Below are positions 1-64,000 of a stretch of 64,000 nt of DNA, one piece after another. Location of the stretch: NCBI GenBank assembly GCA_947449255.1, contig CANFQX010000007.1:1-64000 (forward strand). Direction: 5' to 3'. Origin of the DNA: Pseudobdellovibrionaceae bacterium (GTDB taxonomy: Bacteria > Bdellovibrionota > Bdellovibrionia > Bdellovibrionales > Bdellovibrionaceae). The notes under the pieces were generated by a model that was not told where the DNA came from, did no database searches, and saw nothing but the letters and a program-made list of their open reading frames with translations. The first letter of the stretch is position 1. Each line of letters begins with the position of its first letter. The translations under genes and the position numbers were made by a program.

Positions 1-1
1 C

Positions 2-1012
2 GGCGGCATGGGAATGCCAATGGGCATGATGATGAGTGGTGGCGGAGCTATGGGCATGCCAATGGGAAGCATGATGGGCGGCGGAGCCATGGGAATGCCC
101 ATGGGCGGCGGCATGGGAATGCCAATGGGCATGATGATGAGTGGTGGCGGAGCTATGGGCATGCCAATGGGAAGCATGATGGGCGGCGGAGCCATGGGAA
201 TGCCCATGGGCGGCGGCATGGGAATGCCAATGGGTATGATGATGAGTGGTGGCGGAGCCATGGGCATGCCGATGGGAAGCATGATGGGCGGCGGCGCTAT
301 GGGGATGCCAATGGGCGGAGCCATGGGAATGCCTATGGGCGGCGCTATGGGAATGATGATGGGTGGCGGCGGAGCCATGGGCATGCCAATGGGAAGCATG
401 ATGGGCGGAGCTATGGGAATGCCAATGGGCATGATGATGAGTGGCGGCGGCATGATGGGTATGCCAATGGGAAGCATTATGGGTGGCGGCGCTATGGGAA
501 TGCCAATGGGTGGCATGATGAATGGCGGCGGTATGATGGGAATGCCTATGGGCGGAGCTGCGGGCAGTCTTGGAATGATGCAAATGCAGCAACAAATGAT
601 GCAAGCCCAAATGCAGCAGTACCAGTCTTATATGCAACAGCAACAATCCTACATGCAACAAGAGATGCAACGTCAGCAAGTGGCATCTAGTGTGCAAATG
701 GAAATTTATACTCTTATGTACAAGCTCCAACAAATTCAATCTGGCTACGGCGGCAGTTACCTTGGTGGTGGCGGCGGTCTGGGCATAGGTGGTGGAATTG
801 GAATGGGTGGCGGCTATAATAATGGTGGCTTCAACGGTGGATACAATGGCGGTTACAACGGAGGCTTTAATGGAGGCTACTCCAATGTTCCAATTGGTGG
901 ACTGACCACCGGTGGAACCAATGCAGTAACACCATTGGGTGGTGGATACGGTCCCGGCCCAGTTCCTATCGGTGGTCCAGGCGGAGTAAATCCAATCGGC
1001 ACTGGAAGATAG
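2..1012 (+). CDS. Met/Gly-rich repeat protein, 5' partial
   Basis: Open reading frame enters from the left edge, so the true start lies upstream. The visible 336 codons fall into three blocks. The first, about 190 residues, is built of GMPMG, GMMM and GGGAM motifs arranged in a 35-residue repeat. The second, about residues 190-235, is Met/Gln-rich (MQMQQQ, YMQQ). The third is Gly-rich with GGYNGGYN and GGFNGG motifs, ending in a Pro/Gly tail. No catalytic domain is visible. Such composition is seen in structural, adhesive or metal-binding proteins; the very high Met content would allow copper or silver binding, but that is inference. The N-terminus, and so any signal peptide, is not in the window. 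Confidence 0.8.
   Translation, partial: GGMGMPMGMMMSGGGAMGMPMGSMMGGGAMGMPMGGGMGMPMGMMMSGGGAMGMPMGSMMGGGAMGMPMGGGMGMPMGMMMSGGGAMGMPMGSMMGGGAMGMPMGGAMGMPMGGAMGMMMGGGGAMGMPMGSMMGGAMGMPMGMMMSGGGMMGMPMGSIMGGGAMGMPMGGMMNGGGMMGMPMGGAAGSLGMMQMQQQMMQAQMQQYQSYMQQQQSYMQQEMQRQQVASSVQMEIYTLMYKLQQIQSGYGGSYLGGGGGLGIGGGIGMGGGYNNGGFNGGYNGGYNGGFNGGYSNVPIGGLTTGGTNAVTPLGGGYGPGPVPIGGPGGVNPIGTGR
8..320 (+). repeat. Three near-identical 105-bp tandem repeats
   Basis: Units begin at 8, 113 and 218. Each encodes 35 residues starting MGMPMGMMMS. The first two copies are nearly base-identical; the third diverges at its end (GGA instead of GGG). Shorter degenerate versions continue to about position 560. The near identity at the DNA level suggests recent expansion by slippage or unequal recombination. 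Confidence 0.9.
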
Positions 1013-1028
1013 TTAGCGCATGTCAAAA

Positions 1029-1072
1029 AATGAAGATAAGTATATGTCTCTCGAAATAAACTTATCTTCATT
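1029..1072 (+). terminator. Possible terminator after the repeat protein
   Basis: A 12-bp inverted repeat (AATGAAGATAAG with CTTATCTTCATT) encloses a 20-base loop just after the stop codon at 1012. No strong T-run follows, so termination is plausible rather than clear. Confidence 0.4.
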
Positions 1073-1182
1073 CTGTATTAAATTTTGTGAGCAAAGTTAG
1101 CCTACTCAGGCCTTTTTCTAATGATCTAAACTAGCAATAAAATTGGAACAAGTAGCCTTTGAGAATCAAGGATTTTTAATCT

Positions 1183-2361
1183 CTATTCCAAAACAAACAG
1201 TTCTCGAAAAAGAGTCGTCCAATGAATAAATCGAATATCATCCTGTCTAAATTCTAGAATGTCGCGGCTAATACAGATGGCTTCAGCGTTAGAGAAATCC
1301 ATTGCAAGCTTTTTGAATCCAATAAAACTTTCTTTCACTAATTGTATGTTATCTGAGGACTTGATTTCGAGGAGTAATCTCTTTTGGCCCGGTCGCTCTA
1401 TGACAACATCTATTTCAACATCATTTTTAGTTCTTAAATAAGAAAACTTCCAAGATTTTTTAAAATAGGAATTCAATCGAATGAGCTCTAATATTATAAA
1501 TTGCTCAAACAAATCACCAAATTCAAAGCTTTGTTCTTCTAAAGGAAGTGTCAATCTGTTCTGAAGTGTTCGAGTGATACCGGTGTCAAAATAATAAAAT
1601 TTTGGATTTTTTCGTTGCCTTTCGCGAATAGATTCATGAAAGGGCTGCAGGAGAACTCCAATAAAAGTATCTTCTAAAATCTGAAAATAGTTTTGAACCG
1701 TTGTCGTATCAACACCGATTGTTTTAGCAATATTGCTAAAGTTTATTATCTTTGCATTGCTTTGTGCTGCAACTTCTAAGAAGTGACGAAAAGGCGTCAC
1801 ATTTCTAACAATCTGTTCAGCGATAATTTCTTCTCGTAAGTATGTATCAGCGTAAGCATTTAAAAAATCAATTCGGTCTGAATTTTCAGAAAAAGTAAAT
1901 ATTTTTGGTAAACTTCCCCATCGCAATACATTTTTTAAATCAAAATTTTTTCCAAGTTCAATATGCGTAAAAGGGTAAAGGCTATATATAAAGGCCCTTC
2001 CACCCAATAGGTTGACGCCAAGCTTTTTAAGCTTTCTGGAACTACTTCCTGTTAAAGCAAAAATAAAATGTTTTTTTTCAATTTGAGAATGAACAACGTC
2101 TAACAATTCAGGGATCTTTTGAATTTCATCAATCACAACGACAGCACCAGCAGGTCGTTTTTTTTCTTCTTCTGAAAGCATTTGAGATAAAAGCTCGGGA
2201 TTTAGTGATAACTTTCTATTGAAAGTCGGGTCTAAGAGATCTATCCAAAGATGATTATTTCGTGGAAAAAGAGTCTCCATGTAGGTAGATTTACCTACGC
2301 CTCTATTTCCAAATAAGAAAAAACTATTTGATTTCGATAAGTTACATATTCTATTGATCAT
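1183..2361 (-). CDS. AAA ATPase with DUF4143 C-terminal domain
   Basis: 392 residues from the ATG at 2361 (a TTG two codons upstream is also in frame). The N-terminal P-loop has Walker A GNRGVGKST (about residues 18-26) and Walker B VVVIDEIQKIP (about 74-84). A sensor-like LTGSSSRKLK follows, then LLGGRAFIYSLYPFT, typical of this family. The C-terminal half carries the DUF4143 nuclease-like region with EIDVVIE and LLEIKSSD motifs, resembling a PD-(D/E)xK core. Family length is usual. These ATPases are widespread, often horizontally moved, and their biological role is poorly known. It stands alone, with no operon partner. A second family member lies at 15141-16316. Confidence 0.9.
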   Translation of the reverse strand: MINRICNLSKSNSFFLFGNRGVGKSTYMETLFPRNNHLWIDLLDPTFNRKLSLNPELLSQMLSEEEKKRPAGAVVVIDEIQKIPELLDVVHSQIEKKHFIFALTGSSSRKLKKLGVNLLGGRAFIYSLYPFTHIELGKNFDLKNVLRWGSLPKIFTFSENSDRIDFLNAYADTYLREEIIAEQIVRNVTPFRHFLEVAAQSNAKIINFSNIAKTIGVDTTTVQNYFQILEDTFIGVLLQPFHESIRERQRKNPKFYYFDTGITRTLQNRLTLPLEEQSFEFGDLFEQFIILELIRLNSYFKKSWKFSYLRTKNDVEIDVVIERPGQKRLLLEIKSSDNIQLVKESFIGFKKLAMDFSNAEAICISRDILEFRQDDIRFIHWTTLFRELFVLE

Positions 2362-3252
2362 ACCCAATAATTGTCCGGCATTTATTGGGCTAAGTCAATA
2401 AATGTCTAATCCTTCATCTTTACACCTGAAGCTTTAATAAAAAAAAGCACAACGGACGGGTATATCATAAGCTAGTTTTTTTAAATGCAACAAGTGGAAC
2501 CAAGGATATGGGCACATTAGAAGATCAAGAAATCGTCGGGGGACCCAACGGTATGCAAGGTCCGTAAGCAGTCGCAAAAGGCGTGCCGTATCGAACGCAA
2601 ATCTATTGACTCTGGATATGACATAATTTTGAACATTGAGGGATATGAATTTAGACACAAACAGGATTTAAGCCCAGTATATTTTCTAAGTACCGTAAAT
2701 AGCTTTTACTTTTTGAGGTGTTAGATTGACGCCAGTTGAAATTAAAAAGGTTAAAACACAAATCACTCGATATGAGAGGAATTTTAAACTCCGACGAATT
2801 GATTTTGGCTTCAAAGCTGTTGGGAATCAGAAATTTTCCAGGCGCTTGTTGGAAAACATAAAGCCCTAATTATTCAGTTGGATCAGGAATCTGATTATTT
2901 AAAGCGAACTGAGTCGGTAAATAAACTGAGTGATTTAGCTGAAAGGCCTAAACGGGAATAGTTCAATATTCAAATTAATTTGAAAAGAGTTTGGAATTTT
3001 CTGCCAAGCTTCTGTAATTCTCTGCATGTCAATTTGAGAACTAAGGTCGGAGAATAGAACCATGTTTGCTCTTTTAAAAAGTTTAAGACTAGATCAAATC
3101 TGCCATGATTCTAAATTTTGAGAATTCATTCCACGAAAAAAGAATATCAGTAGCTTAGATCAATTCAACGCGATGATGAGGTTAAATTCAGGTGGCATGA
3201 AGTTTGTAAATCCATATCTTTGAAGCTCACAGCAGCTCAGAAAGGATATGAA
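2362..3252. other. Decayed intergenic stretch without an intact gene
   Basis: About 0.9 kb between the ATPase and the peptide gene. It has several short coding-like fragments broken by stops. One is on the plus strand at about 2560-2720 (containing ILNIEGYEFRHKQDL). One is the frameshifted fragment at 2726-2961. One is on the minus strand from 3063 to 2935 (MVLFSDLSSQIDMQRI), with an upstream in-frame extension to about 3130 broken by a stop. I see no complete gene, RNA gene or clear promoter. It looks like a graveyard of moved-in genes. Confidence 0.5.
2726..2961 (+). pseudogene. Possible frameshifted gene remnant
   Basis: A TTG codon at 2726 preceded by GAGGTG opens a frame reading LTPVEIKKVKTQITRY, which runs about 35 codons and then shifts. 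A different frame continues with coding-like text (LIIQLDQESDYLKRTE) to the TAG at 2959-2961. The two halves are in frames differing by one, which suggests a decayed small gene. The family is not recognised. Confidence 0.25.
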
Positions 3253-3405
3253 ATGGAGAAAAATAATATAAATATTGAAGAAACGTCATACTCAACCCAA
3301 GAACTTCGCACTTCCTCGAATAATATGATGTGCGTAGTTACCTACGAGCCACTTTCGGAAGAAGAACAGAAGGCAGTTGAAGAGATTCTGAAAATTGCAA
3401 ATTAA
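3253..3405 (+). CDS. 50-residue peptide, candidate RiPP precursor
   Basis: Start chosen at the ATG at 3253 because AAAGGA lies six bases upstream; a longer in-frame start at 3220 lacks a comparable site. The peptide is polar and acidic. Residues 1-24 are Asn/Thr/Ser/Glu-rich. The middle has MMCVVTYEP (about 25-33) with the only Cys. The C-terminus is a Glu-rich amphipathic helix (SEEEQKAVEEILKIAN). There is no signal peptide or membrane segment. It sits immediately before an intrinsic terminator and then an operon of two oxygenases, a spermidine-synthase-fold enzyme and an exporter. That is the arrangement of ribosomal peptide natural-product operons. The precursor role is inferred from context only; no known core motif is recognised. 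Confidence 0.6.
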   Translation: MEKNNINIEETSYSTQELRTSSNNMMCVVTYEPLSEEEQKAVEEILKIAN

Positions 3406-3410
3406 TGGCG

Positions 3411-3446
3411 ATGGCCCCTCTTATCTAAAGAGGGGCCATTTTTTTT
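3411..3446 (+). terminator. Strong intrinsic terminator or attenuator
   Basis: Perfect 12-bp stem (ATGGCCCCTCTT with AAGAGGGGCCAT), a 5-base loop and a T7 run. It lies between the 50-residue peptide gene and the GTG start of the next gene at 3460. It would let the peptide be transcribed in excess of the enzymes, by partial read-through. Confidence 0.9.
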
Positions 3447-3459
3447 AAAGGAAATCGTT

Positions 3460-4596
3460 GTGTTTTACAGTCAAACCAAAAAAATTATCAATAAAAATCT
3501 AACCTTCTTAGACACGACGTCAGTATTTACCGGTCAATATTGGGATGAATTCGGCATAACTAGTTTTCTTGTTCCAGATCGAGCTGAGGTCCTAATGTTG
3601 GGCCTCTCTTACGGTGGTGGAGTTAGACCAATATTAAGTTCAAATAAAGAGATAAAATTAACTTGTGTAGACAACGACAAAGTCAGTGTAAAAGCTTGCA
3701 AAGATTTTTATAGAGATGCGTTTCCTGAATTGATTTTTCAAACTGAAGTTGCAGATGCCAAAGAATTTCTTATGAATGATAGTCGCAATTTTGACTGTAT
3801 CTGGCTCGATATTTATGAAGCAACAAAGTACTGCGAGTACTATTTTGACCGGGAGTTTTTTGATTTTCTGAAAGCACGTTTGTCTCCTGGTGGAGTTTTG
3901 TTAGTTAATTCTTATGGTCTACCAAACCAATTCAATCCATTGAGCAGAAATTGTGTTCAAACTGATTTCTATAACTTTCTAAAAGATAATTTTAACCATA
4001 TATCTTCTCTGCCGTATCGTCGAAACATTACCTTTATTGCCTCCAAATCTGAACCTATAATTTATCCCGTGATTCCTCACCCTAGTCTTGCAGCACTAGA
4101 CATGCAGACGCTAAAATTTTTCAAATGTCGACTCGCTCATATTAATTCGGACCCAATAGAAGCCATAAATTCTGATGCTACGTCATCTGTTAATTTCAAG
4201 GATATTGATCAGCAAATGCGTGAACTATGGGTTGAAGTAAGAAATGAAATTGAGTCGCAGGGTTTCAAATGCGATGACAATGCACAAATATTGGATTTAA
4301 TTCAAAATCAAAATAATGCGAGCAATCTTGCAACACAGCTTTTGCATGATCGCCAAGAATTGATCTCGTTTTTACCTATCCTCTGCGCAGGCGAATCCAA
4401 CATTAGAAATGTGGATGTTGACTGGATCTTTGATTGGTTTTGTAAGTATTCTCGGGAGATAAAAGATACTTTTCCTAAATTTTACAATCAAATCTGGTTG
4501 CCACAGCTTTGGGCGATGGTCCTGCAGTCGTCAAAACAATATCGGAAGTTCTATTTTTCAATGCTTGCCCTCATGCAAAAAGAGGAGACTCTATGA
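3460..4596 (+). CDS. Spermidine-synthase-fold (SAM-binding) enzyme with C-terminal extension
   Basis: 378 residues from a GTG with AAAGGA upstream. Residues about 40-200 form a Rossmann-type methyltransferase fold like spermidine synthases: glycine motif MLGLSYGGG, acidic strand-2 end CVDND, then ADAKEFL and the DCIWLDIYE strand, and LSPGGVLLVNSYG. The first block has YGGGVRP where polyamine synthases usually have GGGEG, so a methyl or other SAM-dependent transfer is as likely as aminopropyl transfer. Residues about 205-378 are an unrecognised helical extension. The gene overlaps the next by four bases (ATGA), so it is translationally coupled to the oxygenases. In this context it probably modifies the peptide or a small metabolite; that is inference. 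Confidence 0.7.
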   Translation: MFYSQTKKIINKNLTFLDTTSVFTGQYWDEFGITSFLVPDRAEVLMLGLSYGGGVRPILSSNKEIKLTCVDNDKVSVKACKDFYRDAFPELIFQTEVADAKEFLMNDSRNFDCIWLDIYEATKYCEYYFDREFFDFLKARLSPGGVLLVNSYGLPNQFNPLSRNCVQTDFYNFLKDNFNHISSLPYRRNITFIASKSEPIIYPVIPHPSLAALDMQTLKFFKCRLAHINSDPIEAINSDATSSVNFKDIDQQMRELWVEVRNEIESQGFKCDDNAQILDLIQNQNNASNLATQLLHDRQELISFLPILCAGESNIRNVDVDWIFDWFCKYSREIKDTFPKFYNQIWLPQLWAMVLQSSKQYRKFYFSMLALMQKEETL

Positions 4597-5210
4597 AAAA
4601 TATTATCGTAATTGATGATTTCTATGAAAAGCCTGAGGTCGTGCGCAATCTAGCATTAAAAGCAGATTATCTTGAGTCTGACAAAACTCCCTTGAATTTT
4701 GTCGGTACGGAATCCAAGAAAAGTTTTTATTCTGATAGTTTGATTAAAAAAATTGAGAAATCTATTGGAAAAAATATCGTTGTTGATCCAATAAGATATT
4801 CATTTGGCGTTTTTTCTAAGTCATTTTCTACAGATCAAAAAAATCTTACTGTACATTTAGACGCATGTGAATGGACGGCATTAGTTTACTTGAGTCTTCC
4901 TGAACACTGCCAAGGTGGTACACATTTTTATGTGCATCCTTTGACTGGCACCAGTGCTGTCCCCGAGCTTGAAAAAATTCAAGATTTAGGTTTTTCAACT
5001 AGGGATGATTTTATTGCCAAAACAGTTGTGCCAATTGGTAAGGATCTATCTCAGTGGCAAGAGTCTGTCAGAGTCAAAATGAAATTCAATCGGATGATTA
5101 TTTTTAAGTCCGGAAGTCTTTTTCATGCAGGAAGTGGTTGTTTTGGTTCCGACGATGCAAATTGTCGCCTGACGCAACTCTTCTTTTTTAAAACAGGAGA
5201 AAAAATATGA
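4593..5210 (+). CDS. 2OG-Fe(II)-type oxygenase, DUF6445-like (copy 1)
   Basis: 205 residues from the ATG at 4593 with GAGGAG upstream; longer in-frame starts overlap the previous gene deeply and are rejected. It has the double-stranded beta-helix hallmarks: H88-x-D90 in VHLDACEW, then GGTHFYVH, a distal H178 in SLFHAGSG, and R192 in CRLTQLFFF to bind 2-oxoglutarate. The N-terminus IIVIDDFYEKPEVVRNLAL matches the opening of DUF6445-type proteins. It should be a soluble, iron-dependent hydroxylase or desaturase. The next gene is a paralogue, and all cassette genes overlap or nearly touch. The substrate is unknown; the peptide at 3253 is the obvious candidate. Confidence 0.75.
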   Translation: MKNIIVIDDFYEKPEVVRNLALKADYLESDKTPLNFVGTESKKSFYSDSLIKKIEKSIGKNIVVDPIRYSFGVFSKSFSTDQKNLTVHLDACEWTALVYLSLPEHCQGGTHFYVHPLTGTSAVPELEKIQDLGFSTRDDFIAKTVVPIGKDLSQWQESVRVKMKFNRMIIFKSGSLFHAGSGCFGSDDANCRLTQLFFFKTGEKI

Positions 5211-5809
5211 ACATTATTGTTGTAGATGATTTTTACCAGAATCCTGATGCAGTAAGAGCTCTTGCCCTAAATGCGGATTATAGAGATGTTACAAAGTTAA
5301 ACTATCCTGGTTTTCAGAGTGTAAACAGTTATTCATCAACTAAAATTATTGATAAAATTGCAGGTATCCTTGGTTGCGAGTTAGAAGTTGACTCTGAGAA
5401 GCACACATTCGGAAAATTTAGAATTATGTTGAAGGAGGGCGGTTCTCAGTTGAAGGTTCATCTTGATGGGCATGCAGACTGGACAGGTGTTCTATATTTA
5501 AGTAATCCAAACTCATTCAGCGGAGGTACCGGTTTTTATAGGCACAAAAAGACGGGCCTGGAAGGTCCGGTTAGCCCAGAGAGATTGAAAGATTTTAGTT
5601 ATTCGGATTGGCAACATTTGGAAAAAGATCTCATCGAGAAGGACACTCTAAATCCTGAAGCTTGGGAGGAAACAGCCTTCGTTGGAATGAAATTCAATCG
5701 TTTGGTTCTCTTCCAGGGAAATAAGATTTTTCATTGTCATACCGAATCTTTCGGAACAAATAAAATTGACGGCCGAATGACACAAAATTTTTTCTTTAAT
5801 GAGGCCTAG
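5207..5809 (+). CDS. 2OG-Fe(II)-type oxygenase, DUF6445-like (copy 2)
   Basis: 200 residues, start ATG overlapping the previous stop (ATGA) with AGGAG upstream. It is paralogous to the preceding gene along its whole length: IIVVDDFYQNPDAVRAL at the N-terminus, H85-x-D87 in VHLDGHADW, GGTGFYRHK, MKFNRLVLFQ, distal H176 in IFHCHTESFG, and R190 in GRMTQNFFF. All expected metal and 2-oxoglutarate ligands are present in both copies. Two divergent, intact copies suggest two successive or site-specific oxidations rather than redundancy. Confidence 0.75.
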   Translation: MNIIVVDDFYQNPDAVRALALNADYRDVTKLNYPGFQSVNSYSSTKIIDKIAGILGCELEVDSEKHTFGKFRIMLKEGGSQLKVHLDGHADWTGVLYLSNPNSFSGGTGFYRHKKTGLEGPVSPERLKDFSYSDWQHLEKDLIEKDTLNPEAWEETAFVGMKFNRLVLFQGNKIFHCHTESFGTNKIDGRMTQNFFFNEA

Positions 5810-5810
5810 C

Positions 5811-6980
5811 ATGTTTTCTCAAAAAAATAGAATCTATATCTCTACATTTATAAATACATTAGGCAACTGGCTTACATTCTTAGCTATTGCACTCATTACA
5901 AAAGAAAAATATGGTGCAAGCCAGGTGGCACTGGTTTTTCTTGTGCAGACTCTTCCTGCGATTATCTTCTCACAGAGTCTATCGCGTTTGATTCCAATTG
6001 AAAAAATTGAAAAATACTATTGGGCTATTCAGGTCTTATTGGCAGCATGCAGTCTGTTGATGGTTGCGAGTCAAAGTCTTTTTATGATCTATACGTTTCT
6101 TATTATTACTTCGCTATTGAAATCAATTTCGAATCCACTATTTAATTCTTTGATTGGAAAGTGGATTAATAAAGATGATCAGAAACATGTATTCACTCGG
6201 ATTGGTGCACTTCAAGCTGGAACTTTAGCCCTAGCGCCAGCCATTGGTGCTTTGATCAAAATCATGTTCTCTGCAAATGTTCTCTTTATATTGGACGCTC
6301 TGACTTTCATACTTTCAATTGTTTTTCTGAAAGAGCTGTTCTTGCCAGCGAATGAATCGAACCATGAATCATCGATTAGGGATTGGCGTTCCCTGGTTCG
6401 AGTTGTCTTGCGATTACCTTCAGACACGCCCCTAAATATTCGGGCAGCACTCGTACAGTGGTTTCTATTTTTAGGTGTTGGAGCATTGTTGAATGCCATT
6501 GAATTCTCTGGTTTTGAAAATATAAAAATGACAGAAGGACAGATTGGCTATGCAATGACAGCTTGGGGCATAGGAAATTTAATTGCTTTTGTTTTCAAAA
6601 ATCCATCTTCTTCGCTCATTCCCACTCTTTTCGGTTATGCAGCATCATTGACATTGTTCGTTTTTGCGCCGGCGCCAGTTGCGATCATTTTTGCTTTTTT
6701 AATTGCAGGAGTTTTTTCATCCTATTTGGCAGGATCGCTCTTGGCTGCTATCCAAGGTTCAGTTCCAACTGGATACAATCCATTGCCAGTCTGGGCCTAT
6801 GCAAATCAAATGACTCAGGTAATAAATTTGATCGCCTATGGATCCGCGGGTTGCCTTCTAAATATAATTGGATATCAAACCTTTGGTGGCATCATGGTCG
6901 GTCTTTTAATCTTGATGATATTAAGAAGTTCTAATTTTTCCAAAAATACAATCCATAGGGATTTGGACCTTTATGGATAA
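5811..6980 (+). CDS. MFS transporter, probable exporter of the cassette
   Basis: 389 residues. The start at 5811 is preferred over 5799 because GAGG at 5801-5804 is correctly spaced and the longer start overlaps the upstream stop. The protein is hydrophobic throughout, with many membrane segments and a central break near residues 180-205. The N-terminal FINTLGNWLTFLAIALI resembles MFS_3-type efflux proteins. It is the last gene of the cassette and follows the second oxygenase by one base. The likely job is export of the modified product or self-resistance. Confidence 0.8.
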   Translation: MFSQKNRIYISTFINTLGNWLTFLAIALITKEKYGASQVALVFLVQTLPAIIFSQSLSRLIPIEKIEKYYWAIQVLLAACSLLMVASQSLFMIYTFLIITSLLKSISNPLFNSLIGKWINKDDQKHVFTRIGALQAGTLALAPAIGALIKIMFSANVLFILDALTFILSIVFLKELFLPANESNHESSIRDWRSLVRVVLRLPSDTPLNIRAALVQWFLFLGVGALLNAIEFSGFENIKMTEGQIGYAMTAWGIGNLIAFVFKNPSSSLIPTLFGYAASLTLFVFAPAPVAIIFAFLIAGVFSSYLAGSLLAAIQGSVPTGYNPLPVWAYANQMTQVINLIAYGSAGCLLNIIGYQTFGGIMVGLLILMILRSSNFSKNTIHRDLDLYG

Positions 6981-7006
6981 GCGAAAGACTTAGCTATGAG
7001 GGAGTC

Positions 7007-7028
7007 TGGCCTGTTTCATTCCAGGCCA
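7007..7028 (+). terminator. Hairpin after the exporter gene
   Basis: TGGCCTG and CAGGCCA with an 8-base loop lie 27 bases after the exporter stop. A short T-rich stretch (ATTTTATT) follows about a dozen bases later. It could end the cassette on the plus strand or the tRNA transcript on the minus strand. Confidence 0.4.
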
Positions 7029-7062
7029 CTCGAACGAACATTTTATTGATGAAATTAAGCCA

Positions 7063-7149
7063 TGGTGCGCGAGGGGGGACTTGAACCCCCACAAGATTTC
7101 TCTCACAGGCTTCTGAGACCTGCGTGTCTACCAATTCCACCACCCGCGC
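7063..7149 (-). tRNA. tRNA-Leu (anticodon CAG)
   Basis: Read on the minus strand: acceptor GCGCGGG pairs with the 3' strand before an encoded CCA. The D-arm is GTGGAATTGGTAGACAC. The anticodon stem CAGGT/GCCTG encloses loop CTCAGAA, giving anticodon CAG. A long class II variable arm is present, and the T-arm is GGGGG TTCAAGT CCCCC. The 3' end faces the oxygenase/exporter cassette. Confidence 0.95.
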
Positions 7150-7268
7150 GATAAAATCAGCCTTTATTGTCTGCCTAAAAAAAACAAAGTGAAATGCTTT
7201 TTGCGTAACGTCATTAAAGTTGTCGCTATTGTGCACCTCAGTTGTAGGGTGTTAAGGATAAGTTCCTT

Positions 7269-8543
7269 ATGCTTTTAAAAATTCCCCGTCTTTATGACAG
7301 TCACACACATTTTTTGGCCACGGGTGAGTTCGTCACTGGTTTGAATCTCCATGGGCTTCACAGTGCGGCTGAGATATTGAGTTGGGACCTAGAAAAAGAA
7401 AACTATCATCGAGGAGATTGGATTGTTGGCTTCGGTTGGCAAGACAGTGGTTGGGAAAGTCCTCCTCATAAGAAAATATTAGATCAATTGTTCCCGCATA
7501 AACCGGTCTATCTGGCCAAAGCTGATGGCCATGTGGCCTGGGTTAATTCAGAAGCTTTAAAGCGTTTGGGTCTAAGCTCAGAATCCGGATTGCTTTTAGA
7601 GTCCGATCATTTGCGGTCGTGGGATCAACTGCCAAAATTCTCCGAACCACAGCAAAGAAATCATATTTTAAACGCTTGCAAAGTTTATAACCAAGCGGGC
7701 TTCACACATGTTCGCGACATGACCGGCAGTGAATCGCTTTGGAATTCCTTAATTGCTCTTGAAAATGAAAGTCTTTTAACTGTTGCCATTGAAGAGAATT
7801 TTACCTTCTACAACCTCACTGATTTTGAAGTGGCTTTGGAGCTTGCAAAATACACCAGACAGCATGAAACAGCACTCGTGCGATCTAAAGGTGTTAAGTT
7901 TTTCTTTGATGGCTCCTTGGGTTCAGAAACGGCCTATTTATCACAGCCCTACAATCGAATCCCCAATGGAAATTGTGGTCAAGGGTTGTGGAAAAGCAAT
8001 GACGTCGAGGAAATTTTTAAAAAGGCCTGGACCGCGGGGCTAGAAATTTCTGTTCACACGATAGGTGATCAGGCGGCCCACGAAATTGTTCAAACAGCAC
8101 GTAAAGTGTCAGCGCTAGGATTCGTGGGCAGGCTCAATTTAGAACATGTTCAGGTTTTGCGTCCAGAAACTATTCAAATGATGAAGGCCTTGCACGTCCG
8201 CTGCCACATGCAACCTTGTCATTGGTTGAGTGATCGTGATTGGCTACAAAAAAAACTGGGGGACCTTTATAGGTACGCCTTTCCTTGGGAAGCCTTGAGG
8301 GCAGCCCAAGTTCCTATTTCTTTTGGCTGCGACAGCCCCGTCGAAAAATCATCTTTTTTTGCCAATAAAATTGCTCTTGAGCAAAGTCCTGCTGCAAGAA
8401 TTAAAAAGTTTACCGGAGCCATAGAAGAGTTTCATTCTCATCCAGATAAAAGCTTCGTCCCCGATGCTTGGACGGTGGTATCTGAAAATTCTGTGGAAGA
8501 AGTTTTCTTTCAAGGCCGCCAAATTCTCTTTAGCCGCGCTTAA
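7269..8543 (+). CDS. Amidohydrolase family 3 (YtcJ-like) metal-dependent hydrolase
   Basis: 424 residues. The N-terminal metal site is YDSHTHFLATGE (HxH), near residue 12. KADGHVAWVNSEAL is characteristic of family 3 amidohydrolases. The conserved lysine region VKFFFDGSLGSETAYL, then SVHTIGDQAA (metal His), LEHVQVL, and the catalytic Asp in SFGCDSPVE are all present. It is a cytosolic zinc-type hydrolase of unknown substrate. It is slightly shorter than typical YtcJ proteins because the usual N-terminal beta-sandwich half is minimal. It converges with the next gene, overlapping it by four bases. Confidence 0.85.
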   Translation: MLLKIPRLYDSHTHFLATGEFVTGLNLHGLHSAAEILSWDLEKENYHRGDWIVGFGWQDSGWESPPHKKILDQLFPHKPVYLAKADGHVAWVNSEALKRLGLSSESGLLLESDHLRSWDQLPKFSEPQQRNHILNACKVYNQAGFTHVRDMTGSESLWNSLIALENESLLTVAIEENFTFYNLTDFEVALELAKYTRQHETALVRSKGVKFFFDGSLGSETAYLSQPYNRIPNGNCGQGLWKSNDVEEIFKKAWTAGLEISVHTIGDQAAHEIVQTARKVSALGFVGRLNLEHVQVLRPETIQMMKALHVRCHMQPCHWLSDRDWLQKKLGDLYRYAFPWEALRAAQVPISFGCDSPVEKSSFFANKIALEQSPAARIKKFTGAIEEFHSHPDKSFVPDAWTVVSENSVEEVFFQGRQILFSRA

Positions 8544-9493
8544 AATGGATTATTAATAACCAAGACTTTATTTTGCAATTGCAAAGCGGCACCTCCAATA
8601 AGGATCGCGCCAACGGGATAGAGCCAACTTTTATTTTTTGAAAACCAATTGGCAGTGTTGAATTTTTCTATAGGCTCAATAAAGGATGAGGCCAAACAAT
8701 TCTTATTGTAAAAAACCAAGGATCGGCTGCTTAATTCCAGATCCGGTATATTTGAGGAGTGGGACGCACAAGTCCCCGCAGCCAGGCTTTCAAAATTGAA
8801 ACGCTGTGAAATAAATTGCTCGTAGGTACCATAAAACACAATAGCTTTGTTTGAATTGGAAATTAAAGTCCAATGGTAATTGCTTTGAGGATTTATTTCT
8901 GCGCCAGAGTCCTCTGTGAGGTATTTGTTACTTTCAATCAAAAGTATTTGGGCCTGGGGCCACTGACGGCGAAGAGTTCCCATATCCACTTTACTTTTTT
9001 TGCAGGATTCAGGGCTGAGCTCCCTTGATAAAACCGAATACTTGCAAATAAGGCTGTTAAAATAAACGACTTCGGATTTTGATAGATTCCGAGTTAGCAT
9101 TTTTGAGCTTAAATCATTCAAGAAACTCAGTGAAGTCTGAGTCAGAATTTCTTCGCCTATTAAGTTGTTGATGATTTCTATGAGAATAGCAGGATTTGCT
9201 TCAGCTAGCTCAGAGAGTTCAAATATTTTTTGTTCTTGCGATTCATTTTCCTGAATCTTCTTTATTTGATAATCGATATATCCAAGGACATGATTGTTTT
9301 TTTTGAGATAATCTTCATACTCTGCCTGATTCGCCTCGGGGGATTTGATCAGAACAAGTTCATGTTGGGGTTTCGAAGAAAGTGTTCCAGGGTTTTGCTT
9401 TTCCTGGGCCTGGCTTAGACTGAGGCCTAAACCTAAAATGTGAATTATGAAAAAAAAGGCAATTTGAGTTTGAATCGATTTAGCGCTCGCCAT
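8540..9493 (-). CDS. Exported protein of unknown function in the pilin operon
   Basis: 317 residues. An N-terminal hydrophobic signal segment ends near SLSQAQ (about residue 30). The middle is a helical, Glu/Leu-rich region. A Cys-containing part (LICKYS, ESCKKS, GTCASH, NKNCLASS) could form disulfides. A C-terminal hydrophobic stretch SWLYPVGAILIGGAALQL suggests a membrane anchor. No family is recognised. It is the last gene of the minus-strand pilus-like operon, 9 bases after the CpaB-like gene, so a role in pilus assembly or display is inferred from position. Confidence 0.6.
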   Translation of the reverse strand: MASAKSIQTQIAFFFIIHILGLGLSLSQAQEKQNPGTLSSKPQHELVLIKSPEANQAEYEDYLKKNNHVLGYIDYQIKKIQENESQEQKIFELSELAEANPAILIEIINNLIGEEILTQTSLSFLNDLSSKMLTRNLSKSEVVYFNSLICKYSVLSRELSPESCKKSKVDMGTLRRQWPQAQILLIESNKYLTEDSGAEINPQSNYHWTLISNSNKAIVFYGTYEQFISQRFNFESLAAGTCASHSSNIPDLELSSRSLVFYNKNCLASSFIEPIEKFNTANWFSKNKSWLYPVGAILIGGAALQLQNKVLVINNPF

Positions 9494-9502
9494 TCGTTGG
9501 TC

Positions 9503-10000
9503 CTAATCCTGATATTGAATATGTATTAAGTTTCTTTTATTTTGTGTCACTTCTGTTCCGTTGGAGGCTGGGTTTTGAACGACAGCAGTGAAGGGGCCAG
9601 ATTGACTGAGGATCAATGAACTTTCACTTTCTTTAATTAGAATGGCGTACTGCTGTGGATTGAGTGGAGCTCTCAGTATTTTAATTTTTGAAGCCACCTT
9701 TTTTTGTGCACCACTTTTTGCATCAGGCTTTGCCGCCAAATAAAGATCAACGACTCCTCCAAGATCTCCGATCAGAGAACTCAATGATTCAGCATTTGTG
9801 AGCTCTATAGGAATTAGCACATAACCCAAAGGAATGAATGTATCCACAGATTTGGAGGATTCAATTTGTGGAGGCGGTGATGGTTGGTTTTGCGGTTTTA
9901 ATTCCAAAAAAAAGGAAAGGACTCCCAAAAGAACAAATGAAAAAACTAGCAATTTATTATCTAATTTCAGAGCTTTAATTTTTGTGATTAATTTTTCCAT
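9503..10000 (-). CDS. CpaB/RcpC-like pilus assembly protein (short)
   Basis: 165 residues. One N-terminal transmembrane segment (LLVFSFVLLGVLSFFLEL, about 17-34) is followed by a Pro-rich linker. The domain then resembles the periplasmic part of CpaB: IPIELTNAESLSSLIGDLGGVVDLYLAAKP, then KILRAPLNPQQYAILI. It lacks the full SAF domain of long CpaB proteins. Such proteins support secretin function in Tad/Flp pili. It overlaps the preceding 57-residue gene by 26 bases. The assignment is by resemblance and operon context. Confidence 0.5.
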   Translation of the reverse strand: MEKLITKIKALKLDNKLLVFSFVLLGVLSFFLELKPQNQPSPPPQIESSKSVDTFIPLGYVLIPIELTNAESLSSLIGDLGGVVDLYLAAKPDAKSGAQKKVASKIKILRAPLNPQQYAILIKESESSLILSQSGPFTAVVQNPASNGTEVTQNKRNLIHIQYQD

Positions 10001-10148
10001 TTCTAACCTCCTGAGTGAATTGGTAGCGCTGGTTGTTTTTTTTTAGTTTGCCGACATTTCCAAGTGCAGCAAAAAAGACCAAGAGGATGTAAAATAGAAC
10101 CAGCGACACCTCAATAATTATCTGACCTTTATTATTTGTGGAATCCAT
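9975..10148 (-). CDS. 57-residue pilin-like small protein
   Basis: A short gene with ATG at 10148, a GAGG site seven bases upstream and TAA at 9975-9977. The product begins MDSTNNKGQIIIEVSLVLF, followed by YILLVFFAALGN. This is a class III prepilin-type leader (KGQ before a hydrophobic helix with Glu at the fifth position). The tail is basic and polar. It overlaps the upstream TadG-like gene by 31 bases and the downstream CpaB-like gene by 26 bases, both in other frames. The K-G-Q-x-x-x-E pattern is shared with the genes starting at 11291 and 11578, which supports it as a real minor pilin or pseudopilin. Confidence 0.65.
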   Translation of the reverse strand: MDSTNNKGQIIIEVSLVLFYILLVFFAALGNVGKLKKNNQRYQFTQEVRNGKINHKN

Positions 10149-10864
10149 TGCGTGGCCTCATTTTTTAGCGTTACGGCACAGGACTTTTGGAAGTGAAAAT
10201 TTCCACTTAAAAAGGGCTGCCATTTCCTGTTTACGGAAAAATCATATTGCCAGCTGTGTGCCAAAGCCTGCTGTGTTTTAAAGTCCTCAGTCGTCCTATA
10301 AGTCGGAGGTGATTCCGAAGACTCCGGAACGACAGCCAACTTAGGAGAGGAATCCACTTGGTACCTAAAATTCCCTTCAAAGAGTGGAAAGGCATTTTGA
10401 ATGTCCTGCTTTTCTTTTTTTAATTCGAACTGTGTGGCGAGGTGGTTGGTGTAGAGCAGTAAGTTGCTCTGCCTGATGAGCTGTTGTTGTTTGATCTTAA
10501 AGGCCAAAACTCGAGATTCAACTTGGACAAGGTAAGCCACAGCAGCAGCATTTCCCTTGGCAGCTTGTGCTTTGGCCTGCTTCAGTTCGAATTGTAATTT
10601 TAATGCCAAGGGATTTAAAGATAAGAGAGCCTTTAGGTTGGGTGCTACTTGGGCTTGACCCTTGAGGCCTCCAAGCCTGCAGATGTGTTTTAATTTTTGA
10701 TCCACTTGGATCATTTTAATCAGGCTGAATGTCATAAAGAATGCTCCCAATAACACGGGCAAGAGGGCAGTCATGATGGCCAGGGCAAAACCTGCTTGAT
10801 TGCTTAAAATAGGTGTTGAGCTGGATTTCAGAAAATTTTTTAAGGTCGAATATTCATTTTCCAT
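10118..10864 (-). CDS. TadG-like pilus-associated membrane protein
   Basis: 248 residues from the ATG at 10864, which overlaps the upstream stop by 11 bases; starts at 10888 or 10945 are also possible. A hydrophobic helix NQAGFALAIMTALLPVLLG lies near the N-terminus, in the position of TadE/TadG leaders. It is followed by an Ala/Gln-rich helical part and a C-terminal part with a Tyr/Trp-rich segment (HSWQYDFSVNRKWQPF). No peptidase or VWA domain is visible. It sits directly after the TadE-like gene. Confidence 0.5.
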   Translation of the reverse strand: MENEYSTLKNFLKSSSTPILSNQAGFALAIMTALLPVLLGAFFMTFSLIKMIQVDQKLKHICRLGGLKGQAQVAPNLKALLSLNPLALKLQFELKQAKAQAAKGNAAAVAYLVQVESRVLAFKIKQQQLIRQSNLLLYTNHLATQFELKKEKQDIQNAFPLFEGNFRYQVDSSPKLAVVPESSESPPTYRTTEDFKTQQALAHSWQYDFSVNRKWQPFLSGNFHFQKSCAVTLKNEATQWIPQIIKVR

Positions 10865-11291
10865 AGACGGGCCCGATTGGTTTTGCATTTTTGGGGATCT
10901 CAATCGTTTTCCTAATGTTGAGGTCGATGTTGTAATTTTTTGCAAAGGTGGGGAAGTGGATCATCAACTGTCCAGATATTTTGGAGGAAGATTTCGATAA
11001 GTTGATTTGAATTTGATTAGGACTGGGCTGTTCCCATTTTGTGTGAATCTTGCCCAAGAGAACCTTTTCAATTCTTTTCGCGAGTGTTCTTTTGCATTCC
11101 ATTGGGGGCAGTTCATCACAGCAGACAAGGGCCTCATGAAGATAAAAATCAGCATAATAAAAAACAACAGTCCGATAACAAAGCAGGGAAAGGACTGCCA
11201 TCACAAGAGCCATCAAGGGAATTGTTAACAGGGCTTCAATGAGGCCCTGACCCTTATCGTTTCTAGGTTTTGATTTCAGTTTTGGTCTCAT
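10854..11291 (-). CDS. TadE-like pseudopilin
   Basis: 145 residues. A basic N-terminus ends in NDKGQGLIEALLTIPLMALV, a class III prepilin-like leader with Gly/Gln before the helix and Glu after it. One transmembrane helix (about 17-40) is followed by a soluble domain with two adjacent Cys (LVCCDELPPMEC). TadE-type proteins are minor pseudopilins of Tad pili. Its start shares a base with the stop of the major pilin-like gene upstream. Confidence 0.65.
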   Translation of the reverse strand: MRPKLKSKPRNDKGQGLIEALLTIPLMALVMAVLSLLCYRTVVFYYADFYLHEALVCCDELPPMECKRTLAKRIEKVLLGKIHTKWEQPSPNQIQINLSKSSSKISGQLMIHFPTFAKNYNIDLNIRKTIEIPKNAKPIGPVYGK

Positions 11292-11578
11292 TATTTTTTT
11301 GATTTGCTATTGACGGAATCTTCAAAAAAATTGCTGAAATCTCGTTTTTTATAAAGACCGTCGGTGACCTCTATAGCCTCTTTTTTTCTAGTTTCAGTGC
11401 CGCCCAGGGCTAGGGCTACATTGGCGAATTGGACATTAAGATTTGCACCCATGACTTTGATAACAGCAATGCTGCCTACGGCGACAATGGCAACGATGAT
11501 CAAATATTCGATCAATCCCTGACCTTTTTTATTTTGAATAAGATATTTTTTCAGAAGAATTTTGTTTTTATTGAACAT
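11291..11578 (-). CDS. Flp-type pilin-like protein with class III leader
   Basis: 95 residues from the ATG at 11578, six bases after GAGGAG; an earlier in-frame start lacks this site. The leader is KYLIQNKKGQGLIEYLIIVA, matching the Flp prepilin pattern (KGQGLIEY), processed by a TadV-type peptidase. The hydrophobic helix runs to VIKVMGANLN. The C-terminus is a polar, charged tail longer than in minimal Flp pilins. It heads the operon of four pilus-type genes. No ATPase or secretin gene is in the window, so the motor must be elsewhere. Confidence 0.75.
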   Translation of the reverse strand: MFNKNKILLKKYLIQNKKGQGLIEYLIIVAIVAVGSIAVIKVMGANLNVQFANVALALGGTETRKKEAIEVTDGLYKKRDFSNFFEDSVNSKSKK

Positions 11579-11660
11579 GAAAGGCTCCTCATGGCGATTT
11601 GTTGTCGCTGGGGAGCTTTGCAAAGAGAAGACTGAGTTCAAATGGAATTTAAGAATAAAA

Positions 11661-11690
11661 AAAATCCGGAAAGTCCGGATTTTTTGTTTT
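11661..11690 (-). terminator. Intrinsic terminator
   Basis: ATCCGGA/TCCGGAT hairpin with a 3-base loop and T-runs on both strands. It sits just after the 91-residue gene (stop at 11696) and before the pilin operon on the minus strand. Confidence 0.8.
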
Positions 11691-11695
11691 AATAA

Positions 11696-11971
11696 CTATT
11701 TTTTAAAAGTTTTCTTATCAGCTGCACTTTTTTCTTCTTTAGCTGTAGCAGCAGCTTCTTTTTTGGCATCAGCTTTTTTAGATTTACGAGCTTGAATAAT
11801 TCTATCAAGGATATCGTAAGACTCTTTTTGCAGATCATTTTCAAAAACAAAGCGATAGAAACCTTCGATTTCAGGGCTTTGGCGGAATTTTTTCATTGAA
11901 GTCGGAAGGCTGTCAGATTGAACAAAGTCGATGGAGCTGCCGTCTTTAGAAAGTTTAACTTTTTCTGCCAT
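11696..11971 (-). CDS. Small charged protein of unknown function
   Basis: 91 residues, soluble. An N-terminal segment (KVKLSKDGSSIDFVQSD) is followed by FRQSPEIEGFYRFVFENDLQKESYDILDRII. A Lys/Ala-rich tail (KKADAKKEAAATAKEEK) resembles histone-like or ribosome-associated tails. It is monocistronic with its own terminator, which fits a well-expressed small housekeeping protein. The family is not recognised. Confidence 0.65.
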   Translation of the reverse strand: MAEKVKLSKDGSSIDFVQSDSLPTSMKKFRQSPEIEGFYRFVFENDLQKESYDILDRIIQARKSKKADAKKEAAATAKEEKSAADKKTFKK

Positions 11972-12134
11972 TTAAAATCCCCTAGTGTTTTTAAGAACTT
12001 GTACAAAATTGCTGTAAATGAAGCAAGTACAAAATGACTCACAGAGCATATGTTTGATTGAAGTAAAATGCACTAAATACTTGAATTTCTTTGTGAAAAG
12101 CCTTGGAATAGGGGCCCTAACAGAGGGGGAGTTA

Positions 12135-12998
12135 ATGCTGGTTTTGGACGGAAAAGCAGTTTCTGACAGTGTGCGGGAGTCCTTAATTCCAAGAATTCAA
12201 GGGTTTTTCACAAACAGGGGGCGAGCGCCTCATCTCACCGTAGTGGTCGTGGGGGATGATAAAGCAAGCCATGTTTATGTTCGCAATAAAAAGATTGCCT
12301 GCGAAAAAATTGGCATGGAGTCCACGATTCATGCTCTCCCTTTGACGAGCACGCAAAAGCAGCTGACTCAGTTGCTTGAAAAATTAAACGCCGATGATTC
12401 AGTGGATGCCATTCTGGTGCAATTTCCGTTACCAGCTCATTTGAGCAGTGATGAAGTTCTTAAAACGGTGTCCCCAGAAAAAGATGCTGATGGTCTGACC
12501 TTTTCTTCGCTTGGATATTTCTATGCAGGAAAGCCCATTGTGTCTCCCTGCACACCAGCGGGTGTCATGACAATTTTAAAGCACTATGATCTTGCGATTG
12601 CTGGATTGAATGCCGTTGTGGTTGGACGCAGTAATATTGTGGGCAAACCCATGGCCAATTTATTAACCGATGCCAATGCCACCGTGACCCTGTGCCATTC
12701 GCGAACAAAAAATCTTTCTGATATCACTCGCGCTGCTGATCTCGTGGTGGTGGCTGCTGGTAAGCCTTTACTGTTAGGCCGGGAAGACTTTAAGCAGGGT
12801 GCAATCGTTATAGATGTTGGCATGCATGGCTCAGGTCTTGGTGGGAAACTCTGTGGAGATGTTCGTTTTGATGAACTGGAAGGTTGGGCAAAGGCCGCAA
12901 CTCCTGTTCCAGGCGGAGTGGGGCCTATGACGATTACAACACTGCTACAAAACACTTGCTTACTTGCTGAAAAAAGAGCAGGACTGCAGCCTTCCTAA
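12135..12998 (+). CDS. folD: Bifunctional methylenetetrahydrofolate dehydrogenase/cyclohydrolase
   Basis: 287 residues from the ATG at 12135, just after GAGGGGGA; a longer in-frame start at 12018 adds non-homologous residues. Hallmarks: VGDDKASHVYVRNKKIACEKIGM with the catalytic Tyr and Lys, QFPLPAHL, EKDADGLTF, SPCTPAGVM, the NADP-binding GRSNIVGKPMANLL, and PVPGGVGPMTITTLL. The length is standard for FolD. It interconverts methylene-, methenyl- and formyl-tetrahydrofolate in the cytosol. The next gene begins 25 bases downstream. Confidence 0.95.
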   Translation: MLVLDGKAVSDSVRESLIPRIQGFFTNRGRAPHLTVVVVGDDKASHVYVRNKKIACEKIGMESTIHALPLTSTQKQLTQLLEKLNADDSVDAILVQFPLPAHLSSDEVLKTVSPEKDADGLTFSSLGYFYAGKPIVSPCTPAGVMTILKHYDLAIAGLNAVVVGRSNIVGKPMANLLTDANATVTLCHSRTKNLSDITRAADLVVVAAGKPLLLGREDFKQGAIVIDVGMHGSGLGGKLCGDVRFDELEGWAKAATPVPGGVGPMTITTLLQNTCLLAEKRAGLQPS

Positions 12999-13023
12999 TT
13001 TATTTCAGAGAGAGAGCCGTTCC

Positions 13024-14364
13024 ATGATTGATAAAATGGATAAGATGACAGTTTGGAGACTTCGCCAAGGTGCAGATAAACGAATTCGCAGTGGACACCC
13101 TTGGATTTTCTCTAATGAACTCTTGGTCTCTCCTAAGGGACTCAATCCTGGAGCCGCCATTGAGCTGCAAGATGTGCGGGGGCAGTTTTTAGCGCGGGGC
13201 TATGGTAATCCACACTCTTTGATTGCTTTTCGAGCTCTAACATTCAACAGCCAAGACCTTGCGCCAACTGGCTTTGATTTTTTACATGAAAAAGTACTCA
13301 GTTCTTGGCGTGTTCGCAAGGCTGCTGGATTTCGCGGAAGCTTCAGATTGGCCTTCGGAGAATCAGATTACATTCCTGGCCTCGTCTTGGATTATTATCT
13401 CGTCGAACAAAAAGGGCAGAGAGCACAAGTGTTTGTGGCTCAATTAGTAACCGCAGGAATGAATGAAGCCTTAAAAGAGGCGGAAGCTTTCTTTAAGGGC
13501 CTCACCGAAAAAGCTTTAGCCAGTGGACTTTCTGATTTTGGTTGGGATCAAACAGCTGTCGTTCTAAGGAATGATGTGGGTGTTCGTAAGCTTGAAGGTT
13601 TGACCGTGGATAAGCCCAATGTAATCAAAGATCTTGAAGCTTTGAATTTAGAGCATATCGAGATTTTTTTAAATGCAGCAAGTGATGCTGGCACGATCAA
13701 AATGAGCTGTGATCTTAAAGGTGGTCAAAAAACAGGATTCTTTTTAGATCAGACCCATAATATATTTCTGGCCGCAAACCTTTTTAAAAATTGGGCTCAG
13801 GAACAAAAGAAAAATACTAAAAACGAGATTAAAAAAATTCGCGTTTTGGATTTGTGTTGCTATGTTGGCCATTGGTCAACCCAGGTGACTCGTGCATTAA
13901 AAGCTTTGAATTTAGAAGTGGAAGTGCATCTCCTTGACGTTTCTAAGTCAGCCCTAGCCTTTGCTAAAGAAAATGCAGAGAGGGAAGGCGCTTCCGTTGT
14001 CGTGCATGAGATGGACGTTTTAGAAGGCTTGGCAAACTTGCCAAGTCAGCACTATGACATTGTTATTGCAGATCCACCGGCCTTTATTAAAGCCAAAAAA
14101 GATATCCCTACCGGAAAAGCCGCCTATATAAAAATGAACACCCATGCCTTCCGCTTGGCTAAGAAAAATGGGTTTGTTGCGTCTTGTTCGTGTTCTGGCT
14201 TACTGGAAGAGGAGGAGTTCCGCGATGCTATCCGCAAGGCCTCTCTCCGAAACTACACAGAAGTGCGCAGTGTGCTTCGTGGAGGCCACGCTGCTGATCA
14301 TCCAACCTTGATGCAATTCCCAGAGGGCTTTTATCTGAAAATGTACGTGCACTATATTAATTAA
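13024..14364 (+). CDS. RlmI-like class I SAM-dependent rRNA methyltransferase
   Basis: 446 residues from the ATG at 13024. The N-terminal PUA-type region (VWRLRQGADKRIRSGHPWIFSNEL) is followed by the EEHAD-like middle, then a Rossmann methyltransferase: GFFLDQTHN, RVLDLCCYVGHWS (motif I), VEVHLLDVSKSAL, and the catalytic motif DPPAFIKAKKD. A Cys-rich SCSCSGLL follows, as in RlmI/YccW relatives. These make 5-methylcytosine in 23S rRNA. It follows folD closely, likely in one transcript. The exact target base is not provable from sequence. Confidence 0.85.
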   Translation: MIDKMDKMTVWRLRQGADKRIRSGHPWIFSNELLVSPKGLNPGAAIELQDVRGQFLARGYGNPHSLIAFRALTFNSQDLAPTGFDFLHEKVLSSWRVRKAAGFRGSFRLAFGESDYIPGLVLDYYLVEQKGQRAQVFVAQLVTAGMNEALKEAEAFFKGLTEKALASGLSDFGWDQTAVVLRNDVGVRKLEGLTVDKPNVIKDLEALNLEHIEIFLNAASDAGTIKMSCDLKGGQKTGFFLDQTHNIFLAANLFKNWAQEQKKNTKNEIKKIRVLDLCCYVGHWSTQVTRALKALNLEVEVHLLDVSKSALAFAKENAEREGASVVVHEMDVLEGLANLPSQHYDIVIADPPAFIKAKKDIPTGKAAYIKMNTHAFRLAKKNGFVASCSCSGLLEEEEFRDAIRKASLRNYTEVRSVLRGGHAADHPTLMQFPEGFYLKMYVHYIN

Positions 14365-14535
14365 GAATAAGGACCTCCTTGGTTGAGCTTTTGAAGAATA
14401 GTGGGCCTGATAAGTAAGGCAAACTCTATTCTTCAAACCTTAACCGCGATTCTAAAGTGCTATGACATGGCGATTAGGTTGCAAAATTGTAAAAAGAGCT
14501 TGATCTCTAAATTCCTAATTCCCTATAATTTTGGA

Positions 14536-15090
14536 ATGAATAAAAAAATAAACAGACTTTTTTTGATACTAGCCATTTCCTTAAGTGCAATATCCTTCTC
14601 ACAGCCCGCATTTTCTTTTGATCTTGAAAAGGCCACAGACGAGTGGACGGATGAATTAGGTCAAAAATTCACTATAGCTAGTTTAAAGGGTAAGAATGTA
14701 GCCATAACAATGGCCTATTCAGAATGCAAAAAAACCTGTCCAATGCTCACAATTCAGACGCTAAAAGATGTGTCTGCACTCTATAAAAAAAATGGATCCT
14801 CCATTGAACTTGTTGTTGCTTCACTTGACCCCGAGCACGATAAACCACCGGTCCTCAAGGCCTTCAAAGAAAAAAAGAATATGGATTCACAATGGCATCT
14901 TTTGGTTGGATCCGAGAAAATCACTCGCAAGCTTGCACAAGATATTGGTTTTGGTGATTACTGGCAGATGGATGACCATATTTTGCATGGATTCACCATG
15001 CTGATCCTAGATGAAACTGGCAAAGTGGTTAAAACACTGGACTGGGAACACCGCGAGCTGGATGGGTTGTTTAAAGATAAGCCCTTGTAA
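14536..15090 (+). CDS. SCO1/SenC/PrrC-family copper-binding thiol protein
   Basis: 184 residues from the ATG at 14536. A signal peptide (RLFLILAISLSAISFSQPAFS) is followed by a thioredoxin fold with C-x3-C in SECKKTCPM (Cu ligands) and a distal His in DDHILHGFT. SCO proteins deliver copper to, or reduce, the CuA site of cytochrome oxidase in the periplasm. It is slightly shorter than usual, and SECKKTCP replaces the classic TxCPxxCP, with the first Pro missing. It is a single gene between convergent units. Confidence 0.8.
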   Translation: MNKKINRLFLILAISLSAISFSQPAFSFDLEKATDEWTDELGQKFTIASLKGKNVAITMAYSECKKTCPMLTIQTLKDVSALYKKNGSSIELVVASLDPEHDKPPVLKAFKEKKNMDSQWHLLVGSEKITRKLAQDIGFGDYWQMDDHILHGFTMLILDETGKVVKTLDWEHRELDGLFKDKPL

Positions 15091-15121
15091 TTTAAAATTA
15101 GTTTTGAGTCGATCCGAATCT

Positions 15122-15158
15122 AAAATTATTAGCCAGTATTTTACTGGCTAATAATTTT
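15122..15158. terminator. 17-bp perfect hairpin, bidirectional terminator
   Basis: A perfect 17-bp inverted repeat with a TTT loop (core TTAGCCAGTA/TACTGGCTAA), with A/T runs on both sides. It lies between the convergent SCO-like gene and the DUF4143 ATPase. The stop codon of the ATPase (15141-15143) falls in its loop. Confidence 0.8.
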
Positions 15159-16316
15159 TAAAATTTGTTTTTCCAAAAAATATTTCCACGGTACAATAGC
15201 TACGCCTCTTTCAATACTGGCGGTTTCAACTTCGCAGGCGCAAATTAGATAAGGCGTATCTGGGAATTCCTCCTGGAAACTGAAAAGCCCACTGAGTTCT
15301 TTTTTTGTAATTTTCTTTTTAGCCTTAATCTCAATTGCTGCAAGAGGGATATGTTGTCTGGAAATAACTAAGTCAACTTCTGTTCCAGCTGTCGTTCGCC
15401 AATAATTCAATGTTACTTCGCAATTGTTATATTCAATTAATGCTCTAATTTCATTGATCAAGAATTGCTCGAATCGTTTTCCGCGAGTCTCGGAGCTTAA
15501 AACTCCCGACAGAGATTGGGTCAGTGCGCTTGTAACACCATTATCAAATAAATAAAATTTTGGATGTTTTGCCAATTGTTTTTTAATGGATATTTCCCAA
15601 GCTGGCAGAAAAAAGCCAATGAGTGTGTCTACAACTATTTCAAAATATCCTTTCACAGTTTTTGCGGGAACAGCTGCTTCACGGCTTATATTTTCATAAT
15701 TCAAAATCTCTGATGAGTACTGAGCAGCGACATCCAAAAACCTGTGAAAGTTACCTAAATTCCTGACAAATCCCTCTACAGCAATTTCCTCTTTTAAATA
15801 GGTGGCTACATAGGTCGATAATTGTCTTTGAATAACTTCTTTTTTAGAAAAGTAAACTCCCGGAATTGTGCCGAATTGCAAAGCAAACCCAAGATGGAAC
15901 TTCGACTTGAGCTCAAGATATGTAAAAGGATAAATATTATAAATGAGCGAGCGTCCCCCCAAGAGATTTGCATGCAATCGTTTCAGCTTGCGGGCACTTG
16001 ATCCCGATAAGATAAACTGTATTTTATACTCTTCAATGAGCGAATGAACTTCATCTAGAAGCATTGGAATTTTTTGAATTTCATCCACGAAAATCGTCTT
16101 TACTCCATTTTCCTCTATTTGAAATTTGGCCTCGGAGTAAAATAATGAAGGTTCTCGATTAAATTTTAAAAAAACCTTATTAATCAATAGATTAACTTCC
16201 CAGTGAGGATGATTCAACAGATGCTCTTTAATCAAAGAACTCTTTCCAGTTTGTCTGGGACCAAACAAAAAACAGGATATATCTTGCGGAATTTCGACCA
16301 TTCTCGGTATCTTCAT
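15141..16316 (-). CDS. AAA ATPase with DUF4143 C-terminal domain (second copy)
   Basis: 391 residues. Walker A is GPRQTGKSS (about 19-27), Walker B is TIFVDEIQKIPMLLDEVH, then LSGSSARKLKRLHANLLGGRSLIYNIYPFTYLEL. The C-terminal nuclease-like domain has EVDLVISRQ and AAIEIKAKK. It shares architecture with the ATPase at 1183-2361 but is clearly divergent, so they are separate acquisitions or an old duplication. It stands alone, with its own hairpin at the 3' end. Confidence 0.9.
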   Translation of the reverse strand: MKIPRMVEIPQDISCFLFGPRQTGKSSLIKEHLLNHPHWEVNLLINKVFLKFNREPSLFYSEAKFQIEENGVKTIFVDEIQKIPMLLDEVHSLIEEYKIQFILSGSSARKLKRLHANLLGGRSLIYNIYPFTYLELKSKFHLGFALQFGTIPGVYFSKKEVIQRQLSTYVATYLKEEIAVEGFVRNLGNFHRFLDVAAQYSSEILNYENISREAAVPAKTVKGYFEIVVDTLIGFFLPAWEISIKKQLAKHPKFYLFDNGVTSALTQSLSGVLSSETRGKRFEQFLINEIRALIEYNNCEVTLNYWRTTAGTEVDLVISRQHIPLAAIEIKAKKKITKKELSGLFSFQEEFPDTPYLICACEVETASIERGVAIVPWKYFLEKQILKIISQ

Positions 16317-16530
16317 GCGGAAATTTGACCATTTTTTAGCTGAATAGTCCAGCCAAAAGCGGCACCTTGCGAAAGGGCATAAAGATCAGGACCAGGACTT
16401 GGACATAAATTTCAGTTGATATTTTTGGTATTGAAATTCTAAATCTAAGTGATTTTTTTTATGTTTGTTGGATAATTAAGCAATTGAAAAGATGTTTAAA
16501 ATTTTTTGAAACCAAAATGAAGGAGTTGTT

Positions 16531-16920
16531 GTGCAAAAGAAGGTAGCTTTAGTCGGTCGAATATTACTAGGTTTAGTGTTTTTTATTTTTGGTCTTAATT
16601 TTTTCTTTAATTTTATTCCCATGCCTCCGCCAAGTGCGGCTTCCCAAAAATTAATGGAGGGCATGATGGCTGTGGGTTATATCTTTCCAGTCGTCAAAGT
16701 GCTCGAAGTTTTATGTGGATTTTTATTGTTGACGGGATTTTTCGTACCATTGGCTTTATTGATACTAGCACCTATTGTTGTGAATATTGCCATCATTCAT
16801 TTCTTTTTTGATTTATCAGGCGCGCCAATGGCAGCACTCTTGATTGTTCTGATGGGGTTAAATGCTTGGGCGCATAGAAGTGTTTTTTCTCATGTTTTGA
16901 AGGCGAAGACGACTGTTTAA
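16531..16920 (+). CDS. DoxX-family membrane protein
   Basis: 129 residues from a GTG with AAGGAG upstream. Four hydrophobic segments are seen: VGRILLGLVFFIFGLNFFF, the PVVKVLEVLCGFLLLTGFF region, LALLILAPIVVNIAIIHFFF, and a C-terminal AALLIVLMGLNAWAH. DoxX-type inner-membrane proteins have poorly known roles, often redox- or quinone-linked. It converges on the protease gene, one base away. Confidence 0.75.
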   Translation: MQKKVALVGRILLGLVFFIFGLNFFFNFIPMPPPSAASQKLMEGMMAVGYIFPVVKVLEVLCGFLLLTGFFVPLALLILAPIVVNIAIIHFFFDLSGAPMAALLIVLMGLNAWAHRSVFSHVLKAKTTV

Positions 16921-16921
16921 T

Positions 16922-17743
16922 TCAATTGGAATTCTGCAAAATCCATCCCCTATAAGCTGAAACATCCGAATAGATCATATCATTGATGCAGGAATAGCTT
17001 AGCTTATGATGAGGGGATGGGACTATATCATTGTTGGTAAGTCTGGATGTTAATCCCAGAAGGTATAGGCTGCCATTTAAGTTTATAAATGCGGGCCCAC
17101 CAGAATCGCCAAAGCAAGAGCCCTTTTTTTGAATATTAACCAAAAACTCAAAGTTATTAAATCGGGGCTCAATGATTTCTTGTGAAACTTTGCGAAGGAT
17201 TCCCACGCCATTGGGGCCGCGGGGATTTGATTCAGCGACACTTTGTCCATAGCCGGCGAGCACAATTTGATCATGCTCTCTCTTGCTAAATTCAGTGCCA
17301 ATCAGTTGTACGGGATGGAAGGGTGCGGGGACAGGAGTGCTAAGCTTAATGATTGCAATGTCGAACCTGGATTCTCCGTATTTTACCATTTCACTGTAGT
17401 TTTCATGTTGGGTGATTTTAACTCCCTTAAAAGGGCCCAGGCCATTGGATAAAAAGACTTCAGTTTTTGTCCAATCAAAGGCCAGGCAGTGAGCCGCCGT
17501 CAAAACAGTGTCTGGTTCAATCAGAACTCCGCTGCAAGTGAAGCTGGATCTCACTCTATAGCCCTTAATTCGAACGGTGCTTAAAGCTATGGGGTCATCT
17601 GTTCCTTGAATGATCTCGCCGCCAATGATGGATGGAAGGAATTGAGTAGGCTGGGTCATTCCTGCGAGTGAGAGAGTGGGTGTAATAACGTAAAATAAGA
17701 GGATAATCCGTAGACCTAAGAAATTCATGTTTCTGCTTTTCAT
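16922..17743 (-). CDS. Secreted trypsin-like serine protease
   Basis: 273 residues with an N-terminal signal (LRIILLFYVITPTLSLAG). The mature start resembles the activation site IIGGEIIQGTDD (IxGG). The catalytic triad is visible: His in LTAAHCLAF, Asp in FDIAIIKLS, Ser in GSCFGDSGGPAF. This is the chymotrypsin-fold S1 family. The IIGG motif suggests zymogen activation by N-terminal cleavage. It is plausibly an exoenzyme of a predator or degrader. Confidence 0.9.
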   Translation of the reverse strand: MKSRNMNFLGLRIILLFYVITPTLSLAGMTQPTQFLPSIIGGEIIQGTDDPIALSTVRIKGYRVRSSFTCSGVLIEPDTVLTAAHCLAFDWTKTEVFLSNGLGPFKGVKITQHENYSEMVKYGESRFDIAIIKLSTPVPAPFHPVQLIGTEFSKREHDQIVLAGYGQSVAESNPRGPNGVGILRKVSQEIIEPRFNNFEFLVNIQKKGSCFGDSGGPAFINLNGSLYLLGLTSRLTNNDIVPSPHHKLSYSCINDMIYSDVSAYRGWILQNSN

Positions 17744-17797
17744 TATAAATGAGTACAGAGATTAACAGGAGTTTATACAGAGACAAGTTATTTGCTG

Positions 17798-17824
17798 TTG
17801 CGCACTTCTTAAAGAAGTGCGCAA
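17798..17824. terminator. Inverted repeat, possible terminator
   Basis: TTGCGCACTTCTT and its complement separated by one base. It lies between the end of the SPFH operon (17881) and the start of the protease gene on the minus strand. There is no T-run, so it may instead be a protein-binding palindrome. Confidence 0.4.
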
Positions 17825-17880
17825 TTCTGTGTATGAGATCCTTAAAGAAATTGAAGCTTAAGGATGGGTTAAGTCATTTA

Positions 17881-18750
17881 TTAATGACTTAGGATGGACT
17901 CAAGTGCTGCGATGGACTCTGCGGCATCTAAGCTTCCAGATTTGAAGCCATTAAATATAACAGTTTTTCTTGGATCCAGATGATTAAGCTCCCAATACTC
18001 TTGGAATCCGCGGAGGACCTTCGGCTCAGCGGATAGGTTTCCATAGGCTGCGCCGATAGCAATGGGGAGCTGCAATTTTGCTAAGCTATTGAGCTCTGCA
18101 ACTTTGAAGTGGGTGCTGGCTTCGAGTTTAGCTACGCGAATACGGCCTTCTTCTTCGATCAAGGCTTTGGTTCTTTCAATTCTGGCTGCTACTGAATTAA
18201 AAAACTGCTTTGAAATTTCTGGAAGAAGTCCCACATTCTGAATCATCGCGCCTGAAATTGTAATTCCCCATCTTTCAGTTTCCTGAATCATGGCCATCCG
18301 CAGTTGTTCAGCAAGCTCTGTTCGATGCTTGAGTATTTTATCAATCGTTTGCGAGCATAAAATTGAGGCCGTGGTGTGTATCACAAGGCTTTCCATCACT
18401 TCTTCCCAATTTTCAACCGAGAATAAAGCTTTGTAAGGATCTGATATTCTAAATTCAACCCACAAGTCGATGATGACTGTTGTTCCGTAGTGGTCGCTCA
18501 CTTGGATATTTTTAAAGTTTTTGTAATCAATTTGTTTCGAAATATTGATAGCCTGGACCCAGGGCAAAAATTTTTCGGGTATAAAATGCAGACCCGGGGT
18601 TTTTAAAGTTTTTTTAACTTGTCCCATTTTTAAAATAAAAGTTTCAGTTTCGTCATCAACCTGCTCGGTCAATTTATTAAACAGCCAATATCCAATTAAA
18701 CAAAGACAAAAAACTAAAGCCAAACCTGAAAGAATTGAAGGATTAAACAT
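17881..18750 (-). CDS. SPFH/band 7 membrane protein (stomatin-like), second of pair
   Basis: 289 residues. An N-terminal membrane anchor (LSGLALVFCLCLIGYWLF) is followed by a band 7 domain: ETFILKMGQVKKTLKTPGLHFIPE, VSDHYGTTVIIDLWVEFRISDPYKAL, then RWGITISGAMIQNVGLLPE. An Ala/Glu-rich coiled coil (RIERTKALIEEEGRIRVAKLEA) precedes a distinct C-terminal tail. It overlaps the upstream SPFH gene by eight bases, so the two probably form a hetero-oligomeric membrane ring, like HflK/HflC. The partner is the SulP-carbonic anhydrase gene upstream. Confidence 0.8.
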   Translation of the reverse strand: MFNPSILSGLALVFCLCLIGYWLFNKLTEQVDDETETFILKMGQVKKTLKTPGLHFIPEKFLPWVQAINISKQIDYKNFKNIQVSDHYGTTVIIDLWVEFRISDPYKALFSVENWEEVMESLVIHTTASILCSQTIDKILKHRTELAEQLRMAMIQETERWGITISGAMIQNVGLLPEISKQFFNSVAARIERTKALIEEEGRIRVAKLEASTHFKVAELNSLAKLQLPIAIGAAYGNLSAEPKVLRGFQEYWELNHLDPRKTVIFNGFKSGSLDAAESIAALESILSH

Positions 18751-19630
18751 TTTTTGACTCCTTTTGTATAAAAGTCATTCTTGAATCACCAAGAATTGCA
18801 GTTTTAGTGTGGCGCATATAGTGGTTAAAGTTTCCGTGATCAATAAGTTTTTTTATAGCTGAAGCTTGTGTTTGAATTTCAATAGCAGAGGCCTCAGCGC
18901 TGATTTTTGAAATTTCAACGCCTTGCTCAGCAGCCGCGATTTTTTGTAAGGCATCAGCTTCGGCTCTGGCATACATGGTCTCTGCTTCACTTTTTGCATT
19001 TTGAATGGCATTCAGTGCAACCTCTAGTTCTTGAGGCGGCAGTATATCTATTAGATCAACACCATTAAACTTCACCCCATATTTGAGCCCAATTTTTGTC
19101 TCGAAAAAAGTTTCCATTTCATAGTTGAGGCGTGTGCGATCTCTGCGAATTTCAGAATAGGATCCCACAAAGTCCAGTTTGTTATGGGTTTCTGTGGAAA
19201 AATTTGCGATCTCATTTCTTAAAAGGCAAGTGAACATTTCTTTTATATGTCCCATTGGATTTTTCAGCTCGAAGAGGTAAGAATAGTAATGCTCGGGCAT
19301 TGGATAGAATCTGATTTTTGAATCTAAGCGAAGGACAGTCCCATCGGCGGCCATAGCATGGCGGCCACCATCATTACCGGATAGGTCAAGAATTCGTTCC
19401 ATCGCTGAAAAATATTTTATTTTTTCCCATGGTTTTTTAGTGTGGATGCCAGGCAAGAAGACCCTGAGATCGTTTTTTTCTTGATCCGAATATTGCGCGG
19501 CACCAAAGGACGTCAATACTGCAGCATGACCCTCTTCCACTTTGAAATACGAATTCCATATGAACAACACTATCAGCGGGAAGAATCCAAGTCCAATGCC
19601 GAAAAATAATTGTGTGATATCGATAGCCAT
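18743..19630 (-). CDS. SPFH/band 7 membrane protein, first of pair
   Basis: 295 residues. The N-terminal anchor is FFGIGLGFFPLIVLFIWNSYF. The band 7 domain includes VEEGHAAVLTSFGAAQ, FLPGIHTKKPWEKI, and GVKFNGVDLIDILPPQELEVALNAI. A coiled coil of Ala/Glu repeats (KSEAETMYARAEADALQKIAAAEQG) follows, as in flotillin or prohibitin-type proteins. It starts 23 bases after the SulP-carbonic anhydrase gene, so the three form one minus-strand operon. Confidence 0.8.
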   Translation of the reverse strand: MAIDITQLFFGIGLGFFPLIVLFIWNSYFKVEEGHAAVLTSFGAAQYSDQEKNDLRVFLPGIHTKKPWEKIKYFSAMERILDLSGNDGGRHAMAADGTVLRLDSKIRFYPMPEHYYSYLFELKNPMGHIKEMFTCLLRNEIANFSTETHNKLDFVGSYSEIRRDRTRLNYEMETFFETKIGLKYGVKFNGVDLIDILPPQELEVALNAIQNAKSEAETMYARAEADALQKIAAAEQGVEISKISAEASAIEIQTQASAIKKLIDHGNFNHYMRHTKTAILGDSRMTFIQKESKNV

Positions 19631-19653
19631 TTTTTACCTCGTAGATAATTAAA

Positions 19654-21726
19654 TTAAATTGAATTTGAAATTTCTAGATCGAACTCTTTGTAGGCTTCAA
19701 CTAGGCCTCTGTTGACCTCGACGACGTCATCATTAAAGTGTGAGTGGCTGGAATCTATTTTTGTGAGCAGCCGAGCTTTTTCAGGAGTATCAATGATAGC
19801 TCCATGGGGAATATACTTTTCATCCCCAACTTCCACACCAACGACGACAGCACCTATTCCTATGTAACATCCTTGACCAATGATTGAGTCATGGACAACA
19901 GCCTTAAATCCTACAAAGGTATTGTCACCAATATATGATGGACCATGAATCAGAGCTTGATGGGCTAGCGAGACATTTTTGCCAACGTAGACTGCCCATT
20001 GTTGATTTTGGAAGCGAACCCATTTTTTCTTGAGGGCATGTATGACCACGCCATCTTGAATATTCGTATTGTCACCAATGTAAAATGGAGTTCCCTCATC
20101 AGCACGAATAGAGGCTTCCGCAGCAATGTGAACATTTCGCCCAAGGATAACTCGTCCAATGATCGTAGAATTTGGATGGATGTAGGCAGAGCTAGGGATG
20201 TGTGTCTTGGCCTTCAAATGCTGGAGCCATCGCTCGCCTCGATCCAAAAACTGATAGACTGAACTGTCATTGTGCGATTTAGCTGGCAAAAAGGGGGCAA
20301 GTTCTTCAGTGGTCTTTTTGGCTAGGGAAGTTGTCCCTTTTTTGGTCGCATCTATTCGCGATTTAATCCAAATCAAAAGGAGACCCACCGTCATACCTGT
20401 GACAATGTTATTGCTTACAGTTCCCACGCCTGCAGCAAGAAAAGCTAGTCCCTCTATTTTATTTTTTTGCATAAAATGAAAGAACTCAGTGATTTCTACT
20501 AGTCTAAACCCAATTATACAAAGCAAGCCAGCCAGTGCAGCAAGCGGCACATGCGATAGTACTTTTCCAAGAAACAGTGCCGAAATAAGCAGGATCACAG
20601 CGTGAAAAAAGCTGCTCAGCCTATTTTTTGCACCGCTTTGCACGGACACAGATGATCTCACAACAACTCCAGAAACGGGCATTCCACCAAAAAGGCCTGA
20701 CCAAATATTTCCCATGGCTTGGCCAAGAATCTCTAGATTAGAATGATGTTTGTCGCCACTGAGCCTGTCGACCGCTTTTGCTGAAAGCAGACTTTCGACT
20801 GCGGATAAGAGTCCAATTGGAATTGCCATTTGAATAAGCCCCAGCCACTGGGATGTATTGAATATTGGAAAACTAATGTCTAAACCTATTGGAGGAATTG
20901 CGCCAACGCGATGAATTGGCCAATTTAAAAATACAGCCACATAGGTTGCAATCCCTATTCCAACGAGTGCTGCGGGAAATTTTGAAATTGATTTAAAGGC
21001 AAGAATAAAGAATATAACAAATAGTCCGCTCACAAAGCTTGTCCACTCAACCTCGTGCAGCCAGACCGGATGATCAAAACTTCTGACCATGTCATAAACA
21101 GACCAATCAATACCAAATAGCTTAGGCAACTGTGTATCCAGCAGTTTAATTCCGACCCCGGAGGTGAAACCAATTAAAACAGATTCCGGCACAAATCGAA
21201 TCAATGTTCCAGCAGAAACCAAGGAGAGCACAACCTGAATGAGCCCAATGATGATCGCCGCAGCGGCAGCCCCCATAGGGCCAAATTGTTGAACTATGGC
21301 AAACACCATTATATTGAGTGCAGCAGCTGGGCCCGTCGCCTGGAATCTGCTTCCACCAAAAAGTGCTGCAAAACCTCCACCAATTGCACCGGCAATTAAT
21401 CCGGAAGAGGGTGGTAGTCCTGCAGCAATCGCAAGAGCAATGTTCAGCGGCAGTGCCACGGCAGCTACCGTAATTCCAGCAATTAGATTCGGCCCCAAAT
21501 AGGGCTCTTGCAGGATGTTCAGCCAGTCTTTTTTGAGGAAATCTAATGAATCTTTTAGAGAGCTAATACTTTTTTTTGTATTGGGTCCCCCCGCCTGACT
21601 GCCACTATACTTATTGGCTAGATTTACTGCTGAAATGTTGCGAAGTAATAAGGAATCACTTCCATTTTTATTTTTTGAACTGCTCTTTTTTAAATAAGAT
21701 GGGTCTCTAGTTAGGTTTCTAGACAA
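19654..21726 (-). CDS. SulP transporter fused to a gamma-carbonic anhydrase
   Basis: 690 residues. Residues about 70-460 are a SulP anion transporter with many membrane segments (GPNLIAGITVAAVALPLNIALA, SRFQATGPAAALNIMV, SAVESLLSAKAVDRL, NIWSGLFGGMPVSG). The usual STAS domain is absent. Residues about 510-690 form a left-handed beta-helix gamma-carbonic anhydrase. Key residues R541, D543, Q557, H563, H589 and H594 fall in the same register as Cam R59, D61, Q75, H81, H117 and H122. Ten residues are missing where Cam has its acidic proton-shuttle loop, as in CamH types. The likely role is bicarbonate uptake with interconversion to CO2 at the inner membrane. It forms an operon with two SPFH genes. 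Confidence 0.9.
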   Translation of the reverse strand: MSRNLTRDPSYLKKSSSKNKNGSDSLLLRNISAVNLANKYSGSQAGGPNTKKSISSLKDSLDFLKKDWLNILQEPYLGPNLIAGITVAAVALPLNIALAIAAGLPPSSGLIAGAIGGGFAALFGGSRFQATGPAAALNIMVFAIVQQFGPMGAAAAAIIIGLIQVVLSLVSAGTLIRFVPESVLIGFTSGVGIKLLDTQLPKLFGIDWSVYDMVRSFDHPVWLHEVEWTSFVSGLFVIFFILAFKSISKFPAALVGIGIATYVAVFLNWPIHRVGAIPPIGLDISFPIFNTSQWLGLIQMAIPIGLLSAVESLLSAKAVDRLSGDKHHSNLEILGQAMGNIWSGLFGGMPVSGVVVRSSVSVQSGAKNRLSSFFHAVILLISALFLGKVLSHVPLAALAGLLCIIGFRLVEITEFFHFMQKNKIEGLAFLAAGVGTVSNNIVTGMTVGLLLIWIKSRIDATKKGTTSLAKKTTEELAPFLPAKSHNDSSVYQFLDRGERWLQHLKAKTHIPSSAYIHPNSTIIGRVILGRNVHIAAEASIRADEGTPFYIGDNTNIQDGVVIHALKKKWVRFQNQQWAVYVGKNVSLAHQALIHGPSYIGDNTFVGFKAVVHDSIIGQGCYIGIGAVVVGVEVGDEKYIPHGAIIDTPEKARLLTKIDSSHSHFNDDVVEVNRGLVEAYKEFDLEISNSI

Positions 21727-21786
21727 GAAGGCCTCCCCAATTGGATCTCAAATTTTTGGAAAATAGAATTCTAATTAACTGGAGTG

Positions 21787-22134
21787 TTAATTTTTTGGAG
21801 GTGGTGTGAGGCGGGACAAATCAGGTTGTCCTGGCGGATGCTGAGAAATAGATTTGTATTGCTCAGTGTTTTTAGACGGAAAGGTCCAAAAATTTGAAAC
21901 AATAAGGACCTCATCATCGAAGTCATCATTGAATTCATCATCAGTCTCATTGCAGGATTCTTCAGATGGGCACTGATTTTGAGAATCTCTTGAATCTTGA
22001 TCTTGGCCTGTCCACTCAACTTTTTGACCATTTTTAAATGACTTTTTGCTTTCAGCTATTGCTGAAAAACCAATCATAAAAATGAGTTGAAATGAAAAGA
22101 TGAACTTTATCCAGTGAGACATGCAAATAGTCAT
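21787..22134 (-). CDS. Small secreted acidic protein
   Basis: 115 residues (108-111 if a later ATG is used). A signal peptide (WIKFIFSFQLIFMIGFSAIAES) is followed by a low-complexity acidic stretch with two Cys (NQCPSEESCNETDDEFNDDFDDE), and a Pro-rich C-terminus (HPPGQPDLSRLTPPPKN). No family is recognised. Acidity suggests calcium or metal binding. It is a single gene upstream of the SulP operon. Confidence 0.5.
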   Translation of the reverse strand: MTICMSHWIKFIFSFQLIFMIGFSAIAESKKSFKNGQKVEWTGQDQDSRDSQNQCPSEESCNETDDEFNDDFDDEVLIVSNFWTFPSKNTEQYKSISQHPPGQPDLSRLTPPPKN

Positions 22135-22307
22135 AGCAGTTTTCCAAATGAAGTAAAGTGATAAGTATTCACCTCTGTCGAAAGTCTGCTTTATTGGAAA
22201 GAATATCTGTCTACATTTTGGACATCTGAGATTTAATTCAAGTTCGCCTAGCCAAAAAAGGCAAATTTTGTTGAAAAGTGGTGCATTCAGAAAGTACTCT
22301 TTCGGGT

Positions 22308-23012
22308 ATGCTAGACATCCTCATCATACAACATGAACAAGATACTCCTCCTGGATCACTTATTGATTGGGTGACGGGGCGTGGTTTAAGTTTTGCCCTT
22401 TGGAATATTTCAGAGATTGAAATTAGCAGCGAACTGCCTTATTCACTTGATAGTTTCAAGGCCTTGGTTGTCTGTGGCGGCAGCATGAATACCTTTCAAG
22501 AGGAGCAGTATCCTTGGCTCAAGATTGAAAAAGACTTTTTGATGGCCTGTGTAGTCTTAGGAAAGCCTATCTTTGGATTGTGTCTAGGCAGTCAGCTCTT
22601 GGCCGAAGTGCTAGGTGGTCGAGTCTATTCTCTAGAGCAATGGGAAATTGGTTTTTTGCCAGTAGAAATTTTAAGTTTAAACTTGAATGGATCTCATACT
22701 GAAGCCCGACAACTCGAGGTTTTTCAGTGGCATCAATGCACCTTTGAACTGCCAGAAAAGGCCCAGCTTTTGGCGACAAATAATTTCTGTCAAAATCAGG
22801 CTTTTATTTATGGATCAAACATTGTGGCCACACAATTTCATCCTGAAGCCACAGTTGAATGGATTCAAGAATGTGCTCAAACAGATGAACTAGATTCTTA
22901 TCAAGGTGCAGTTAAAACAAAAGAAGAGATACTTTCAAGCATCTCTTCTTTGCAAGAACCACTTCAGGCGTGGTTCTTTGAATTATTAAATCTTTGGTTT
23001 CCAACTAAATAG
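22308..23012 (+). CDS. Class I glutamine amidotransferase (GMP synthase-like)
   Basis: 234 residues from the ATG at 22308; a GTG at 22278 would add ten residues. The sequence has DILIIQHEQDTPPGSLIDW at the N-terminus, VVCGGSMNT (oxyanion glycine region), nucleophile Cys in FGLCLGSQLLAE, and the His/Glu pair in TQFHPEATVEW. All triad residues are present. Stand-alone members hydrolyse glutamine or gamma-glutamyl amides; the substrate is not evident. It converges with the next gene, overlapping by eight bases. Confidence 0.85.
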   Translation: MLDILIIQHEQDTPPGSLIDWVTGRGLSFALWNISEIEISSELPYSLDSFKALVVCGGSMNTFQEEQYPWLKIEKDFLMACVVLGKPIFGLCLGSQLLAEVLGGRVYSLEQWEIGFLPVEILSLNLNGSHTEARQLEVFQWHQCTFELPEKAQLLATNNFCQNQAFIYGSNIVATQFHPEATVEWIQECAQTDELDSYQGAVKTKEEILSSISSLQEPLQAWFFELLNLWFPTK

Positions 23013-24303
23013 CAAATGCATGCTCACAGGATTTAATCATTAAATGCTGTCGTTGTTTTCCTTGAGCTACCAGATTGATAAATTCTTGCCCGGCGGTGTC
23101 GTTAATTTTATAGAATTTTCGCATGTATTCTCCCATACGACTTAATGGAGAGCTCGTCATGCTAACACCTGTTTGCTCGATTAACTCTGCATTAAAGGCC
23201 TCAAAAAAATCTTGTCCCCATTTTTGATAACTGTTGTTCTTTGTTGTATCATTTGCCCACAGCTGTATCCACGAAGGTGGTGTGTTGCCGTGCAGAATTC
23301 CAACTGAAGCAAATACAATTTCCCGAGTGAGGTTGGTCTTTTCCCAGACAGCAAGGATGTCTTTTCTATTTACAGCTTCAAAAAACTCGGTAGAAAGAAA
23401 AGTGTCACCAAAGTCTCGCAGGACTATTTTTCCAGTGGGACGATTTTTAGAATCTAACTCTACCAAAAAATTCTGAGAATGAGGAGAATCATAAGTCATT
23501 CCCGTTAAGGCAAAAAATTCTGCCAAAGCACGTGCTAAAGGTTTATTGTAATGTTCATTCCAATAGGTTGCTGGGTCATCTGAGCCATTGGCTTTAGCAA
23601 GATCTCGTCCTAATTTTTCATGCATAATAGAGAAGCCCGGAACATATCTTTTACCACTGTTGGTGAGGTTTTCATAGGACCTGAGTACCATGGCCTGATC
23701 AATTCCTTTTATTCCAAAGACGGCGGGCTCATCGAGCAAAATAATGTTTTTCAACTTTGGCTGAAGTTTGAGTTGCTGATCGACAAAATCTGTCATCATT
23801 TTTATTTGCTCAGCATCTTCCCAAGTCTGCTTTTTATCCCGCCATGCACCCCCGGTTTTGTCGGTTGACATTTTGATAGAAAATTCAGCTCCTGATTTGG
23901 GATCGACAGCTATGTAGCTTCTCGAGGCTGTCATATAGCCAACAAAGTGGTGATCCCTTTTTGTTGAGATGCCGTTTTCGACCAAGTACTTCTCAACCTC
24001 GATATTCCACTTAGTGTCCTCAGGATTTATGAGCCAGCGAACAAATTTCTTTCCTTCGCGTTCAAAAATCATTGAAGCAACAAAGAGCGGATTTGTCCTT
24101 AAGGCAATTTTGCTTTCAACCAGCTCAAGCGGTATCTCAAAGTTTTCCATTTTTACGAAATTGCTATCGCGACGGGCAACTGCATTTGAGTGAGTTTCCA
24201 GGCGCACTAGGGCGTGCATTTCTTTACTGATGGCGAGAGAAAATTGCGCTGTTAATAGCGACATTGTTAATATGGACGTAGCAATAGTTCTAAAGTCCTT
24301 CAT
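23005..24303 (-). CDS. Exported protein with IucA/IucC-like motifs
   Basis: 432 residues with an N-terminal signal-like segment (TIATSILTMSLLTAQFSLAIS). The central and C-terminal parts show patterns reminiscent of NRPS-independent siderophore synthetases: FSIKMSTDKTGG (compare the KLSL...T element), DSPHSQNFLVELD (compare ExHGQN) and KIVLRDFGD (compare the RD element). If the fold is right, an exported enzyme is odd, since these synthetases use cytosolic ATP. No siderophore genes are nearby. The resemblance is by eye and could be chance; the safe call is a secreted protein of unknown function. Confidence 0.45.
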   Translation of the reverse strand: MKDFRTIATSILTMSLLTAQFSLAISKEMHALVRLETHSNAVARRDSNFVKMENFEIPLELVESKIALRTNPLFVASMIFEREGKKFVRWLINPEDTKWNIEVEKYLVENGISTKRDHHFVGYMTASRSYIAVDPKSGAEFSIKMSTDKTGGAWRDKKQTWEDAEQIKMMTDFVDQQLKLQPKLKNIILLDEPAVFGIKGIDQAMVLRSYENLTNSGKRYVPGFSIMHEKLGRDLAKANGSDDPATYWNEHYNKPLARALAEFFALTGMTYDSPHSQNFLVELDSKNRPTGKIVLRDFGDTFLSTEFFEAVNRKDILAVWEKTNLTREIVFASVGILHGNTPPSWIQLWANDTTKNNSYQKWGQDFFEAFNAELIEQTGVSMTSSPLSRMGEYMRKFYKINDTAGQEFINLVAQGKQRQHLMIKSCEHAFAI

Positions 24304-24553
24304 TTTGTTGCACTCCTCAAGAATTTTTAATCGTGCGATTATCAGGTTCCGATTACCGCCTTACAAGTTTCATGCCGGCTGTAATGGTTTTAAATTCAGT
24401 TCTTCATGTCTTTAAATTAGCCAGTGACGACAATTGTCAGCACATAAATATATTTCTATATAGATAAGCTCAGGATATCTGCGGCCAGTTGAAGTTGATG
24501 CCCAAAAGGTCAATTCAGTTGACATAGGAATTCATAGCGCAAATTCTGTCTCT

Positions 24554-25924
24554 ATGAAAAAAGGCAAAAAAGAACTGCAGCGAAGTATGGGACCTTGGCA
24601 AGCGTCAAGTCTTGTTGTTGGTACAATTATCGGCACGGGTATATTTTTAAAAACTGCAACAATGGCCCAATTGTTAGGCTCAGGCTTATTGGTGGCTTTT
24701 GCTTGGATTATCTCTGGGGTTCTTTCTTTTGCTGGAGCATTGACCTATGCAGAGCTGAGTTCTCAATTTCCTCAGTCCGGCGGGGAGTACGCATTTTTGA
24801 AGGCAGGTTATGGCTCGTTGTCTTCTTTTCTTTATGGCTGGATGAGGTTTTGGATTGGCGCCCCTGGATCGATAGCGGCCTATGCAGCAGGAGCGGCAAC
24901 ATTTCTGGGAGGCATAATTTCCCTTGAAAGCATTCCCGGATCAGGGAAGACCGTAGCGGTTTTATTGATTCTGTTTTTTAGTGCAGTAAATTGTCTTCAT
25001 GTTCATTGGGGCGCTCGCGTTCAAATTTTTCTGACCGGCTTAAAAATATTTCTTATATTGAGTTTGGTCATTGGAGTCTTTGGTTTCGGTGTTTCCCATC
25101 CTGAAATTCCACCTTTAATCAAAGCAACAGGGGATGTTTCTAAGTTTAGTTTTGGAACGTTGGGCCTGGCCATGATCGCTGCACTTTGGGCTTATGATGG
25201 GTGGAACAATCTGCCCATGGTGGGAGAGGAAGTTCGCAATCCAATTAAAAATATTCCAATAGCTCTTGGGATTGGAATGCTTGTTGTCATGGCTTTATAT
25301 TTATTTGCCAATGCCAGCTATTTTAATGTTTTATCCATTGAACAAATTCAAAATGCCAATTCCTCACGGTTTCCCGAGGCTTTACCCGTGGCCACTCTTG
25401 CTGCAAAAACATTCTTGAATCAATATGGTGTGCCCGGAATTTCGATTGCTTTTATCATTTCGGCACTTGGTGCAATGAATGGGTCAATACTTACAGGTGC
25501 GCGAGTTCCTTTTGCTATGGCACGAGATGGCTTATTTTGGAATAAATTGGCTCAGGTTGGAAGTCATGCACAGGTTCCAGTCATTTCAATTGTCGTCCAA
25601 GCATTGATTGCTTCCGGGCTTGCCTTGATGGGCACTTTTGATCAATTGACCGATTATGTTGTCGTTTCGGGTTGGATTTTTTATGGTCTGACCGCATCAA
25701 CAGTTTTTATTTTCAGAAAAAGACAGCGCAAAGTTGAAAATCAATTTGATCAAAATCATTTTCGGGTGCCTGGCTATCCCATTGTGCCGATCTTGTTCAT
25801 AGGAGCGGCCATATTTTTGGTTATAAATTCTCTGACACAAAACCCTAGAAATGCTTTTGTTGGTGTTTTTATCATCATGGCGGGACTGCCGTTTTACTGG
25901 CTTATGAGTAAAAACAAATCCTAA
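24554..25924 (+). CDS. APC-family amino acid permease
   Basis: 456 residues. The N-terminus has the APC signature VGTIIGTGIFLKTATMAQLLG, followed by AGALTYAELSSQFPQSGGEYAFLKAGYG. About twelve hydrophobic segments are seen, with the conserved LWAYDGWNNLPMVGEEVRNP in the middle. It resembles L-type (LAT, YkbA/SteT-like) exchangers. It imports or exchanges amino acids across the inner membrane, useful for a protein-degrading lifestyle. It is a single gene. Confidence 0.85.
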   Translation: MKKGKKELQRSMGPWQASSLVVGTIIGTGIFLKTATMAQLLGSGLLVAFAWIISGVLSFAGALTYAELSSQFPQSGGEYAFLKAGYGSLSSFLYGWMRFWIGAPGSIAAYAAGAATFLGGIISLESIPGSGKTVAVLLILFFSAVNCLHVHWGARVQIFLTGLKIFLILSLVIGVFGFGVSHPEIPPLIKATGDVSKFSFGTLGLAMIAALWAYDGWNNLPMVGEEVRNPIKNIPIALGIGMLVVMALYLFANASYFNVLSIEQIQNANSSRFPEALPVATLAAKTFLNQYGVPGISIAFIISALGAMNGSILTGARVPFAMARDGLFWNKLAQVGSHAQVPVISIVVQALIASGLALMGTFDQLTDYVVVSGWIFYGLTASTVFIFRKRQRKVENQFDQNHFRVPGYPIVPILFIGAAIFLVINSLTQNPRNAFVGVFIIMAGLPFYWLMSKNKS

Positions 25925-25999
25925 GTCGTCCAATTATTTTTGTTTTGAAATATTCCAGAACTAGGTCGAGAGCGATGCTTAACTTGTTTCAATATTTCG

Positions 26000-27622
26000 A
26001 TGAAAATCGGTCCTATGAAAACCAAATCAAAGAGAGTATTTCTTTTTTGTCTTTGCTCAATATTTACTTTTGCGGGCACTTGCGATCAGAAATATATTAT
26101 TTCTTTCGTGACTGCTGATCAGGTGGAGAGTTTACCCACCAAGTCTCTCGTTACATATGAAAATGTCTTCGAGGATCTGAAACTTGAGGACATGCGGCAA
26201 TCAATCCTTGGCATTTGGACACATGGTCTTAACCCTAAAAAATATTGGACCGATGAAATGGAGAAAGATTTCACTCAAGGAATAGGACAAAGATATGATT
26301 TAAAATATCATACGCAAAAAAATTTTTTAGCAATGTTGAGACATTTATCTGTCGGTAGTGTGGATCCCAAATCTGTTGGATCGGATGTTAAGCTTAAAAA
26401 AAAAGAATTTATTGACCCAAGTCGATTGCATGAAATTGTTTTTTCTGCAAATTTTAAAACGGGGGCTATCGTTGAAGAGCTGGCACCACAAAATGAGCCT
26501 TATTTTTCAACTCAAGCAGCCATGAAAATGCTTTACCCAATTTGCAATGGTGGTCGATGGCATAATATTTCTGAATCAAAAGAAAAAATGAGCCTCAATT
26601 CAAAAAATAACGTCATAATTGATATAAAACAACGGTTGGTATTGCTCGGTTACAAGATCAATTCCATTGATGATCTTTTTGATGATGATTTGCTGATGAT
26701 TGTAAATGATATTCAGAGCACTCAGAGGTGGACTCCCGATGGGTTTATCTCGCCTGGTGGTCGATTCTGGAGGTTCCTTAATACGAGCTGTCTTGATCGA
26801 ATACACCAGATTCAGGCTGACATGGAAAAGTTGAGGTGGTTTCCTCACCGTTTTGAAGATCGTTTTGCCTTTGTGAATTTGGCCTTTTCCTATTTTTATC
26901 TTTCTGAAAAAAAGCCCGAAAATAAAATTGTGCTTTACTCTCGGATAATTAACGGCCGACCAAGTCGTAAATCTCCAACGATGCGGGATGAAATAGTTAA
27001 AATAATTTTTAATCCATTTTGGGTCGTGCCACCAAAAATATTTTATAAAGATAAAGTTACTGAAATTAGAAAACTTTCAGAGAATGAAATTTCTGATTAC
27101 TTTATCAGGAACAAGTTTGAAGTGTGGGATAAGGTGTCACGAAGGAAAATCGACCCCCTTGATGTCAACTGGGGCGCAGCAGAATATGCCGGATATTCAG
27201 GTGAAAAAAATATTGCGATGGTTTACTTGCGGCAGCGGCCATTTTTCAGTAATGCACTGGGAGTAATTAAATTTGAATTAACAAATACGTTGGCAGTTTT
27301 TATGCACGACACAAATCAGCCTGAGCTTTTTCAGAGACAAGGGAGAATGCGAAGCTCGGGTTGTATTCGTATAGAAAAGGCCTTTGATTTAGCTGAATAT
27401 CTGCTGGCTGGAACTCAATGGGATCGAAGTGCCATCGAGGCTATTACTGCAAAACCAGGTGACGAGATTAAAATATCAACTGAGGTCAAGTTGACAAATT
27501 CACTGCCAATTTATATGGCGTATATGTCCTCAGAGCAAGGAAGGGATGGAGTCATTCGCTTTGCTCCTGACTCTTATGGCCAGAATGCAAAAATAATTAA
27601 GTCAATGAGTGGACTGTTTTGA
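26000..27622 (+). CDS. L,D-transpeptidase (YcbB/LdtD-like)
   Basis: 540 residues; a start at 26015 is also possible. An N-terminal hydrophobic signal (RVFLFCLCSIFTFAGTC) is followed by a long linker. A peptidoglycan-binding repeat is near residues 205-260 (KQRLVLLGYKINSIDDLFDDDLL). IQADMEKLRWFPHRFEDRFAFVNLA is typical of YcbB proteins. The YkuD catalytic domain has VFMHDTNQPELF (His) and the nucleophile in MRSSGCIRIEKAFDLAEYLL. It cross-links or edits peptidoglycan in the periplasm. It is a single gene with typical family length. Confidence 0.85.
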   Translation: MKIGPMKTKSKRVFLFCLCSIFTFAGTCDQKYIISFVTADQVESLPTKSLVTYENVFEDLKLEDMRQSILGIWTHGLNPKKYWTDEMEKDFTQGIGQRYDLKYHTQKNFLAMLRHLSVGSVDPKSVGSDVKLKKKEFIDPSRLHEIVFSANFKTGAIVEELAPQNEPYFSTQAAMKMLYPICNGGRWHNISESKEKMSLNSKNNVIIDIKQRLVLLGYKINSIDDLFDDDLLMIVNDIQSTQRWTPDGFISPGGRFWRFLNTSCLDRIHQIQADMEKLRWFPHRFEDRFAFVNLAFSYFYLSEKKPENKIVLYSRIINGRPSRKSPTMRDEIVKIIFNPFWVVPPKIFYKDKVTEIRKLSENEISDYFIRNKFEVWDKVSRRKIDPLDVNWGAAEYAGYSGEKNIAMVYLRQRPFFSNALGVIKFELTNTLAVFMHDTNQPELFQRQGRMRSSGCIRIEKAFDLAEYLLAGTQWDRSAIEAITAKPGDEIKISTEVKLTNSLPIYMAYMSSEQGRDGVIRFAPDSYGQNAKIIKSMSGLF

Positions 27623-27691
27623 TTCATTCGGGACATTATGACAATATCAGGTAAGAAATAAGTATCAATTTTATATTTTTAAGGGGTTTTA

Positions 27692-28081
27692 GTGGCATCA
27701 ATTTTTACAAAGATTATCAGCGGTGAATTGCCCTCCTATAAAATTTATGAGGACGAAGACGTTTTTTCTATTTTGGCATTGGATCAAGTCAACCTGGGAC
27801 ACACACTCGTTATTTGCAAAGCTGAAATCAATCACTGGACGGATGTTCCTTCAACAACCTATGCTCATCTTCATCAAGTCTCTCAAAGAATTGGCAAGGC
27901 TATTTTAAAAGCCTCCGGTGCTCCACGGGTTGGACAGATGGTCGCTGGATTTGAAGTGCCTCATTATCATCTGCACTTAATACCAGCATGGTCTATCCCA
28001 GATCTTGATTTCAAAAAAGCTAGTCGGAGATCTGATATCGAAATGAAACAGATTCAAACTGAGATTTTAAAACACTTGTAG
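27692..28081 (+). CDS. HIT-family nucleotide hydrolase
   Basis: 129 residues from GTG with AAGGGG upstream. The N-terminus IFTKIISGELPSYKIYEDEDVF is diagnostic of HIT proteins. The histidine triad is HYHLHLIPAW, with Tyr in place of the usual Val between the first two His. It hydrolyses nucleoside phosphoramidates or dinucleotides in the cytosol. It is followed seven bases later by the truncated haemoglobin gene. Confidence 0.9.
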   Translation: MASIFTKIISGELPSYKIYEDEDVFSILALDQVNLGHTLVICKAEINHWTDVPSTTYAHLHQVSQRIGKAILKASGAPRVGQMVAGFEVPHYHLHLIPAWSIPDLDFKKASRRSDIEMKQIQTEILKHL

Positions 28082-28087
28082 GAATTT

Positions 28088-28489
28088 ATGGATAGCTCAA
28101 TAAGAACCCCTTATGAAATGATAGGTGGCGAATTAGTTCTAAAAAGGTTGATCCAAAGATTTTACGAAATCATGGACACTCTACCTGAGGCCAAGGGAGT
28201 GCGTGATATGCATCCAATAGATCTTAAAGGCTCAGAAGATAAATTGTTCATGTTTATGTCCGGATGGCTGGGGGGGCCGAATCTATTTATTGAACAATTT
28301 GGGCATCCCAGATTGAAGGCTCGTCATTTCCCCTTTAAGATTGATAAGGCCGAGCGCGACCAATGGATGATCTGTATGGTCCAGGCCTTTGAAGATGTTG
28401 AAATTGTCGATCCGCTCCGTTCTGAGTTGTTGGAATCGCTTCTTAATCTTGCAGATCATATGAGAAATGTTCAGAATGTTCAGGATTAG
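28088..28489 (+). CDS. Group II truncated haemoglobin
   Basis: 133 residues. Motifs are YEMIGGELVLKRLIQRFYEIMD at the N-terminus, then KLFMFMSGWLGGPNLF, and HPRLKARHFPFKIDKAERDQWMICM. The latter has the proximal His and the distal Trp (RDQWM) of group II. It binds oxygen, NO or similar ligands, or supports respiration. It is likely co-transcribed with the HIT gene. Confidence 0.9.
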   Translation: MDSSIRTPYEMIGGELVLKRLIQRFYEIMDTLPEAKGVRDMHPIDLKGSEDKLFMFMSGWLGGPNLFIEQFGHPRLKARHFPFKIDKAERDQWMICMVQAFEDVEIVDPLRSELLESLLNLADHMRNVQNVQD

Positions 28490-28634
28490 AGCTGGACTAA
28501 GGTAGGGCTCTAAGAACAGATTAAAAATCTGGCCCATATTTTTGGAATAATGTTAATTTTATTACTCAGTAAATTTCTAAACCCACCGATAAGAAATTGA
28601 AACTTCTTTTGTATCGAAAGTGGGAAAATTTAGC

Positions 28635-30386
28635 ATGTCATCAGATGCATCACATAACGACAATTCGAATTCTAGTAATACCGATGACATGTTTGGCATC
28701 GAAAGTGATGTTATTGAACAGGTCTCAAAAGCTTTTTTTGAAGAGGCTAGAGATATTTTCGAGAAATTTGAAGAAGAAGTCCTTAAGCTTGAGAGCAATC
28801 CCGGTGATGAGGAATTAATTAACTTACTCTTTAGAAAAGTTCATACACTAAAAGGTAGCGTTGGAGCTGTACCTGGTGGGCAGTTGATCGGCTCATTGTC
28901 CCATGAGTTTGAAGCTCTATTAAATCGTATCAAAAAAGAACACCATGCCGTGAATGGTGAATGTGTTGATTTGTTTTTGAAGTCCTCCAGAATTTTAAAA
29001 GTACTTGTCAATGGACTGAAGGAAAAAAGACAAATTTATCCGGAAGAGTTATCAGAAACAATTGAACTGATAGCTCGATTCGGCACTGTGCAATTTGATG
29101 GAAGTGCAGCGCCCACAAAAGCGAGTCGACAGCCGCAAGTTCATAAGCATGTTGCCACTGTGAATGAGGAAGACCAGGGCGTTTGGCTAAACATGAAGCA
29201 GCTCAATGAGATTTTGAGAGTTTCTGGTGAATTGCTGGTCTTAAAAAACTTTTTTACAGCGATGAGTCAGACGGTTGATTTCAGAACTCAGCCAGAGTTG
29301 TTTGAACGTCGCCACAATGAGTTTGCTCAGAATCTAGCAAAAATCAGTGATCAGTTGCAATTTCAAGTCCAAGGAGTGCGAAAGGATCGCGCCGATTTAA
29401 TTTTTCATGGAGTTCCAGTTTTAGTTAGGGCTGCAGCCACAGAACTTGATAAATCAGTTGAATATGTTGCTAAAGGTATGGACTTGCTCATTGATAAATC
29501 CTTAGCTCAAGATCTAACCGATATGGTAGTTCATTTGGCGCGTAATTCAATCGATCATGGAATTGAAGATCAGTTTGAAAGAGCTGTTCAAGGCAAGTCC
29601 TCAATCGGAAAAGTTACCTTAGAGGTCTCCGAAAAAAATGGAGTTATACACCTTATTTTTGGTGATGACGGAGCAGGGCTTAATAAAGAACGCATATTAA
29701 GGAAAGCCATCAGCTCTGGCCTGACGACTGAAGCAGATATTCCACATTTAAGTGATGATCAAATCTATAAGTTTATATTCAATGCCGGCTTTTCAACGAA
29801 AGACAAAGTGACCACAATGTCTGGTCGCGGTGTTGGAATGGATGTCGTTGACACTACAGTTAAAAAATATGGTGGAAAAATTGAGATCACCTCAGTTCTG
29901 GGGCAAGGTTCAACCTTCCATCTTGAAGTGCCAATTCCACAAAACATCATGTTTGAGTCGACACTCATTTGCACTTGGAACAGTTTCCATTTCGCCATTC
30001 CATTGATGTCGGTATCAAGAATTATTTCTGGTAGTCTGCTTAAAATTACCACTGTGAATCATTTCCGTTACTGTCAATACAATGGATTGACGACTCCACT
30101 TTTAAATTATCAGGAAATGCTGACCGGCGAGCTCAATCCTGATGAAGACTTAGTGAATAGATCCTCGGTCATTTTTATAAATAATAAATCCACGGTGATT
30201 GGATTGATCGTCGACAATATAGACGGTCAAGCTGATTTAGTTGTTAAAAATTTTGGAAAGATACTAGGACACCTTAGAGGATTTAAAGGTATTTCAATTC
30301 TTGCAGATGAAAATGTAACCTACATTGTTGATCCGGAAATGCTTGTTGGAATGATTGTCGCTGAGCGGATTGAGGAGGCAGCATGA
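28635..30386 (+). CDS. cheA: Chemotaxis histidine kinase CheA
   Basis: 583 residues from the ATG at 28635. An HPt (P1) domain has the phospho-acceptor H70 in FRKVHTLKGSVGA. The P3 dimerisation part follows (MKQLNEILRVSGELLVLKN). The P4 kinase has VVHLARNSIDHGIED (N box), FGDDGAGLN (G1) and MSGRGVGMDVV (G2). A CheW-like P5 domain ends the protein. No P2 CheY-docking domain is obvious, and P1 is joined to P3 by a short linker. It overlaps the CheW-like gene by four bases; the operon ends in a CheD-CheB fusion. Confidence 0.9.
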   Translation: MSSDASHNDNSNSSNTDDMFGIESDVIEQVSKAFFEEARDIFEKFEEEVLKLESNPGDEELINLLFRKVHTLKGSVGAVPGGQLIGSLSHEFEALLNRIKKEHHAVNGECVDLFLKSSRILKVLVNGLKEKRQIYPEELSETIELIARFGTVQFDGSAAPTKASRQPQVHKHVATVNEEDQGVWLNMKQLNEILRVSGELLVLKNFFTAMSQTVDFRTQPELFERRHNEFAQNLAKISDQLQFQVQGVRKDRADLIFHGVPVLVRAAATELDKSVEYVAKGMDLLIDKSLAQDLTDMVVHLARNSIDHGIEDQFERAVQGKSSIGKVTLEVSEKNGVIHLIFGDDGAGLNKERILRKAISSGLTTEADIPHLSDDQIYKFIFNAGFSTKDKVTTMSGRGVGMDVVDTTVKKYGGKIEITSVLGQGSTFHLEVPIPQNIMFESTLICTWNSFHFAIPLMSVSRIISGSLLKITTVNHFRYCQYNGLTTPLLNYQEMLTGELNPDEDLVNRSSVIFINNKSTVIGLIVDNIDGQADLVVKNFGKILGHLRGFKGISILADENVTYIVDPEMLVGMIVAERIEEAA

Positions 30387-31150
30387 GTGATATTTTTGGT
30401 GATGATTTTACAGAAGAACTAAAGAAGTATTATCTATCAGCACTGGCGACGGACGTACAAAAGTTTATTGGTCTGCTTGATGAAGCAACATGGAAAAGAA
30501 TTAAAAGTGAGCTTCAAGATGCAATACCAAGTTGGATTGTCGATGCTAGGACCAATGAGTTCGAGCACATTGCTGACTGGATGGTGCGGCTACTTGAATA
30601 TATTACAAACGCAACCAGTTCTGAAGCTATTATTTCTTATTTAGAAGTTGTAATGAAATATGTGCAGAATCTTATATTGACACTAAAAGATTCCGCAGAG
30701 TTTCCGACAATCTATAATTTAAATCGGGAAATGCAGGGGCATTCCTTTTATTTGCATTGTAAGGTTTTTGATCAGGAATTTGTTATTCCAATAAGAAATG
30801 TGGTTGAGGTTATTCCTACTTTGCCAGTCTATTCAATTCCACAGCGCCATGTGGGGATTTTGGGTGTGATCTCTTTTCGTGGAGACGCAATTCCAGTTTT
30901 TAATTGGTGGGATTTTGGATTTATGGAAAATGAGGGAAAGCCTTTTCTTTACGTGATTTGTGAATTTGAGGGTACAAAGTTTTCACTTCAAGTGACTGAA
31001 GCAGATGATCTCGTCAAAGTTAATGACAAAGATTTGCAGACGATTGAATCAACCTCAATCATGCAAGAGGTTCCCTTCGTTAAAAACTTTTTTATTCGTG
31101 AGAGTCAAAGCGTTATGGTGTTAGACATAGAAATGTTGGTGGCAGTATGA
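30383..31150 (+). CDS. CheW-domain coupling protein with N-terminal extension
   Basis: 255 residues, overlapping cheA by four bases. Residues 1-115 are an unrecognised helical extension. Residues about 118-250 form a CheW domain: HCKVFDQEFVIPIRNVVEVIPTLPVYSIPQ, GVISFRGDAIPVFNWWDFGF, then FSLQVTEADDLVKV. It should link CheA to receptors. The extension doubles the usual CheW length. It overlaps the CheD-CheB gene by four bases. Confidence 0.85.
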   Translation: MSDIFGDDFTEELKKYYLSALATDVQKFIGLLDEATWKRIKSELQDAIPSWIVDARTNEFEHIADWMVRLLEYITNATSSEAIISYLEVVMKYVQNLILTLKDSAEFPTIYNLNREMQGHSFYLHCKVFDQEFVIPIRNVVEVIPTLPVYSIPQRHVGILGVISFRGDAIPVFNWWDFGFMENEGKPFLYVICEFEGTKFSLQVTEADDLVKVNDKDLQTIESTSIMQEVPFVKNFFIRESQSVMVLDIEMLVAV

Positions 31151-32715
31151 ATTTCTGTTTTCTTTATCCTGGTAAAATAGCGGCGTTCAAAGAAGAAACG
31201 ACCATTTCCACACTTTTAGGCTCCTGCGTAGCTGTAGCAATTTATGACCCTGTTACTAAGATAGGCGGATTGAACCACTATCTGTTGCCGACTGGTGCGG
31301 CAGCGGAAAGTACAAATCCTCGCTACGGAGCATTTGCCATAGTCGCATTAGTTAATGAGTGCGTAAAGCTCGGAGCTGAACGCGGTCGACTGCAAGCGAA
31401 AGTTTACGGTGGTGCAAATGTGATTAGCGTAGCATCCTTAGGCGAGGGCATTGGCAAAAGAAATATTGAAATGGCTGAGAATCTCTTAAAAGAGATGAAT
31501 ATTCCCATCATTGAAAAAAATGTGGCTGGAGATTATGCCAGAACAATTAAAATGAACACTGCTACCTTCGATATCTTATATAAATCTTCTGAAGGAACAA
31601 CAGATGGTCAAGCGGTTGATGTTTCTGGATTTAAGCCTCTGGCTGAAGTTAAGAATATCAAGGTGCTAGTCGTTGACGACTCGGCTACGGTTAGAACATT
31701 ATTCACAAATATATTCACAAAACACGGCCTGGAAGTCGTTGGTGCTGCTGCCGATGCCTATCAAGCGCGTGAAATGATCATCGAGAAAAAGCCCGATGTG
31801 ATAACTTTAGACATTGAGATGCCAAAAATGTCTGGGGTGACCTTTTTAGAAAAAATTATGGCGCATCATCCAATTCCCGTGGTGATGGTGTCGTCTTTGT
31901 CGAGCACTGGTGAAGCCGCTTTGAAATCATTAGAACTTGGTGCAATTGAGTTCGTTCATAAACCATCACAATTTGATCCCGCGGTTCTGAAGGACCTTGC
32001 AAGCATTTTGGTTGCTAAGGTTAGAGCTGCAGCATCTGTGAACTTATTGAAAAAAATGAAATCGGAATCACCAAGTCCTGAAAGCAATTCCGAGGGAACT
32101 AAGGTTGAAACTAGCGTTGTTGTAAAAAATGGCTCGCAATTAAAAGTGATTGTTGTTGGTGGCAATGCTGGAAGTACCGATGCTCTTGAAAAGTTTATTG
32201 GTGGTCTTGCTATTGATACACCACCGGTGGTGGTTGCTTGCAGTACTGTCGCTAATTTTGTTATGGCTTATATTGGGAAATTGAAAACTAAATCTAAGGT
32301 CATGCCAGTTGTGGCCAAAGATGGCGATTTATTAAAAATGGGGCATGTTTATTTTATTCCTGCTGAACATCATGGAAAAATTGAGGCCAGTGGCGAAAAC
32401 TCCATAATCAAGTTGTCGAAAGGTGCTCCTGTTTCTAGTCAGTTGCCATCTGCGGATGTCCTGTTTCAATCGGCGGCAGCGGCTCACAACAAAGGTGTTT
32501 TTGCTGTTCTGCTTGGTGGCTTTGGATCTGATGGTGTAGAGGGTTTGACTGAGATTCAAAAGCTCGGTGGAACGACAATAGTGCAAAATCCAGAAGAGGC
32601 ATTGTTTCCGTTCGGACCTCAAAAAGCTGTGGAACTCGCAGTTGCCGATGAGGTCTTGAATTCGGATCTTTTGGCGAAGTATTTGATGGATTATAGGAAT
32701 AAAAACGTTTACTAA
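31147..32715 (+). CDS. CheD-CheB fusion with degenerate methylesterase
   Basis: 522 residues. Residues 1-145 are CheD, with catalytic C27 in LGSCVAV and H44 in GGLNHYLLP, the same numbers as in Thermotoga CheD. Residues about 170-295 are a receiver with D177/D178, phospho-acceptor D222, S249 and K272. Residues about 332-515 are a CheB-type catalytic fold. In it the Ser of GASTGG is Asn (N340 in VVGGNAGST) and the His of QHMP is absent (Ser366 in ACSTVANF). Only the Asp (D462 in GFGSDG) remains. Receptor deamidation is probably intact while methylesterase activity is probably lost. It ends the operon before a terminator. Confidence 0.85.
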   Translation: MNFCFLYPGKIAAFKEETTISTLLGSCVAVAIYDPVTKIGGLNHYLLPTGAAAESTNPRYGAFAIVALVNECVKLGAERGRLQAKVYGGANVISVASLGEGIGKRNIEMAENLLKEMNIPIIEKNVAGDYARTIKMNTATFDILYKSSEGTTDGQAVDVSGFKPLAEVKNIKVLVVDDSATVRTLFTNIFTKHGLEVVGAAADAYQAREMIIEKKPDVITLDIEMPKMSGVTFLEKIMAHHPIPVVMVSSLSSTGEAALKSLELGAIEFVHKPSQFDPAVLKDLASILVAKVRAAASVNLLKKMKSESPSPESNSEGTKVETSVVVKNGSQLKVIVVGGNAGSTDALEKFIGGLAIDTPPVVVACSTVANFVMAYIGKLKTKSKVMPVVAKDGDLLKMGHVYFIPAEHHGKIEASGENSIIKLSKGAPVSSQLPSADVLFQSAAAAHNKGVFAVLLGGFGSDGVEGLTEIQKLGGTTIVQNPEEALFPFGPQKAVELAVADEVLNSDLLAKYLMDYRNKNVY

Positions 32716-32752
32716 AGAAGTCGTAGGCTTTCTTTTTAAAAATTACTAGTGC

Positions 32753-32781
32753 AAAAAGAGGACCCTAAAGGTCCTCTTTTT
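32753..32781 (+). terminator. Intrinsic terminator of the chemotaxis operon
   Basis: AAAAAGAGGACC / GGTCCTCTTTTT, a 12-bp perfect stem with a 5-base loop and a T-run, 38 bases after the CheD-CheB stop. Confidence 0.9.
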
Positions 32782-32898
32782 GACGTTTCAGTTCTAACAT
32801 ATAATTTGTGCGATTATTTTTGGACCGTGATGATTTTTTGACGGCAAAATATTTGCGCCAGAGAAATGGCGGTTTTACCGTCGAATGCTTGACAAAAA

Positions 32899-33105
32899 TC
32901 AGTTCAAAATATGAGTTTTTGCACGGGTTTTGACATCACATTGTGGGCAAAAGGCCTCTTCTTTTACTTCTGAATTGTTTCGATCTGCGATATGCTTTAG
33001 TTCCAAAACAGTTCCGCAAAGTACGCAATTGTTTTGAGAAATAATGAACTCGCGATGTTTTTTAGTGTCAGCTTTTTCGAAGTAATTAATTTTAAGATAT
33101 TCCAT
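32899..33105 (-). CDS. Small zinc-ribbon-like protein
   Basis: 68 residues from the ATG at 33105, chosen because AAGGA lies eight bases upstream; a start at 33135 lacks this. Two Cys pairs, CVLCG and CPQC, about 30 residues apart, form a likely zinc ribbon. The rest is charged. No family is recognised. Confidence 0.6.
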   Translation of the reverse strand: MEYLKINYFEKADTKKHREFIISQNNCVLCGTVLELKHIADRNNSEVKEEAFCPQCDVKTRAKTHILN

Positions 33106-33332
33106 TTTTCTCATCCTTGAGTTGGCCTTCTTCACTCATTGTGAAGGTGGCAACCGATATCTATGCAAAAGTCATTCACAGGCAAAGGTCTAGTGCAAAG
33201 AGTTCCCCCCTCAATTCTTTTTTTCGGTTTTTACAGTTCATACTTATCCGGATTTCGACAAGGGATTCAAGTTTTGTAGGTCATAATCCAGGCTCTGAGT
33301 TTGAAGGGTCTAGCCTTGGAGGAATCAAAATA

Positions 33333-34307
33333 ATGAGGAGGATTTCAGTGATTTTAAAAATATTGATGACAGCTCTATTTACGATATCGGGACTTTGTGC
33401 CTGTGTCGAATTTCGGAGCAAGAACGAGGGACAAGAAAGTCAATTTCCAAAAGCAATTCAACTGGTGGACTTGCCAAGCATACAAATAAACGAACCCATG
33501 TATGTCTTTGATGGCAAAATTCTTAATTTGCAAGATATGGAACTTGAAATAAAACTGAATGAAGTTTCAAAAAAAAGCGTAAAGCATGATTTTGATTTTT
33601 CAATTGATGAATTGACTATGACCGACGGTGGCAGCCTTTACACATTGGGAAATAATGTCAGAATTCACGTTAGAAATATAAAAATTGAATCAGGTCTTAT
33701 TTCTACCTTTCCCGAGGGACAGACTGCGGAGTTTGGAAAAAATGGCAGAGCTGGCGGTCACCTCTTAATTGATATTCAAGGGGGCGTTGGTATTTTGAAA
33801 ATTGTTATGCGTGGTGAAACAGGTGGACAAGGGCTAATAGGGGCTTCGCCAGAGGATTCAATGAAGGGCTCTAGAGGGAACGTCTGCGAATCTAATGCTG
33901 TTATAATTGATTGGCATGGGCCAGATCCTCATCAAGACTGGGGGGCCACTCTAAGAACATTACTAGGGTCGACTTTTCCGGGGAGTGGGGCCAAGGGTAG
34001 AGCCGGAGGGGAAGGCGCCAGGGGTGGAGACTCAGGGACTCTGGAACTTAAAATCAGATCCAATTCTGATTTCACATTTGCAGTTGAAAGAAGCCCAGGA
34101 GGTGGTGGATCTGGTGGACTAGGTGGAGCGGGGGGTGAGATTGGTGATTATGGACTTAATAAAGACTGTAGAGAGTTATTAAAGTATTTCCACTTAGAGG
34201 ACAAATTAGGAAAAAAAGGTGAGCAAGGTGAAACAGGAAAAACTGGCCCCTCGGGACTTGTTCAACCCTACTGTATTAACAGGCAAGACATGATCAGTTG
34301 CCTTTGA
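33333..34307 (+). CDS. Lipoprotein with Gly-rich, collagen-like segments
   Basis: 324 residues from the ATG at 33333, with GGAGGA upstream. The signal peptide ends in a lipobox-like ISGLCACVEF. Beta-rich text follows (LQDMELEIKLNEV, IHVRNIKIESG). Gly-rich runs are then seen: GKNGRAGGH, GSGAKGRAGGEGARGGDSG, GGGGSGGLGGAGGEIG, and a short collagen-like KKGEQGETGKTGPSG. Four C-terminal Cys are visible. It is likely an outer-membrane or surface lipoprotein. No enzyme domain is seen. Confidence 0.65.
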   Translation: MRRISVILKILMTALFTISGLCACVEFRSKNEGQESQFPKAIQLVDLPSIQINEPMYVFDGKILNLQDMELEIKLNEVSKKSVKHDFDFSIDELTMTDGGSLYTLGNNVRIHVRNIKIESGLISTFPEGQTAEFGKNGRAGGHLLIDIQGGVGILKIVMRGETGGQGLIGASPEDSMKGSRGNVCESNAVIIDWHGPDPHQDWGATLRTLLGSTFPGSGAKGRAGGEGARGGDSGTLELKIRSNSDFTFAVERSPGGGGSGGLGGAGGEIGDYGLNKDCRELLKYFHLEDKLGKKGEQGETGKTGPSGLVQPYCINRQDMISCL

Positions 34308-34353
34308 TACTTTGCCATAGATTCTGATTGTTTAAGGGCGAAGAGAATACAAG

Positions 34354-35442
34354 CTAGAGATAGCTTGTTTTCAATTTTTGTTCCGATTCAAATTTTTCAA
34401 AAGCCAGTTTAATGAGCTCTGTAATCAATTCCTTATATTTCAAACCGCTGGCTTCCCACATTTTTGGATACATAGATATTTTGGTAAATCCGGGAATGGT
34501 GTTAATTTCATTGATGTACAATTCACCATTAGATTTTAAAAAGAAATCAACTCGGGTTAATCCTTCGCATCCCATCACTTGAAATGTTTTTTTTGCAAGG
34601 GTTTGAAGTCGTAAAATAATGTCTGGATCAATTTTTGCGGGTATTTCGATCAAGGCCCCTTTGTCATCGACATATTTTGCTTCATAGGAATAGAACTCAT
34701 GTTGAGGGATGACTTCACCTGGAAGTGAAGCTTTTGGATTGTGATTGTGCCCCATCACAGAACATTCAAGTTCACGTCCCTGAATGAATTCTTCTGCCAA
34801 GACCTTGTCATCGAATTGAAAGGCATCTTGCAATTGTGCCTTGAACAGTTCGGCCGATTTAACCTTATGAACACCAACAGAAGATCCCGCATTTGCTGGC
34901 TTAATAAAAAAAGGTGTTCCAAGTTCGGAGACAATCTTTTCATAGCTGGTTTCTTTGAAAGGGGTCAGTAGCGCATAGCGCGCATTTGGAATTTGAGCTT
35001 CGAATAAAATGCGTTTCATGATTTCTTTGTCCATACCTGCCGCCGAAGATAAAACTCCGCAGCCAACGAAGGGCACTTGGACCATTTTGAAAAGTCCCTG
35101 GATTGTGCCGTCCTCGCCCATTGTGCCGTGCAGAATTGGAAATGCACAGTCAATAGGTGTTTTGCTGTGATCTTGTAGGGAATAGAGGAGGGGCTTACCC
35201 GCTATTGATATTAGAGCAATGGGTTCGGCCTGACTTGGAAGATCGTTGTCTTCAATGGCTATTAAATTGAAGACATCTAAATTAGAAAATCGATACCAAC
35301 TGCCTTCTTTGCTAATACCAATTAAAATAGGCTTGAAAAGATCTTTATCTAAAGCATCAGCAATATTTTTTGCTGAACGCAATGAAACTTCATGTTCTGC
35401 AGATTTTCCACCAAATATCAGTGCAACTATTTTTTTATTCAT
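34354..35442 (-). CDS. ddl: D-alanine--D-alanine ligase
   Basis: 362 residues. N-terminal [40 protein letters not shown], and [19 protein letters not shown] are diagnostic. The ATP-grasp part has [16 protein letters not shown], the loop [16 protein letters not shown], and the metal-binding end [20 protein letters not shown]. Length matches the DdlA type. It makes the D-Ala-D-Ala dipeptide for peptidoglycan. elbB is immediately upstream on the same strand. Confidence 0.95.
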
Positions 35443-35474
35443 TTTAATTCCAAAGTCAGAGGTCTGTTAAATAT

Positions 35475-36128
35475 TTATGCCCACTCAACCAGTTCATTGG
35501 CAAGACCGAAAATACCAGCAAAAACTTCATGGGGTTTAGAGCTCCCATACATATATGCTGGAGTTGTGACAACTTTACATTCGCGGTCTGTAATATAATC
35601 ATCTACCGGACATTCCTCATGCTGGGCGCCAGTTTTTTGTATTTCAGCTGCGACTTCAGCGTCGTTTCCAATGGTCACAGTTACTTTTTTGTGGCCCAAA
35701 ACCCGTGCGATTAAAGTGGGAGCTATGCAGATTGCACCAATGGGCTTGCTAGCATTATAAAAATCCAAAATCACACGTTTGACTTCCTCATGAACTTCGC
35801 AGCCTGCGCCCAATTCTGCCCAATTGCTTAGGTTCTTGACAACGCCAAGACCGCCAGGAAATGCAATCCCATCAAAGTCTGCGACATGCAATTCTGTAAG
35901 AGACTTTATATCCCCACGAGCTATGCGTGCAGCCTCAGTTAAAAGACTTCGCTTTTCATGCTGAGGCTTTTTAGTCAGATGGTTTGTGACCTCTATTTGA
36001 ATATCTGGCGCAAAGCATGAGACTTTTGCTCCCGCTTGGTTGAGGGCAATCAGCAAACTTATGGTCTCAGTAATTTCACTGCCATCAAGAAAACCACATC
36101 CTGATAAAACCACTGCAATTTTTTTCAT
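35475..36128 (-). CDS. elbB: ElbB-type DJ-1/PfpI-superfamily protein (glyoxalase-like)
   Basis: 217 residues. The N-terminus KIAVVLSGCGFLDGSEITETISLL is characteristic of ElbB. The nucleophilic elbow is GAICIAPTLIARVL (Cys). VTIGNDAEVAAEIQKTGAQHEECPVDD and the C-terminal VTTPAYMYGSSKPHEVFAGI complete the match. ElbB was linked to isoprenoid synthesis and shows glyoxalase III-like activity in some studies. It is cytosolic, 32 bases upstream of ddl. Confidence 0.9.
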   Translation of the reverse strand: MKKIAVVLSGCGFLDGSEITETISLLIALNQAGAKVSCFAPDIQIEVTNHLTKKPQHEKRSLLTEAARIARGDIKSLTELHVADFDGIAFPGGLGVVKNLSNWAELGAGCEVHEEVKRVILDFYNASKPIGAICIAPTLIARVLGHKKVTVTIGNDAEVAAEIQKTGAQHEECPVDDYITDRECKVVTTPAYMYGSSKPHEVFAGIFGLANELVEWA

Positions 36129-36213
36129 TCAAACCTCCAGATAGAATTCAATTCTACAGGAGGCTTTCGGTACTGGCAATTATGCATTTATCAGGGCTTA
36201 AGAATCGATGAAT

Positions 36214-37182
36214 TTAGGGTGCGGGTTGGTAATTTTTAAGTTTGCTGCAAATATTAACCAGGACTTTGCTGCCAATTTGAGGGACATCAATGAGTCCGCG
36301 CGAACAGTAATCAACCACGCGGGACAAAAATGGCAAGTCTGGGCTGATGGCAATAGTATAATTTATTTTCTGAGTCTGAGTTACAGTGCCTCTGACTAAA
36401 ATAAAGTTCCAGTCAAATGAAACCCTTTTTACCTTAATTTTGCAATCTGGGTAGCCGCCACAATTTGGCTGCGCCTGGATGAGCGGTGGAAGATCCTGGA
36501 TTTCATCCTCTGACTTTAAGTTAGAGCAAGTGATATCACAGCTATCTGCCCCCAATGTTTCAACACAGTACTTTGTGACACTGTCTGTTTTTTGGCACGC
36601 GTAGGCTAAGGCTATAAATTTTTCGAAACCCAAACTGAGTTGTAGATCTGCAGCCATAGGCTTTATTGCAGTGGCTTTCATTTTATTGAAAGCTTTGAAT
36701 GCCAAGGGAGCCAGTGAATCTGCCGATGGTTTTGAAGTGGATAATGTCGATAAATTTGTAACTGGAACCACTGAGCTTGCTGGCGCGGAATTACAGCCCA
36801 CACTGGTTTTAGCTATACACCGCTTATCTTCACGAGTGGCCTGCTGTGTTTGATCTCCTGAGATGACTGCGGATTGATAAAAGAAAGTGTAATTGAATTC
36901 ATTGTTTGTTTCAATTTTTCCGCCGACAGTGATTCCTTCTTTGAGCACAACTTTTGGCACTAGAAGCTCAATTCTTTGTTCCGTTTCAAAATAAGCAAAA
37001 TCGCCAGTGTTCATTGTTAATGGGTCTGATTGTCCCCAGCTCAGAACCATTTGTTTCTGAATTTCAGCCAGAGAGGCGGGCACAACGGGTTCTTCCATCA
37101 GTGGCTTTTCCATGCATGAAAGGGAAGGTAAAATTATTATGAGGGCGATGAGGGATCTTAAAAAAATAGTGCAATTTGTCAT
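36214..37182 (-). CDS. Lipoprotein of unknown function
   Basis: 322 residues from the ATG at 37182, chosen because GGGAA lies upstream; 37194 is an alternative. The signal peptide has a lipobox ILPSLSC. The mature part is beta-rich, with eight or more Cys in pairs (DKRCIAKTSVGCNS, DSCDITCSN, NCGGYPDCKIKV), suggesting disulfides. No family is recognised. It follows the GNAT gene by 18 bases on the same strand. Confidence 0.6.
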   Translation of the reverse strand: MTNCTIFLRSLIALIIILPSLSCMEKPLMEEPVVPASLAEIQKQMVLSWGQSDPLTMNTGDFAYFETEQRIELLVPKVVLKEGITVGGKIETNNEFNYTFFYQSAVISGDQTQQATREDKRCIAKTSVGCNSAPASSVVPVTNLSTLSTSKPSADSLAPLAFKAFNKMKATAIKPMAADLQLSLGFEKFIALAYACQKTDSVTKYCVETLGADSCDITCSNLKSEDEIQDLPPLIQAQPNCGGYPDCKIKVKRVSFDWNFILVRGTVTQTQKINYTIAISPDLPFLSRVVDYCSRGLIDVPQIGSKVLVNICSKLKNYQPAP

Positions 37183-37200
37183 TTGAATTCCCATGTAGTA

Positions 37201-38295
37201 TTAAATTGAGTCCCAGCCCCAGATCCAAAAATCTAGAGGAAGAATTTTTTCCATTTTTTGAAGAGTTTCTTCTTTTTCAAAAATTCCTAGGCTGCGGAAA
37301 TTGATCGGACCAAAAAGCATACGCACCATATCTGTTTCTTTGGTCAGAGTATAGAGATCTTGGCCAACCCCAAAAACGAAGCAGTCGGGATGTTTTTCAA
37401 GTACAAAATCAGAAATTCCCTCGGCTCTAAAGGCACGTTTAATCTTTGCAGCCAGCTGGTCAAAGTTGACCAGTTTAATCATTCCTAGGAAGCCTTGATT
37501 CATTGTCACCGTTTGTTTTTTCAGTTCTTCAATCAAGTTTTGTGCATGATTGGGGCAGATTATAACGTAAGGATTCTGCTTGTGATTTCTGATGAAACTG
37601 AAAAGGGCCATTAGTTTCGAGACAGAGCCACCCCATTCGTGAATGTAACCATCAAGGTCTATTCCCTTGCCTTCAATAGCGTAGGCGGCAAGCTGCCCAT
37701 TGGGCTCCCACGCGGTATAAACCTTGGTTAGGGGGATGGATAAAAATTTTCTAGTTTCATCTAGAGTTCGAACAGAATTCACCGAATGGTTGGAATAGAG
37801 GCGATGAATAGCATCGGGTGAAACCCTTGAATCGATAGAGAACCTGAGTTGGTTCGGGGCTACTTCAAATTTATCCTCGATGACAAAACTTATTTCACTG
37901 CCGGCAAGTTCAAATCCAATTCGACGGTAAAAATCAAACAGGTCCGTCCATAATATTGCGATGTCGCAAGACTGCTCTTTGGCGAGCTTTAAGCAGTCTT
38001 GGATAATTTGAGTGCTGAGTCCCTGTCCACGATGATCATCATCAGTCACGACAGATCCAATGGCCCCAGCTTTAAAAATCACATGGGGTGATTTTATTAT
38101 TAAGGGCTTCATCACAGCGTGAGAAAGAACTTTTTCATCATCTGATATAATTCTCATATTGTGTAAATTACTGGCTGTAAAAGCTGTAGGATATTCAGCA
38201 GATATTGACCAAGTGGACTCAGAACGCAGTTTTTTATCAAGAAAATTCAAAACCTGCGTAAACTCTGTTTCACTGGGTGATCGAGGTCCTTCCAT
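37201..38295 (-). CDS. GNAT-family N-acetyltransferase
   Basis: 364 residues. The N-terminal GNAT domain (about 1-140) has GAIGSVVTDDDHRGQGLSTQIIQDCLKLAKEQ, the acetyl-CoA pyrophosphate loop with RGQG. IAILWTDLFDFYRRIGFELAG follows. A second, C-terminal half (about 150-364) resembles the tandem or Eis-like extension. The substrate is unknown. It is probably co-transcribed with the lipoprotein downstream. Confidence 0.8.
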   Translation of the reverse strand: MEGPRSPSETEFTQVLNFLDKKLRSESTWSISAEYPTAFTASNLHNMRIISDDEKVLSHAVMKPLIIKSPHVIFKAGAIGSVVTDDDHRGQGLSTQIIQDCLKLAKEQSCDIAILWTDLFDFYRRIGFELAGSEISFVIEDKFEVAPNQLRFSIDSRVSPDAIHRLYSNHSVNSVRTLDETRKFLSIPLTKVYTAWEPNGQLAAYAIEGKGIDLDGYIHEWGGSVSKLMALFSFIRNHKQNPYVIICPNHAQNLIEELKKQTVTMNQGFLGMIKLVNFDQLAAKIKRAFRAEGISDFVLEKHPDCFVFGVGQDLYTLTKETDMVRMLFGPINFRSLGIFEKEETLQKMEKILPLDFWIWGWDSI

Positions 38296-38438
38296 GAGAT
38301 CTCCTTATTTGTATCGATACCAAAGTGCATTGTTCAAGATTCCAGTTTAGTTTAGCCCCAAATGACAAAGTCCCCCAGCAACAGCAGGGTGAAGGGTGAA
38401 AAATGCGACACAAGTCTGGATGTTTTATGGACTTGGAT

Positions 38439-38466
38439 TTGACTTCAGGCGCAAATTGACTATATT
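38439..38466 (+). promoter_or_regulatory. Sigma-70-like promoter for the ferredoxin operon
   Basis: TTGACT, a 16-base spacer and TATATT lie about 37 bases upstream of the ferredoxin start. The match to the vegetative consensus is good, and a GAAGGAG ribosome site follows. Confidence 0.55.
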
Positions 38467-38502
38467 GACCCGTCCGAATAAGACGCCTCGAAGGAGATAA
38501 AA

Positions 38503-38739
38503 ATGGCAGATAAAAGTCAAAAATGGAAAGAAAATACGGCTGGTGATTTATTTGTAGACCAATCTTGTATAGCTTGTGATGCCTGCGTTTTGACCGCTCC
38601 TCATAATTTTGCGATGCACGAGGAAGACGGTCATGCCTATGTTTCTAAGCAGCCATCAACTCCTGATGAAATAGCACTTTGCAAGGAAGCCATAGAAGGC
38701 TGTCCCGTCGAGGCTATCGGCAACGATGGCAATAGTTAA
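38503..38739 (+). CDS. 4Fe-4S ferredoxin
   Basis: 78 residues. The cluster ligands are CIACDAC near residue 22 and the distal C-P in EGCPVEAIG, with a second Cys in ALCKEA. It is a single-cluster ferredoxin of the Bacillus type (Fer4_13/Fer4_15). The start has AAGGAG upstream. It overlaps the endonuclease III gene by 14 bases, an operon that may reflect supply of Fe-S electrons or just convenience. Confidence 0.85.
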   Translation: MADKSQKWKENTAGDLFVDQSCIACDACVLTAPHNFAMHEEDGHAYVSKQPSTPDEIALCKEAIEGCPVEAIGNDGNS

Positions 38740-39403
38740 GAAGAAACCCAGAAAAAACAAGCAGTTATCTCTTAAACTAGCTGCTTTGATCCTGCCCCAT
38801 ATCGCTCTTTTAAAGAGATACTACCCAGAGGCCCATTGCGCTCTTCATTTTTCAAATCCATGGGAGCTCTTAGTTGCGACAGCCCTGTCAGCGCAATGCA
38901 CAGATGAGCGAGTGAATCAGACAACCCCTGCACTTTTTAAAAAATGTCCAAATCCCCTCGCAATGGTTGAGACTCCCTTAGATGAAATTGAAGTCCTTAT
39001 ACATTCATGTGGATTTTACAGAAACAAAGCAAAAAATCTAAAAGCATGCGCATTGACGTTAATTGAAAAACACCAGGGACAAGTCCCCAATAACATGGTT
39101 GATTTGATTCAACTTGGTGGAGTCGGTCGAAAAACAGCAAATGTTGTTCTAGGCAATGCTTTTGGTATTGCCAGCGGTATAGTTGTAGACACTCATGTGA
39201 CCAGGCTAGCCAATCGATTGGGTTGGGTTCGAACTGAAAATGCAGTACAAATTGAATCTCAGCTTAATGAATTAGTACCTCAAGAGGATTGGATTATGCT
39301 TTCACATTATCTCATATCCCATGGTCGAGCTGTATGTAAGGCGAGAAAACCAGATTGCAGCCACTGCTTTCTTGAGCAGACTTGCCCTCAGAAGGGAGTC
39401 TAA
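38726..39403 (+). CDS. nth: Endonuclease III (DNA glycosylase/AP lyase)
   Basis: 225 residues. HALSAQCTDERVNQTTPALF-type substrate region (here ATALSAQCTDERVN), the helix-hairpin-helix LIQLGGVGRKTANVVLGNAFG with catalytic Lys, and VVDTHVTRLANRLGW with catalytic Asp. The C-terminal 4Fe-4S ligands follow the C-x6-C-x2-C-x5-C pattern (CKARKPDCSHCFLEQTC). It removes oxidised pyrimidines in base excision repair. It starts inside the ferredoxin gene. Confidence 0.95.
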   Translation: MAIVKKKPRKNKQLSLKLAALILPHIALLKRYYPEAHCALHFSNPWELLVATALSAQCTDERVNQTTPALFKKCPNPLAMVETPLDEIEVLIHSCGFYRNKAKNLKACALTLIEKHQGQVPNNMVDLIQLGGVGRKTANVVLGNAFGIASGIVVDTHVTRLANRLGWVRTENAVQIESQLNELVPQEDWIMLSHYLISHGRAVCKARKPDCSHCFLEQTCPQKGV

Positions 39404-39420
39404 GTCACAATGAGGATATT

Positions 39421-39903
39421 ATGTTAATATCATTTTTTGAGAGCGTAAAATATGTCGGACATTTACTTCCAATTTCTTTTTTAAGAATTTTTTTAGGGTA
39501 CTATTATCTAGAGCACGCCTTACAAAAATTCCGCGGAGATTTTTTAACTCGACCAAGAATCGCAGATCAAATTGCTGAGTGGTTGCCCACAAGTCATGCC
39601 CCTCAGTGGTTCAAGATTTTTGCCAGTTCACAAATGATTCCAAATTGGCAAACAGTTGCATTCATCATACTTGGTGTGGAATTTGCCGTCGCGTTCTCCT
39701 ATATACTGGGATATGTGGTAAGGCCAGTGGCCCTTCTGGGGGTTTTATTGTGCCTTATGATGTTATTTATTTCTGGTCCTAACCACGAGGATTTATTCAA
39801 AACATTTTTGGCTATACATTTTATTATGGCCTGGGTCGGAGCAGGTCGTTGCCTTGGACTTGATTATTATTTCTTTAAAAGACGCCGTGGGATTTGGTGG
39901 TAG
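39421..39903 (+). CDS. DoxX-family membrane protein
   Basis: 160 residues from the ATG at 39421, chosen because TGAGGA lies upstream. Four hydrophobic segments are seen (ISFLRIFLGYYYLEHAL, VAFIILGVEFAVAFSYIL, VALLGVLLCLMMLFIS, FLAIHFIMAWVGAG). It lies between nth and the ABC importer genes; whether it serves the importer is unclear. Confidence 0.7.
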   Translation: MLISFFESVKYVGHLLPISFLRIFLGYYYLEHALQKFRGDFLTRPRIADQIAEWLPTSHAPQWFKIFASSQMIPNWQTVAFIILGVEFAVAFSYILGYVVRPVALLGVLLCLMMLFISGPNHEDLFKTFLAIHFIMAWVGAGRCLGLDYYFFKRRRGIWW

Positions 39904-39908
39904 GTGGC

Positions 39909-40949
39909 ATGAAGCATTTTGTATTGTTTGTGACAGTTGTTTTTATAGGGCTTTCGCTGGCTTTACTAAATAGGACAAACCAGGGCGGCGATCTAGCCGC
40001 TGTGCCTATTTTGCGCGTTTTTGGCTATTCCACATTTACGGGGCGTTGGGGGCCAGGTCCCTTGTTGAAAGCCAGCTTTGAAAAAAATTGCAAATGCAAA
40101 GTTGAATTTATTGAGGGTAGTGACTCAGGCATATTGTTGCAGCGATTGCGAATTGAGGGTGAAAGTTTGGGTGCTGATCTTGTAATTGGGCTCGATCAGT
40201 TTGATTTGTCAAAGGCCATGTCAGAGCAGAAATGGCGAAATTTAAGCTTAGGTAAGCTCGACACTTATGAGGCGGTACGCCCCGCATTTAGTGGTGCCTA
40301 CTTTGTACCCTATGATTGGGGACAATTGAGTTTTATAGCCCGAAAGGAAGGAAGCTCTCACTTTCCTAGTAAGTTAGACGAACTTTTACTTCCTGAATAC
40401 AGAAAGAAATTGGCTTTGCAAGATCCGCGAACAAGCTCAACTGGGAAGCAGTTCCTTTTTTGGGTTCTAGATGCCAAGGGGGAAGTTCAAGGATTTAAGT
40501 ATATCGAAGCCTTGATGGAGCAGGCCCATAGTTTTTCACCATCTTGGTCGACAGCGTATGGACTGTTTACATCCAAACAAGCTGCGATGACGTTTTCCTA
40601 TGTGACAACTCCTTTGTATCAAGAAATTGAAGAAAAGAAGAAAGAATATCTCAGTCTAAAATTCGAAGAGGCGATGCCAGTTCAAATTGAATTTATGGGA
40701 ATCCCTGATTTTTGCCGTAATTGCGAACTTGCTAGTCAATTTGTGAATTTTCTTTTGTCCAGCGAAGGGCAGAAAATAATTATGGAAAAGAATTATATGT
40801 TTCCAGTGGTTAAAGGAATTTTAGAAAAGTCACCTTTTGCAGCAATTTTGCCAGCAAAAAATTTGCAAAAGTTTAAGGTTCCCCCAACTTCCGAGGTTGA
40901 GAGAGTCTTAAAGAGATGGACAGATATTCGCAGGAATACTCTAAATTGA
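39909..40949 (+). CDS. Thiamine/iron-type ABC transporter substrate-binding protein
   Basis: 346 residues from the ATG at 39909. A signal anchor (FVLFVTVVFIGLSLALL) is followed by a type 2 periplasmic-binding fold: VFGYSTFTGRWGPGPLLKASFEKN, then GADLVIGLDQFDL, which matches ThiB-type ADVVLGLD. FVPYDWGQLSFI and DPRTSSTGKQFLFWV are also ThiB-like. It is the first gene of a three-gene importer. Thiamine is the best guess, but the Fe(III) family is related. Confidence 0.75.
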   Translation: MKHFVLFVTVVFIGLSLALLNRTNQGGDLAAVPILRVFGYSTFTGRWGPGPLLKASFEKNCKCKVEFIEGSDSGILLQRLRIEGESLGADLVIGLDQFDLSKAMSEQKWRNLSLGKLDTYEAVRPAFSGAYFVPYDWGQLSFIARKEGSSHFPSKLDELLLPEYRKKLALQDPRTSSTGKQFLFWVLDAKGEVQGFKYIEALMEQAHSFSPSWSTAYGLFTSKQAAMTFSYVTTPLYQEIEEKKKEYLSLKFEEAMPVQIEFMGIPDFCRNCELASQFVNFLLSSEGQKIIMEKNYMFPVVKGILEKSPFAAILPAKNLQKFKVPPTSEVERVLKRWTDIRRNTLN

Positions 40950-40951
40950 AA

Positions 40952-42454
40952 ATGACCACAGCCTTATTGCAGAAAAAATATAATTTATATTTTTCCATGC
41001 AAGAAATCTTGCGGCTTGTTGTCTTTCTTTTTCTGATTTCGCCATTCATATTGCTGCTGACTCAATTTAAAATTCATGGACTGCCTGAATTTGGGGATTT
41101 TTTTTGGGCACTCAGAAATAGTTTTGTTCAATCCTTATTGTCGGCTTTTTTTTCAATAATAATTGGTTTTTGGTTTGGCTTGGGCCTTATTGCTCTTCCA
41201 AAAGTTCGCTGGCCCAAGCTAAGAAATGTTTTCGAGATACTCTGTCTGTTGCCTAATTTTTTGCCTCCAATATTTACACTGCTCTCAGCTTTAAATATAA
41301 TTGACCCTTTTCCAATGGGAGTCTTTGGAATTGTGCTGATCCATTCAATAATGAATTTTGGATTAGTGGCAGTTCTGACGGCTGGAATCATTGAAAAGAA
41401 GGCTGGCTCAGTTATCGAATTGGCTTTCGTTGAGGGAGCCACTCGCTTGCATTTTCTATATCGGGGGCTGTTGCCCATGATATACAAAGATATCTGGTCT
41501 ATTGGTCTTTTTGTTTTCATTATTTGTTTTCAGAGCTTTTCAATTCCTTTAATTGTTGGTGGCGGACGAGGAACTACATTAGAAGTTCTAATTTATGAAA
41601 AAATTAGACTTTCCGGCGAATGGAGTGGTGCCGTTTTCCTTTCCATAGTGCAATCAATCTTCATTTTTTTAATCTCGTTATCATTAAGAAATACCAATAA
41701 AAGCACTGAAATAAAAAAATCCAATCTGCAATTAGTGCAATCGCCCCTGGCCTTAGTTTTTATTTTTGCTTTTTTTGTATTGTATTTTGTTGGCTATCTT
41801 GATGGCATATTATCTGGAATTCAGATGGTATCGACATTCTATGAATATCAGTCCGGAATTCTGTGGAGTTTTCTAGGAAGCTTGGCGATAGGACTAACTG
41901 TGGGGAGCGCTTCCTTCTTGGGGTTGATGGCTATAGCCTTTTCATGGCCCAAAAAATGGTTTACTCAATTTTTAAGGGGATATTTAGGGCCATCAACTTC
42001 GCTAGCCTGTTTTGCATTTTTGATTCTCGGGCCAAATGGAGGCTTATTTTCATTTCTGAAGATATCAGCGGTCATCACGCTGCTTTCATTGTGCAACTTG
42101 TTTCGGCTAGGTTGGTTGAGCGAGATGAATAACCTGGATTCCCAAATTGAAGTGGCCACAACGATGGGAGCCTCCCCACGGCAGATTTTTAGAGAGATTA
42201 CATTCCCTCAGATTTTTGAACGCGCTGGAATTTTGTCGGGCATCGCCTCGGTGTGGGCCTGCGGAGATTTTGCTGTCTCTCGTATTTTGGCAAACCAAGA
42301 TCTGAGCCTTGGAATGATGACAGAAACATTAATGTCTAGCTACCGCCTCAGTCAGGCCAGCATTTTGAGCCTATTGATCATCATCGTGGGTCTAATGTGT
42401 TACCTTTTTTGCGTAGGGGGAAGCCGTGTCCTTGGTCGAAAATTTAAATATTAA
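40952..42454 (+). CDS. ABC transporter permease (ThiP/FbpB-like)
   Basis: 500 residues from the ATG at 40952; a start at 40916 would overlap the binding-protein gene. About twelve membrane segments are seen in two homologous halves. Each half has the EAA loop: FVEGATRLHFLYRGLLPMI in the first and VATTMGASPRQIFREITFPQI in the second. This is the fused double permease typical of thiamine and ferric-iron importers. It overlaps the ATPase gene by 29 bases. Confidence 0.8.
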   Translation: MTTALLQKKYNLYFSMQEILRLVVFLFLISPFILLLTQFKIHGLPEFGDFFWALRNSFVQSLLSAFFSIIIGFWFGLGLIALPKVRWPKLRNVFEILCLLPNFLPPIFTLLSALNIIDPFPMGVFGIVLIHSIMNFGLVAVLTAGIIEKKAGSVIELAFVEGATRLHFLYRGLLPMIYKDIWSIGLFVFIICFQSFSIPLIVGGGRGTTLEVLIYEKIRLSGEWSGAVFLSIVQSIFIFLISLSLRNTNKSTEIKKSNLQLVQSPLALVFIFAFFVLYFVGYLDGILSGIQMVSTFYEYQSGILWSFLGSLAIGLTVGSASFLGLMAIAFSWPKKWFTQFLRGYLGPSTSLACFAFLILGPNGGLFSFLKISAVITLLSLCNLFRLGWLSEMNNLDSQIEVATTMGASPRQIFREITFPQIFERAGILSGIASVWACGDFAVSRILANQDLSLGMMTETLMSSYRLSQASILSLLIIIVGLMCYLFCVGGSRVLGRKFKY

Positions 42455-43067
42455 ATTTGGTTCATTTCACCTAGAAATACCGAAGTGGGAAATTTTAGAT
42501 GAAGGTATAACGGTTTTGAGTGGCCCTTCTGGTTCCGGCAAAACCTCTGTGTTTAGAGCACTGGTTGGACTTGAATTGGCACCGGGCTTTAAATGGACAT
42601 TTCAAGGTGTCAACTTAGCAATATTGAAACCATCTGAAAGGAAGTTAGGGATTGTATTTCAATCTCTCGACCTCTTTCCTCATATGACTGCCACTGAAAA
42701 TATACTCTTTGCGGCTCGAGCAAGAGGGATTGAAAAGAAACTTGCAATGATGCGTTTGATGGAAATTTCTGACTCTTTAAAAATGGAAAAGTTTTTAAAT
42801 AGATCTGCATCCATCCTCTCTGGTGGAGAACGGCAAAGAGTGGCTATTGCTCGTGCAATCATCGGTCAACCTAGAATGCTATTCATGGATGAGCCTTTTT
42901 CTGCTTTAGACTTAGATCTTCGCAATGAAAGTCGAAAGTTGATTAAAGAGCTTTTAAGAAAAGAAAAGATCCCAACTCTTTTAATTACTCATGACCCGGG
43001 TGATATCGAGATGCTTGGAAACAAGGTCTCTAAGATTCAATTTGGAAGAATTATTGATCAGGTTTGA
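42426..43067 (+). CDS. ABC transporter ATP-binding protein (ThiQ-like)
   Basis: 213 residues from a GTG with GGGGGAAG upstream. Walker A GPSGSGKTS, Q-loop VFQSLDLFPHMT, signature LSGGERQRVAIARAI, Walker B MLFMDEPFSALD, and switch His in LLITHDPGD are all intact. It powers the permease. It lacks the C-terminal regulatory domain of FbpC types, which favours the short ThiQ type. Confidence 0.85.
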   Translation: MSLVENLNIKFGSFHLEIPKWEILDEGITVLSGPSGSGKTSVFRALVGLELAPGFKWTFQGVNLAILKPSERKLGIVFQSLDLFPHMTATENILFAARARGIEKKLAMMRLMEISDSLKMEKFLNRSASILSGGERQRVAIARAIIGQPRMLFMDEPFSALDLDLRNESRKLIKELLRKEKIPTLLITHDPGDIEMLGNKVSKIQFGRIIDQV

Positions 43068-43191
43068 GGCTTGTAAATATAGAAAAAATTCGGTTATTTA
43101 TTGTTCCGCTTATATTGATTTGCAACATTCATTTCTAAATTAAATTCTATTCTCCCCGTAATGAATTAGCTTAGTGTTATGTGGGGTAAAA

Positions 43192-43914
43192 ATGCCAAAT
43201 CCAGTGAATAAGACGACGTTGAGTTTGTTTTTATGGCTATGCATTCCGCAATTGTCCTGTGCGAATCAGACATGGCAGTCCTCGGATCTTTTCCTTAATC
43301 CCACGATTTATTACAATCCAACTATTAATATTGATGTCCCAAAATGTGAAGTTAAGGATCTCGTTCCGATGAAATCTCCTCAGGGGAGCGTTTTGGTTGA
43401 GCTTTGCAAAAGTGATTTCGATGAATGTTTAATGCAGGGCTCATGTTTCGTTGTTAAAAACTCTATTAAAAAGTCTTATAGCTATTATGCGAGAGGATCG
43501 GATTCCGTCCCTCGATTTACAGAGGTGGATCTAAAACGATGTCCATACGGTTTTGGGATTAATAATAATTGCCTTGATCCTAACTTTTCAGTTGCAGCAG
43601 ATCTAAAAATTTATAAATTGGGGTCTGTTATTTTTGTTCCTCGTGCTGTTGGAATGAAAATGTCCAATGGTGAAGTTCACGATGGGTTTTTTATTATCAG
43701 GGACTCGGGAGCCATGATAAAGGGGCCCGCACGGTTTGATTTTTTTACTGGATTTTTAAATCATCACCAAAGAGAAAACGTTTTGGCTCAACTGGGATTT
43801 GATGATCTGGCCAGAAAATTTGAATTCAGAATTGCCAATGATCAGGAGTCAGAATTAACCAGAAATCAGAGATTTTATCCTGGTGTCAAAAATATTCAGA
43901 TGGGCTGTGAGTAA
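43192..43914 (+). CDS. Exported 3D-domain protein
   Basis: 240 residues from the ATG at 43192. A signal peptide (LSLFLWLCIPQLSCANQ) is followed by a Cys-rich middle (CEVKDL, LCKSDFDECLMQGSCF, RCPYGFG, NCLDPN). A C-terminal 3D domain as in MltA follows: VAADLKIYKLGSVIFVPRAV, then FFIIRDSGAMIKGPARFDFF with the conserved Asp and Gly. 3D domains are found in peptidoglycan-acting enzymes. It may act on the cell wall; no other catalytic domain is visible. Confidence 0.65.
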   Translation: MPNPVNKTTLSLFLWLCIPQLSCANQTWQSSDLFLNPTIYYNPTINIDVPKCEVKDLVPMKSPQGSVLVELCKSDFDECLMQGSCFVVKNSIKKSYSYYARGSDSVPRFTEVDLKRCPYGFGINNNCLDPNFSVAADLKIYKLGSVIFVPRAVGMKMSNGEVHDGFFIIRDSGAMIKGPARFDFFTGFLNHHQRENVLAQLGFDDLARKFEFRIANDQESELTRNQRFYPGVKNIQMGCE

Positions 43915-43936
43915 AAAAAGTTTTTGTTTTGTGTTC

Positions 43937-44185
43937 CTAAGGCATTTGATCAGTGATGTCTCCAAGGTAAAGGTGTCTGCCAGAGACTCTTTGGCAGTGA
44001 GTTCCGCAGTACATGATTCCATCTTCCTCGATGCCTTGGCCAATGATTCGACAAGAGCAACTTTCACAAACAGGCGCTAGGCGATGAATGGCACATTCAA
44101 AACAGTCAAATTCATGAGTGGTATTATTTATCGTTACTTTGAAATTATTTTTATAGTGATTTCCACAAACTTCGCATGTGCCCAT
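43937..44185 (-). CDS. Metallothionein-like / zinc-finger Cys-rich small protein
   Basis: 82 residues with GAGGAG eight bases before the ATG at 44185. The pattern is CEVCG, FDCFECAIHRLAPVCESCSCRIIGQG, and YCGTHCQ. This matches a widespread small family often annotated as prokaryotic metallothionein (CEVCGN...F.ECAIH.LAP.C..C.CRI.G.G). The nine Cys and several His bind zinc. It starts 16 bases after the GroEL-end mini-gene, so the two form a unit. Confidence 0.8.
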   Translation of the reverse strand: MGTCEVCGNHYKNNFKVTINNTTHEFDCFECAIHRLAPVCESCSCRIIGQGIEEDGIMYCGTHCQRVSGRHLYLGDITDQMP

Positions 44186-44201
44186 AAAGTGATCTCCTCT
44201 A

Positions 44202-44366
44202 TTAAATTATGTTTTCTCTTGGTTCGTTATTATTGTTTCGTTCCTCTGGAATGTCAGTCAAGGTGGCTTCGGTCAAAAGGAGAACCCCTGCAACGGCAAG
44301 TGTATTTACACCGTGAAGTATTTTTTCTCGTGCAGCAGTTTTAAAAAGGATTTGTTTGTGCGCCAT
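44202..44366 (-). CDS. Mini-GroEL: GroEL N- and C-termini joined in frame
   Basis: 54 codons from the ATG at 44366 to the TAA at 44202-44204. Residues 1-24 (MAHKQILFKTAAREKILHGV, then NTLA) align with the GroEL N-terminus (E. coli MAAKDVKF..ARVKMLRGVNVLA). Residues 25-41 (AVAGVLLLTEATLTDIP, counting from A24) align without gaps to the GroEL C-terminal SVAGLMITTECMVTDLP. An acidic/Asn tail follows. About 480 codons of GroEL between them are missing, yet the frame, start and stop are kept. No clear ribosome-binding site is visible. It is either a deleted groEL copy that stayed open by chance or a small protein derived from GroEL. It lies 16 bases upstream of the metallothionein-like gene. Confidence 0.7.
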   Translation of the reverse strand: MAHKQILFKTAAREKILHGVNTLAVAGVLLLTEATLTDIPEERNNNNEPRENII

Positions 44367-44570
44367 GGGTTGAATTTAAGGTGAATTGCAATTATTGCCT
44401 AATTACTTAATTGAAAAAAAAGAACAAAATGTTAGATCTCATGCCTTTCCGGCGGGGGCGATTTTTCCATTCAGAATAAATATTTTGAATGTGAATTTAA
44501 GTTTTATTCCCGGCAAATCTGCCATTATAAAAGTACCAAATTGAAATATGTAACATAATATTTATTGATA

Positions 44571-44587
44571 AAGACCAACTTTGGTCC
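44571..44587. promoter_or_regulatory. Dyad upstream of flagellin 1 (variant, 6-base spacer)
   Basis: GACCAA-CT-TTGGTC is a perfect inverted repeat of six bases each side, related to the dyads at 44672 and beyond. It lies about 110 bases upstream of the predicted sigma-28 promoter. Confidence 0.4.
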
Positions 44588-44670
44588 AGTTCCACCCAGA
44601 CCTTTTAGAAAAAAATTTGAAATTTTTTTTTTAATGTTTTCAATAACTAAGAAGTTTTTTTTAAAAAAAC

Positions 44671-44705
44671 TAGACCAAAGTCTAAAGTTTTCTAGACCTT
44701 GGTCC
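44671..44705. promoter_or_regulatory. Paired RGAC-N4-GTCY dyads over the flagellin 1 promoter
   Basis: TAGACCAAAGTCTA at 44671-44684 and TAGACCTTGGTCC at 44693-44705 share the half-sites RGAC and GTCY with four bases between. Their centres are 22 bases apart, two helical turns. The first overlaps the -35 element and the second fills the spacer of the sigma-28 promoter, so a bound protein would block or modulate polymerase. Confidence 0.55.
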
Positions 44706-44710
44706 GATAC
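44683..44710 (+). promoter_or_regulatory. Sigma-28 (FliA) promoter for flagellin 1
   Basis: TAAAGTTT, a 12-base spacer, then TCCGATAC, against the consensus TAAAGTTT-N11-GCCGATAA. The -35 is exact; the spacer is one longer. Transcription from here would give a leader of about 325 bases before the flagellin start at 45044. Confidence 0.7.
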
Positions 44711-45043
44711 ATACACCGTACACGTTGGTGCAATCCGATCGAGACTCCCCCCTAAATAAATCTAAGAGGGTCTCTCCGAGGACAAGCCTTTTGAAGATGG
44801 TGTCAGTCACCACTGTCTCAAGAGGCCTGCTCCAACCTTTTTTGCAGAATACAAGAGAAGTCCCCACTTCAATTCGAACTGCAAAATTATTTTTAAAATA
44901 TGTTTTGGAACTAAAAATTAAACGTAGGTCTAAGTATGCCGCTGGATTTTAGGAGATTCTGAAGGTAAGTGGTGCGCCTTTGATTCTTGCTGAGTCCATA
45001 ACATAGCTGCGTGCTGGATCTCAAAATCCCAAGGAGGATTCTT
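44711..45043 (+). other. Long flagellin 1 leader with a hairpin
   Basis: No gene is seen here. A hairpin is possible at 44741-44774 (GAGAC-CCC with GGGTCTC, one bulged base). A strong AAGGAGG site at 45031-45037 precedes the flagellin ATG by six bases. Such a long leader suggests post-transcriptional control. Confidence 0.45.
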
Positions 45044-45871
45044 ATGGGCTTAAGAATTGCGACCAATATTGCTTCCATTGCAGCGCAACGAGTGTTGTCG
45101 GTGCAGCAGAAAAGAACAGCGCATTCCGCGCAGGCATTGGCTTCAGGCAGCAGGATAGTCAATGCCGCAGATGATGCGGCAGGATTGGCTATCTCAGAGA
45201 ATTTCAAAGGGCAGTTGAAGGGAATATCGCAGGCTAGAAATAATGCCAGCAATGCCATTTCTTTTGCTCAAGTCGGAGAGGGTGGTTTGACGGAGATTTC
45301 AAATATCTTAGTCCGCCTCAGAGAATTAGGTGTGCAGGCTTCTTCAGATACAATCGGAGATACAGAAAGAGGATTTCTAAATAAGGAATCTCAGCAGCTT
45401 TTGCAAGAAGCAGATCGTATCGCCAAGACGACTACATTCGGGACACGGAAATTGTTAGACGGCTCAGGAGGAGAACTGCAATTTCAGGTTGGAATCAATG
45501 CCGGTGACGAGAACGTTATTAAATTTTCATTTGATGCAGATGCCTCAGCAGGAAATTTAGGTATTAAAAGTATTTCAATGCAAGACAGGTCTGATGCGAG
45601 GGACTCTTTAAAAACTGTTGATGAAGCCTTAGAGAAGGTCAGTGGGATGCGAGCCGGATTTGGCGCTACGCAATCTCGCTTGGAGTCGACGGTAAGCAAC
45701 TTAGATGTCTCCTACGAAAATCTATCTGCTGCCAATTCTCGAATTCGGGACACAGATATTGCCAAGGAGACGGCAGAAATGGCGTCAGGAAATATTCTGC
45801 AGAATACAGCCGTGTCGGTTTTGTCACAAGCAAATCAATTGCCGAATATAGCTTTGAAATTGGTTGGTTGA
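45044..45871 (+). CDS. Flagellin (copy 1)
   Basis: 275 residues from the ATG at 45044. N-terminal D0/D1 has LRIATNIASIAAQRVLSVQQ, then ASGSRIVNAADDAAGLAISE. The C-terminal has YENLSAANSRIRDTDIAKETAEM and SVLSQANQLPNIALKLVG. The central variable domain is minimal, as in short flagellins. It is exported by the flagellar type III system and polymerises into filament. It has its own sigma-28 promoter and terminator. It is clearly diverged from copy 2, with Ile/Ala replacing the common NVSALNAQR start. Confidence 0.95.
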   Translation: MGLRIATNIASIAAQRVLSVQQKRTAHSAQALASGSRIVNAADDAAGLAISENFKGQLKGISQARNNASNAISFAQVGEGGLTEISNILVRLRELGVQASSDTIGDTERGFLNKESQQLLQEADRIAKTTTFGTRKLLDGSGGELQFQVGINAGDENVIKFSFDADASAGNLGIKSISMQDRSDARDSLKTVDEALEKVSGMRAGFGATQSRLESTVSNLDVSYENLSAANSRIRDTDIAKETAEMASGNILQNTAVSVLSQANQLPNIALKLVG

Positions 45872-45987
45872 TTTATATTTTTTGAAATATTAATTGAATA
45901 ACAAAGTGATGTCTTCGAGGGGGTCTTTTGGGAGAGAGCCCTCTTCAGTGAGCAGTTGCCCACACAAACTGTTCACGTTTAAGCCCA

Positions 45988-46021
45988 CCCCAGAAGGGCC
46001 ATTGCCTTCTGGGGATTTTTT
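45988..46021 (+). terminator. Terminator after flagellin 1
   Basis: CCCCAGAAGG / CCTTCTGGGG, a 10-bp perfect GC-rich stem, 7-base loop, then ATTTTTT. It is a classic intrinsic terminator about 115 bases after the flagellin stop. Confidence 0.95.
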
Positions 46022-46302
46022 AGGGCGGTGTGGTTTTTTACAAGCGAGTTCACCAAAGGCCAGGCGTTAGTTTGTCTGGCTATCATTCACAAAATTCATA
46101 ATCAGTCCTTGGGAATCCTTTGCAAACAGAGTTATTCCAAAAAACCAAATCATTAAGATCAATAATATTATGCCCTCTTTTAGTCTGACGGAACTTGGTC
46201 GAGGCCTGGACTTAGGTCCTGAAAATCCCTAGAAATTGGTATTGAACTCAAGACTTTGGTCCTGTTTTCCTTGGACTAAGGTCTAGTTCTGCAGGACGAG
46301 AC
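46022..46302 (+). promoter_or_regulatory. Three dyads upstream of flagellin 2
   Basis: This stretch has no gene. It holds RGAC-N4-GTCY dyads at 46208-46219 (GGACTTAGGTCC), 46251-46262 (AGACTTTGGTCC) and 46273-46284 (GGACTAAGGTCT). The last two are 22 bases apart, the same spacing as at flagellin 1. A weaker copy (AGACTAAAGCCT) overlaps the -35 element. Confidence 0.55.
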
Positions 46303-46329
46303 TAAAGCCTTTCAAGACCTCGCCGATGG
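46303..46329 (+). promoter_or_regulatory. Sigma-28 (FliA) promoter for flagellin 2
   Basis: TAAAGCCT, exactly 11 bases, then GCCGATGG, an excellent match to the flagellar sigma-28 consensus. The leader to the ATG at 46505 is about 170 bases. Confidence 0.85.
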
Positions 46330-46504
46330 GTAAGTCAGAAGCAACGATGAAACAAAGTCGAAAGCGCTTGAGAAACTCTGAAGGTGTGACTGCCTAAAGA
46401 GAATCGCTCGCAGGGTGCCAAGACTAAAGTGAAGTCGCAACGTGTACAAAAACTGACGAGCCCTAAGTAGGTATAAGGGTCGTCGAATTTAATGGGGGCC
46501 CAAA

Positions 46505-47338
46505 ATGGGAATGAGAATTTCGACAAACGTATCTGCACTGAACGCGCAAAGAACTATGTCACAATCACAACGTGCAATCGGAAAATCCATGGAGCAATTG
46601 GCTTCAGGTTCACGAATCAATAAAGCTGCAGATGATGCTGCTGGTTTGGCAATCAGTGAGGGATTAAAATCACAAACAAGATCACTCACAGTGGCTCAAA
46701 GAAATGCGAATGATGGTATTTCAATGGTGCAAACAGCTGAGGGTGGCTTGAATGAGATTTCAAACATCTTAACTCGTATGAGAGAGCTTGGAGTGCAAGC
46801 TTCATCTGACACTATGGGAAATACTGAGAGAGGTTTCCTCGATAAAGAGGTACAACAGTTGAAAGCAGAGTCGCAACGAATAACACAATCAACTAAATTC
46901 GGTGATAAAAAACTGATTGATGGTTCTGGCGATAAGTTTGACTTCCAAGTAGGCATCAATAATGACTCTGAAGGCGATAGAATTACTTATAACGCATCCG
47001 AAACTGATGCTTCAATTGATAATCTTGGCATCGCGGGTTTTGATTTCGGCTCTAAAGAGGGTGCTCAAAGTGCTCTTAAGAAAGTCGACGAAGCACAAAC
47101 TCGTGTGAATGGCTTTCGAGCTGGTCTTGGAGCTCTTCAAAATCGCTTAACATCGACTGTAGATAACTTAGGTGTTCAAAACGAAAATCTGTCAGCTGCA
47201 AATTCACGAATTCGTGACACAGATGTAGCAACTGCATCTGCTGAACAGGCAAGAAACACCGTGTTGTTACAAACAAACACTAGCGTCTTAGCTCAGGCAA
47301 ATCAAATGCCACAAGCAGCCCTTAAATTAATTGGTTAA
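46505..47338 (+). CDS. Flagellin (copy 2)
   Basis: 277 residues. The N-terminus is MGMRISTNVSALNAQRTMSQSQR with LASGSRINKAADDAAGLAISEG. The C-terminus is NENLSAANSRIRDTDVATASAEQAR and TSVLAQANQMPQAALKLIG. The variable domain is short. It is the more canonical of the two flagellins and is likely abundant, given the strong sigma-28 promoter. Differing cores and separate promoters suggest different places or times in the filament. Confidence 0.95.
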   Translation: MGMRISTNVSALNAQRTMSQSQRAIGKSMEQLASGSRINKAADDAAGLAISEGLKSQTRSLTVAQRNANDGISMVQTAEGGLNEISNILTRMRELGVQASSDTMGNTERGFLDKEVQQLKAESQRITQSTKFGDKKLIDGSGDKFDFQVGINNDSEGDRITYNASETDASIDNLGIAGFDFGSKEGAQSALKKVDEAQTRVNGFRAGLGALQNRLTSTVDNLGVQNENLSAANSRIRDTDVATASAEQARNTVLLQTNTSVLAQANQMPQAALKLIG

Positions 47339-47352
47339 TAATTCGAGTTTGA

Positions 47353-47415
47353 ACTGAGAAGATGCCTCCGTGTCTTCTCAGTACCAACCTACCCAGGAAG
47401 TGAGAGCTTCCTGGG
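47353..47415 (+). terminator. Two tandem hairpins after flagellin 2
   Basis: ACTGAGAAGA/TCTTCTCAGT (47353-47382) and CCCAGGAAG/CTTCCTGGG (47392-47415). Neither has a long T-run. They may end or stabilise the flagellin message. Confidence 0.5.
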
Positions 47416-47441
47416 GTACTTGGAAATCTCATTTTGCTCCA

Positions 47442-47453
47442 GGACCAAGGTCT
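47442..47453. promoter_or_regulatory. RGAC-N4-GTCY dyad upstream of flaG
   Basis: GGACCAAGGTCT, the same dyad as at the flagellin promoters, 65 bases before the flaG reading frame. Confidence 0.45.
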
Positions 47454-47517
47454 GGGGTAAAATCATTTAGATAATTGTTTTGTTCATATTTAATACATCC
47501 ACTAAAGCTATTTTAAA

Positions 47518-47919
47518 GTGCAGCCGAAAAGTATTCCATCTATGAATATAAAAGGCTTAATTCCAAATATTCAAATCCAAGAAGTGAGAACGGTTGATCG
47601 CATCGGCAGAGCGATTCAGTCCGATTCGGCTCATGACCGTGATGGAAATGGACAAGAATCCTACAATCAACGAAACAAAGATCAGAAAGATCCAATGACC
47701 CAGGAGCAATTAGAAAATGCCATCGAGCATTTAATGTCGCTTCCGTCTTTTAAAGAGCATCGCTGGGTCGCTGAATTACTGACAGAAAAAGATGGTCTCC
47801 GCTTTGTACTGGTCAAAGACAATCTAGGAAATATCATTCGAAAAATTCCAGAACTTGAACTGTGGACCTTACCCAATGATGACAGCCCTAGAGGCCAGCT
47901 TTTAAAGCGTTCAGCATAA
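47518..47919 (+). CDS. flaG: FlaG-family flagellar protein
   Basis: 133 residues from a GTG; an ATG at 47542 is a possible start and neither has a clear ribosome site. The C-terminal half has VLVKDNLGNIIRKIPELELW-like text (here RFVLVKDNLGNIIRKIPE), the FlaG signature. The N-terminal half is polar. FlaG affects filament length. It lies between flagellin 2 and fliD, the usual place. Confidence 0.8.
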   Translation: MQPKSIPSMNIKGLIPNIQIQEVRTVDRIGRAIQSDSAHDRDGNGQESYNQRNKDQKDPMTQEQLENAIEHLMSLPSFKEHRWVAELLTEKDGLRFVLVKDNLGNIIRKIPELELWTLPNDDSPRGQLLKRSA

Positions 47920-48119
47920 ATTTCTTTAAATATATCGGTCACCTAAAAAAATTTTCCTATCCTAAGGTCAGTCCTGATCGATTGAAGTCAAAATTCTATT
48001 AACTCAAATCTATTTAATTGATCATTGGGTTGCAATAAATTGATTTTTTCAAACTCAGGCCCTTTGATGTGACAATTTATTGGCTCACTGTTGCTGTCTA
48101 AATTTGAGACGATAATCTC

Positions 48120-49487
48120 ATGACAGGCATACGAATTTCGGGGATGGCCTCCGGTTTACCACCAAACATAGTTGATCAGCTGATGGATGCTGAGCGTATC
48201 CCTGTGAAACAAATGGAAAACAAAAGAACTGAAAAAGAAGATCGGATGAAGCTTGTCTCAGATCTTGAGTCCAAGATCACTGATATTTCTAAAAATCTTG
48301 GCGAGCTGACAAACACCCGCGGATTCTCTGATAAAAAATTTATATCTACAGATAATACCGTGATTGATGGTCAGATTGATCCGGTAGCCTCCGTGCCCGG
48401 GGAGTATTCAATTGAAGTGGTGCAATTAGCTGAAAAACCCTCAGCGATTTCCAACGGGTTTCCTGACAAAGATGTAACGCAAATTGGTGTTGGATATATA
48501 AAATTTGATACCCCAGAAGGCACCAAGGAAGTTTATATTAGCGGGAAGACATCAACGCTTGCTGGTGTTGCGGCCCAAATAAATAACTCTAATGTCGGTT
48601 TAAAGGCTCAAATTCTAGAAGATCATAAGGACACAGAAAATCCTTTTAAACTTCTGGTGTCGGGTATGGCAACTGGTGACGATAAGCAAGTCGCATTCCC
48701 CAAAATATATTTGTTAGATGGCGATCAGGATATGGTGTTTGAGCAATCACGGAAGGCAAAAAACGCGATCGTAAAAGTTGATGGTTTTGAAGTTGAGTTG
48801 CCTGAAAATAAATCAACGGACTTATTGCCGGGTGTCACTCTCGATCTTAAATCAGCAGCGCCAGGTAAAGCTATTCATCTCACTGTAAAAGAAAATTTAG
48901 AAGTGATCAGTGGTAAAGTAAAAAACTTTGTTGACGCCTACAATGCTGTTTTCGCATTTATCCAAAAGCAGCATCAGCTCCAGCCGGGAGCAAAAGGTGG
49001 AAATCCTCAAATGGGCCCGCTGGGTGGGGACAGCTTACTAAGATCTATTGAGAGCAGCCTTAGAAATACCATTTTGTCACCCGTCAATGGTGTAGAAAGC
49101 CCAGTCACACGAGTGAGTGAATTGGGAATTGAATTTAATAGAAATGGAGCCCTCGAGTTTAATCAAGATAAGTTTAATAAGACTTTAAATGCCAACCCTA
49201 AAGGTGTGGCTGCCTTTTTTCGAGGGGATGGATTAAAGACGGGCTTTGTTTCGAGTGTAAAGACGATGATAAGTAATTTTACCAACGGAATTTTTGGGGG
49301 AATTGCGAATCGAAAAAAAGGTCTTGAATCTCAAATTAAGCAAATCAATTCGCGCATAGAAACAAAAGAGAAGCAGCTAGAGCGTAAGGAGGAGAGTTTG
49401 CGAACAAAGTTTGCAAACCTCGAACAAAAAATGTCTGGTTTACAAAGCCAGCAGGCTAGTTTCTCGGCTATGAGTAAGCAAGGGTAA
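48120..49487 (+). CDS. fliD: Flagellar cap protein FliD
   Basis: 455 residues. N-terminal IRISGMASGLPPNIVDQLMDAERIPVKQME is the FliD_N signature. The middle has VEVVQLAEKPSAIS-type strands (here IEVVQLAEKPSAI). The C-terminus is a long coiled coil (ESQIKQINSRIETKEKQLERKEESLR) ending FSAMSKQG. It caps the filament and directs flagellin folding. It is followed by fliS, as expected. Confidence 0.95.
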   Translation: MTGIRISGMASGLPPNIVDQLMDAERIPVKQMENKRTEKEDRMKLVSDLESKITDISKNLGELTNTRGFSDKKFISTDNTVIDGQIDPVASVPGEYSIEVVQLAEKPSAISNGFPDKDVTQIGVGYIKFDTPEGTKEVYISGKTSTLAGVAAQINNSNVGLKAQILEDHKDTENPFKLLVSGMATGDDKQVAFPKIYLLDGDQDMVFEQSRKAKNAIVKVDGFEVELPENKSTDLLPGVTLDLKSAAPGKAIHLTVKENLEVISGKVKNFVDAYNAVFAFIQKQHQLQPGAKGGNPQMGPLGGDSLLRSIESSLRNTILSPVNGVESPVTRVSELGIEFNRNGALEFNQDKFNKTLNANPKGVAAFFRGDGLKTGFVSSVKTMISNFTNGIFGGIANRKKGLESQIKQINSRIETKEKQLERKEESLRTKFANLEQKMSGLQSQQASFSAMSKQG

Positions 49488-49538
49488 ATAACTTAACTTT
49501 AAATATATTTTAAAAAACAAAGAGTGGATGGGAGTTTT

Positions 49539-49946
49539 ATGAGTAAGAATGTGTACCAGAAATATAAGCAAACATCTGTGCAGAGTGCCAGCCGTGAAAA
49601 GATATTGTTGATGCTCTATGAAGGCGCAATTAAATTTACCAAGCTTGCTATCAAAGCGACTCAGGAAAAAAAGATTGCTGATCGGGGAATAAATATTGGT
49701 CGCGCTTTTGATATAGTTATGGAGCTCAACAATACCCTTGATCATAAGATCGGCGGTGAAATTGCATCGCAACTGGAGCAACTCTATATGTTCATGATGG
49801 AACAATACACAAAAGCCAATATCCATGCGGATGAAGGACCACTTCAAACCAATCTTAAGCTTTTGCAGACACTCTATGATGGATGGGTTCAGGCCGTCGA
49901 AAAACTAAAAAAAGATTCCAACGACACAGAAGTGAAGGCGGGTTGA
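49539..49946 (+). CDS. fliS: Flagellin export chaperone FliS
   Basis: 135 residues from the ATG at 49539, with GGGAG upstream; a start at 49524 is less well placed. YQKYKQTSVQSASREKILLMLYEGAIKF is the FliS signature, and ADRGINIGRAFDIVMELNNTLD follows. It binds flagellin C-termini before export. The next gene begins five bases later. Confidence 0.95.
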   Translation: MSKNVYQKYKQTSVQSASREKILLMLYEGAIKFTKLAIKATQEKKIADRGINIGRAFDIVMELNNTLDHKIGGEIASQLEQLYMFMMEQYTKANIHADEGPLQTNLKLLQTLYDGWVQAVEKLKKDSNDTEVKAG

Positions 49947-49950
49947 GCGC

Positions 49951-50412
49951 ATGAAGAAAGATTTGACAAGAATAATATCTTTACTGAATGAAAAAAATCA
50001 TTACTTGGACAAGTTTAACTCGATAAATTTGGCTGAGATCAAAAATTTTAATCAAGGTCAATTTGACAATTTAGAAGAGTTTTACCATTCAAGAGAGAGC
50101 ATTCTCGATATTTTAAAATACATCGATAGTGAATTAGAGAAGGCTTACCTTGAGTCTGATTCAGGTCGTGCTCCAGATGAAGTTGGAAACTCAGTGCCGG
50201 ATAGCCTTGAGCTTATGAAAGTGCAAAAAGCTTTTGCGATTAAAGATTCTTTTGTAGATAGAATTATAGGCCAGGATATACAAATTCTTGCTTCTATTGA
50301 ATCGGCTAAGAACTCTATCCTTAAAGAAATGCAAGAAACTAAAAAAAATCGCAAGGGTCTTGGCGGCTATAAAGTTAATACATTTACAAAAAGGCTAGAC
50401 GAAGAGGTCTAG
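49951..50412 (+). CDS. FlgN/FliT-like helical flagellar chaperone candidate
   Basis: 153 residues, wholly helical by composition, with LLNEKNHYLDKFNSINLAEI at the start and a basic C-terminal tail (KNRKGLGGYKVNTFTKRLDEE). Size, fold type and position after fliS fit FliT or FlgN chaperones, which bind cap or hook-associated proteins. There is no diagnostic motif, so this rests on context. Confidence 0.5.
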   Translation: MKKDLTRIISLLNEKNHYLDKFNSINLAEIKNFNQGQFDNLEEFYHSRESILDILKYIDSELEKAYLESDSGRAPDEVGNSVPDSLELMKVQKAFAIKDSFVDRIIGQDIQILASIESAKNSILKEMQETKKNRKGLGGYKVNTFTKRLDEEV

Positions 50413-50566
50413 GAAATATTTTCCGACAAATTCCTGACGCCATAGTGCCTGAAAGAGTCAAAAGATTATACGGCATTGGCGTCAGACTCAATAAAACAGA
50501 ATAAGGACACTTGGCATCTCAGTTGCTCCTAACATTTTCATCATCTCAATAGAGGAGATTTTGAAA

Positions 50567-51652
50567 ATGCTAGAAAATTTTAATTCTAAAAATGATGTTG
50601 AAGTTGGCCAGAATTGTTTATCACAATTGGTGCCCGTTTTTCCTGTTGCTGATAATTATGCAGAAGTGCATGAAAGTCTTTCACCCAAAATCTATCTCGA
50701 TAAGACAGAAGCCATAAAAGATTTTGATCAAGAGTGTAAGACAGATGAATCAAAACATGAAATCGATAAAAAAATATCTAAATATTTGAATAATGCTCAG
50801 ATTCTAATAAAGCATAAAGATTACAATTTAGCATTAAACTTACTGCGAGAAGCTTGCAACAGGAATTCCTACCATCCTCAGACGCTGAAGCTTCTTGCCA
50901 AATGCCTAGATGAGACCGCGAAGACCCAGGAGGCGATAATTGCCTATAAAGCACTAGTTAAGGTCGATTATGGATTTGAAAGTTTAGTTGGATTTGGCAA
51001 CGCACTTTACAAAGTAGGTCAAGATCAAGACGCTTTAGAAAAGTACTTTGAGGCCCTGGCGAGTCTCACGCAAGAACATTCAGACCTTTTTGAAATATAT
51101 AAAAATATGGGAAATATTTATGTTCGAAAAGGCGATTTTGAGGCCGCTGAAGAATACTATAATAAAGCCTACACCCTAAATAATCATTCAGATGTTTTGC
51201 TGATAAATTTTGGAACTCTCGAAGTTCAAAGAAATGATTTTGAAAAGGCCCTTTACTGTTTTAGAAAGGCTGTGGAAATCAATCCAGAGAGCGACAAAGC
51301 TTGGGTTGGATTAGCCATGGTTCATAGTCAATTGAGTGATACTGAATTGGCTTGGGCAAACCTAGAAACTGCACTAGAAATAAATCCTAAGAACAGGACC
51401 GCGGTTCACCTGGCCGCCAATTGGGGACACAGAGATCAGCGATTAGACAAAGCCATATCAGCACTTGTGAACCTTTTGGGCACTGTTGAAGTTGATGAAG
51501 ATATGTCCTTGGTTCTTATAAATCTCTTTTGTATGTCGGGCAAATATGATTTTGCAGAGTTAGAAATTGAACGTGTACTGGCATGGAATCCTGACCAGAA
51601 AGAAGTGAAAGATCTACAAAGAAAATTAATTAAAATGCGAAAGAGGGGGTGA
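50567..51652 (+). CDS. TPR-repeat protein of the filament-glycosylation block
   Basis: 361 residues from the ATG at 50567, nine bases after GAGGAG. At least five TPR units are seen from about residue 75 to 310, for example LIKHKDYNLALNLLREACNRNSYHP, NMGNIYVRKGDFEAAEEYYNKAY and NFEKALYCFRKAVEINPES-type units. TPR proteins beside flagellin glycosyltransferases often bind substrates or act with them. It is the first gene of a run of closely spaced genes up to 58145. Confidence 0.75.
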   Translation: MLENFNSKNDVEVGQNCLSQLVPVFPVADNYAEVHESLSPKIYLDKTEAIKDFDQECKTDESKHEIDKKISKYLNNAQILIKHKDYNLALNLLREACNRNSYHPQTLKLLAKCLDETAKTQEAIIAYKALVKVDYGFESLVGFGNALYKVGQDQDALEKYFEALASLTQEHSDLFEIYKNMGNIYVRKGDFEAAEEYYNKAYTLNNHSDVLLINFGTLEVQRNDFEKALYCFRKAVEINPESDKAWVGLAMVHSQLSDTELAWANLETALEINPKNRTAVHLAANWGHRDQRLDKAISALVNLLGTVEVDEDMSLVLINLFCMSGKYDFAELEIERVLAWNPDQKEVKDLQRKLIKMRKRG

Positions 51653-51654
51653 AT

Positions 51655-52281
51655 ATGGCCATGATCACATTTTCAGAAAATCATAATGACTTTAAATTTA
51701 TGGCTTTCGAAGAAGGAAGATCTCTAGCGTCTGTCAAAAATCCTCAAGAGGAAGCCTTGAAGTGGGTTTACTCCCTGGGTGCATTTCCCGCAAATCATGT
51801 TGTCATCATTGGTTTGGGCTCCGGATATCATATTTCGGCCTTAGTTGACCTTGAACCTGGAATTAAAGTGACAGTTGTTGACTCGAGAGAGTCTTTGGTA
51901 CCAGTTTTTAGAGCTCAGTTTCCGGAATTAAAAGATAAAGTAAATATATTGATGGCTTCTAATGTGAAGGATTTAATGTCCTCACAATTATACCATGAAA
52001 TCATTGAGGATCGAGCCTTTGTCATTTCGTTTAGAGAAAGTTGGGGTCAACAAATTCCTTTGTTTTCAGAGTTTTTCGCGCATCTTACTGGGCGTACCGT
52101 TGAGTCTGTGAAATATCATTTAGCTGAAATTGGAATTAATATAAAGGCGCTCTTTGTTCCTCCACAAATAGGAAGCCGCCAACTTTGGTCAATCAAGGAT
52201 GTTCTTCCCGTCGTGGAAGCGTCGGTCATATCAGAAGACAAGAAGCAAATGTTTCGCGTTCTTGGGGAACTGGTGAAATAA
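51655..52281 (+). CDS. Rossmann-fold protein, Maf/MptE N-terminal-like
   Basis: 208 residues from the ATG at 51655 (a GTG at 51649 is in frame), with AGAGGGGG upstream. The motif VVIIGLGSGYHISALVDLEPG followed by VTVVDSRESLVPVFR resembles the N-terminal region of Maf motility-associated glycosyltransferases (GLGLGYH). The central catalytic domain of full Maf proteins is missing. It sits two bases before a GT9 gene, so it may be a split or reduced Maf helper. Confidence 0.5.
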   Translation: MAMITFSENHNDFKFMAFEEGRSLASVKNPQEEALKWVYSLGAFPANHVVIIGLGSGYHISALVDLEPGIKVTVVDSRESLVPVFRAQFPELKDKVNILMASNVKDLMSSQLYHEIIEDRAFVISFRESWGQQIPLFSEFFAHLTGRTVESVKYHLAEIGINIKALFVPPQIGSRQLWSIKDVLPVVEASVISEDKKQMFRVLGELVK

Positions 52282-52282
52282 T

Positions 52283-53938
52283 ATGAGAATATTAGTTGTT
52301 TCTCTTTTGCGATTAGGTGACATCGTCCAGCAAGAGCCCTTACTAAGAGGGCTTCGTGGAAAGTATCCAAATGCCAAAATAGACATTTTAATTAACAATC
52401 AATTTTCAAGCGTTGAAAAAATATTGTCTGGAACAGTGGATCGATTCATTTGTTTTAATCGAGATCTATTGCAGCGAGGCCTCGGAGAGTCAGAATTCAA
52501 TATTCTGTGGTCCTATTCTCAACTTGATACTCTGGTTTCAGAGCTCAACGCAAATAATTATAATATGATATATAATTTTACTCATACAAAGTTAAGTGCC
52601 TACTTGATTGGTACCTTGAAAGCCGATGAGAAGTTTGGCCTACATCACGAGGGTGGACAATTCAGGGGTCTGAATAATTTGTGGCTAAAATATTTTAACG
52701 ATCATTTTTCAGGAAACAGAAAGTCTTTGTTTCATTATGTTGAACTGCTGTCCAATTCTTTTTCTATAGATATTGATAGTCCTGAAATAAATCAATCAAT
52801 GATGGTAAGTCGCAAGAACAGGCAAATTTTATTTCAGTGCCTAACAAGTGATGAGAAGAAAAATTGGGGATTGCGAAAGTTCGTTCAATTAAAAAAGATG
52901 ATAGAGGAATGTCTTGGCGATTATGATGTAAAGATATTATGCGCACCGTTCGAGCGTCAGCGACTTGGAACTGTATTTGGTGAAAAAAATCTTTTTGTAA
53001 GTGATTTACACGAGGCCCACCAACACCTTCGGGAGTCCGCGCTTCTTGTTACTGGCGACACCAGTATAAAACACATGGGTGCACAGATTGGAATACCAAT
53101 TATTGAGATTGTTTTGGGAAGCAGTGATTCACAAAAGACAGGTGCATACTCAAAGAATTCTGTACTTATACAATCTCAAGTGCCTTGCGCGCCATGCACT
53201 CATTCGCAGGATTGTAGTCAAAATTCACATTTATGCGCTGATGATATTTCAGTTGAGGACGTGTTTGCTTTAGTCTGGGATCAGTTAAGTGGTGAAGTTA
53301 AAAAAAGAAGAATGCAAAGCCGAGACTTTGAGCGGGTAGTATGGAGTACTTATCTTAATCAGACGAATTTGGATGATGAAATAGCGATGCCATTTACTAT
53401 TGATGAAAAGTGTAGCGATCTCCTTAGTGAATTAGAAACTCAGACTAAGGAATTATTGAGCTTCTTTCATAGAGCAGAACGTGCCCTGCCAGCCAGAGCT
53501 CATTTTATTGAAAAGGCAGTACTTCACTCAAATGAAGTCGCTGAGTTGATCTTAGTTGGTCAGGATATACTTCGTTCTAAGGTAGATGTTTACGGCTACT
53601 TTGATGTATTTATGGATGCAATGACAGGTCGTTTTTCACACCCAATTCAGCTCTTCGATAATGTTTGCGGAGCTTTGGGGAAAATAAAAGGTTTGATAGC
53701 GATTCGCACTAAGTTAATTGATCAAATTAATACCAAAAAATCGAAAAAATCCAAGGAAGGACTCTATTATGCATCAGAATTTGGAAATGCATCTGTCATT
53801 GGCTTTGAAGAAAATAGAAGAGGCGCAATGCAATTTGACGAAGGATCAGACGCTACATCTACAAACTCATCAACATGTGGAACAACTTTACCAGAGCAAT
53901 TACAGCATCAAAGTGGAGATGTTGAAAATATTGTCTGA
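52283..53938 (+). CDS. GT9 family glycosyltransferase (heptosyltransferase-like) with C-terminal extension
   Basis: 551 residues. Residues 1-340 are GT9: RILVVSLLRLGDIVQQEPLLRGLRGKYP, then VTGDTSIKHMGAQIGIPIIEIVLG, and the Cys cluster APCTHSQDCSQNSHLCADD. About 200 further residues are helical. The last about 57 residues overlap another reading frame at 53769 and have a Ser/Thr/Gln/Gly composition unlike the rest. In an LPS locus this would add heptose; next to flagellin genes it more likely glycosylates flagellin. Confidence 0.8.
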   Translation: MRILVVSLLRLGDIVQQEPLLRGLRGKYPNAKIDILINNQFSSVEKILSGTVDRFICFNRDLLQRGLGESEFNILWSYSQLDTLVSELNANNYNMIYNFTHTKLSAYLIGTLKADEKFGLHHEGGQFRGLNNLWLKYFNDHFSGNRKSLFHYVELLSNSFSIDIDSPEINQSMMVSRKNRQILFQCLTSDEKKNWGLRKFVQLKKMIEECLGDYDVKILCAPFERQRLGTVFGEKNLFVSDLHEAHQHLRESALLVTGDTSIKHMGAQIGIPIIEIVLGSSDSQKTGAYSKNSVLIQSQVPCAPCTHSQDCSQNSHLCADDISVEDVFALVWDQLSGEVKKRRMQSRDFERVVWSTYLNQTNLDDEIAMPFTIDEKCSDLLSELETQTKELLSFFHRAERALPARAHFIEKAVLHSNEVAELILVGQDILRSKVDVYGYFDVFMDAMTGRFSHPIQLFDNVCGALGKIKGLIAIRTKLIDQINTKKSKKSKEGLYYASEFGNASVIGFEENRRGAMQFDEGSDATSTNSSTCGTTLPEQLQHQSGDVENIV

Positions 53939-53990
53939 ACTAGCTAGGGAGCAAATAAAGCATGAAGATTCTAATTCTACAGCTTGCTAG
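53769..53990 (+). CDS. 73-residue helical protein overlapping two GT9 genes
   Basis: ATG at 53769 with AAGGAAGGA seven bases upstream, the best ribosome site in this stretch. The product is helical and Leu/Glu/Gln/His-rich (MHLSLALKKIEEAQCNLTK, then VEMLKILSELAREQIKHED). It overlaps the 3' end of the first GT9 gene by 170 bases and the start of the second by 29 bases. Its composition is more protein-like than the GT9 tail in the other frame. It has no recognised family. Confidence 0.5.
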   Translation: MHQNLEMHLSLALKKIEEAQCNLTKDQTLHLQTHQHVEQLYQSNYSIKVEMLKILSELAREQIKHEDSNSTAC

Positions 53991-55416
53991 GCTTGGTGAT
54001 ATATACATGAATTGGCCCGCTCTTCGTGCCATTCGACGAATGTATCCTGAAGCCCAAATTGATTTATTAACTCGAACCAGATTTGAAGGGGCGGTTGAAG
54101 GCTTGAAGGTCATTGATCGTCATCTTACTTTGCCTTCGGAAAGGCTCTTGGAGCCGTTAATTAATGAAAATCCGAATGTCGATTTATCATTAGAAAAGCT
54201 GGAAAGTTTTTTAAGTGGGTTGAGAGATAATAATTATGATTGGATTATTAATTTTTCATTTTCTCCAGTTTCAAGTTACCTGACTCATGCTGTCTCTGTG
54301 CCGTCGACTAAGGTCACTGGATACACTCGTTTTAATGATGGATATTTTAATCCCAATGATGAGATCAGTTCTTATTTTTATGCACAGGTAGGACCTGGCC
54401 GAAAAAACCGCGTTCATATTTCTGATATTTTTGCTTCTATGCTGAATATTGAATATATCGAGTCTGATTGGGCGGCTCCAGATTGTCATACTAAGATTCA
54501 TCTTCCTGATAATTATTTAGTGATTCATGTTGGAGCCAGCGAAAAGCACAAGTCGATGGGGGCTGCGGAATGGATTCATGCCTTGAATTTCATCAGAAAG
54601 GGTCACCCTGGAAAAACTTTTGTGCTGATAGGTGCCGAATCAGAGGTTCAAATTTCAGATGAAATTTGTTCGGCATGTGAGGGAGCCCAAATTTTTAATC
54701 TGGTTGGAAAAACTAAGATTTTTGATTTGTTTTCCATTATTAAAAAAGCAGAGTTATTGGTCGGATGTGACAGCGCGCCGATTCACATGGCCTCTCTCGT
54801 GGACACCCCTACATTAAACATCAGTGTTGGGAATGTGAATTTTTGGGAGACGGGACCGAAATCAAGTCTCAGTTTTATATTGAGATTTAATGATCAAGTA
54901 GCTGATGGAGCAAAAGTCGGTCAGGTTGTTTGCGATATTCTGAAGGGGAAGGTTTCCAAAGGGCTCATACTGAGATCTGCGGGCTTGGTCAGTTATGTCA
55001 TTGAAAATGAAACTGAATCTGAATCTTTTGATTGGAAATTAATTGAAGCTATTTATTTGGGAGCCCCTTATCCGATGGCAGAACGCATTGAAGTTATTCA
55101 TGGAGCCATGAAGCTTTCAGATGTGAATCATTTTATCATGGAGCAAATTGCCTTGATTCCCGAAATTGGTATCGAGCGTATCGTGCCACTCGTCGAACAA
55201 GGCGAGCAAATTATTAAAACAATAAGTCAAATTGTTCCCGAATTAAGTCCTCTGATTCATTGGTATCAAGCTGAAAAGATACGCATTGCACCTGGCAATC
55301 CAGAGGAAGTTAGACTTGCGACTTTGGAAGTGCATAAACGGTTCAACATGCATTTGCGCGCTTATATTTTGGAAGATGATGCAAAGAAAATAGAGGATGT
55401 GAATGGAGCGTTTTAA
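53962..55416 (+). CDS. GT9 family glycosyltransferase (heptosyltransferase-like), second copy
   Basis: 484 residues with GGGAG upstream. KILILQLARLGDIYMNWPALRAIRRMYP is the GT9 N-terminus. LVIHVGASEKHKSMGAAEW and ELLVGCDSAPIHMASLVDTPTLNI form the donor site. A helical C-terminal extension of about 150 residues follows, as in the first copy, though shorter. The two GT9 genes flank the 73-codon frame, and this one overlaps the next gene by 14 bases. Confidence 0.8.
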   Translation: MKILILQLARLGDIYMNWPALRAIRRMYPEAQIDLLTRTRFEGAVEGLKVIDRHLTLPSERLLEPLINENPNVDLSLEKLESFLSGLRDNNYDWIINFSFSPVSSYLTHAVSVPSTKVTGYTRFNDGYFNPNDEISSYFYAQVGPGRKNRVHISDIFASMLNIEYIESDWAAPDCHTKIHLPDNYLVIHVGASEKHKSMGAAEWIHALNFIRKGHPGKTFVLIGAESEVQISDEICSACEGAQIFNLVGKTKIFDLFSIIKKAELLVGCDSAPIHMASLVDTPTLNISVGNVNFWETGPKSSLSFILRFNDQVADGAKVGQVVCDILKGKVSKGLILRSAGLVSYVIENETESESFDWKLIEAIYLGAPYPMAERIEVIHGAMKLSDVNHFIMEQIALIPEIGIERIVPLVEQGEQIIKTISQIVPELSPLIHWYQAEKIRIAPGNPEEVRLATLEVHKRFNMHLRAYILEDDAKKIEDVNGAF

Positions 55417-56158
55417 AGTCACAGGTCCCGAGCTCAGAGAGTTCTACAAGGCTAATGTTGAATTGGCGAGAGTGTTCTATGATATCGAAAGCGATTTAAG
55501 AGCCACAAACAGTGTTGTTTGTCGTTATATCGTCAATGGTCTCGAAATCAGTGAAGATGATGAAGTTAGATTTGGCTCCGTAAGCTTAGAGCAAATTGAA
55601 ACCTTGGAGTACCAAACCGAAGATAATAACGTGATCGTGAAATCGGTCTTGAGGGGATGGATCGAAGCCCTGCCAGAGCTGATGGAGCAGACAGAACGTT
55701 TATGCAATCGAATTCGAGTTCAAGGTTTTCAGGGACACTTGAAAGCGATTTCTGAGTTAGTTGAAAATTGTGAGTTTCTCATTGAGAGCGTAATATCATT
55801 AAAGGTCCTTCTTGGGGATCGGTATTTGATAGGTTGTCATACAATTTGGCTGAATGTAGAGGCAGAGAGTAAGAAGGCAGTCCTTCAGGCTTTGCATGCT
55901 CTAGAAAATAAGAATTTCGTTCTATTGGCTGATGTGTTGGAGTATGATCTAAACAATGTACTTCAAATGTGGCTAGATAAATTGCAAAATTTGGAAAGTC
56001 TAGTGTTAGGAAAAGCAACCAATGGCGAACACGCAGGATCCAACGTTCGGAATCTCAGAGGACATGGAAGTCAGCAGGGCGGAGACGGAGCTAGTTTCTC
56101 CAGTTTTGCCAATCAAATTAGACCCAATTCTATGGGTCGGAAGCGTTTCGCCAATTAG
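55403..56158 (+). CDS. Helical protein of unknown function
   Basis: 251 residues, helical and acidic (ELMEQTERLCNRIRVQGFQGHL, ENCEFLIESVISLKVLLGDR). The last about 45 residues (after VLGKATNGEH) are Gly/Ser/Asn-rich and lie in the overlap with the following kinase gene, so they may be out-of-frame text kept by the lack of a stop. It might relate to the helical extensions of the GT9 proteins, which it follows. No family is recognised. Confidence 0.55.
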   Translation: MERFKVTGPELREFYKANVELARVFYDIESDLRATNSVVCRYIVNGLEISEDDEVRFGSVSLEQIETLEYQTEDNNVIVKSVLRGWIEALPELMEQTERLCNRIRVQGFQGHLKAISELVENCEFLIESVISLKVLLGDRYLIGCHTIWLNVEAESKKAVLQALHALENKNFVLLADVLEYDLNNVLQMWLDKLQNLESLVLGKATNGEHAGSNVRNLRGHGSQQGGDGASFSSFANQIRPNSMGRKRFAN

Positions 56159-58145
56159 ATTGCCAAAGTATTTTCCGTTTCAAAAAAGAGAAGTCGAAGT
56201 TATTTGTAGAGCTTCCCTCGAGGAGGCTCTACCTCTTTTAAGAGAACATAAGTTTTCATCCATTTTGGTTAGGGAAGCTTTTTCCGCTAATCAAGGGGTT
56301 GAAATTGATGAGGGTCTGGAATTGCTGATTCAGGCTCGCTTGTTTCAGCCTATGGCGCCACGGTTTTACATCTCCGAGGAACTTTCATCTCGCTCAGCTC
56401 GTGAGGGAATAAATAAAGCTCAAGTATTTAGATTTATACAATGGCCTCAATCCGAGAATGAATTATGGAAGCAATTAGAAGACGGGCTTCAAGCTCATTC
56501 GGTATTGCTTTCTAGATCAGTCTTATTAAAAGAGTCCTCACATCAAAATAAGCAATTAGAGGCATTAACGCATTCGCTTGAAGAAATTGTTGAAGAGCGC
56601 ACTCAGTTTATTGAATTGTCTCATCAAGAAGAAGGTGAAAAGCTAAATCGCGAAAGGCAACTTTTGCGTTTTATTAAAGACCTTTCGGTACAAACCTCTT
56701 TTGAAGATATTTTGGTTGTCTTGCGTAAAGAAATTCGTAAATTTCATAAAATTGGTGACCCAGTGCTGGCGTTCCGCCTGGATGAATCAAAAACCATTTT
56801 TAATAGTTTCCAATCCAATGGCATACACCAGACAGAGTCCAGCATCCCCTTTGACTTTCCAAAGGCAGCTCAGGTGCCAGGTTCAGACCTCATTAGGTAC
56901 TTTGCCAACCACTTTGGGCGCCCGTTTGTTAAAGTCTATATTGTTCCGCTTGAGCTTAGACTGACTAATCATTTACTCGGCGGAAAAGCAGAAGTGATCT
57001 TGATTATTGAAAACTCCCTCAATGACAAGGAGATGGGCCTATTCGCAGATTTTATCGCAGATCGAGTGCGTCCTTTGAGTATGGCCTTGGACCGAGTTTT
57101 ACTTGAGAATCAACTCTCAGCTTTCTCATACCGATGGGAAAAGACTTTTGATGGAATGCGTGATCCCATTGCGATTGTTGATATTGAATTTAATATAATC
57201 CGGTCTAATCGAAAGTTTTCCGAAAAGGTTTGGCAAAGCAATAAATGTTACGAGGGGTTTGCTAGACGCACCAGTGCCTGTGAAGGCTGCCCTGCCTCAG
57301 AAGCGCTAAAATCAGGTAAGCTTCAGGTTGGAGAAATTCAATTGGAAGGTCGAGTTTTTCAGGTTCACAGTTATCCTGTTCAATACGATCAGGGTGGTCA
57401 TCCTACGAATGTGGTTAATCAATACGTCGATATTACTCAATCTCGGGAGCTCTATTTGCGGATGCTGCAGAGTGAAAAAATGGGTGCGATCGGAATGCTT
57501 GCGGGGAATATTGCACATGAATTGAACAATCCACTGACGGGATTGCGATCCTTGAGTCAGGTGTTGCTGCAAGAGGCTGATAGGGGCTCAAACCTTTATT
57601 CTGATTTAATAGAAATTGAAAAGGCGGCAGGACGTTCCCAGCGGATCATAAAAAATTTATTAGATTTTTCGAAGGGCGAAGATCAGCCTTCCGAGTACGT
57701 GTCATTGGATGAAATTGTTGAGCGGACCTTGCCCATGCTGAAGTCAGCACTCAGATTTCATCGCCTTGAGGTTGATTTGCAGACCTTGGGCAGCGAAGTT
57801 TTCGTTGAACCGCATCTTGTACAGCAAGTTGTCTTTAACCTTGTTAATAATGCCTGCCAGGCAATGAAGGACGCAGGCCGTGTTCAAATTCAAACCTGGA
57901 AAGAGGATAGTTATCTCATTTTACAGGTTGAAGATTCGGGTCCGGGAATTCCAGATGAAATGCAGCGTCGGATATTTGAGCCATTTTTTACCACAAAAAA
58001 AGAAGGACAGGGTACTGGTCTTGGGTTAAGTATGTCTAAGTCCATTATTGAAAAATTTGGTGGTGTGATTGAGGTTTATAATGCCGAGCCTCATGGAGCT
58101 CGATTTGTGATTCGGTTGCCATTAATACGAAATCATCAGCCATAA
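56022..58145 (+). CDS. Soluble sensor histidine kinase
   Basis: 707 residues with no membrane segment. The N-terminus (about 35-165) looks like a receiver-type fold without the phospho-Asp pattern. A coiled coil follows (LEALTHSLEEIVEERTQFIELS), then a GAF-like region, then a PAS domain with Cys residues (CYEGFARRTSACEGCP). The HisKA H-box is NIAHELNNPLTGLRSL. HATPase has NLVNNACQAM, VEDSGPGIP, and GTGLGLSMSKSI. The CxxC-type PAS motif suggests a redox or metal signal. It starts inside the preceding gene, and its likely partner is the response regulator at 58216. Confidence 0.85.
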   Translation: MANTQDPTFGISEDMEVSRAETELVSPVLPIKLDPILWVGSVSPIRLPKYFPFQKREVEVICRASLEEALPLLREHKFSSILVREAFSANQGVEIDEGLELLIQARLFQPMAPRFYISEELSSRSAREGINKAQVFRFIQWPQSENELWKQLEDGLQAHSVLLSRSVLLKESSHQNKQLEALTHSLEEIVEERTQFIELSHQEEGEKLNRERQLLRFIKDLSVQTSFEDILVVLRKEIRKFHKIGDPVLAFRLDESKTIFNSFQSNGIHQTESSIPFDFPKAAQVPGSDLIRYFANHFGRPFVKVYIVPLELRLTNHLLGGKAEVILIIENSLNDKEMGLFADFIADRVRPLSMALDRVLLENQLSAFSYRWEKTFDGMRDPIAIVDIEFNIIRSNRKFSEKVWQSNKCYEGFARRTSACEGCPASEALKSGKLQVGEIQLEGRVFQVHSYPVQYDQGGHPTNVVNQYVDITQSRELYLRMLQSEKMGAIGMLAGNIAHELNNPLTGLRSLSQVLLQEADRGSNLYSDLIEIEKAAGRSQRIIKNLLDFSKGEDQPSEYVSLDEIVERTLPMLKSALRFHRLEVDLQTLGSEVFVEPHLVQQVVFNLVNNACQAMKDAGRVQIQTWKEDSYLILQVEDSGPGIPDEMQRRIFEPFFTTKKEGQGTGLGLSMSKSIIEKFGGVIEVYNAEPHGARFVIRLPLIRNHQP

Positions 58146-58215
58146 AAAAAATATTTGGATATTTCATCCTAGTTATTCAGCTCCGTTAGCCCTATTCAAT
58201 TTATTGAGGATTTTT

Positions 58216-58569
58216 GTGAAAGTCTTAGTTGTTGATGATGAAGCCTTAGTGCGTAGATCCTTAAGTCGTGCCCTTCGAGCAAAAGGTCATGAGGTCATTG
58301 AGGCTCAAGATGGAAATGAGGGGCTCAAACTCTGGAAGGAGTTTCATCCTGACTTGATTCTGTTGGATGTTCTGATGCCTGGTTTGAATGGCCCTGAAGT
58401 CTTAAAGGAAATAGGTCAGGAAAAATCTGGAAGGGTCGTTTTAATGTCGGCCTTTGCGGGCGAGCACAATATGGAGACAGCACAACAAATGGGAGCAGAT
58501 TTATTTTTGCCAAAACCGTTCGAGGATATTTTTGCCGTGGTAAAAAAAGTTGAGGACTTGGTGCTATGA
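58216..58569 (+). CDS. Single-domain response regulator
   Basis: 117 residues from a GTG with TGAGGA upstream (a TTG at 58204 is in frame). Receiver residues are visible: VVDDEALVRRSL (acid pair), LILLDVLMPGLNGPEV (phospho-Asp), VLMSAFAG (Ser), FLPKPFED (Lys). There is no output domain, as in CheY/Spo0F types. It follows the histidine kinase and overlaps rsmD by four bases. Confidence 0.9.
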   Translation: MKVLVVDDEALVRRSLSRALRAKGHEVIEAQDGNEGLKLWKEFHPDLILLDVLMPGLNGPEVLKEIGQEKSGRVVLMSAFAGEHNMETAQQMGADLFLPKPFEDIFAVVKKVEDLVL

Positions 58570-59135
58570 GAATAATTGCAGGAAAATATCGTGGTCATCA
58601 GTTAGTTGCCTTTAAAGCAGATCATATACGACCGACAACGGACCGGGTGAAAGAAACACTTTTTAATAAGTTTCAGTTCCAAATATCTGATTCAAAAGTA
58701 GCGGACCTTTTTTGTGGAACGGGCAATTTAGGAATTGAATCGCTCTCTAGAGGTGCAGAATTTTGCACCTTCGTTGAAAAGAACCCAAAATCTTTAGCCA
58801 TTACTAGGCAAAATCTTGAAAAACTAAAAGTTCCTGAATCATCCTACAAAATTATCACTATGGATGTGATCGCCTATTTGAAATCTTTTAAAGGGGAGCC
58901 CTTTGATATCATATTTGCTGATCCACCTTTTACTGAAAAAATGGCTCACGATGTAATGTTGGCCGCGAGCGAAAGTGCCGCTTTCGGTTTGCAGACATGT
59001 CTGGCCATAGAGTCGCAGGCCAAAGAGCGAATGGAGGAGCGCTATGGAGCGCTGGTTTGCTACAGCAAGAAAGACTATGGTGATAAGTTTTTAAGCCTAT
59101 TCTGCCACGAAAGTGCAATCGAGGAAAATGTATGA
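58566..59135 (+). CDS. rsmD: 16S rRNA (guanine966-N2)-methyltransferase
   Basis: 189 residues. RIIAGKYRGHQLVAF at the N-terminus, IRPTTDRVKETLFNKF, motif I ADLFCGTGNLGIESLSRGA, and catalytic FADPPF are the RsmD hallmarks. It methylates G966 of 16S rRNA. It overlaps coaD by four bases; the rsmD-coaD pair is conserved in many bacteria. Confidence 0.95.
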   Translation: MRIIAGKYRGHQLVAFKADHIRPTTDRVKETLFNKFQFQISDSKVADLFCGTGNLGIESLSRGAEFCTFVEKNPKSLAITRQNLEKLKVPESSYKIITMDVIAYLKSFKGEPFDIIFADPPFTEKMAHDVMLAASESAAFGLQTCLAIESQAKERMEERYGALVCYSKKDYGDKFLSLFCHESAIEENV

Positions 59136-59611
59136 GTAAGATTGCCGTTTATCCAGGCAGCTTTGATCCAATAACGATGGGGCATGTCGACATTATTAAT
59201 CGAATCTCTCCGCTTTACGATGAGGTCATTGTGCTGGTTGCTAATTCAGCGCAAAAACAATCCCTATTTACTTCAGAGGAGCGTAAAGATTTAATTGAAA
59301 AATCTTTATCGCATCTTAAGAATGTGAAAGTTGACTTTTTTCAAGGCCTCACGACAGATTATATGAAAAAGCACAACGCCCAGGTTATTGTGCGTGGTTT
59401 GCGCGCCGTTGTTGATTTTGAATATGAAATGACAATGGCCAATATGAATAAAAAAATTGCGCCTGAACTGGAAACTTTGTTAGTTTTTGCAAGCCCTGAG
59501 TACTATTATATTTCATCTCGTGGAGTAAAAGAGCTGGCTCTTAACGGCGGGCCTTTGAACGGTTTAGTTCCTGAGGTTGTTATTGAGGCTATGGCAAAAA
59601 AGTTAAAATAA
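59132..59611 (+). CDS. coaD: Phosphopantetheine adenylyltransferase
   Basis: 159 residues. The nucleotidyltransferase motif is YPGSFDPITMGHVDII, with VLVANSAQKQSLFTSEER, VRGLRAVVDFEYEMTMANMN and YYYISSRGVKELA. The last differs slightly from the common ISSSxVKE. It makes dephospho-CoA, the penultimate CoA step. Length is standard. Confidence 0.95.
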   Translation: MSKIAVYPGSFDPITMGHVDIINRISPLYDEVIVLVANSAQKQSLFTSEERKDLIEKSLSHLKNVKVDFFQGLTTDYMKKHNAQVIVRGLRAVVDFEYEMTMANMNKKIAPELETLLVFASPEYYYISSRGVKELALNGGPLNGLVPEVVIEAMAKKLK

Positions 59612-59664
59612 ATGATATATTTTTAAATTGAGAACGATTCTAATTGAAAAAAAAGGGGGCCTTC

Positions 59665-60867
59665 GTGGTTCAACTGTCTAAAAGAGCACAAAATTTAAAA
59701 ACGTCGCCCACTCTTTTCTTGGTTGCGAAGGCCAAAGAGCTGTCTGCTAAAGGACATGATGTGATCTCGTTGACCGTGGGTGAGCCCGATTGGCCAACAT
59801 TTGAAATCCCCTCAATGGCTGGAATCGAGGCCATTCAAAAAAACATCACTAAATACACTCCGGCCAGTGGAACTGTAGAACTAAGAAATGCAATTGCTGA
59901 GAAAATTAAGTTTGAAATCGGTCAATCCTACACAGCTAAAGCAGTGACCGTGGGATCTGGCGCAAAGTTCATTATTTTTGCGGCACTTCAAATGATCTGT
60001 TCTCCAGGGGATGAAGTTATTATTGGAACACCTTATTGGGTGAGCTATCCAACAATGGTAGAATTGGCAGATGGCGTACCCCATATTATTGAGTGTGGAG
60101 AGTCTGAACATTTTAAGATCACTCCAGAAAAACTTGAAAAAGCTATCAACTCAAAAACCCGAGCCCTTTTATTCTGTTCGCCGAGCAACCCAACTGGACT
60201 GCTTTATTCTGCGAGCGAATTAAAGGCCTTGGCGGAGGTCTTAAGAAAACATCCTCAAGTGACTGTAATTTCGGATGATATGTACAACCGACTGGTTTTT
60301 GATGGGACTCTGGTTGCTCCACATATTCTCCAAGTGGCACCTGATCTTCGTGACAGAACATTAGTTGTGAATGGTGGATCAAAGGCTTATTCAATGACTG
60401 GATGGAGAATTGGTTGGGCCGCTGGGCCTGAGAATTTGATTACTGCGATGGGTGATTATCAAAGTCAGTCCACGGGTTCACCTTCAAGCATTTCGCAGCA
60501 TGCAGCACTTGCCGCACTTAAAAATTGTGAGCCCGATATCGCCTCTGTTGTTAAAAAATTAATCGCAAGAAAAGAATCTGGTCTTTCTGAGCTGAGCAGT
60601 ATCCCACAATTTAAAGTGGCCAGCCCTGAAGGTGCTTTTTATTTTTGGGTTGATATAAATGCCTGCCTAGGAAAAACCTATCAAGATAGATTGATTCGAA
60701 CATCTAAAGATTTTTGTGATATTCTTCTGAATCATTTTTATGTGGCGACTGTGCCAGGTTCGGAGTGTGGCTCTGAAGGTTTTATGAGACTTAGTTTTGC
60801 AGTTTCAGAGGAGACTTTGAAACGAGCTACGGCAAGAATGAAGGAATTCATTAGCCAGCTGGCATAA
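59665..60867 (+). CDS. Class I pyridoxal-phosphate aminotransferase (aspartate type)
   Basis: 400 residues from a GTG at 59665 with AAGGGGG upstream. VISLTVGEPDWPTFEIP, KYTPASGTVELRNAIAEKI, SPSNPTGLLYS, VISDDMYNRLVFDG and the PLP lysine in VNGGSKAYSMTGWRIGWA match subgroup I-beta/gamma aspartate aminotransferases. It moves amino groups between aspartate or aromatic amino acids and 2-oxoglutarate in the cytosol. It is 53 bases after coaD. Confidence 0.9.
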   Translation: MVQLSKRAQNLKTSPTLFLVAKAKELSAKGHDVISLTVGEPDWPTFEIPSMAGIEAIQKNITKYTPASGTVELRNAIAEKIKFEIGQSYTAKAVTVGSGAKFIIFAALQMICSPGDEVIIGTPYWVSYPTMVELADGVPHIIECGESEHFKITPEKLEKAINSKTRALLFCSPSNPTGLLYSASELKALAEVLRKHPQVTVISDDMYNRLVFDGTLVAPHILQVAPDLRDRTLVVNGGSKAYSMTGWRIGWAAGPENLITAMGDYQSQSTGSPSSISQHAALAALKNCEPDIASVVKKLIARKESGLSELSSIPQFKVASPEGAFYFWVDINACLGKTYQDRLIRTSKDFCDILLNHFYVATVPGSECGSEGFMRLSFAVSEETLKRATARMKEFISQLA

Positions 60868-60875
60868 GTTTTTTG

Positions 60876-60905
60876 AAGCGGGTCTTATTAACTAAGGCCC
60901 GCTTT
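60876..60905. terminator. Bidirectional terminator
   Basis: AAGCGGGTCTTA pairs with TAAGGCCCGCTT (one G-U pair), loop TTAAC, with T-runs on the plus strand and A/T-rich text on the other. It lies between the convergent aminotransferase and HD-GYP genes, whose stop at 60888 falls inside it. Confidence 0.85.
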
Positions 60906-61892
60906 CTTTTTTAAATAGGTCTTGTAGACTATATTTTTAAATGCCTTAAATGCGGGTTTACTGAAGGGCTGGCCTAGAATATTCTCTATGTACTCTATCG
61001 CTGATTCGGCTGTGAATTTTTTAGATTTTTCTATTCTGCCATATAATAAATCAGCAAGAAAATCTGCCAAAATTAGTATTTTTCCCATAGGGCTAATTTT
61101 AACTTCCCGAAGTTTTTTAGGAAACCCAGTTCCAATGGAATTCTCATGATGCTCCATAATCATCAATAGAACATCATTAGAGACTTCTTTCATGTCTCGA
61201 ATCATTTCGACTCCAACAAAGGGATGGTTTTCAAAGAGTTTGATTTCCTCGTGAGTCCAGTCATATTTAGGTTTTTCCAAAATATGTGGTGGTACAGTTC
61301 TCATACCAATATCATGGACTAAGGCCCCAAAAGAAATCTTTTCAAGCACTGATGCTTGTTTGATGTCCATCTCTTCACATAAAAGTAGGGATATCATTGA
61401 GACTGCAACGGCATGGTGCGCCTCAATGCCCGTCATGCCCGCTAGTATGTTAACCACGGAAGCAAAACCCTCAACGGAATCTGAAAATCCAAGAATAAGC
61501 TTCGATACGCGATTGAGCTGTTGGTAGTCAGCAATATTAGTGCTCGCTAAAGTTGCAAGCACTTCTTGCGTAAGTGAACCAAGAAACTGAACTTTAATTT
61601 CGTGAGGAACATTTTTATTGTTCAGAATCTGTGTTGTTAACGTCGAGAGATATTGAAGAAAAATTCCATGTTCAGCTTTTGTCACGCCGATTTGACTTTC
61701 ATCCTTTACAAAGCCTTTAATTTTTGAAAAATGAGCCTTTTCCCCTGATTTGCCGATTCTAATATAGCTAGTTTTGCTGACATTTAAGTAAATCGAAACT
61801 GGCAAGGTCATGCCATCAAAGAAGCTTTTCTTGCTGATAAATATGATTTCACCTTCTTCGAATCGAACCAGGCCTTCGCTTTTTTCTTCCAA
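60888..61892 (-). CDS. HD-GYP domain protein (c-di-GMP phosphodiesterase-like)
   Basis: 334 residues. The N-terminal part (about 1-110) is an unrecognised region. The HD domain has HHAVAVSMISLLLCEEMDI, then GALVHDIGMRTVPPHILEKP, NHPFVGVEMIRDM, and the GYP signature as HHENSIGTGFPKKL. The HHE...GTGFP match is close to the active consensus, with F for Y. It probably degrades cyclic di-GMP, a control point for motility and predation in this group; activity is inferred. Confidence 0.85.
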   Translation of the reverse strand: MEEKSEGLVRFEEGEIIFISKKSFFDGMTLPVSIYLNVSKTSYIRIGKSGEKAHFSKIKGFVKDESQIGVTKAEHGIFLQYLSTLTTQILNNKNVPHEIKVQFLGSLTQEVLATLASTNIADYQQLNRVSKLILGFSDSVEGFASVVNILAGMTGIEAHHAVAVSMISLLLCEEMDIKQASVLEKISFGALVHDIGMRTVPPHILEKPKYDWTHEEIKLFENHPFVGVEMIRDMKEVSNDVLLMIMEHHENSIGTGFPKKLREVKISPMGKILILADFLADLLYGRIEKSKKFTAESAIEYIENILGQPFSKPAFKAFKNIVYKTYLKKKAGLS

Positions 61893-61940
61893 AATAATCT
61901 CCCAAAAATGTGCTGCCGACTAGAAACTTCTATCTTAAGC

Positions 61941-63146
61941 TTAAAATAGATTTTTTAGAAACCTTAGGGCTTTAGTAAAAAAACCTTCTTCTTCATAAGC
62001 CTTAATTGGTAATCCTTTGATCGAACTTGGAGCTCGACTGTCATTGCATTTGTAATCGATATTGATTGTCGTTCCTGCTTGAATTGGAGTGTCAAAATTC
62101 AAATTGGCACCTTGCATCTTGAATGTTGATCCATTCGCACTAGGACTGAAGCTTACGATTGGATCTTGAACTGGCGGGCAATCGAGGGGAACAGAAGACA
62201 GCGAACTTATAATTTTGTCAGCAAATAGATTTAAATTGGTTGAATAATCTGCATCGCAGATGCTACCAACTCCACCACCTGTTAAATTTGCAAGTTCGGC
62301 ATATTTTTTGCCAAAATGACTTTTTGCTCCGACGTCTTGAGCTTGCAGGCAGGAATTGTCCCCTGGCTTAACAATGATGGAATTTACCGTGAATCGTTTG
62401 TCATTTCCAAACGTTGACTTAATATTTGAAACAAAATTAGCAGGTAAATCCTCATTTTCGAGAGGCTGGTATTCTGTTGAGTAGAACACTTGAGTTTTGT
62501 CGCCGCCAACGCTTCGTTCGTCCTCATCTGAGATGATGATGTAGGCAATGGCCGCATCTGCTCGGTAGCAGCCACTTGCATTGGCATAGTGATAGTCCCC
62601 ATTGTAGGCATGATGGTAGGCAGCCTTGATGGCTCGTTCATCTTCGGTGCCAGCCCACCCAGCCCCAATGTAATTGATTGTGTTTGAAAATATTGTGGGT
62701 AAATTGGCCTGACCTTTCTTAAGGATGAAGCCAAGATCTGTCGAGTAGCTTGTGCTGTTTTGCCAATACATCGAAGCGCCCCAAACTAAATTTGCAGTCA
62801 CCGCATTCGTTAATGTCAGACAAGCTTGCCAATCTAAACTTGAGTTCTGAAGAGAAGTTACGAAATTTGTTAAACGAGCAGCAAGTTTTTGATTGTCCGC
62901 TAGCATTGACTTTGAATCATCAAGGACAACAACGATGTCGACCTTGTTGTTGGATGGCACCACTGTATTTGAATAGTGAACATCACGCAGACTTAAGGGG
63001 GTCGGATCAACTACGACGGGATCTTTTTTCTTATCTTCCACGGCAGAAAATCTGACGTCTCCACATGCAGATAAAACCAATGTTGAAATAATACATACGA
63101 AAAAAGAAAAAGTCCTCACGCTGCCAGCTGAAAATAAACTTAACAT
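61941..63146 (-). CDS. Lipoprotein with von Willebrand factor A domain
   Basis: 401 residues from the ATG at 63146 with GGGAGA upstream; an in-frame start at 63197 is too far. The lipobox is TLVLSACGD. The VWA domain begins with VDIVVVLDDSKSMLADNQKL, whose DxSxS forms a metal-ion-dependent adhesion site. YIIISDEDERS and many Asn-rich loops follow. A C-terminal beta-rich region (SFSPSANGSTFKMQGANLNF) completes it. It is likely on the outer membrane and binds proteins or cations. Confidence 0.8.
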   Translation of the reverse strand: MLSLFSAGSVRTFSFFVCIISTLVLSACGDVRFSAVEDKKKDPVVVDPTPLSLRDVHYSNTVVPSNNKVDIVVVLDDSKSMLADNQKLAARLTNFVTSLQNSSLDWQACLTLTNAVTANLVWGASMYWQNSTSYSTDLGFILKKGQANLPTIFSNTINYIGAGWAGTEDERAIKAAYHHAYNGDYHYANASGCYRADAAIAYIIISDEDERSVGGDKTQVFYSTEYQPLENEDLPANFVSNIKSTFGNDKRFTVNSIIVKPGDNSCLQAQDVGAKSHFGKKYAELANLTGGGVGSICDADYSTNLNLFADKIISSLSSVPLDCPPVQDPIVSFSPSANGSTFKMQGANLNFDTPIQAGTTINIDYKCNDSRAPSSIKGLPIKAYEEEGFFTKALRFLKNLF

Positions 63147-63232
63147 ATCTTTAGTCTCCCAGGTTTGCAGAATATCACTAAGTTGATGGAGTCTCAAAAG
63201 TCTGCAAGTCCAGTCTGGGATTTAGACAAACT

Positions 63233-63244
63233 TGACCAAGGTCA
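63233..63244. promoter_or_regulatory. GAC-N4-GTC dyad between divergent genes
   Basis: TGACCAAGGTCA, with the same core as the flagellin dyads, lies between the VWA lipoprotein and the DUF2802-like gene, 60 bases before the latter's start. Confidence 0.35.
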
Positions 63245-63304
63245 TATTGTGAGTCGGAGCAAGGAGAGACTACAATATAAGTTGGGATGACATGGAGGTC
63301 GAGA

Positions 63305-64000
63305 GTGAATTTCTGGTTTTTGTTGCAACTTCTTTTTAATGTTATTTTTCTAACAGCCACAGTTGGGATTTGGGTGCGCCTCAATCGTCCACCTAAAGAT
63401 GATCCGAGATTGAATAAGGGGTTGCAGCTTCTGCAAAGTAAAATAGCCATTTTAGAAGATCTCTCAGATAGAACTGAAGTTCAGGTGCATCAGCTGACGG
63501 CTCTGCTAGAGCAGAAAGTTAAAGACATACAAAATAAAATTCAAACTTCGGAAAAACAAATTTCTAAAATCGACCAGAGCATGCAAAAAAGTCTAGAAGT
63601 CGCTAAAATATTTCAGGACAAAATCCCTCATGGTGAAATTATGGATCGTCAAAACACCATCAAATATGTGAATGCAGCCAGACTTGCGCACCAGGGGGTG
63701 TCGGTTGAAGAAATAGCTCTGCAAATCCCGGAGCTTTCTCACGGAGAAATTGATTTTATCGCCAAAATTAATCGCGATCAGTTGATGTTCTGTGAAGACA
63801 GTTTGCCTGAATGGATTGAAAACAGTGAGCCTCAAGAGGAGCAATATGAAAATGATTCCTCCGATCTCAGTGACGTGGATGACATGTCCTTTATGGCGCC
63901 TTTGCAGCGTGATAATAACAGCAGAAATCCATTTATCGATATAGGCTCAGTCTTTGACTCTCCTCGCGGAGAAAACAATGATTTAAAAAAGCTCGGGGAC
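63305..64000 (+). CDS. DUF2802-like membrane coiled-coil protein, 3' partial
   Basis: Runs open to the window end (232 codons seen). GTG at 63305 has GGAGG six bases upstream. One N-terminal membrane segment (FWFLLQLLFNVIFLTATVGIWV) is followed by a coiled coil (about 45-105: LEDLSDRTEVQVHQLTALLE and onward). The segment KYVNAARLAHQGVSVEEIALQ, then PELSHGEIDFI, matches the DUF2802 pattern (ARLA..GASVEEL....LS.GEA.L). An acidic tail follows. Such proteins lie near flagellar and chemotaxis genes in other proteobacteria. Function unknown. Confidence 0.65.
   Translation, partial: MNFWFLLQLLFNVIFLTATVGIWVRLNRPPKDDPRLNKGLQLLQSKIAILEDLSDRTEVQVHQLTALLEQKVKDIQNKIQTSEKQISKIDQSMQKSLEVAKIFQDKIPHGEIMDRQNTIKYVNAARLAHQGVSVEEIALQIPELSHGEIDFIAKINRDQLMFCEDSLPEWIENSEPQEEQYENDSSDLSDVDDMSFMAPLQRDNNSRNPFIDIGSVFDSPRGENNDLKKLGD

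Follow-up and report, generated by a model that had tools for sequence, protein, structure and literature searches.

A five-gene cassette of Bdellovibrionota as a candidate RiPP-type pathway with paired DUF6445 oxygenases and a spermidine-synthase-fold enzyme

Introduction

What might be made by a row of five bacterial genes in which a short peptide gene precedes a spermidine-synthase-fold enzyme, two paralogous DUF6445 oxygenases and an MFS transporter? The question is raised by contig CANFQX010000007.1 of a Pseudobdellovibrionaceae bacterium (assembly GCA_947449255.1), of which positions 1-64,000 of the forward strand (64,000 nt, the whole stretch referred to here as the window) were analyzed. 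A preliminary description had inferred a RiPP-like pathway and stated that no described class is known to use paired DUF6445-type oxygenases together with a spermidine-synthase-fold enzyme. In the literature that we searched no paper mentions DUF6445 or PF20043, and none links "spermidine synthase-like" to RiPPs. As the function of DUF6445 is undescribed in that literature and RiPP mining tools are keyed to known enzymes, such clusters are easily missed.

Results

Layout of the locus

The following features were assigned in the window.

3241..3246 (+), ribosome-binding-site-like AAAGGA, six bases 5' of the peptide ATG (direct reading)
3253..3405 (+), candidate precursor peptide of 50 aa, MEKNNINIEETSYSTQELRTSSNNMMCVVTYEPLSEEEQKAVEEILKIAN; ATG at 3253, stop codon at 3403-3405
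3410..3446 (+), intrinsic terminator-like hairpin (3410-3440) with T-run, in the interval between precursor and enzymes
3460..4596 (+), spermidine-synthase-fold SAM-type enzyme, GTG start
4593..5210 (+), OxA, DUF6445 oxygenase of the 2OG/Fe(II) type
5207..5809 (+), OxB, DUF6445 oxygenase of the 2OG/Fe(II) type, paralogue of OxA
5811..6980 (+), MFS transporter, presumed exporter of the product
1013..7268 (no strand assigned), insert of about 6.2 kb that bears the cassette
7063-7149 (-), tRNA-Leu(CAG)

All five genes of the cassette lie on the plus strand in the order peptide, SAM-fold gene, OxA, OxB and MFS, with two 4-base overlaps (SAM-fold/OxA and OxA/OxB) and a 1-base gap (OxB/MFS). This co-directional arrangement had been described beforehand, and each of its parts, including the strong terminator after the peptide gene, was recovered from the open reading frames, the raw sequence and Pfam (Spermine_synth, 3.4e-6; DUF6445, 6e-11 for OxA and 1.5e-17 for OxB; MFS_1, 3e-16). 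PADLOC gave only weak generic 2OG matches on the cassette.

Distribution and mobility of the cassette

The SAM-fold gene was detected in seven of 369 genomes of the phylum, that of the window and six other Bdellovibrionota. A search of the order yielded four more full-length copies with 41-47% identity, and a profile run against the 369 genomes added G165 and G283, both more remote, with scores of at least 143 bits compared to 56 for ordinary spermidine synthases. DUF6445 genes were present in 4 of 241 sampled genomes of the phylum and were paired in three of them. When one genome per species was scanned for the cassette pattern (84,980 species), five of the loci already found were returned and no others, all within the phylum of the window; given the strictness of the patterns, cassettes of greater divergence may have escaped the scan.

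The window and G122 share the gene order given above, whereas in G062 and G073 the order is peptide-OxA-OxB-MFS-SAM; homologues of the MFS gene lie within the cassettes of G062, G073, G122 and G283. An all-against-all comparison of neighbouring open reading frames revealed only the cassette genes as common, plus two histidine kinases, and the unrelated flanks indicate that the five genes form a conserved unit. In the window the cassette is flanked by a Gly/Met-rich gene and an amidohydrolase gene that adjoin each other in four genomes of the same genus, implying an insertion of about 6.2 kb into the genome of the window. Neither a DUF6445 gene nor a full-length SAM-fold gene was found in other genomes of this genus. 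Viral contigs yielded no relatives of the SAM-fold enzyme, and 72,556 plasmid records contained no full SAM-fold enzyme and a single DUF6445 gene.

In G139 the SAM-fold gene lies at a contig end, the contig stopping right after it, with a divergent gene on its 5' side and no peptide just upstream; neither peptide nor DUF6445 was found in this assembly, so that either the cassette is broken here or the SAM-fold gene stands alone.

The tRNA mentioned in the preliminary description is real but is incidental to the cassette and irrelevant to the pathway. As a possible mark of integration it has no near-identical partner elsewhere in the genome. Within the 6.2-kb insert, positions 1183-2367 (-) encode an AAA_14/DUF4143 ATPase with strong matches to the PADLOC candidate PDC-S01 models. 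The Gly/Met-rich repeat protein at 8-1012 (+), built of GMPMGMMM units, is the C-terminal part of a conserved gene of the genus, inside which the contig begins. Elsewhere, an AMP-binding ligase gene and a split MFS gene lie directly upstream of the peptide in G165 (L035, 2607-4998), a variant that may install a further group, and G073 alone has a co-directional PhyH-type dioxygenase gene upstream of its peptide (L032, 11412-12161). Contig CALQIT020000065.1 (L038) is titled as a Streptomyces griseus MAG; a genome search placed it in the window's own family, so the title is apparently mislabelled.

The peptide gene is conserved and under purifying selection

Homologues of the peptide are the first cassette gene in G062, G073 and G122 (48-49 aa each) and, in more diverged form, in G165 (51 aa); the four have 40-63% identity to the peptide of the window. 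In G283, an open reading frame beginning MNQIEMPSHSENNMQGPT has a good ribosome site and the expected position and is interrupted by three N of an assembly gap. Five cassettes have a start assembled without interruption, and in each of them the peptide gene comes first. A peptide profile run against the 369 phylum genomes retrieved exactly the five complete copies with 79-99 bits (97 for the window), the next best match scoring 18.9. This profile was built from the same five copies, and the informative part is the score gap and the absence of other matches.

For the closest pair (G062/G073) a dN of 0.13 and a dS of 1.2 were obtained, and in other pairs synonymous sites are near saturation while 20-31% of non-synonymous sites differ. 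The gene is therefore protein-coding and constrained, with purifying selection acting on the peptide. Homologous loci without the short reading frame, or an unconserved frame, would have refuted the earlier proposal; neither was encountered where the cassette start is assembled. With five complete peptides and a truncated one, a conserved short precursor gene beside modifying enzymes, as demanded of a RiPP, is in place.

A conserved leader and a variable core had been anticipated. Instead, the N-terminus is variable, the centre (RTS.NNM.C.VTYEPL) is strongly conserved, the acidic C-terminal helix is conserved as well, and variation returns in the final residues. Among the invariant positions are R, T, S, N, M, C and Q.

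A terminator-like hairpin follows the peptide gene

In all five complete loci a stem with a T-rich tail separates the peptide from the next gene; its position is kept and the sequences are unrelated. In the window the hairpin has a stability of -23.5 kcal/mol, equalled by 2 of 500 dinucleotide shuffles. Over four loci, the window included, 1 to 3 of 500 shuffles were as stable; in G165 the number was 33 of 500, and that hairpin is only weakly better than shuffles. This element had been called an attenuator; hairpin and T-run are indeed present, but a terminator that separates the precursor from the enzymes, as is usual in RiPP operons, is the better reading.

Such a hairpin could also mean that the short reading frame is a regulatory leader or arrest peptide, whose translation controls the following terminator and hence the expression of an operon whose enzymes use a small molecule as substrate. 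The peptide always comes first, whichever gene comes next, the hairpin is present in five of five loci, and in two of them the stem starts 4 bases past the stop codon, all as a regulatory leader would have it. However, across the loci this distance ranges from 4 to about 45 bases (no search for a competing antiterminator was made), and the peptide is conserved in its centre and acidic helix with variable last residues, not the usual pattern of arrest peptides. The enzyme operon would also be left without an obvious substrate. We regard a regulatory leader as quite unlikely, a minor rival that sequence alone cannot exclude.

The SAM-type enzyme lacks the polyamine signature

An AF2 model of the SAM-fold enzyme (pLDDT 77) was aligned by VIA-align with spermidine synthase 2pt9 over 201 residues (Z 16.5, rmsd 3.4; residues 24-238), and the same structural list contains the RiPP methyltransferase LahSb (Z 14.1). 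With spermidine and thermospermine synthases (SpeE) the enzyme thus shares a Rossmann-type fold and the first Asp of the catalytic DxxDP motif. In contrast to solved spermidine synthases, the family has lost the second Asp of this motif and the acidic residue of GGG(D/E)G, carries an extra all-helical C-terminal region (about residues 240-378, barely tested), and is encoded beside a conserved peptide. The NCBIfam speE model is matched with 7.7e-10 and 38 bits, compared to an equivalog cut-off of 249, and so the enzyme fails both the cut-off and the acidic residues required of a polyamine aminopropyltransferase. Judged from the loss of the two acidic signature residues, synthesis of polyamines by this enzyme is unlikely.

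The speE match, far below cut-off as it is, is what could be cited for an ordinary polyamine or housekeeping operon preceded by a chance short reading frame. We give this possibility practically no credit: besides the missing signature residues, the short reading frame is conserved and under selection, and the cassette is rare. The chance-frame reading is already contradicted.

Both oxygenases have complete catalytic sets, and the OxB model has a prolyl-hydroxylase-type fold

OxA and OxB fulfil the criteria for DUF6445 (PF20043), scoring 43 and 65 bits against a gathering threshold of 24, with an HxD...H iron triad and a distal Arg. The preliminary description had noted complete HxD, H and R sets in the two paralogues, and these residues (H85, D87, H176 and R190 in OxB numbering) are the same in each of the ten oxygenases aligned. 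The OxA/OxB tree is compatible with one old duplication, without firm support.

Foldseek matches of the OxB model (AF2, pLDDT 88) are 2OG/Fe(II) oxygenases. By VIA-align the model resembles OGFOD1 (Z 13.6, rmsd 2.7, 159 aligned), and further neighbours are a Trichoplax prolyl hydroxylase, PiuC, a Pseudomonas P4H and PHD2 (Z 11.7-13.6 for the group of OGFOD1, P4H, PHD2 and PiuC). The model thus matches a prolyl-hydroxylase-type 2OG/Fe fold, and such similarity is no proof of function. Several of these neighbours use peptide or protein substrates. A sequence search of the PDB with the oxygenase profile gave nothing real, and the cassette enzymes differ from prolyl hydroxylases and PiuC in that two paralogues are encoded together next to a peptide.

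The OxB model also resembles enzymes for free amino acids, such as BesD/HalA, and small molecules are the usual cargo of MFS exporters. Together with the amphipathic character of the acidic C-terminal helix, clearest in G000 and G165, this leaves room for the short protein to be an unconsumed small partner or carrier, the enzymes making an exported small molecule (a modified amino acid or a metallophore). However, the most conserved part of the peptide is not the helix but RTS.NNM.C.V, with its reactive Cys, Met and Asn, and a terminator after the peptide gene suits a precursor that is needed in excess. A partner or carrier role is in our view rather unlikely.

DUF6445 in other genetic contexts

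The sole plasmid-borne DUF6445 gene, from Piscinibacter (L056, 2116-10192; NZ_CP136338.1), lies between TfuA and GNAT genes and is preceded by genes for a carbamoyltransferase-YcaO fusion, an MNIO of the MbnB/TglH/ChrH family and a 57-aa reading frame ending LSNKARQKPW. This neighbourhood places DUF6445 in at least one other RiPP-type cluster, the protein being a very distant family member. The std cluster of Streptomyces thermodiastaticus encodes an MFS permease, and its SNKEWQE core is modified by YcaO-TfuA, an MNIO and a NodU-like enzyme (PMC13174530). The Piscinibacter cluster looks like a relative of it with an added oxygenase.

Cyanophage proteins of phrog_1644 (e.g. NC_006883.2, 249021-249665) are DUF6445-like (E 2e-30), so that the family is not specific to RiPPs. 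The PHROG name "minor coat protein" was rejected for the oxygenases; the phage proteins are of the DUF6445-like 2OG kind and the name looks wrong.

Discussion

These data are best explained by a RiPP-type pathway whose five genes move horizontally as one cassette, a reading that we think is probably right; no chemistry has been shown. The inference of the preliminary description gains support from the observed conservation and selection of the peptide, the hairpin in five of five loci, the constant gene content and the distant DUF6445 gene in a YcaO/TfuA/MNIO cluster, and the chemistry remains inferred. Counting against the RiPP reading, neither a modified or cleaved peptide nor a product has been observed, no conserved protease is encoded in any cassette, and cyanophages contain DUF6445 relatives; the Piscinibacter member is distant, no peptide was found in the broken locus of G139 and the G165 hairpin is weak. 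No PqqD-like Pfam or NCBIfam match indicating an RRE was found in the cassette proteins (no separate model was made of the helical region at the C-terminus of the SAM-fold enzyme), an RRE being absent from some RiPP classes.

In the proposed route, the peptide of about 50 residues would be made in excess, the intrinsic terminator letting only part of transcription through to the enzymes. The spermidine-synthase-fold enzyme may then alkylate the peptide using SAM, transferring a methyl or amino-carboxypropyl group in place of the aminopropyl used for making polyamines. Both DUF6445 enzymes, whose catalytic residues (and, in the OxB model, fold) are those of 2OG/Fe(II) oxygenases, are predicted to hydroxylate two positions in the conserved centre, with the two adjacent Asn or the Pro within RTS.NNM.C.VTYEPL as best candidates (N23, N24 and P33 of the peptide). 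Modifications by both kinds of enzyme would be expected in the RTSSNNMMCVVTYEPL block. The acidic C-terminal helix might be a recognition or follower segment, and a putative protease encoded elsewhere would release a fragment for presumed export by the MFS protein. The product is most likely a chemically modified peptide, made by an undescribed route and not yet isolated.

Single-product RiPPs such as PQQ have few genes and a short precursor conserved in a central block and not only in a leader, and in these respects the cassette is similar; unlike them, it has no radical SAM enzyme and no recognised PqqD-type RRE. With the std cluster it shares a short precursor, an iron oxygenation enzyme and an MFS permease, and with the Piscinibacter cluster the DUF6445 gene. 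However, no YcaO, TfuA, MbnB/TglH/ChrH (MNIO, DUF692) protein or carbamoyltransferase is encoded, so that the criteria of the YcaO/TfuA or MNIO classes are not met, and the precursors are unlike. We incline to view the cassette as a separate RiPP class, characterized by a precursor with an NNM.C centre and an acidic C-terminal helix, a non-polyamine spermidine-synthase-fold SAM enzyme, a DUF6445 pair and a mobile cassette in Bdellovibrionota.

The cassette is small and directly testable, and its peptide is a named, proposed substrate of two DUF6445 enzymes as well as of a spermidine-synthase-fold protein without the polyamine signature, so that the chemistry of both enzyme kinds can be tested at once on one peptide. 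To our knowledge, few natural-product pathways are known from predatory-type bacteria, and the cassette, if our reading is true, would add one.
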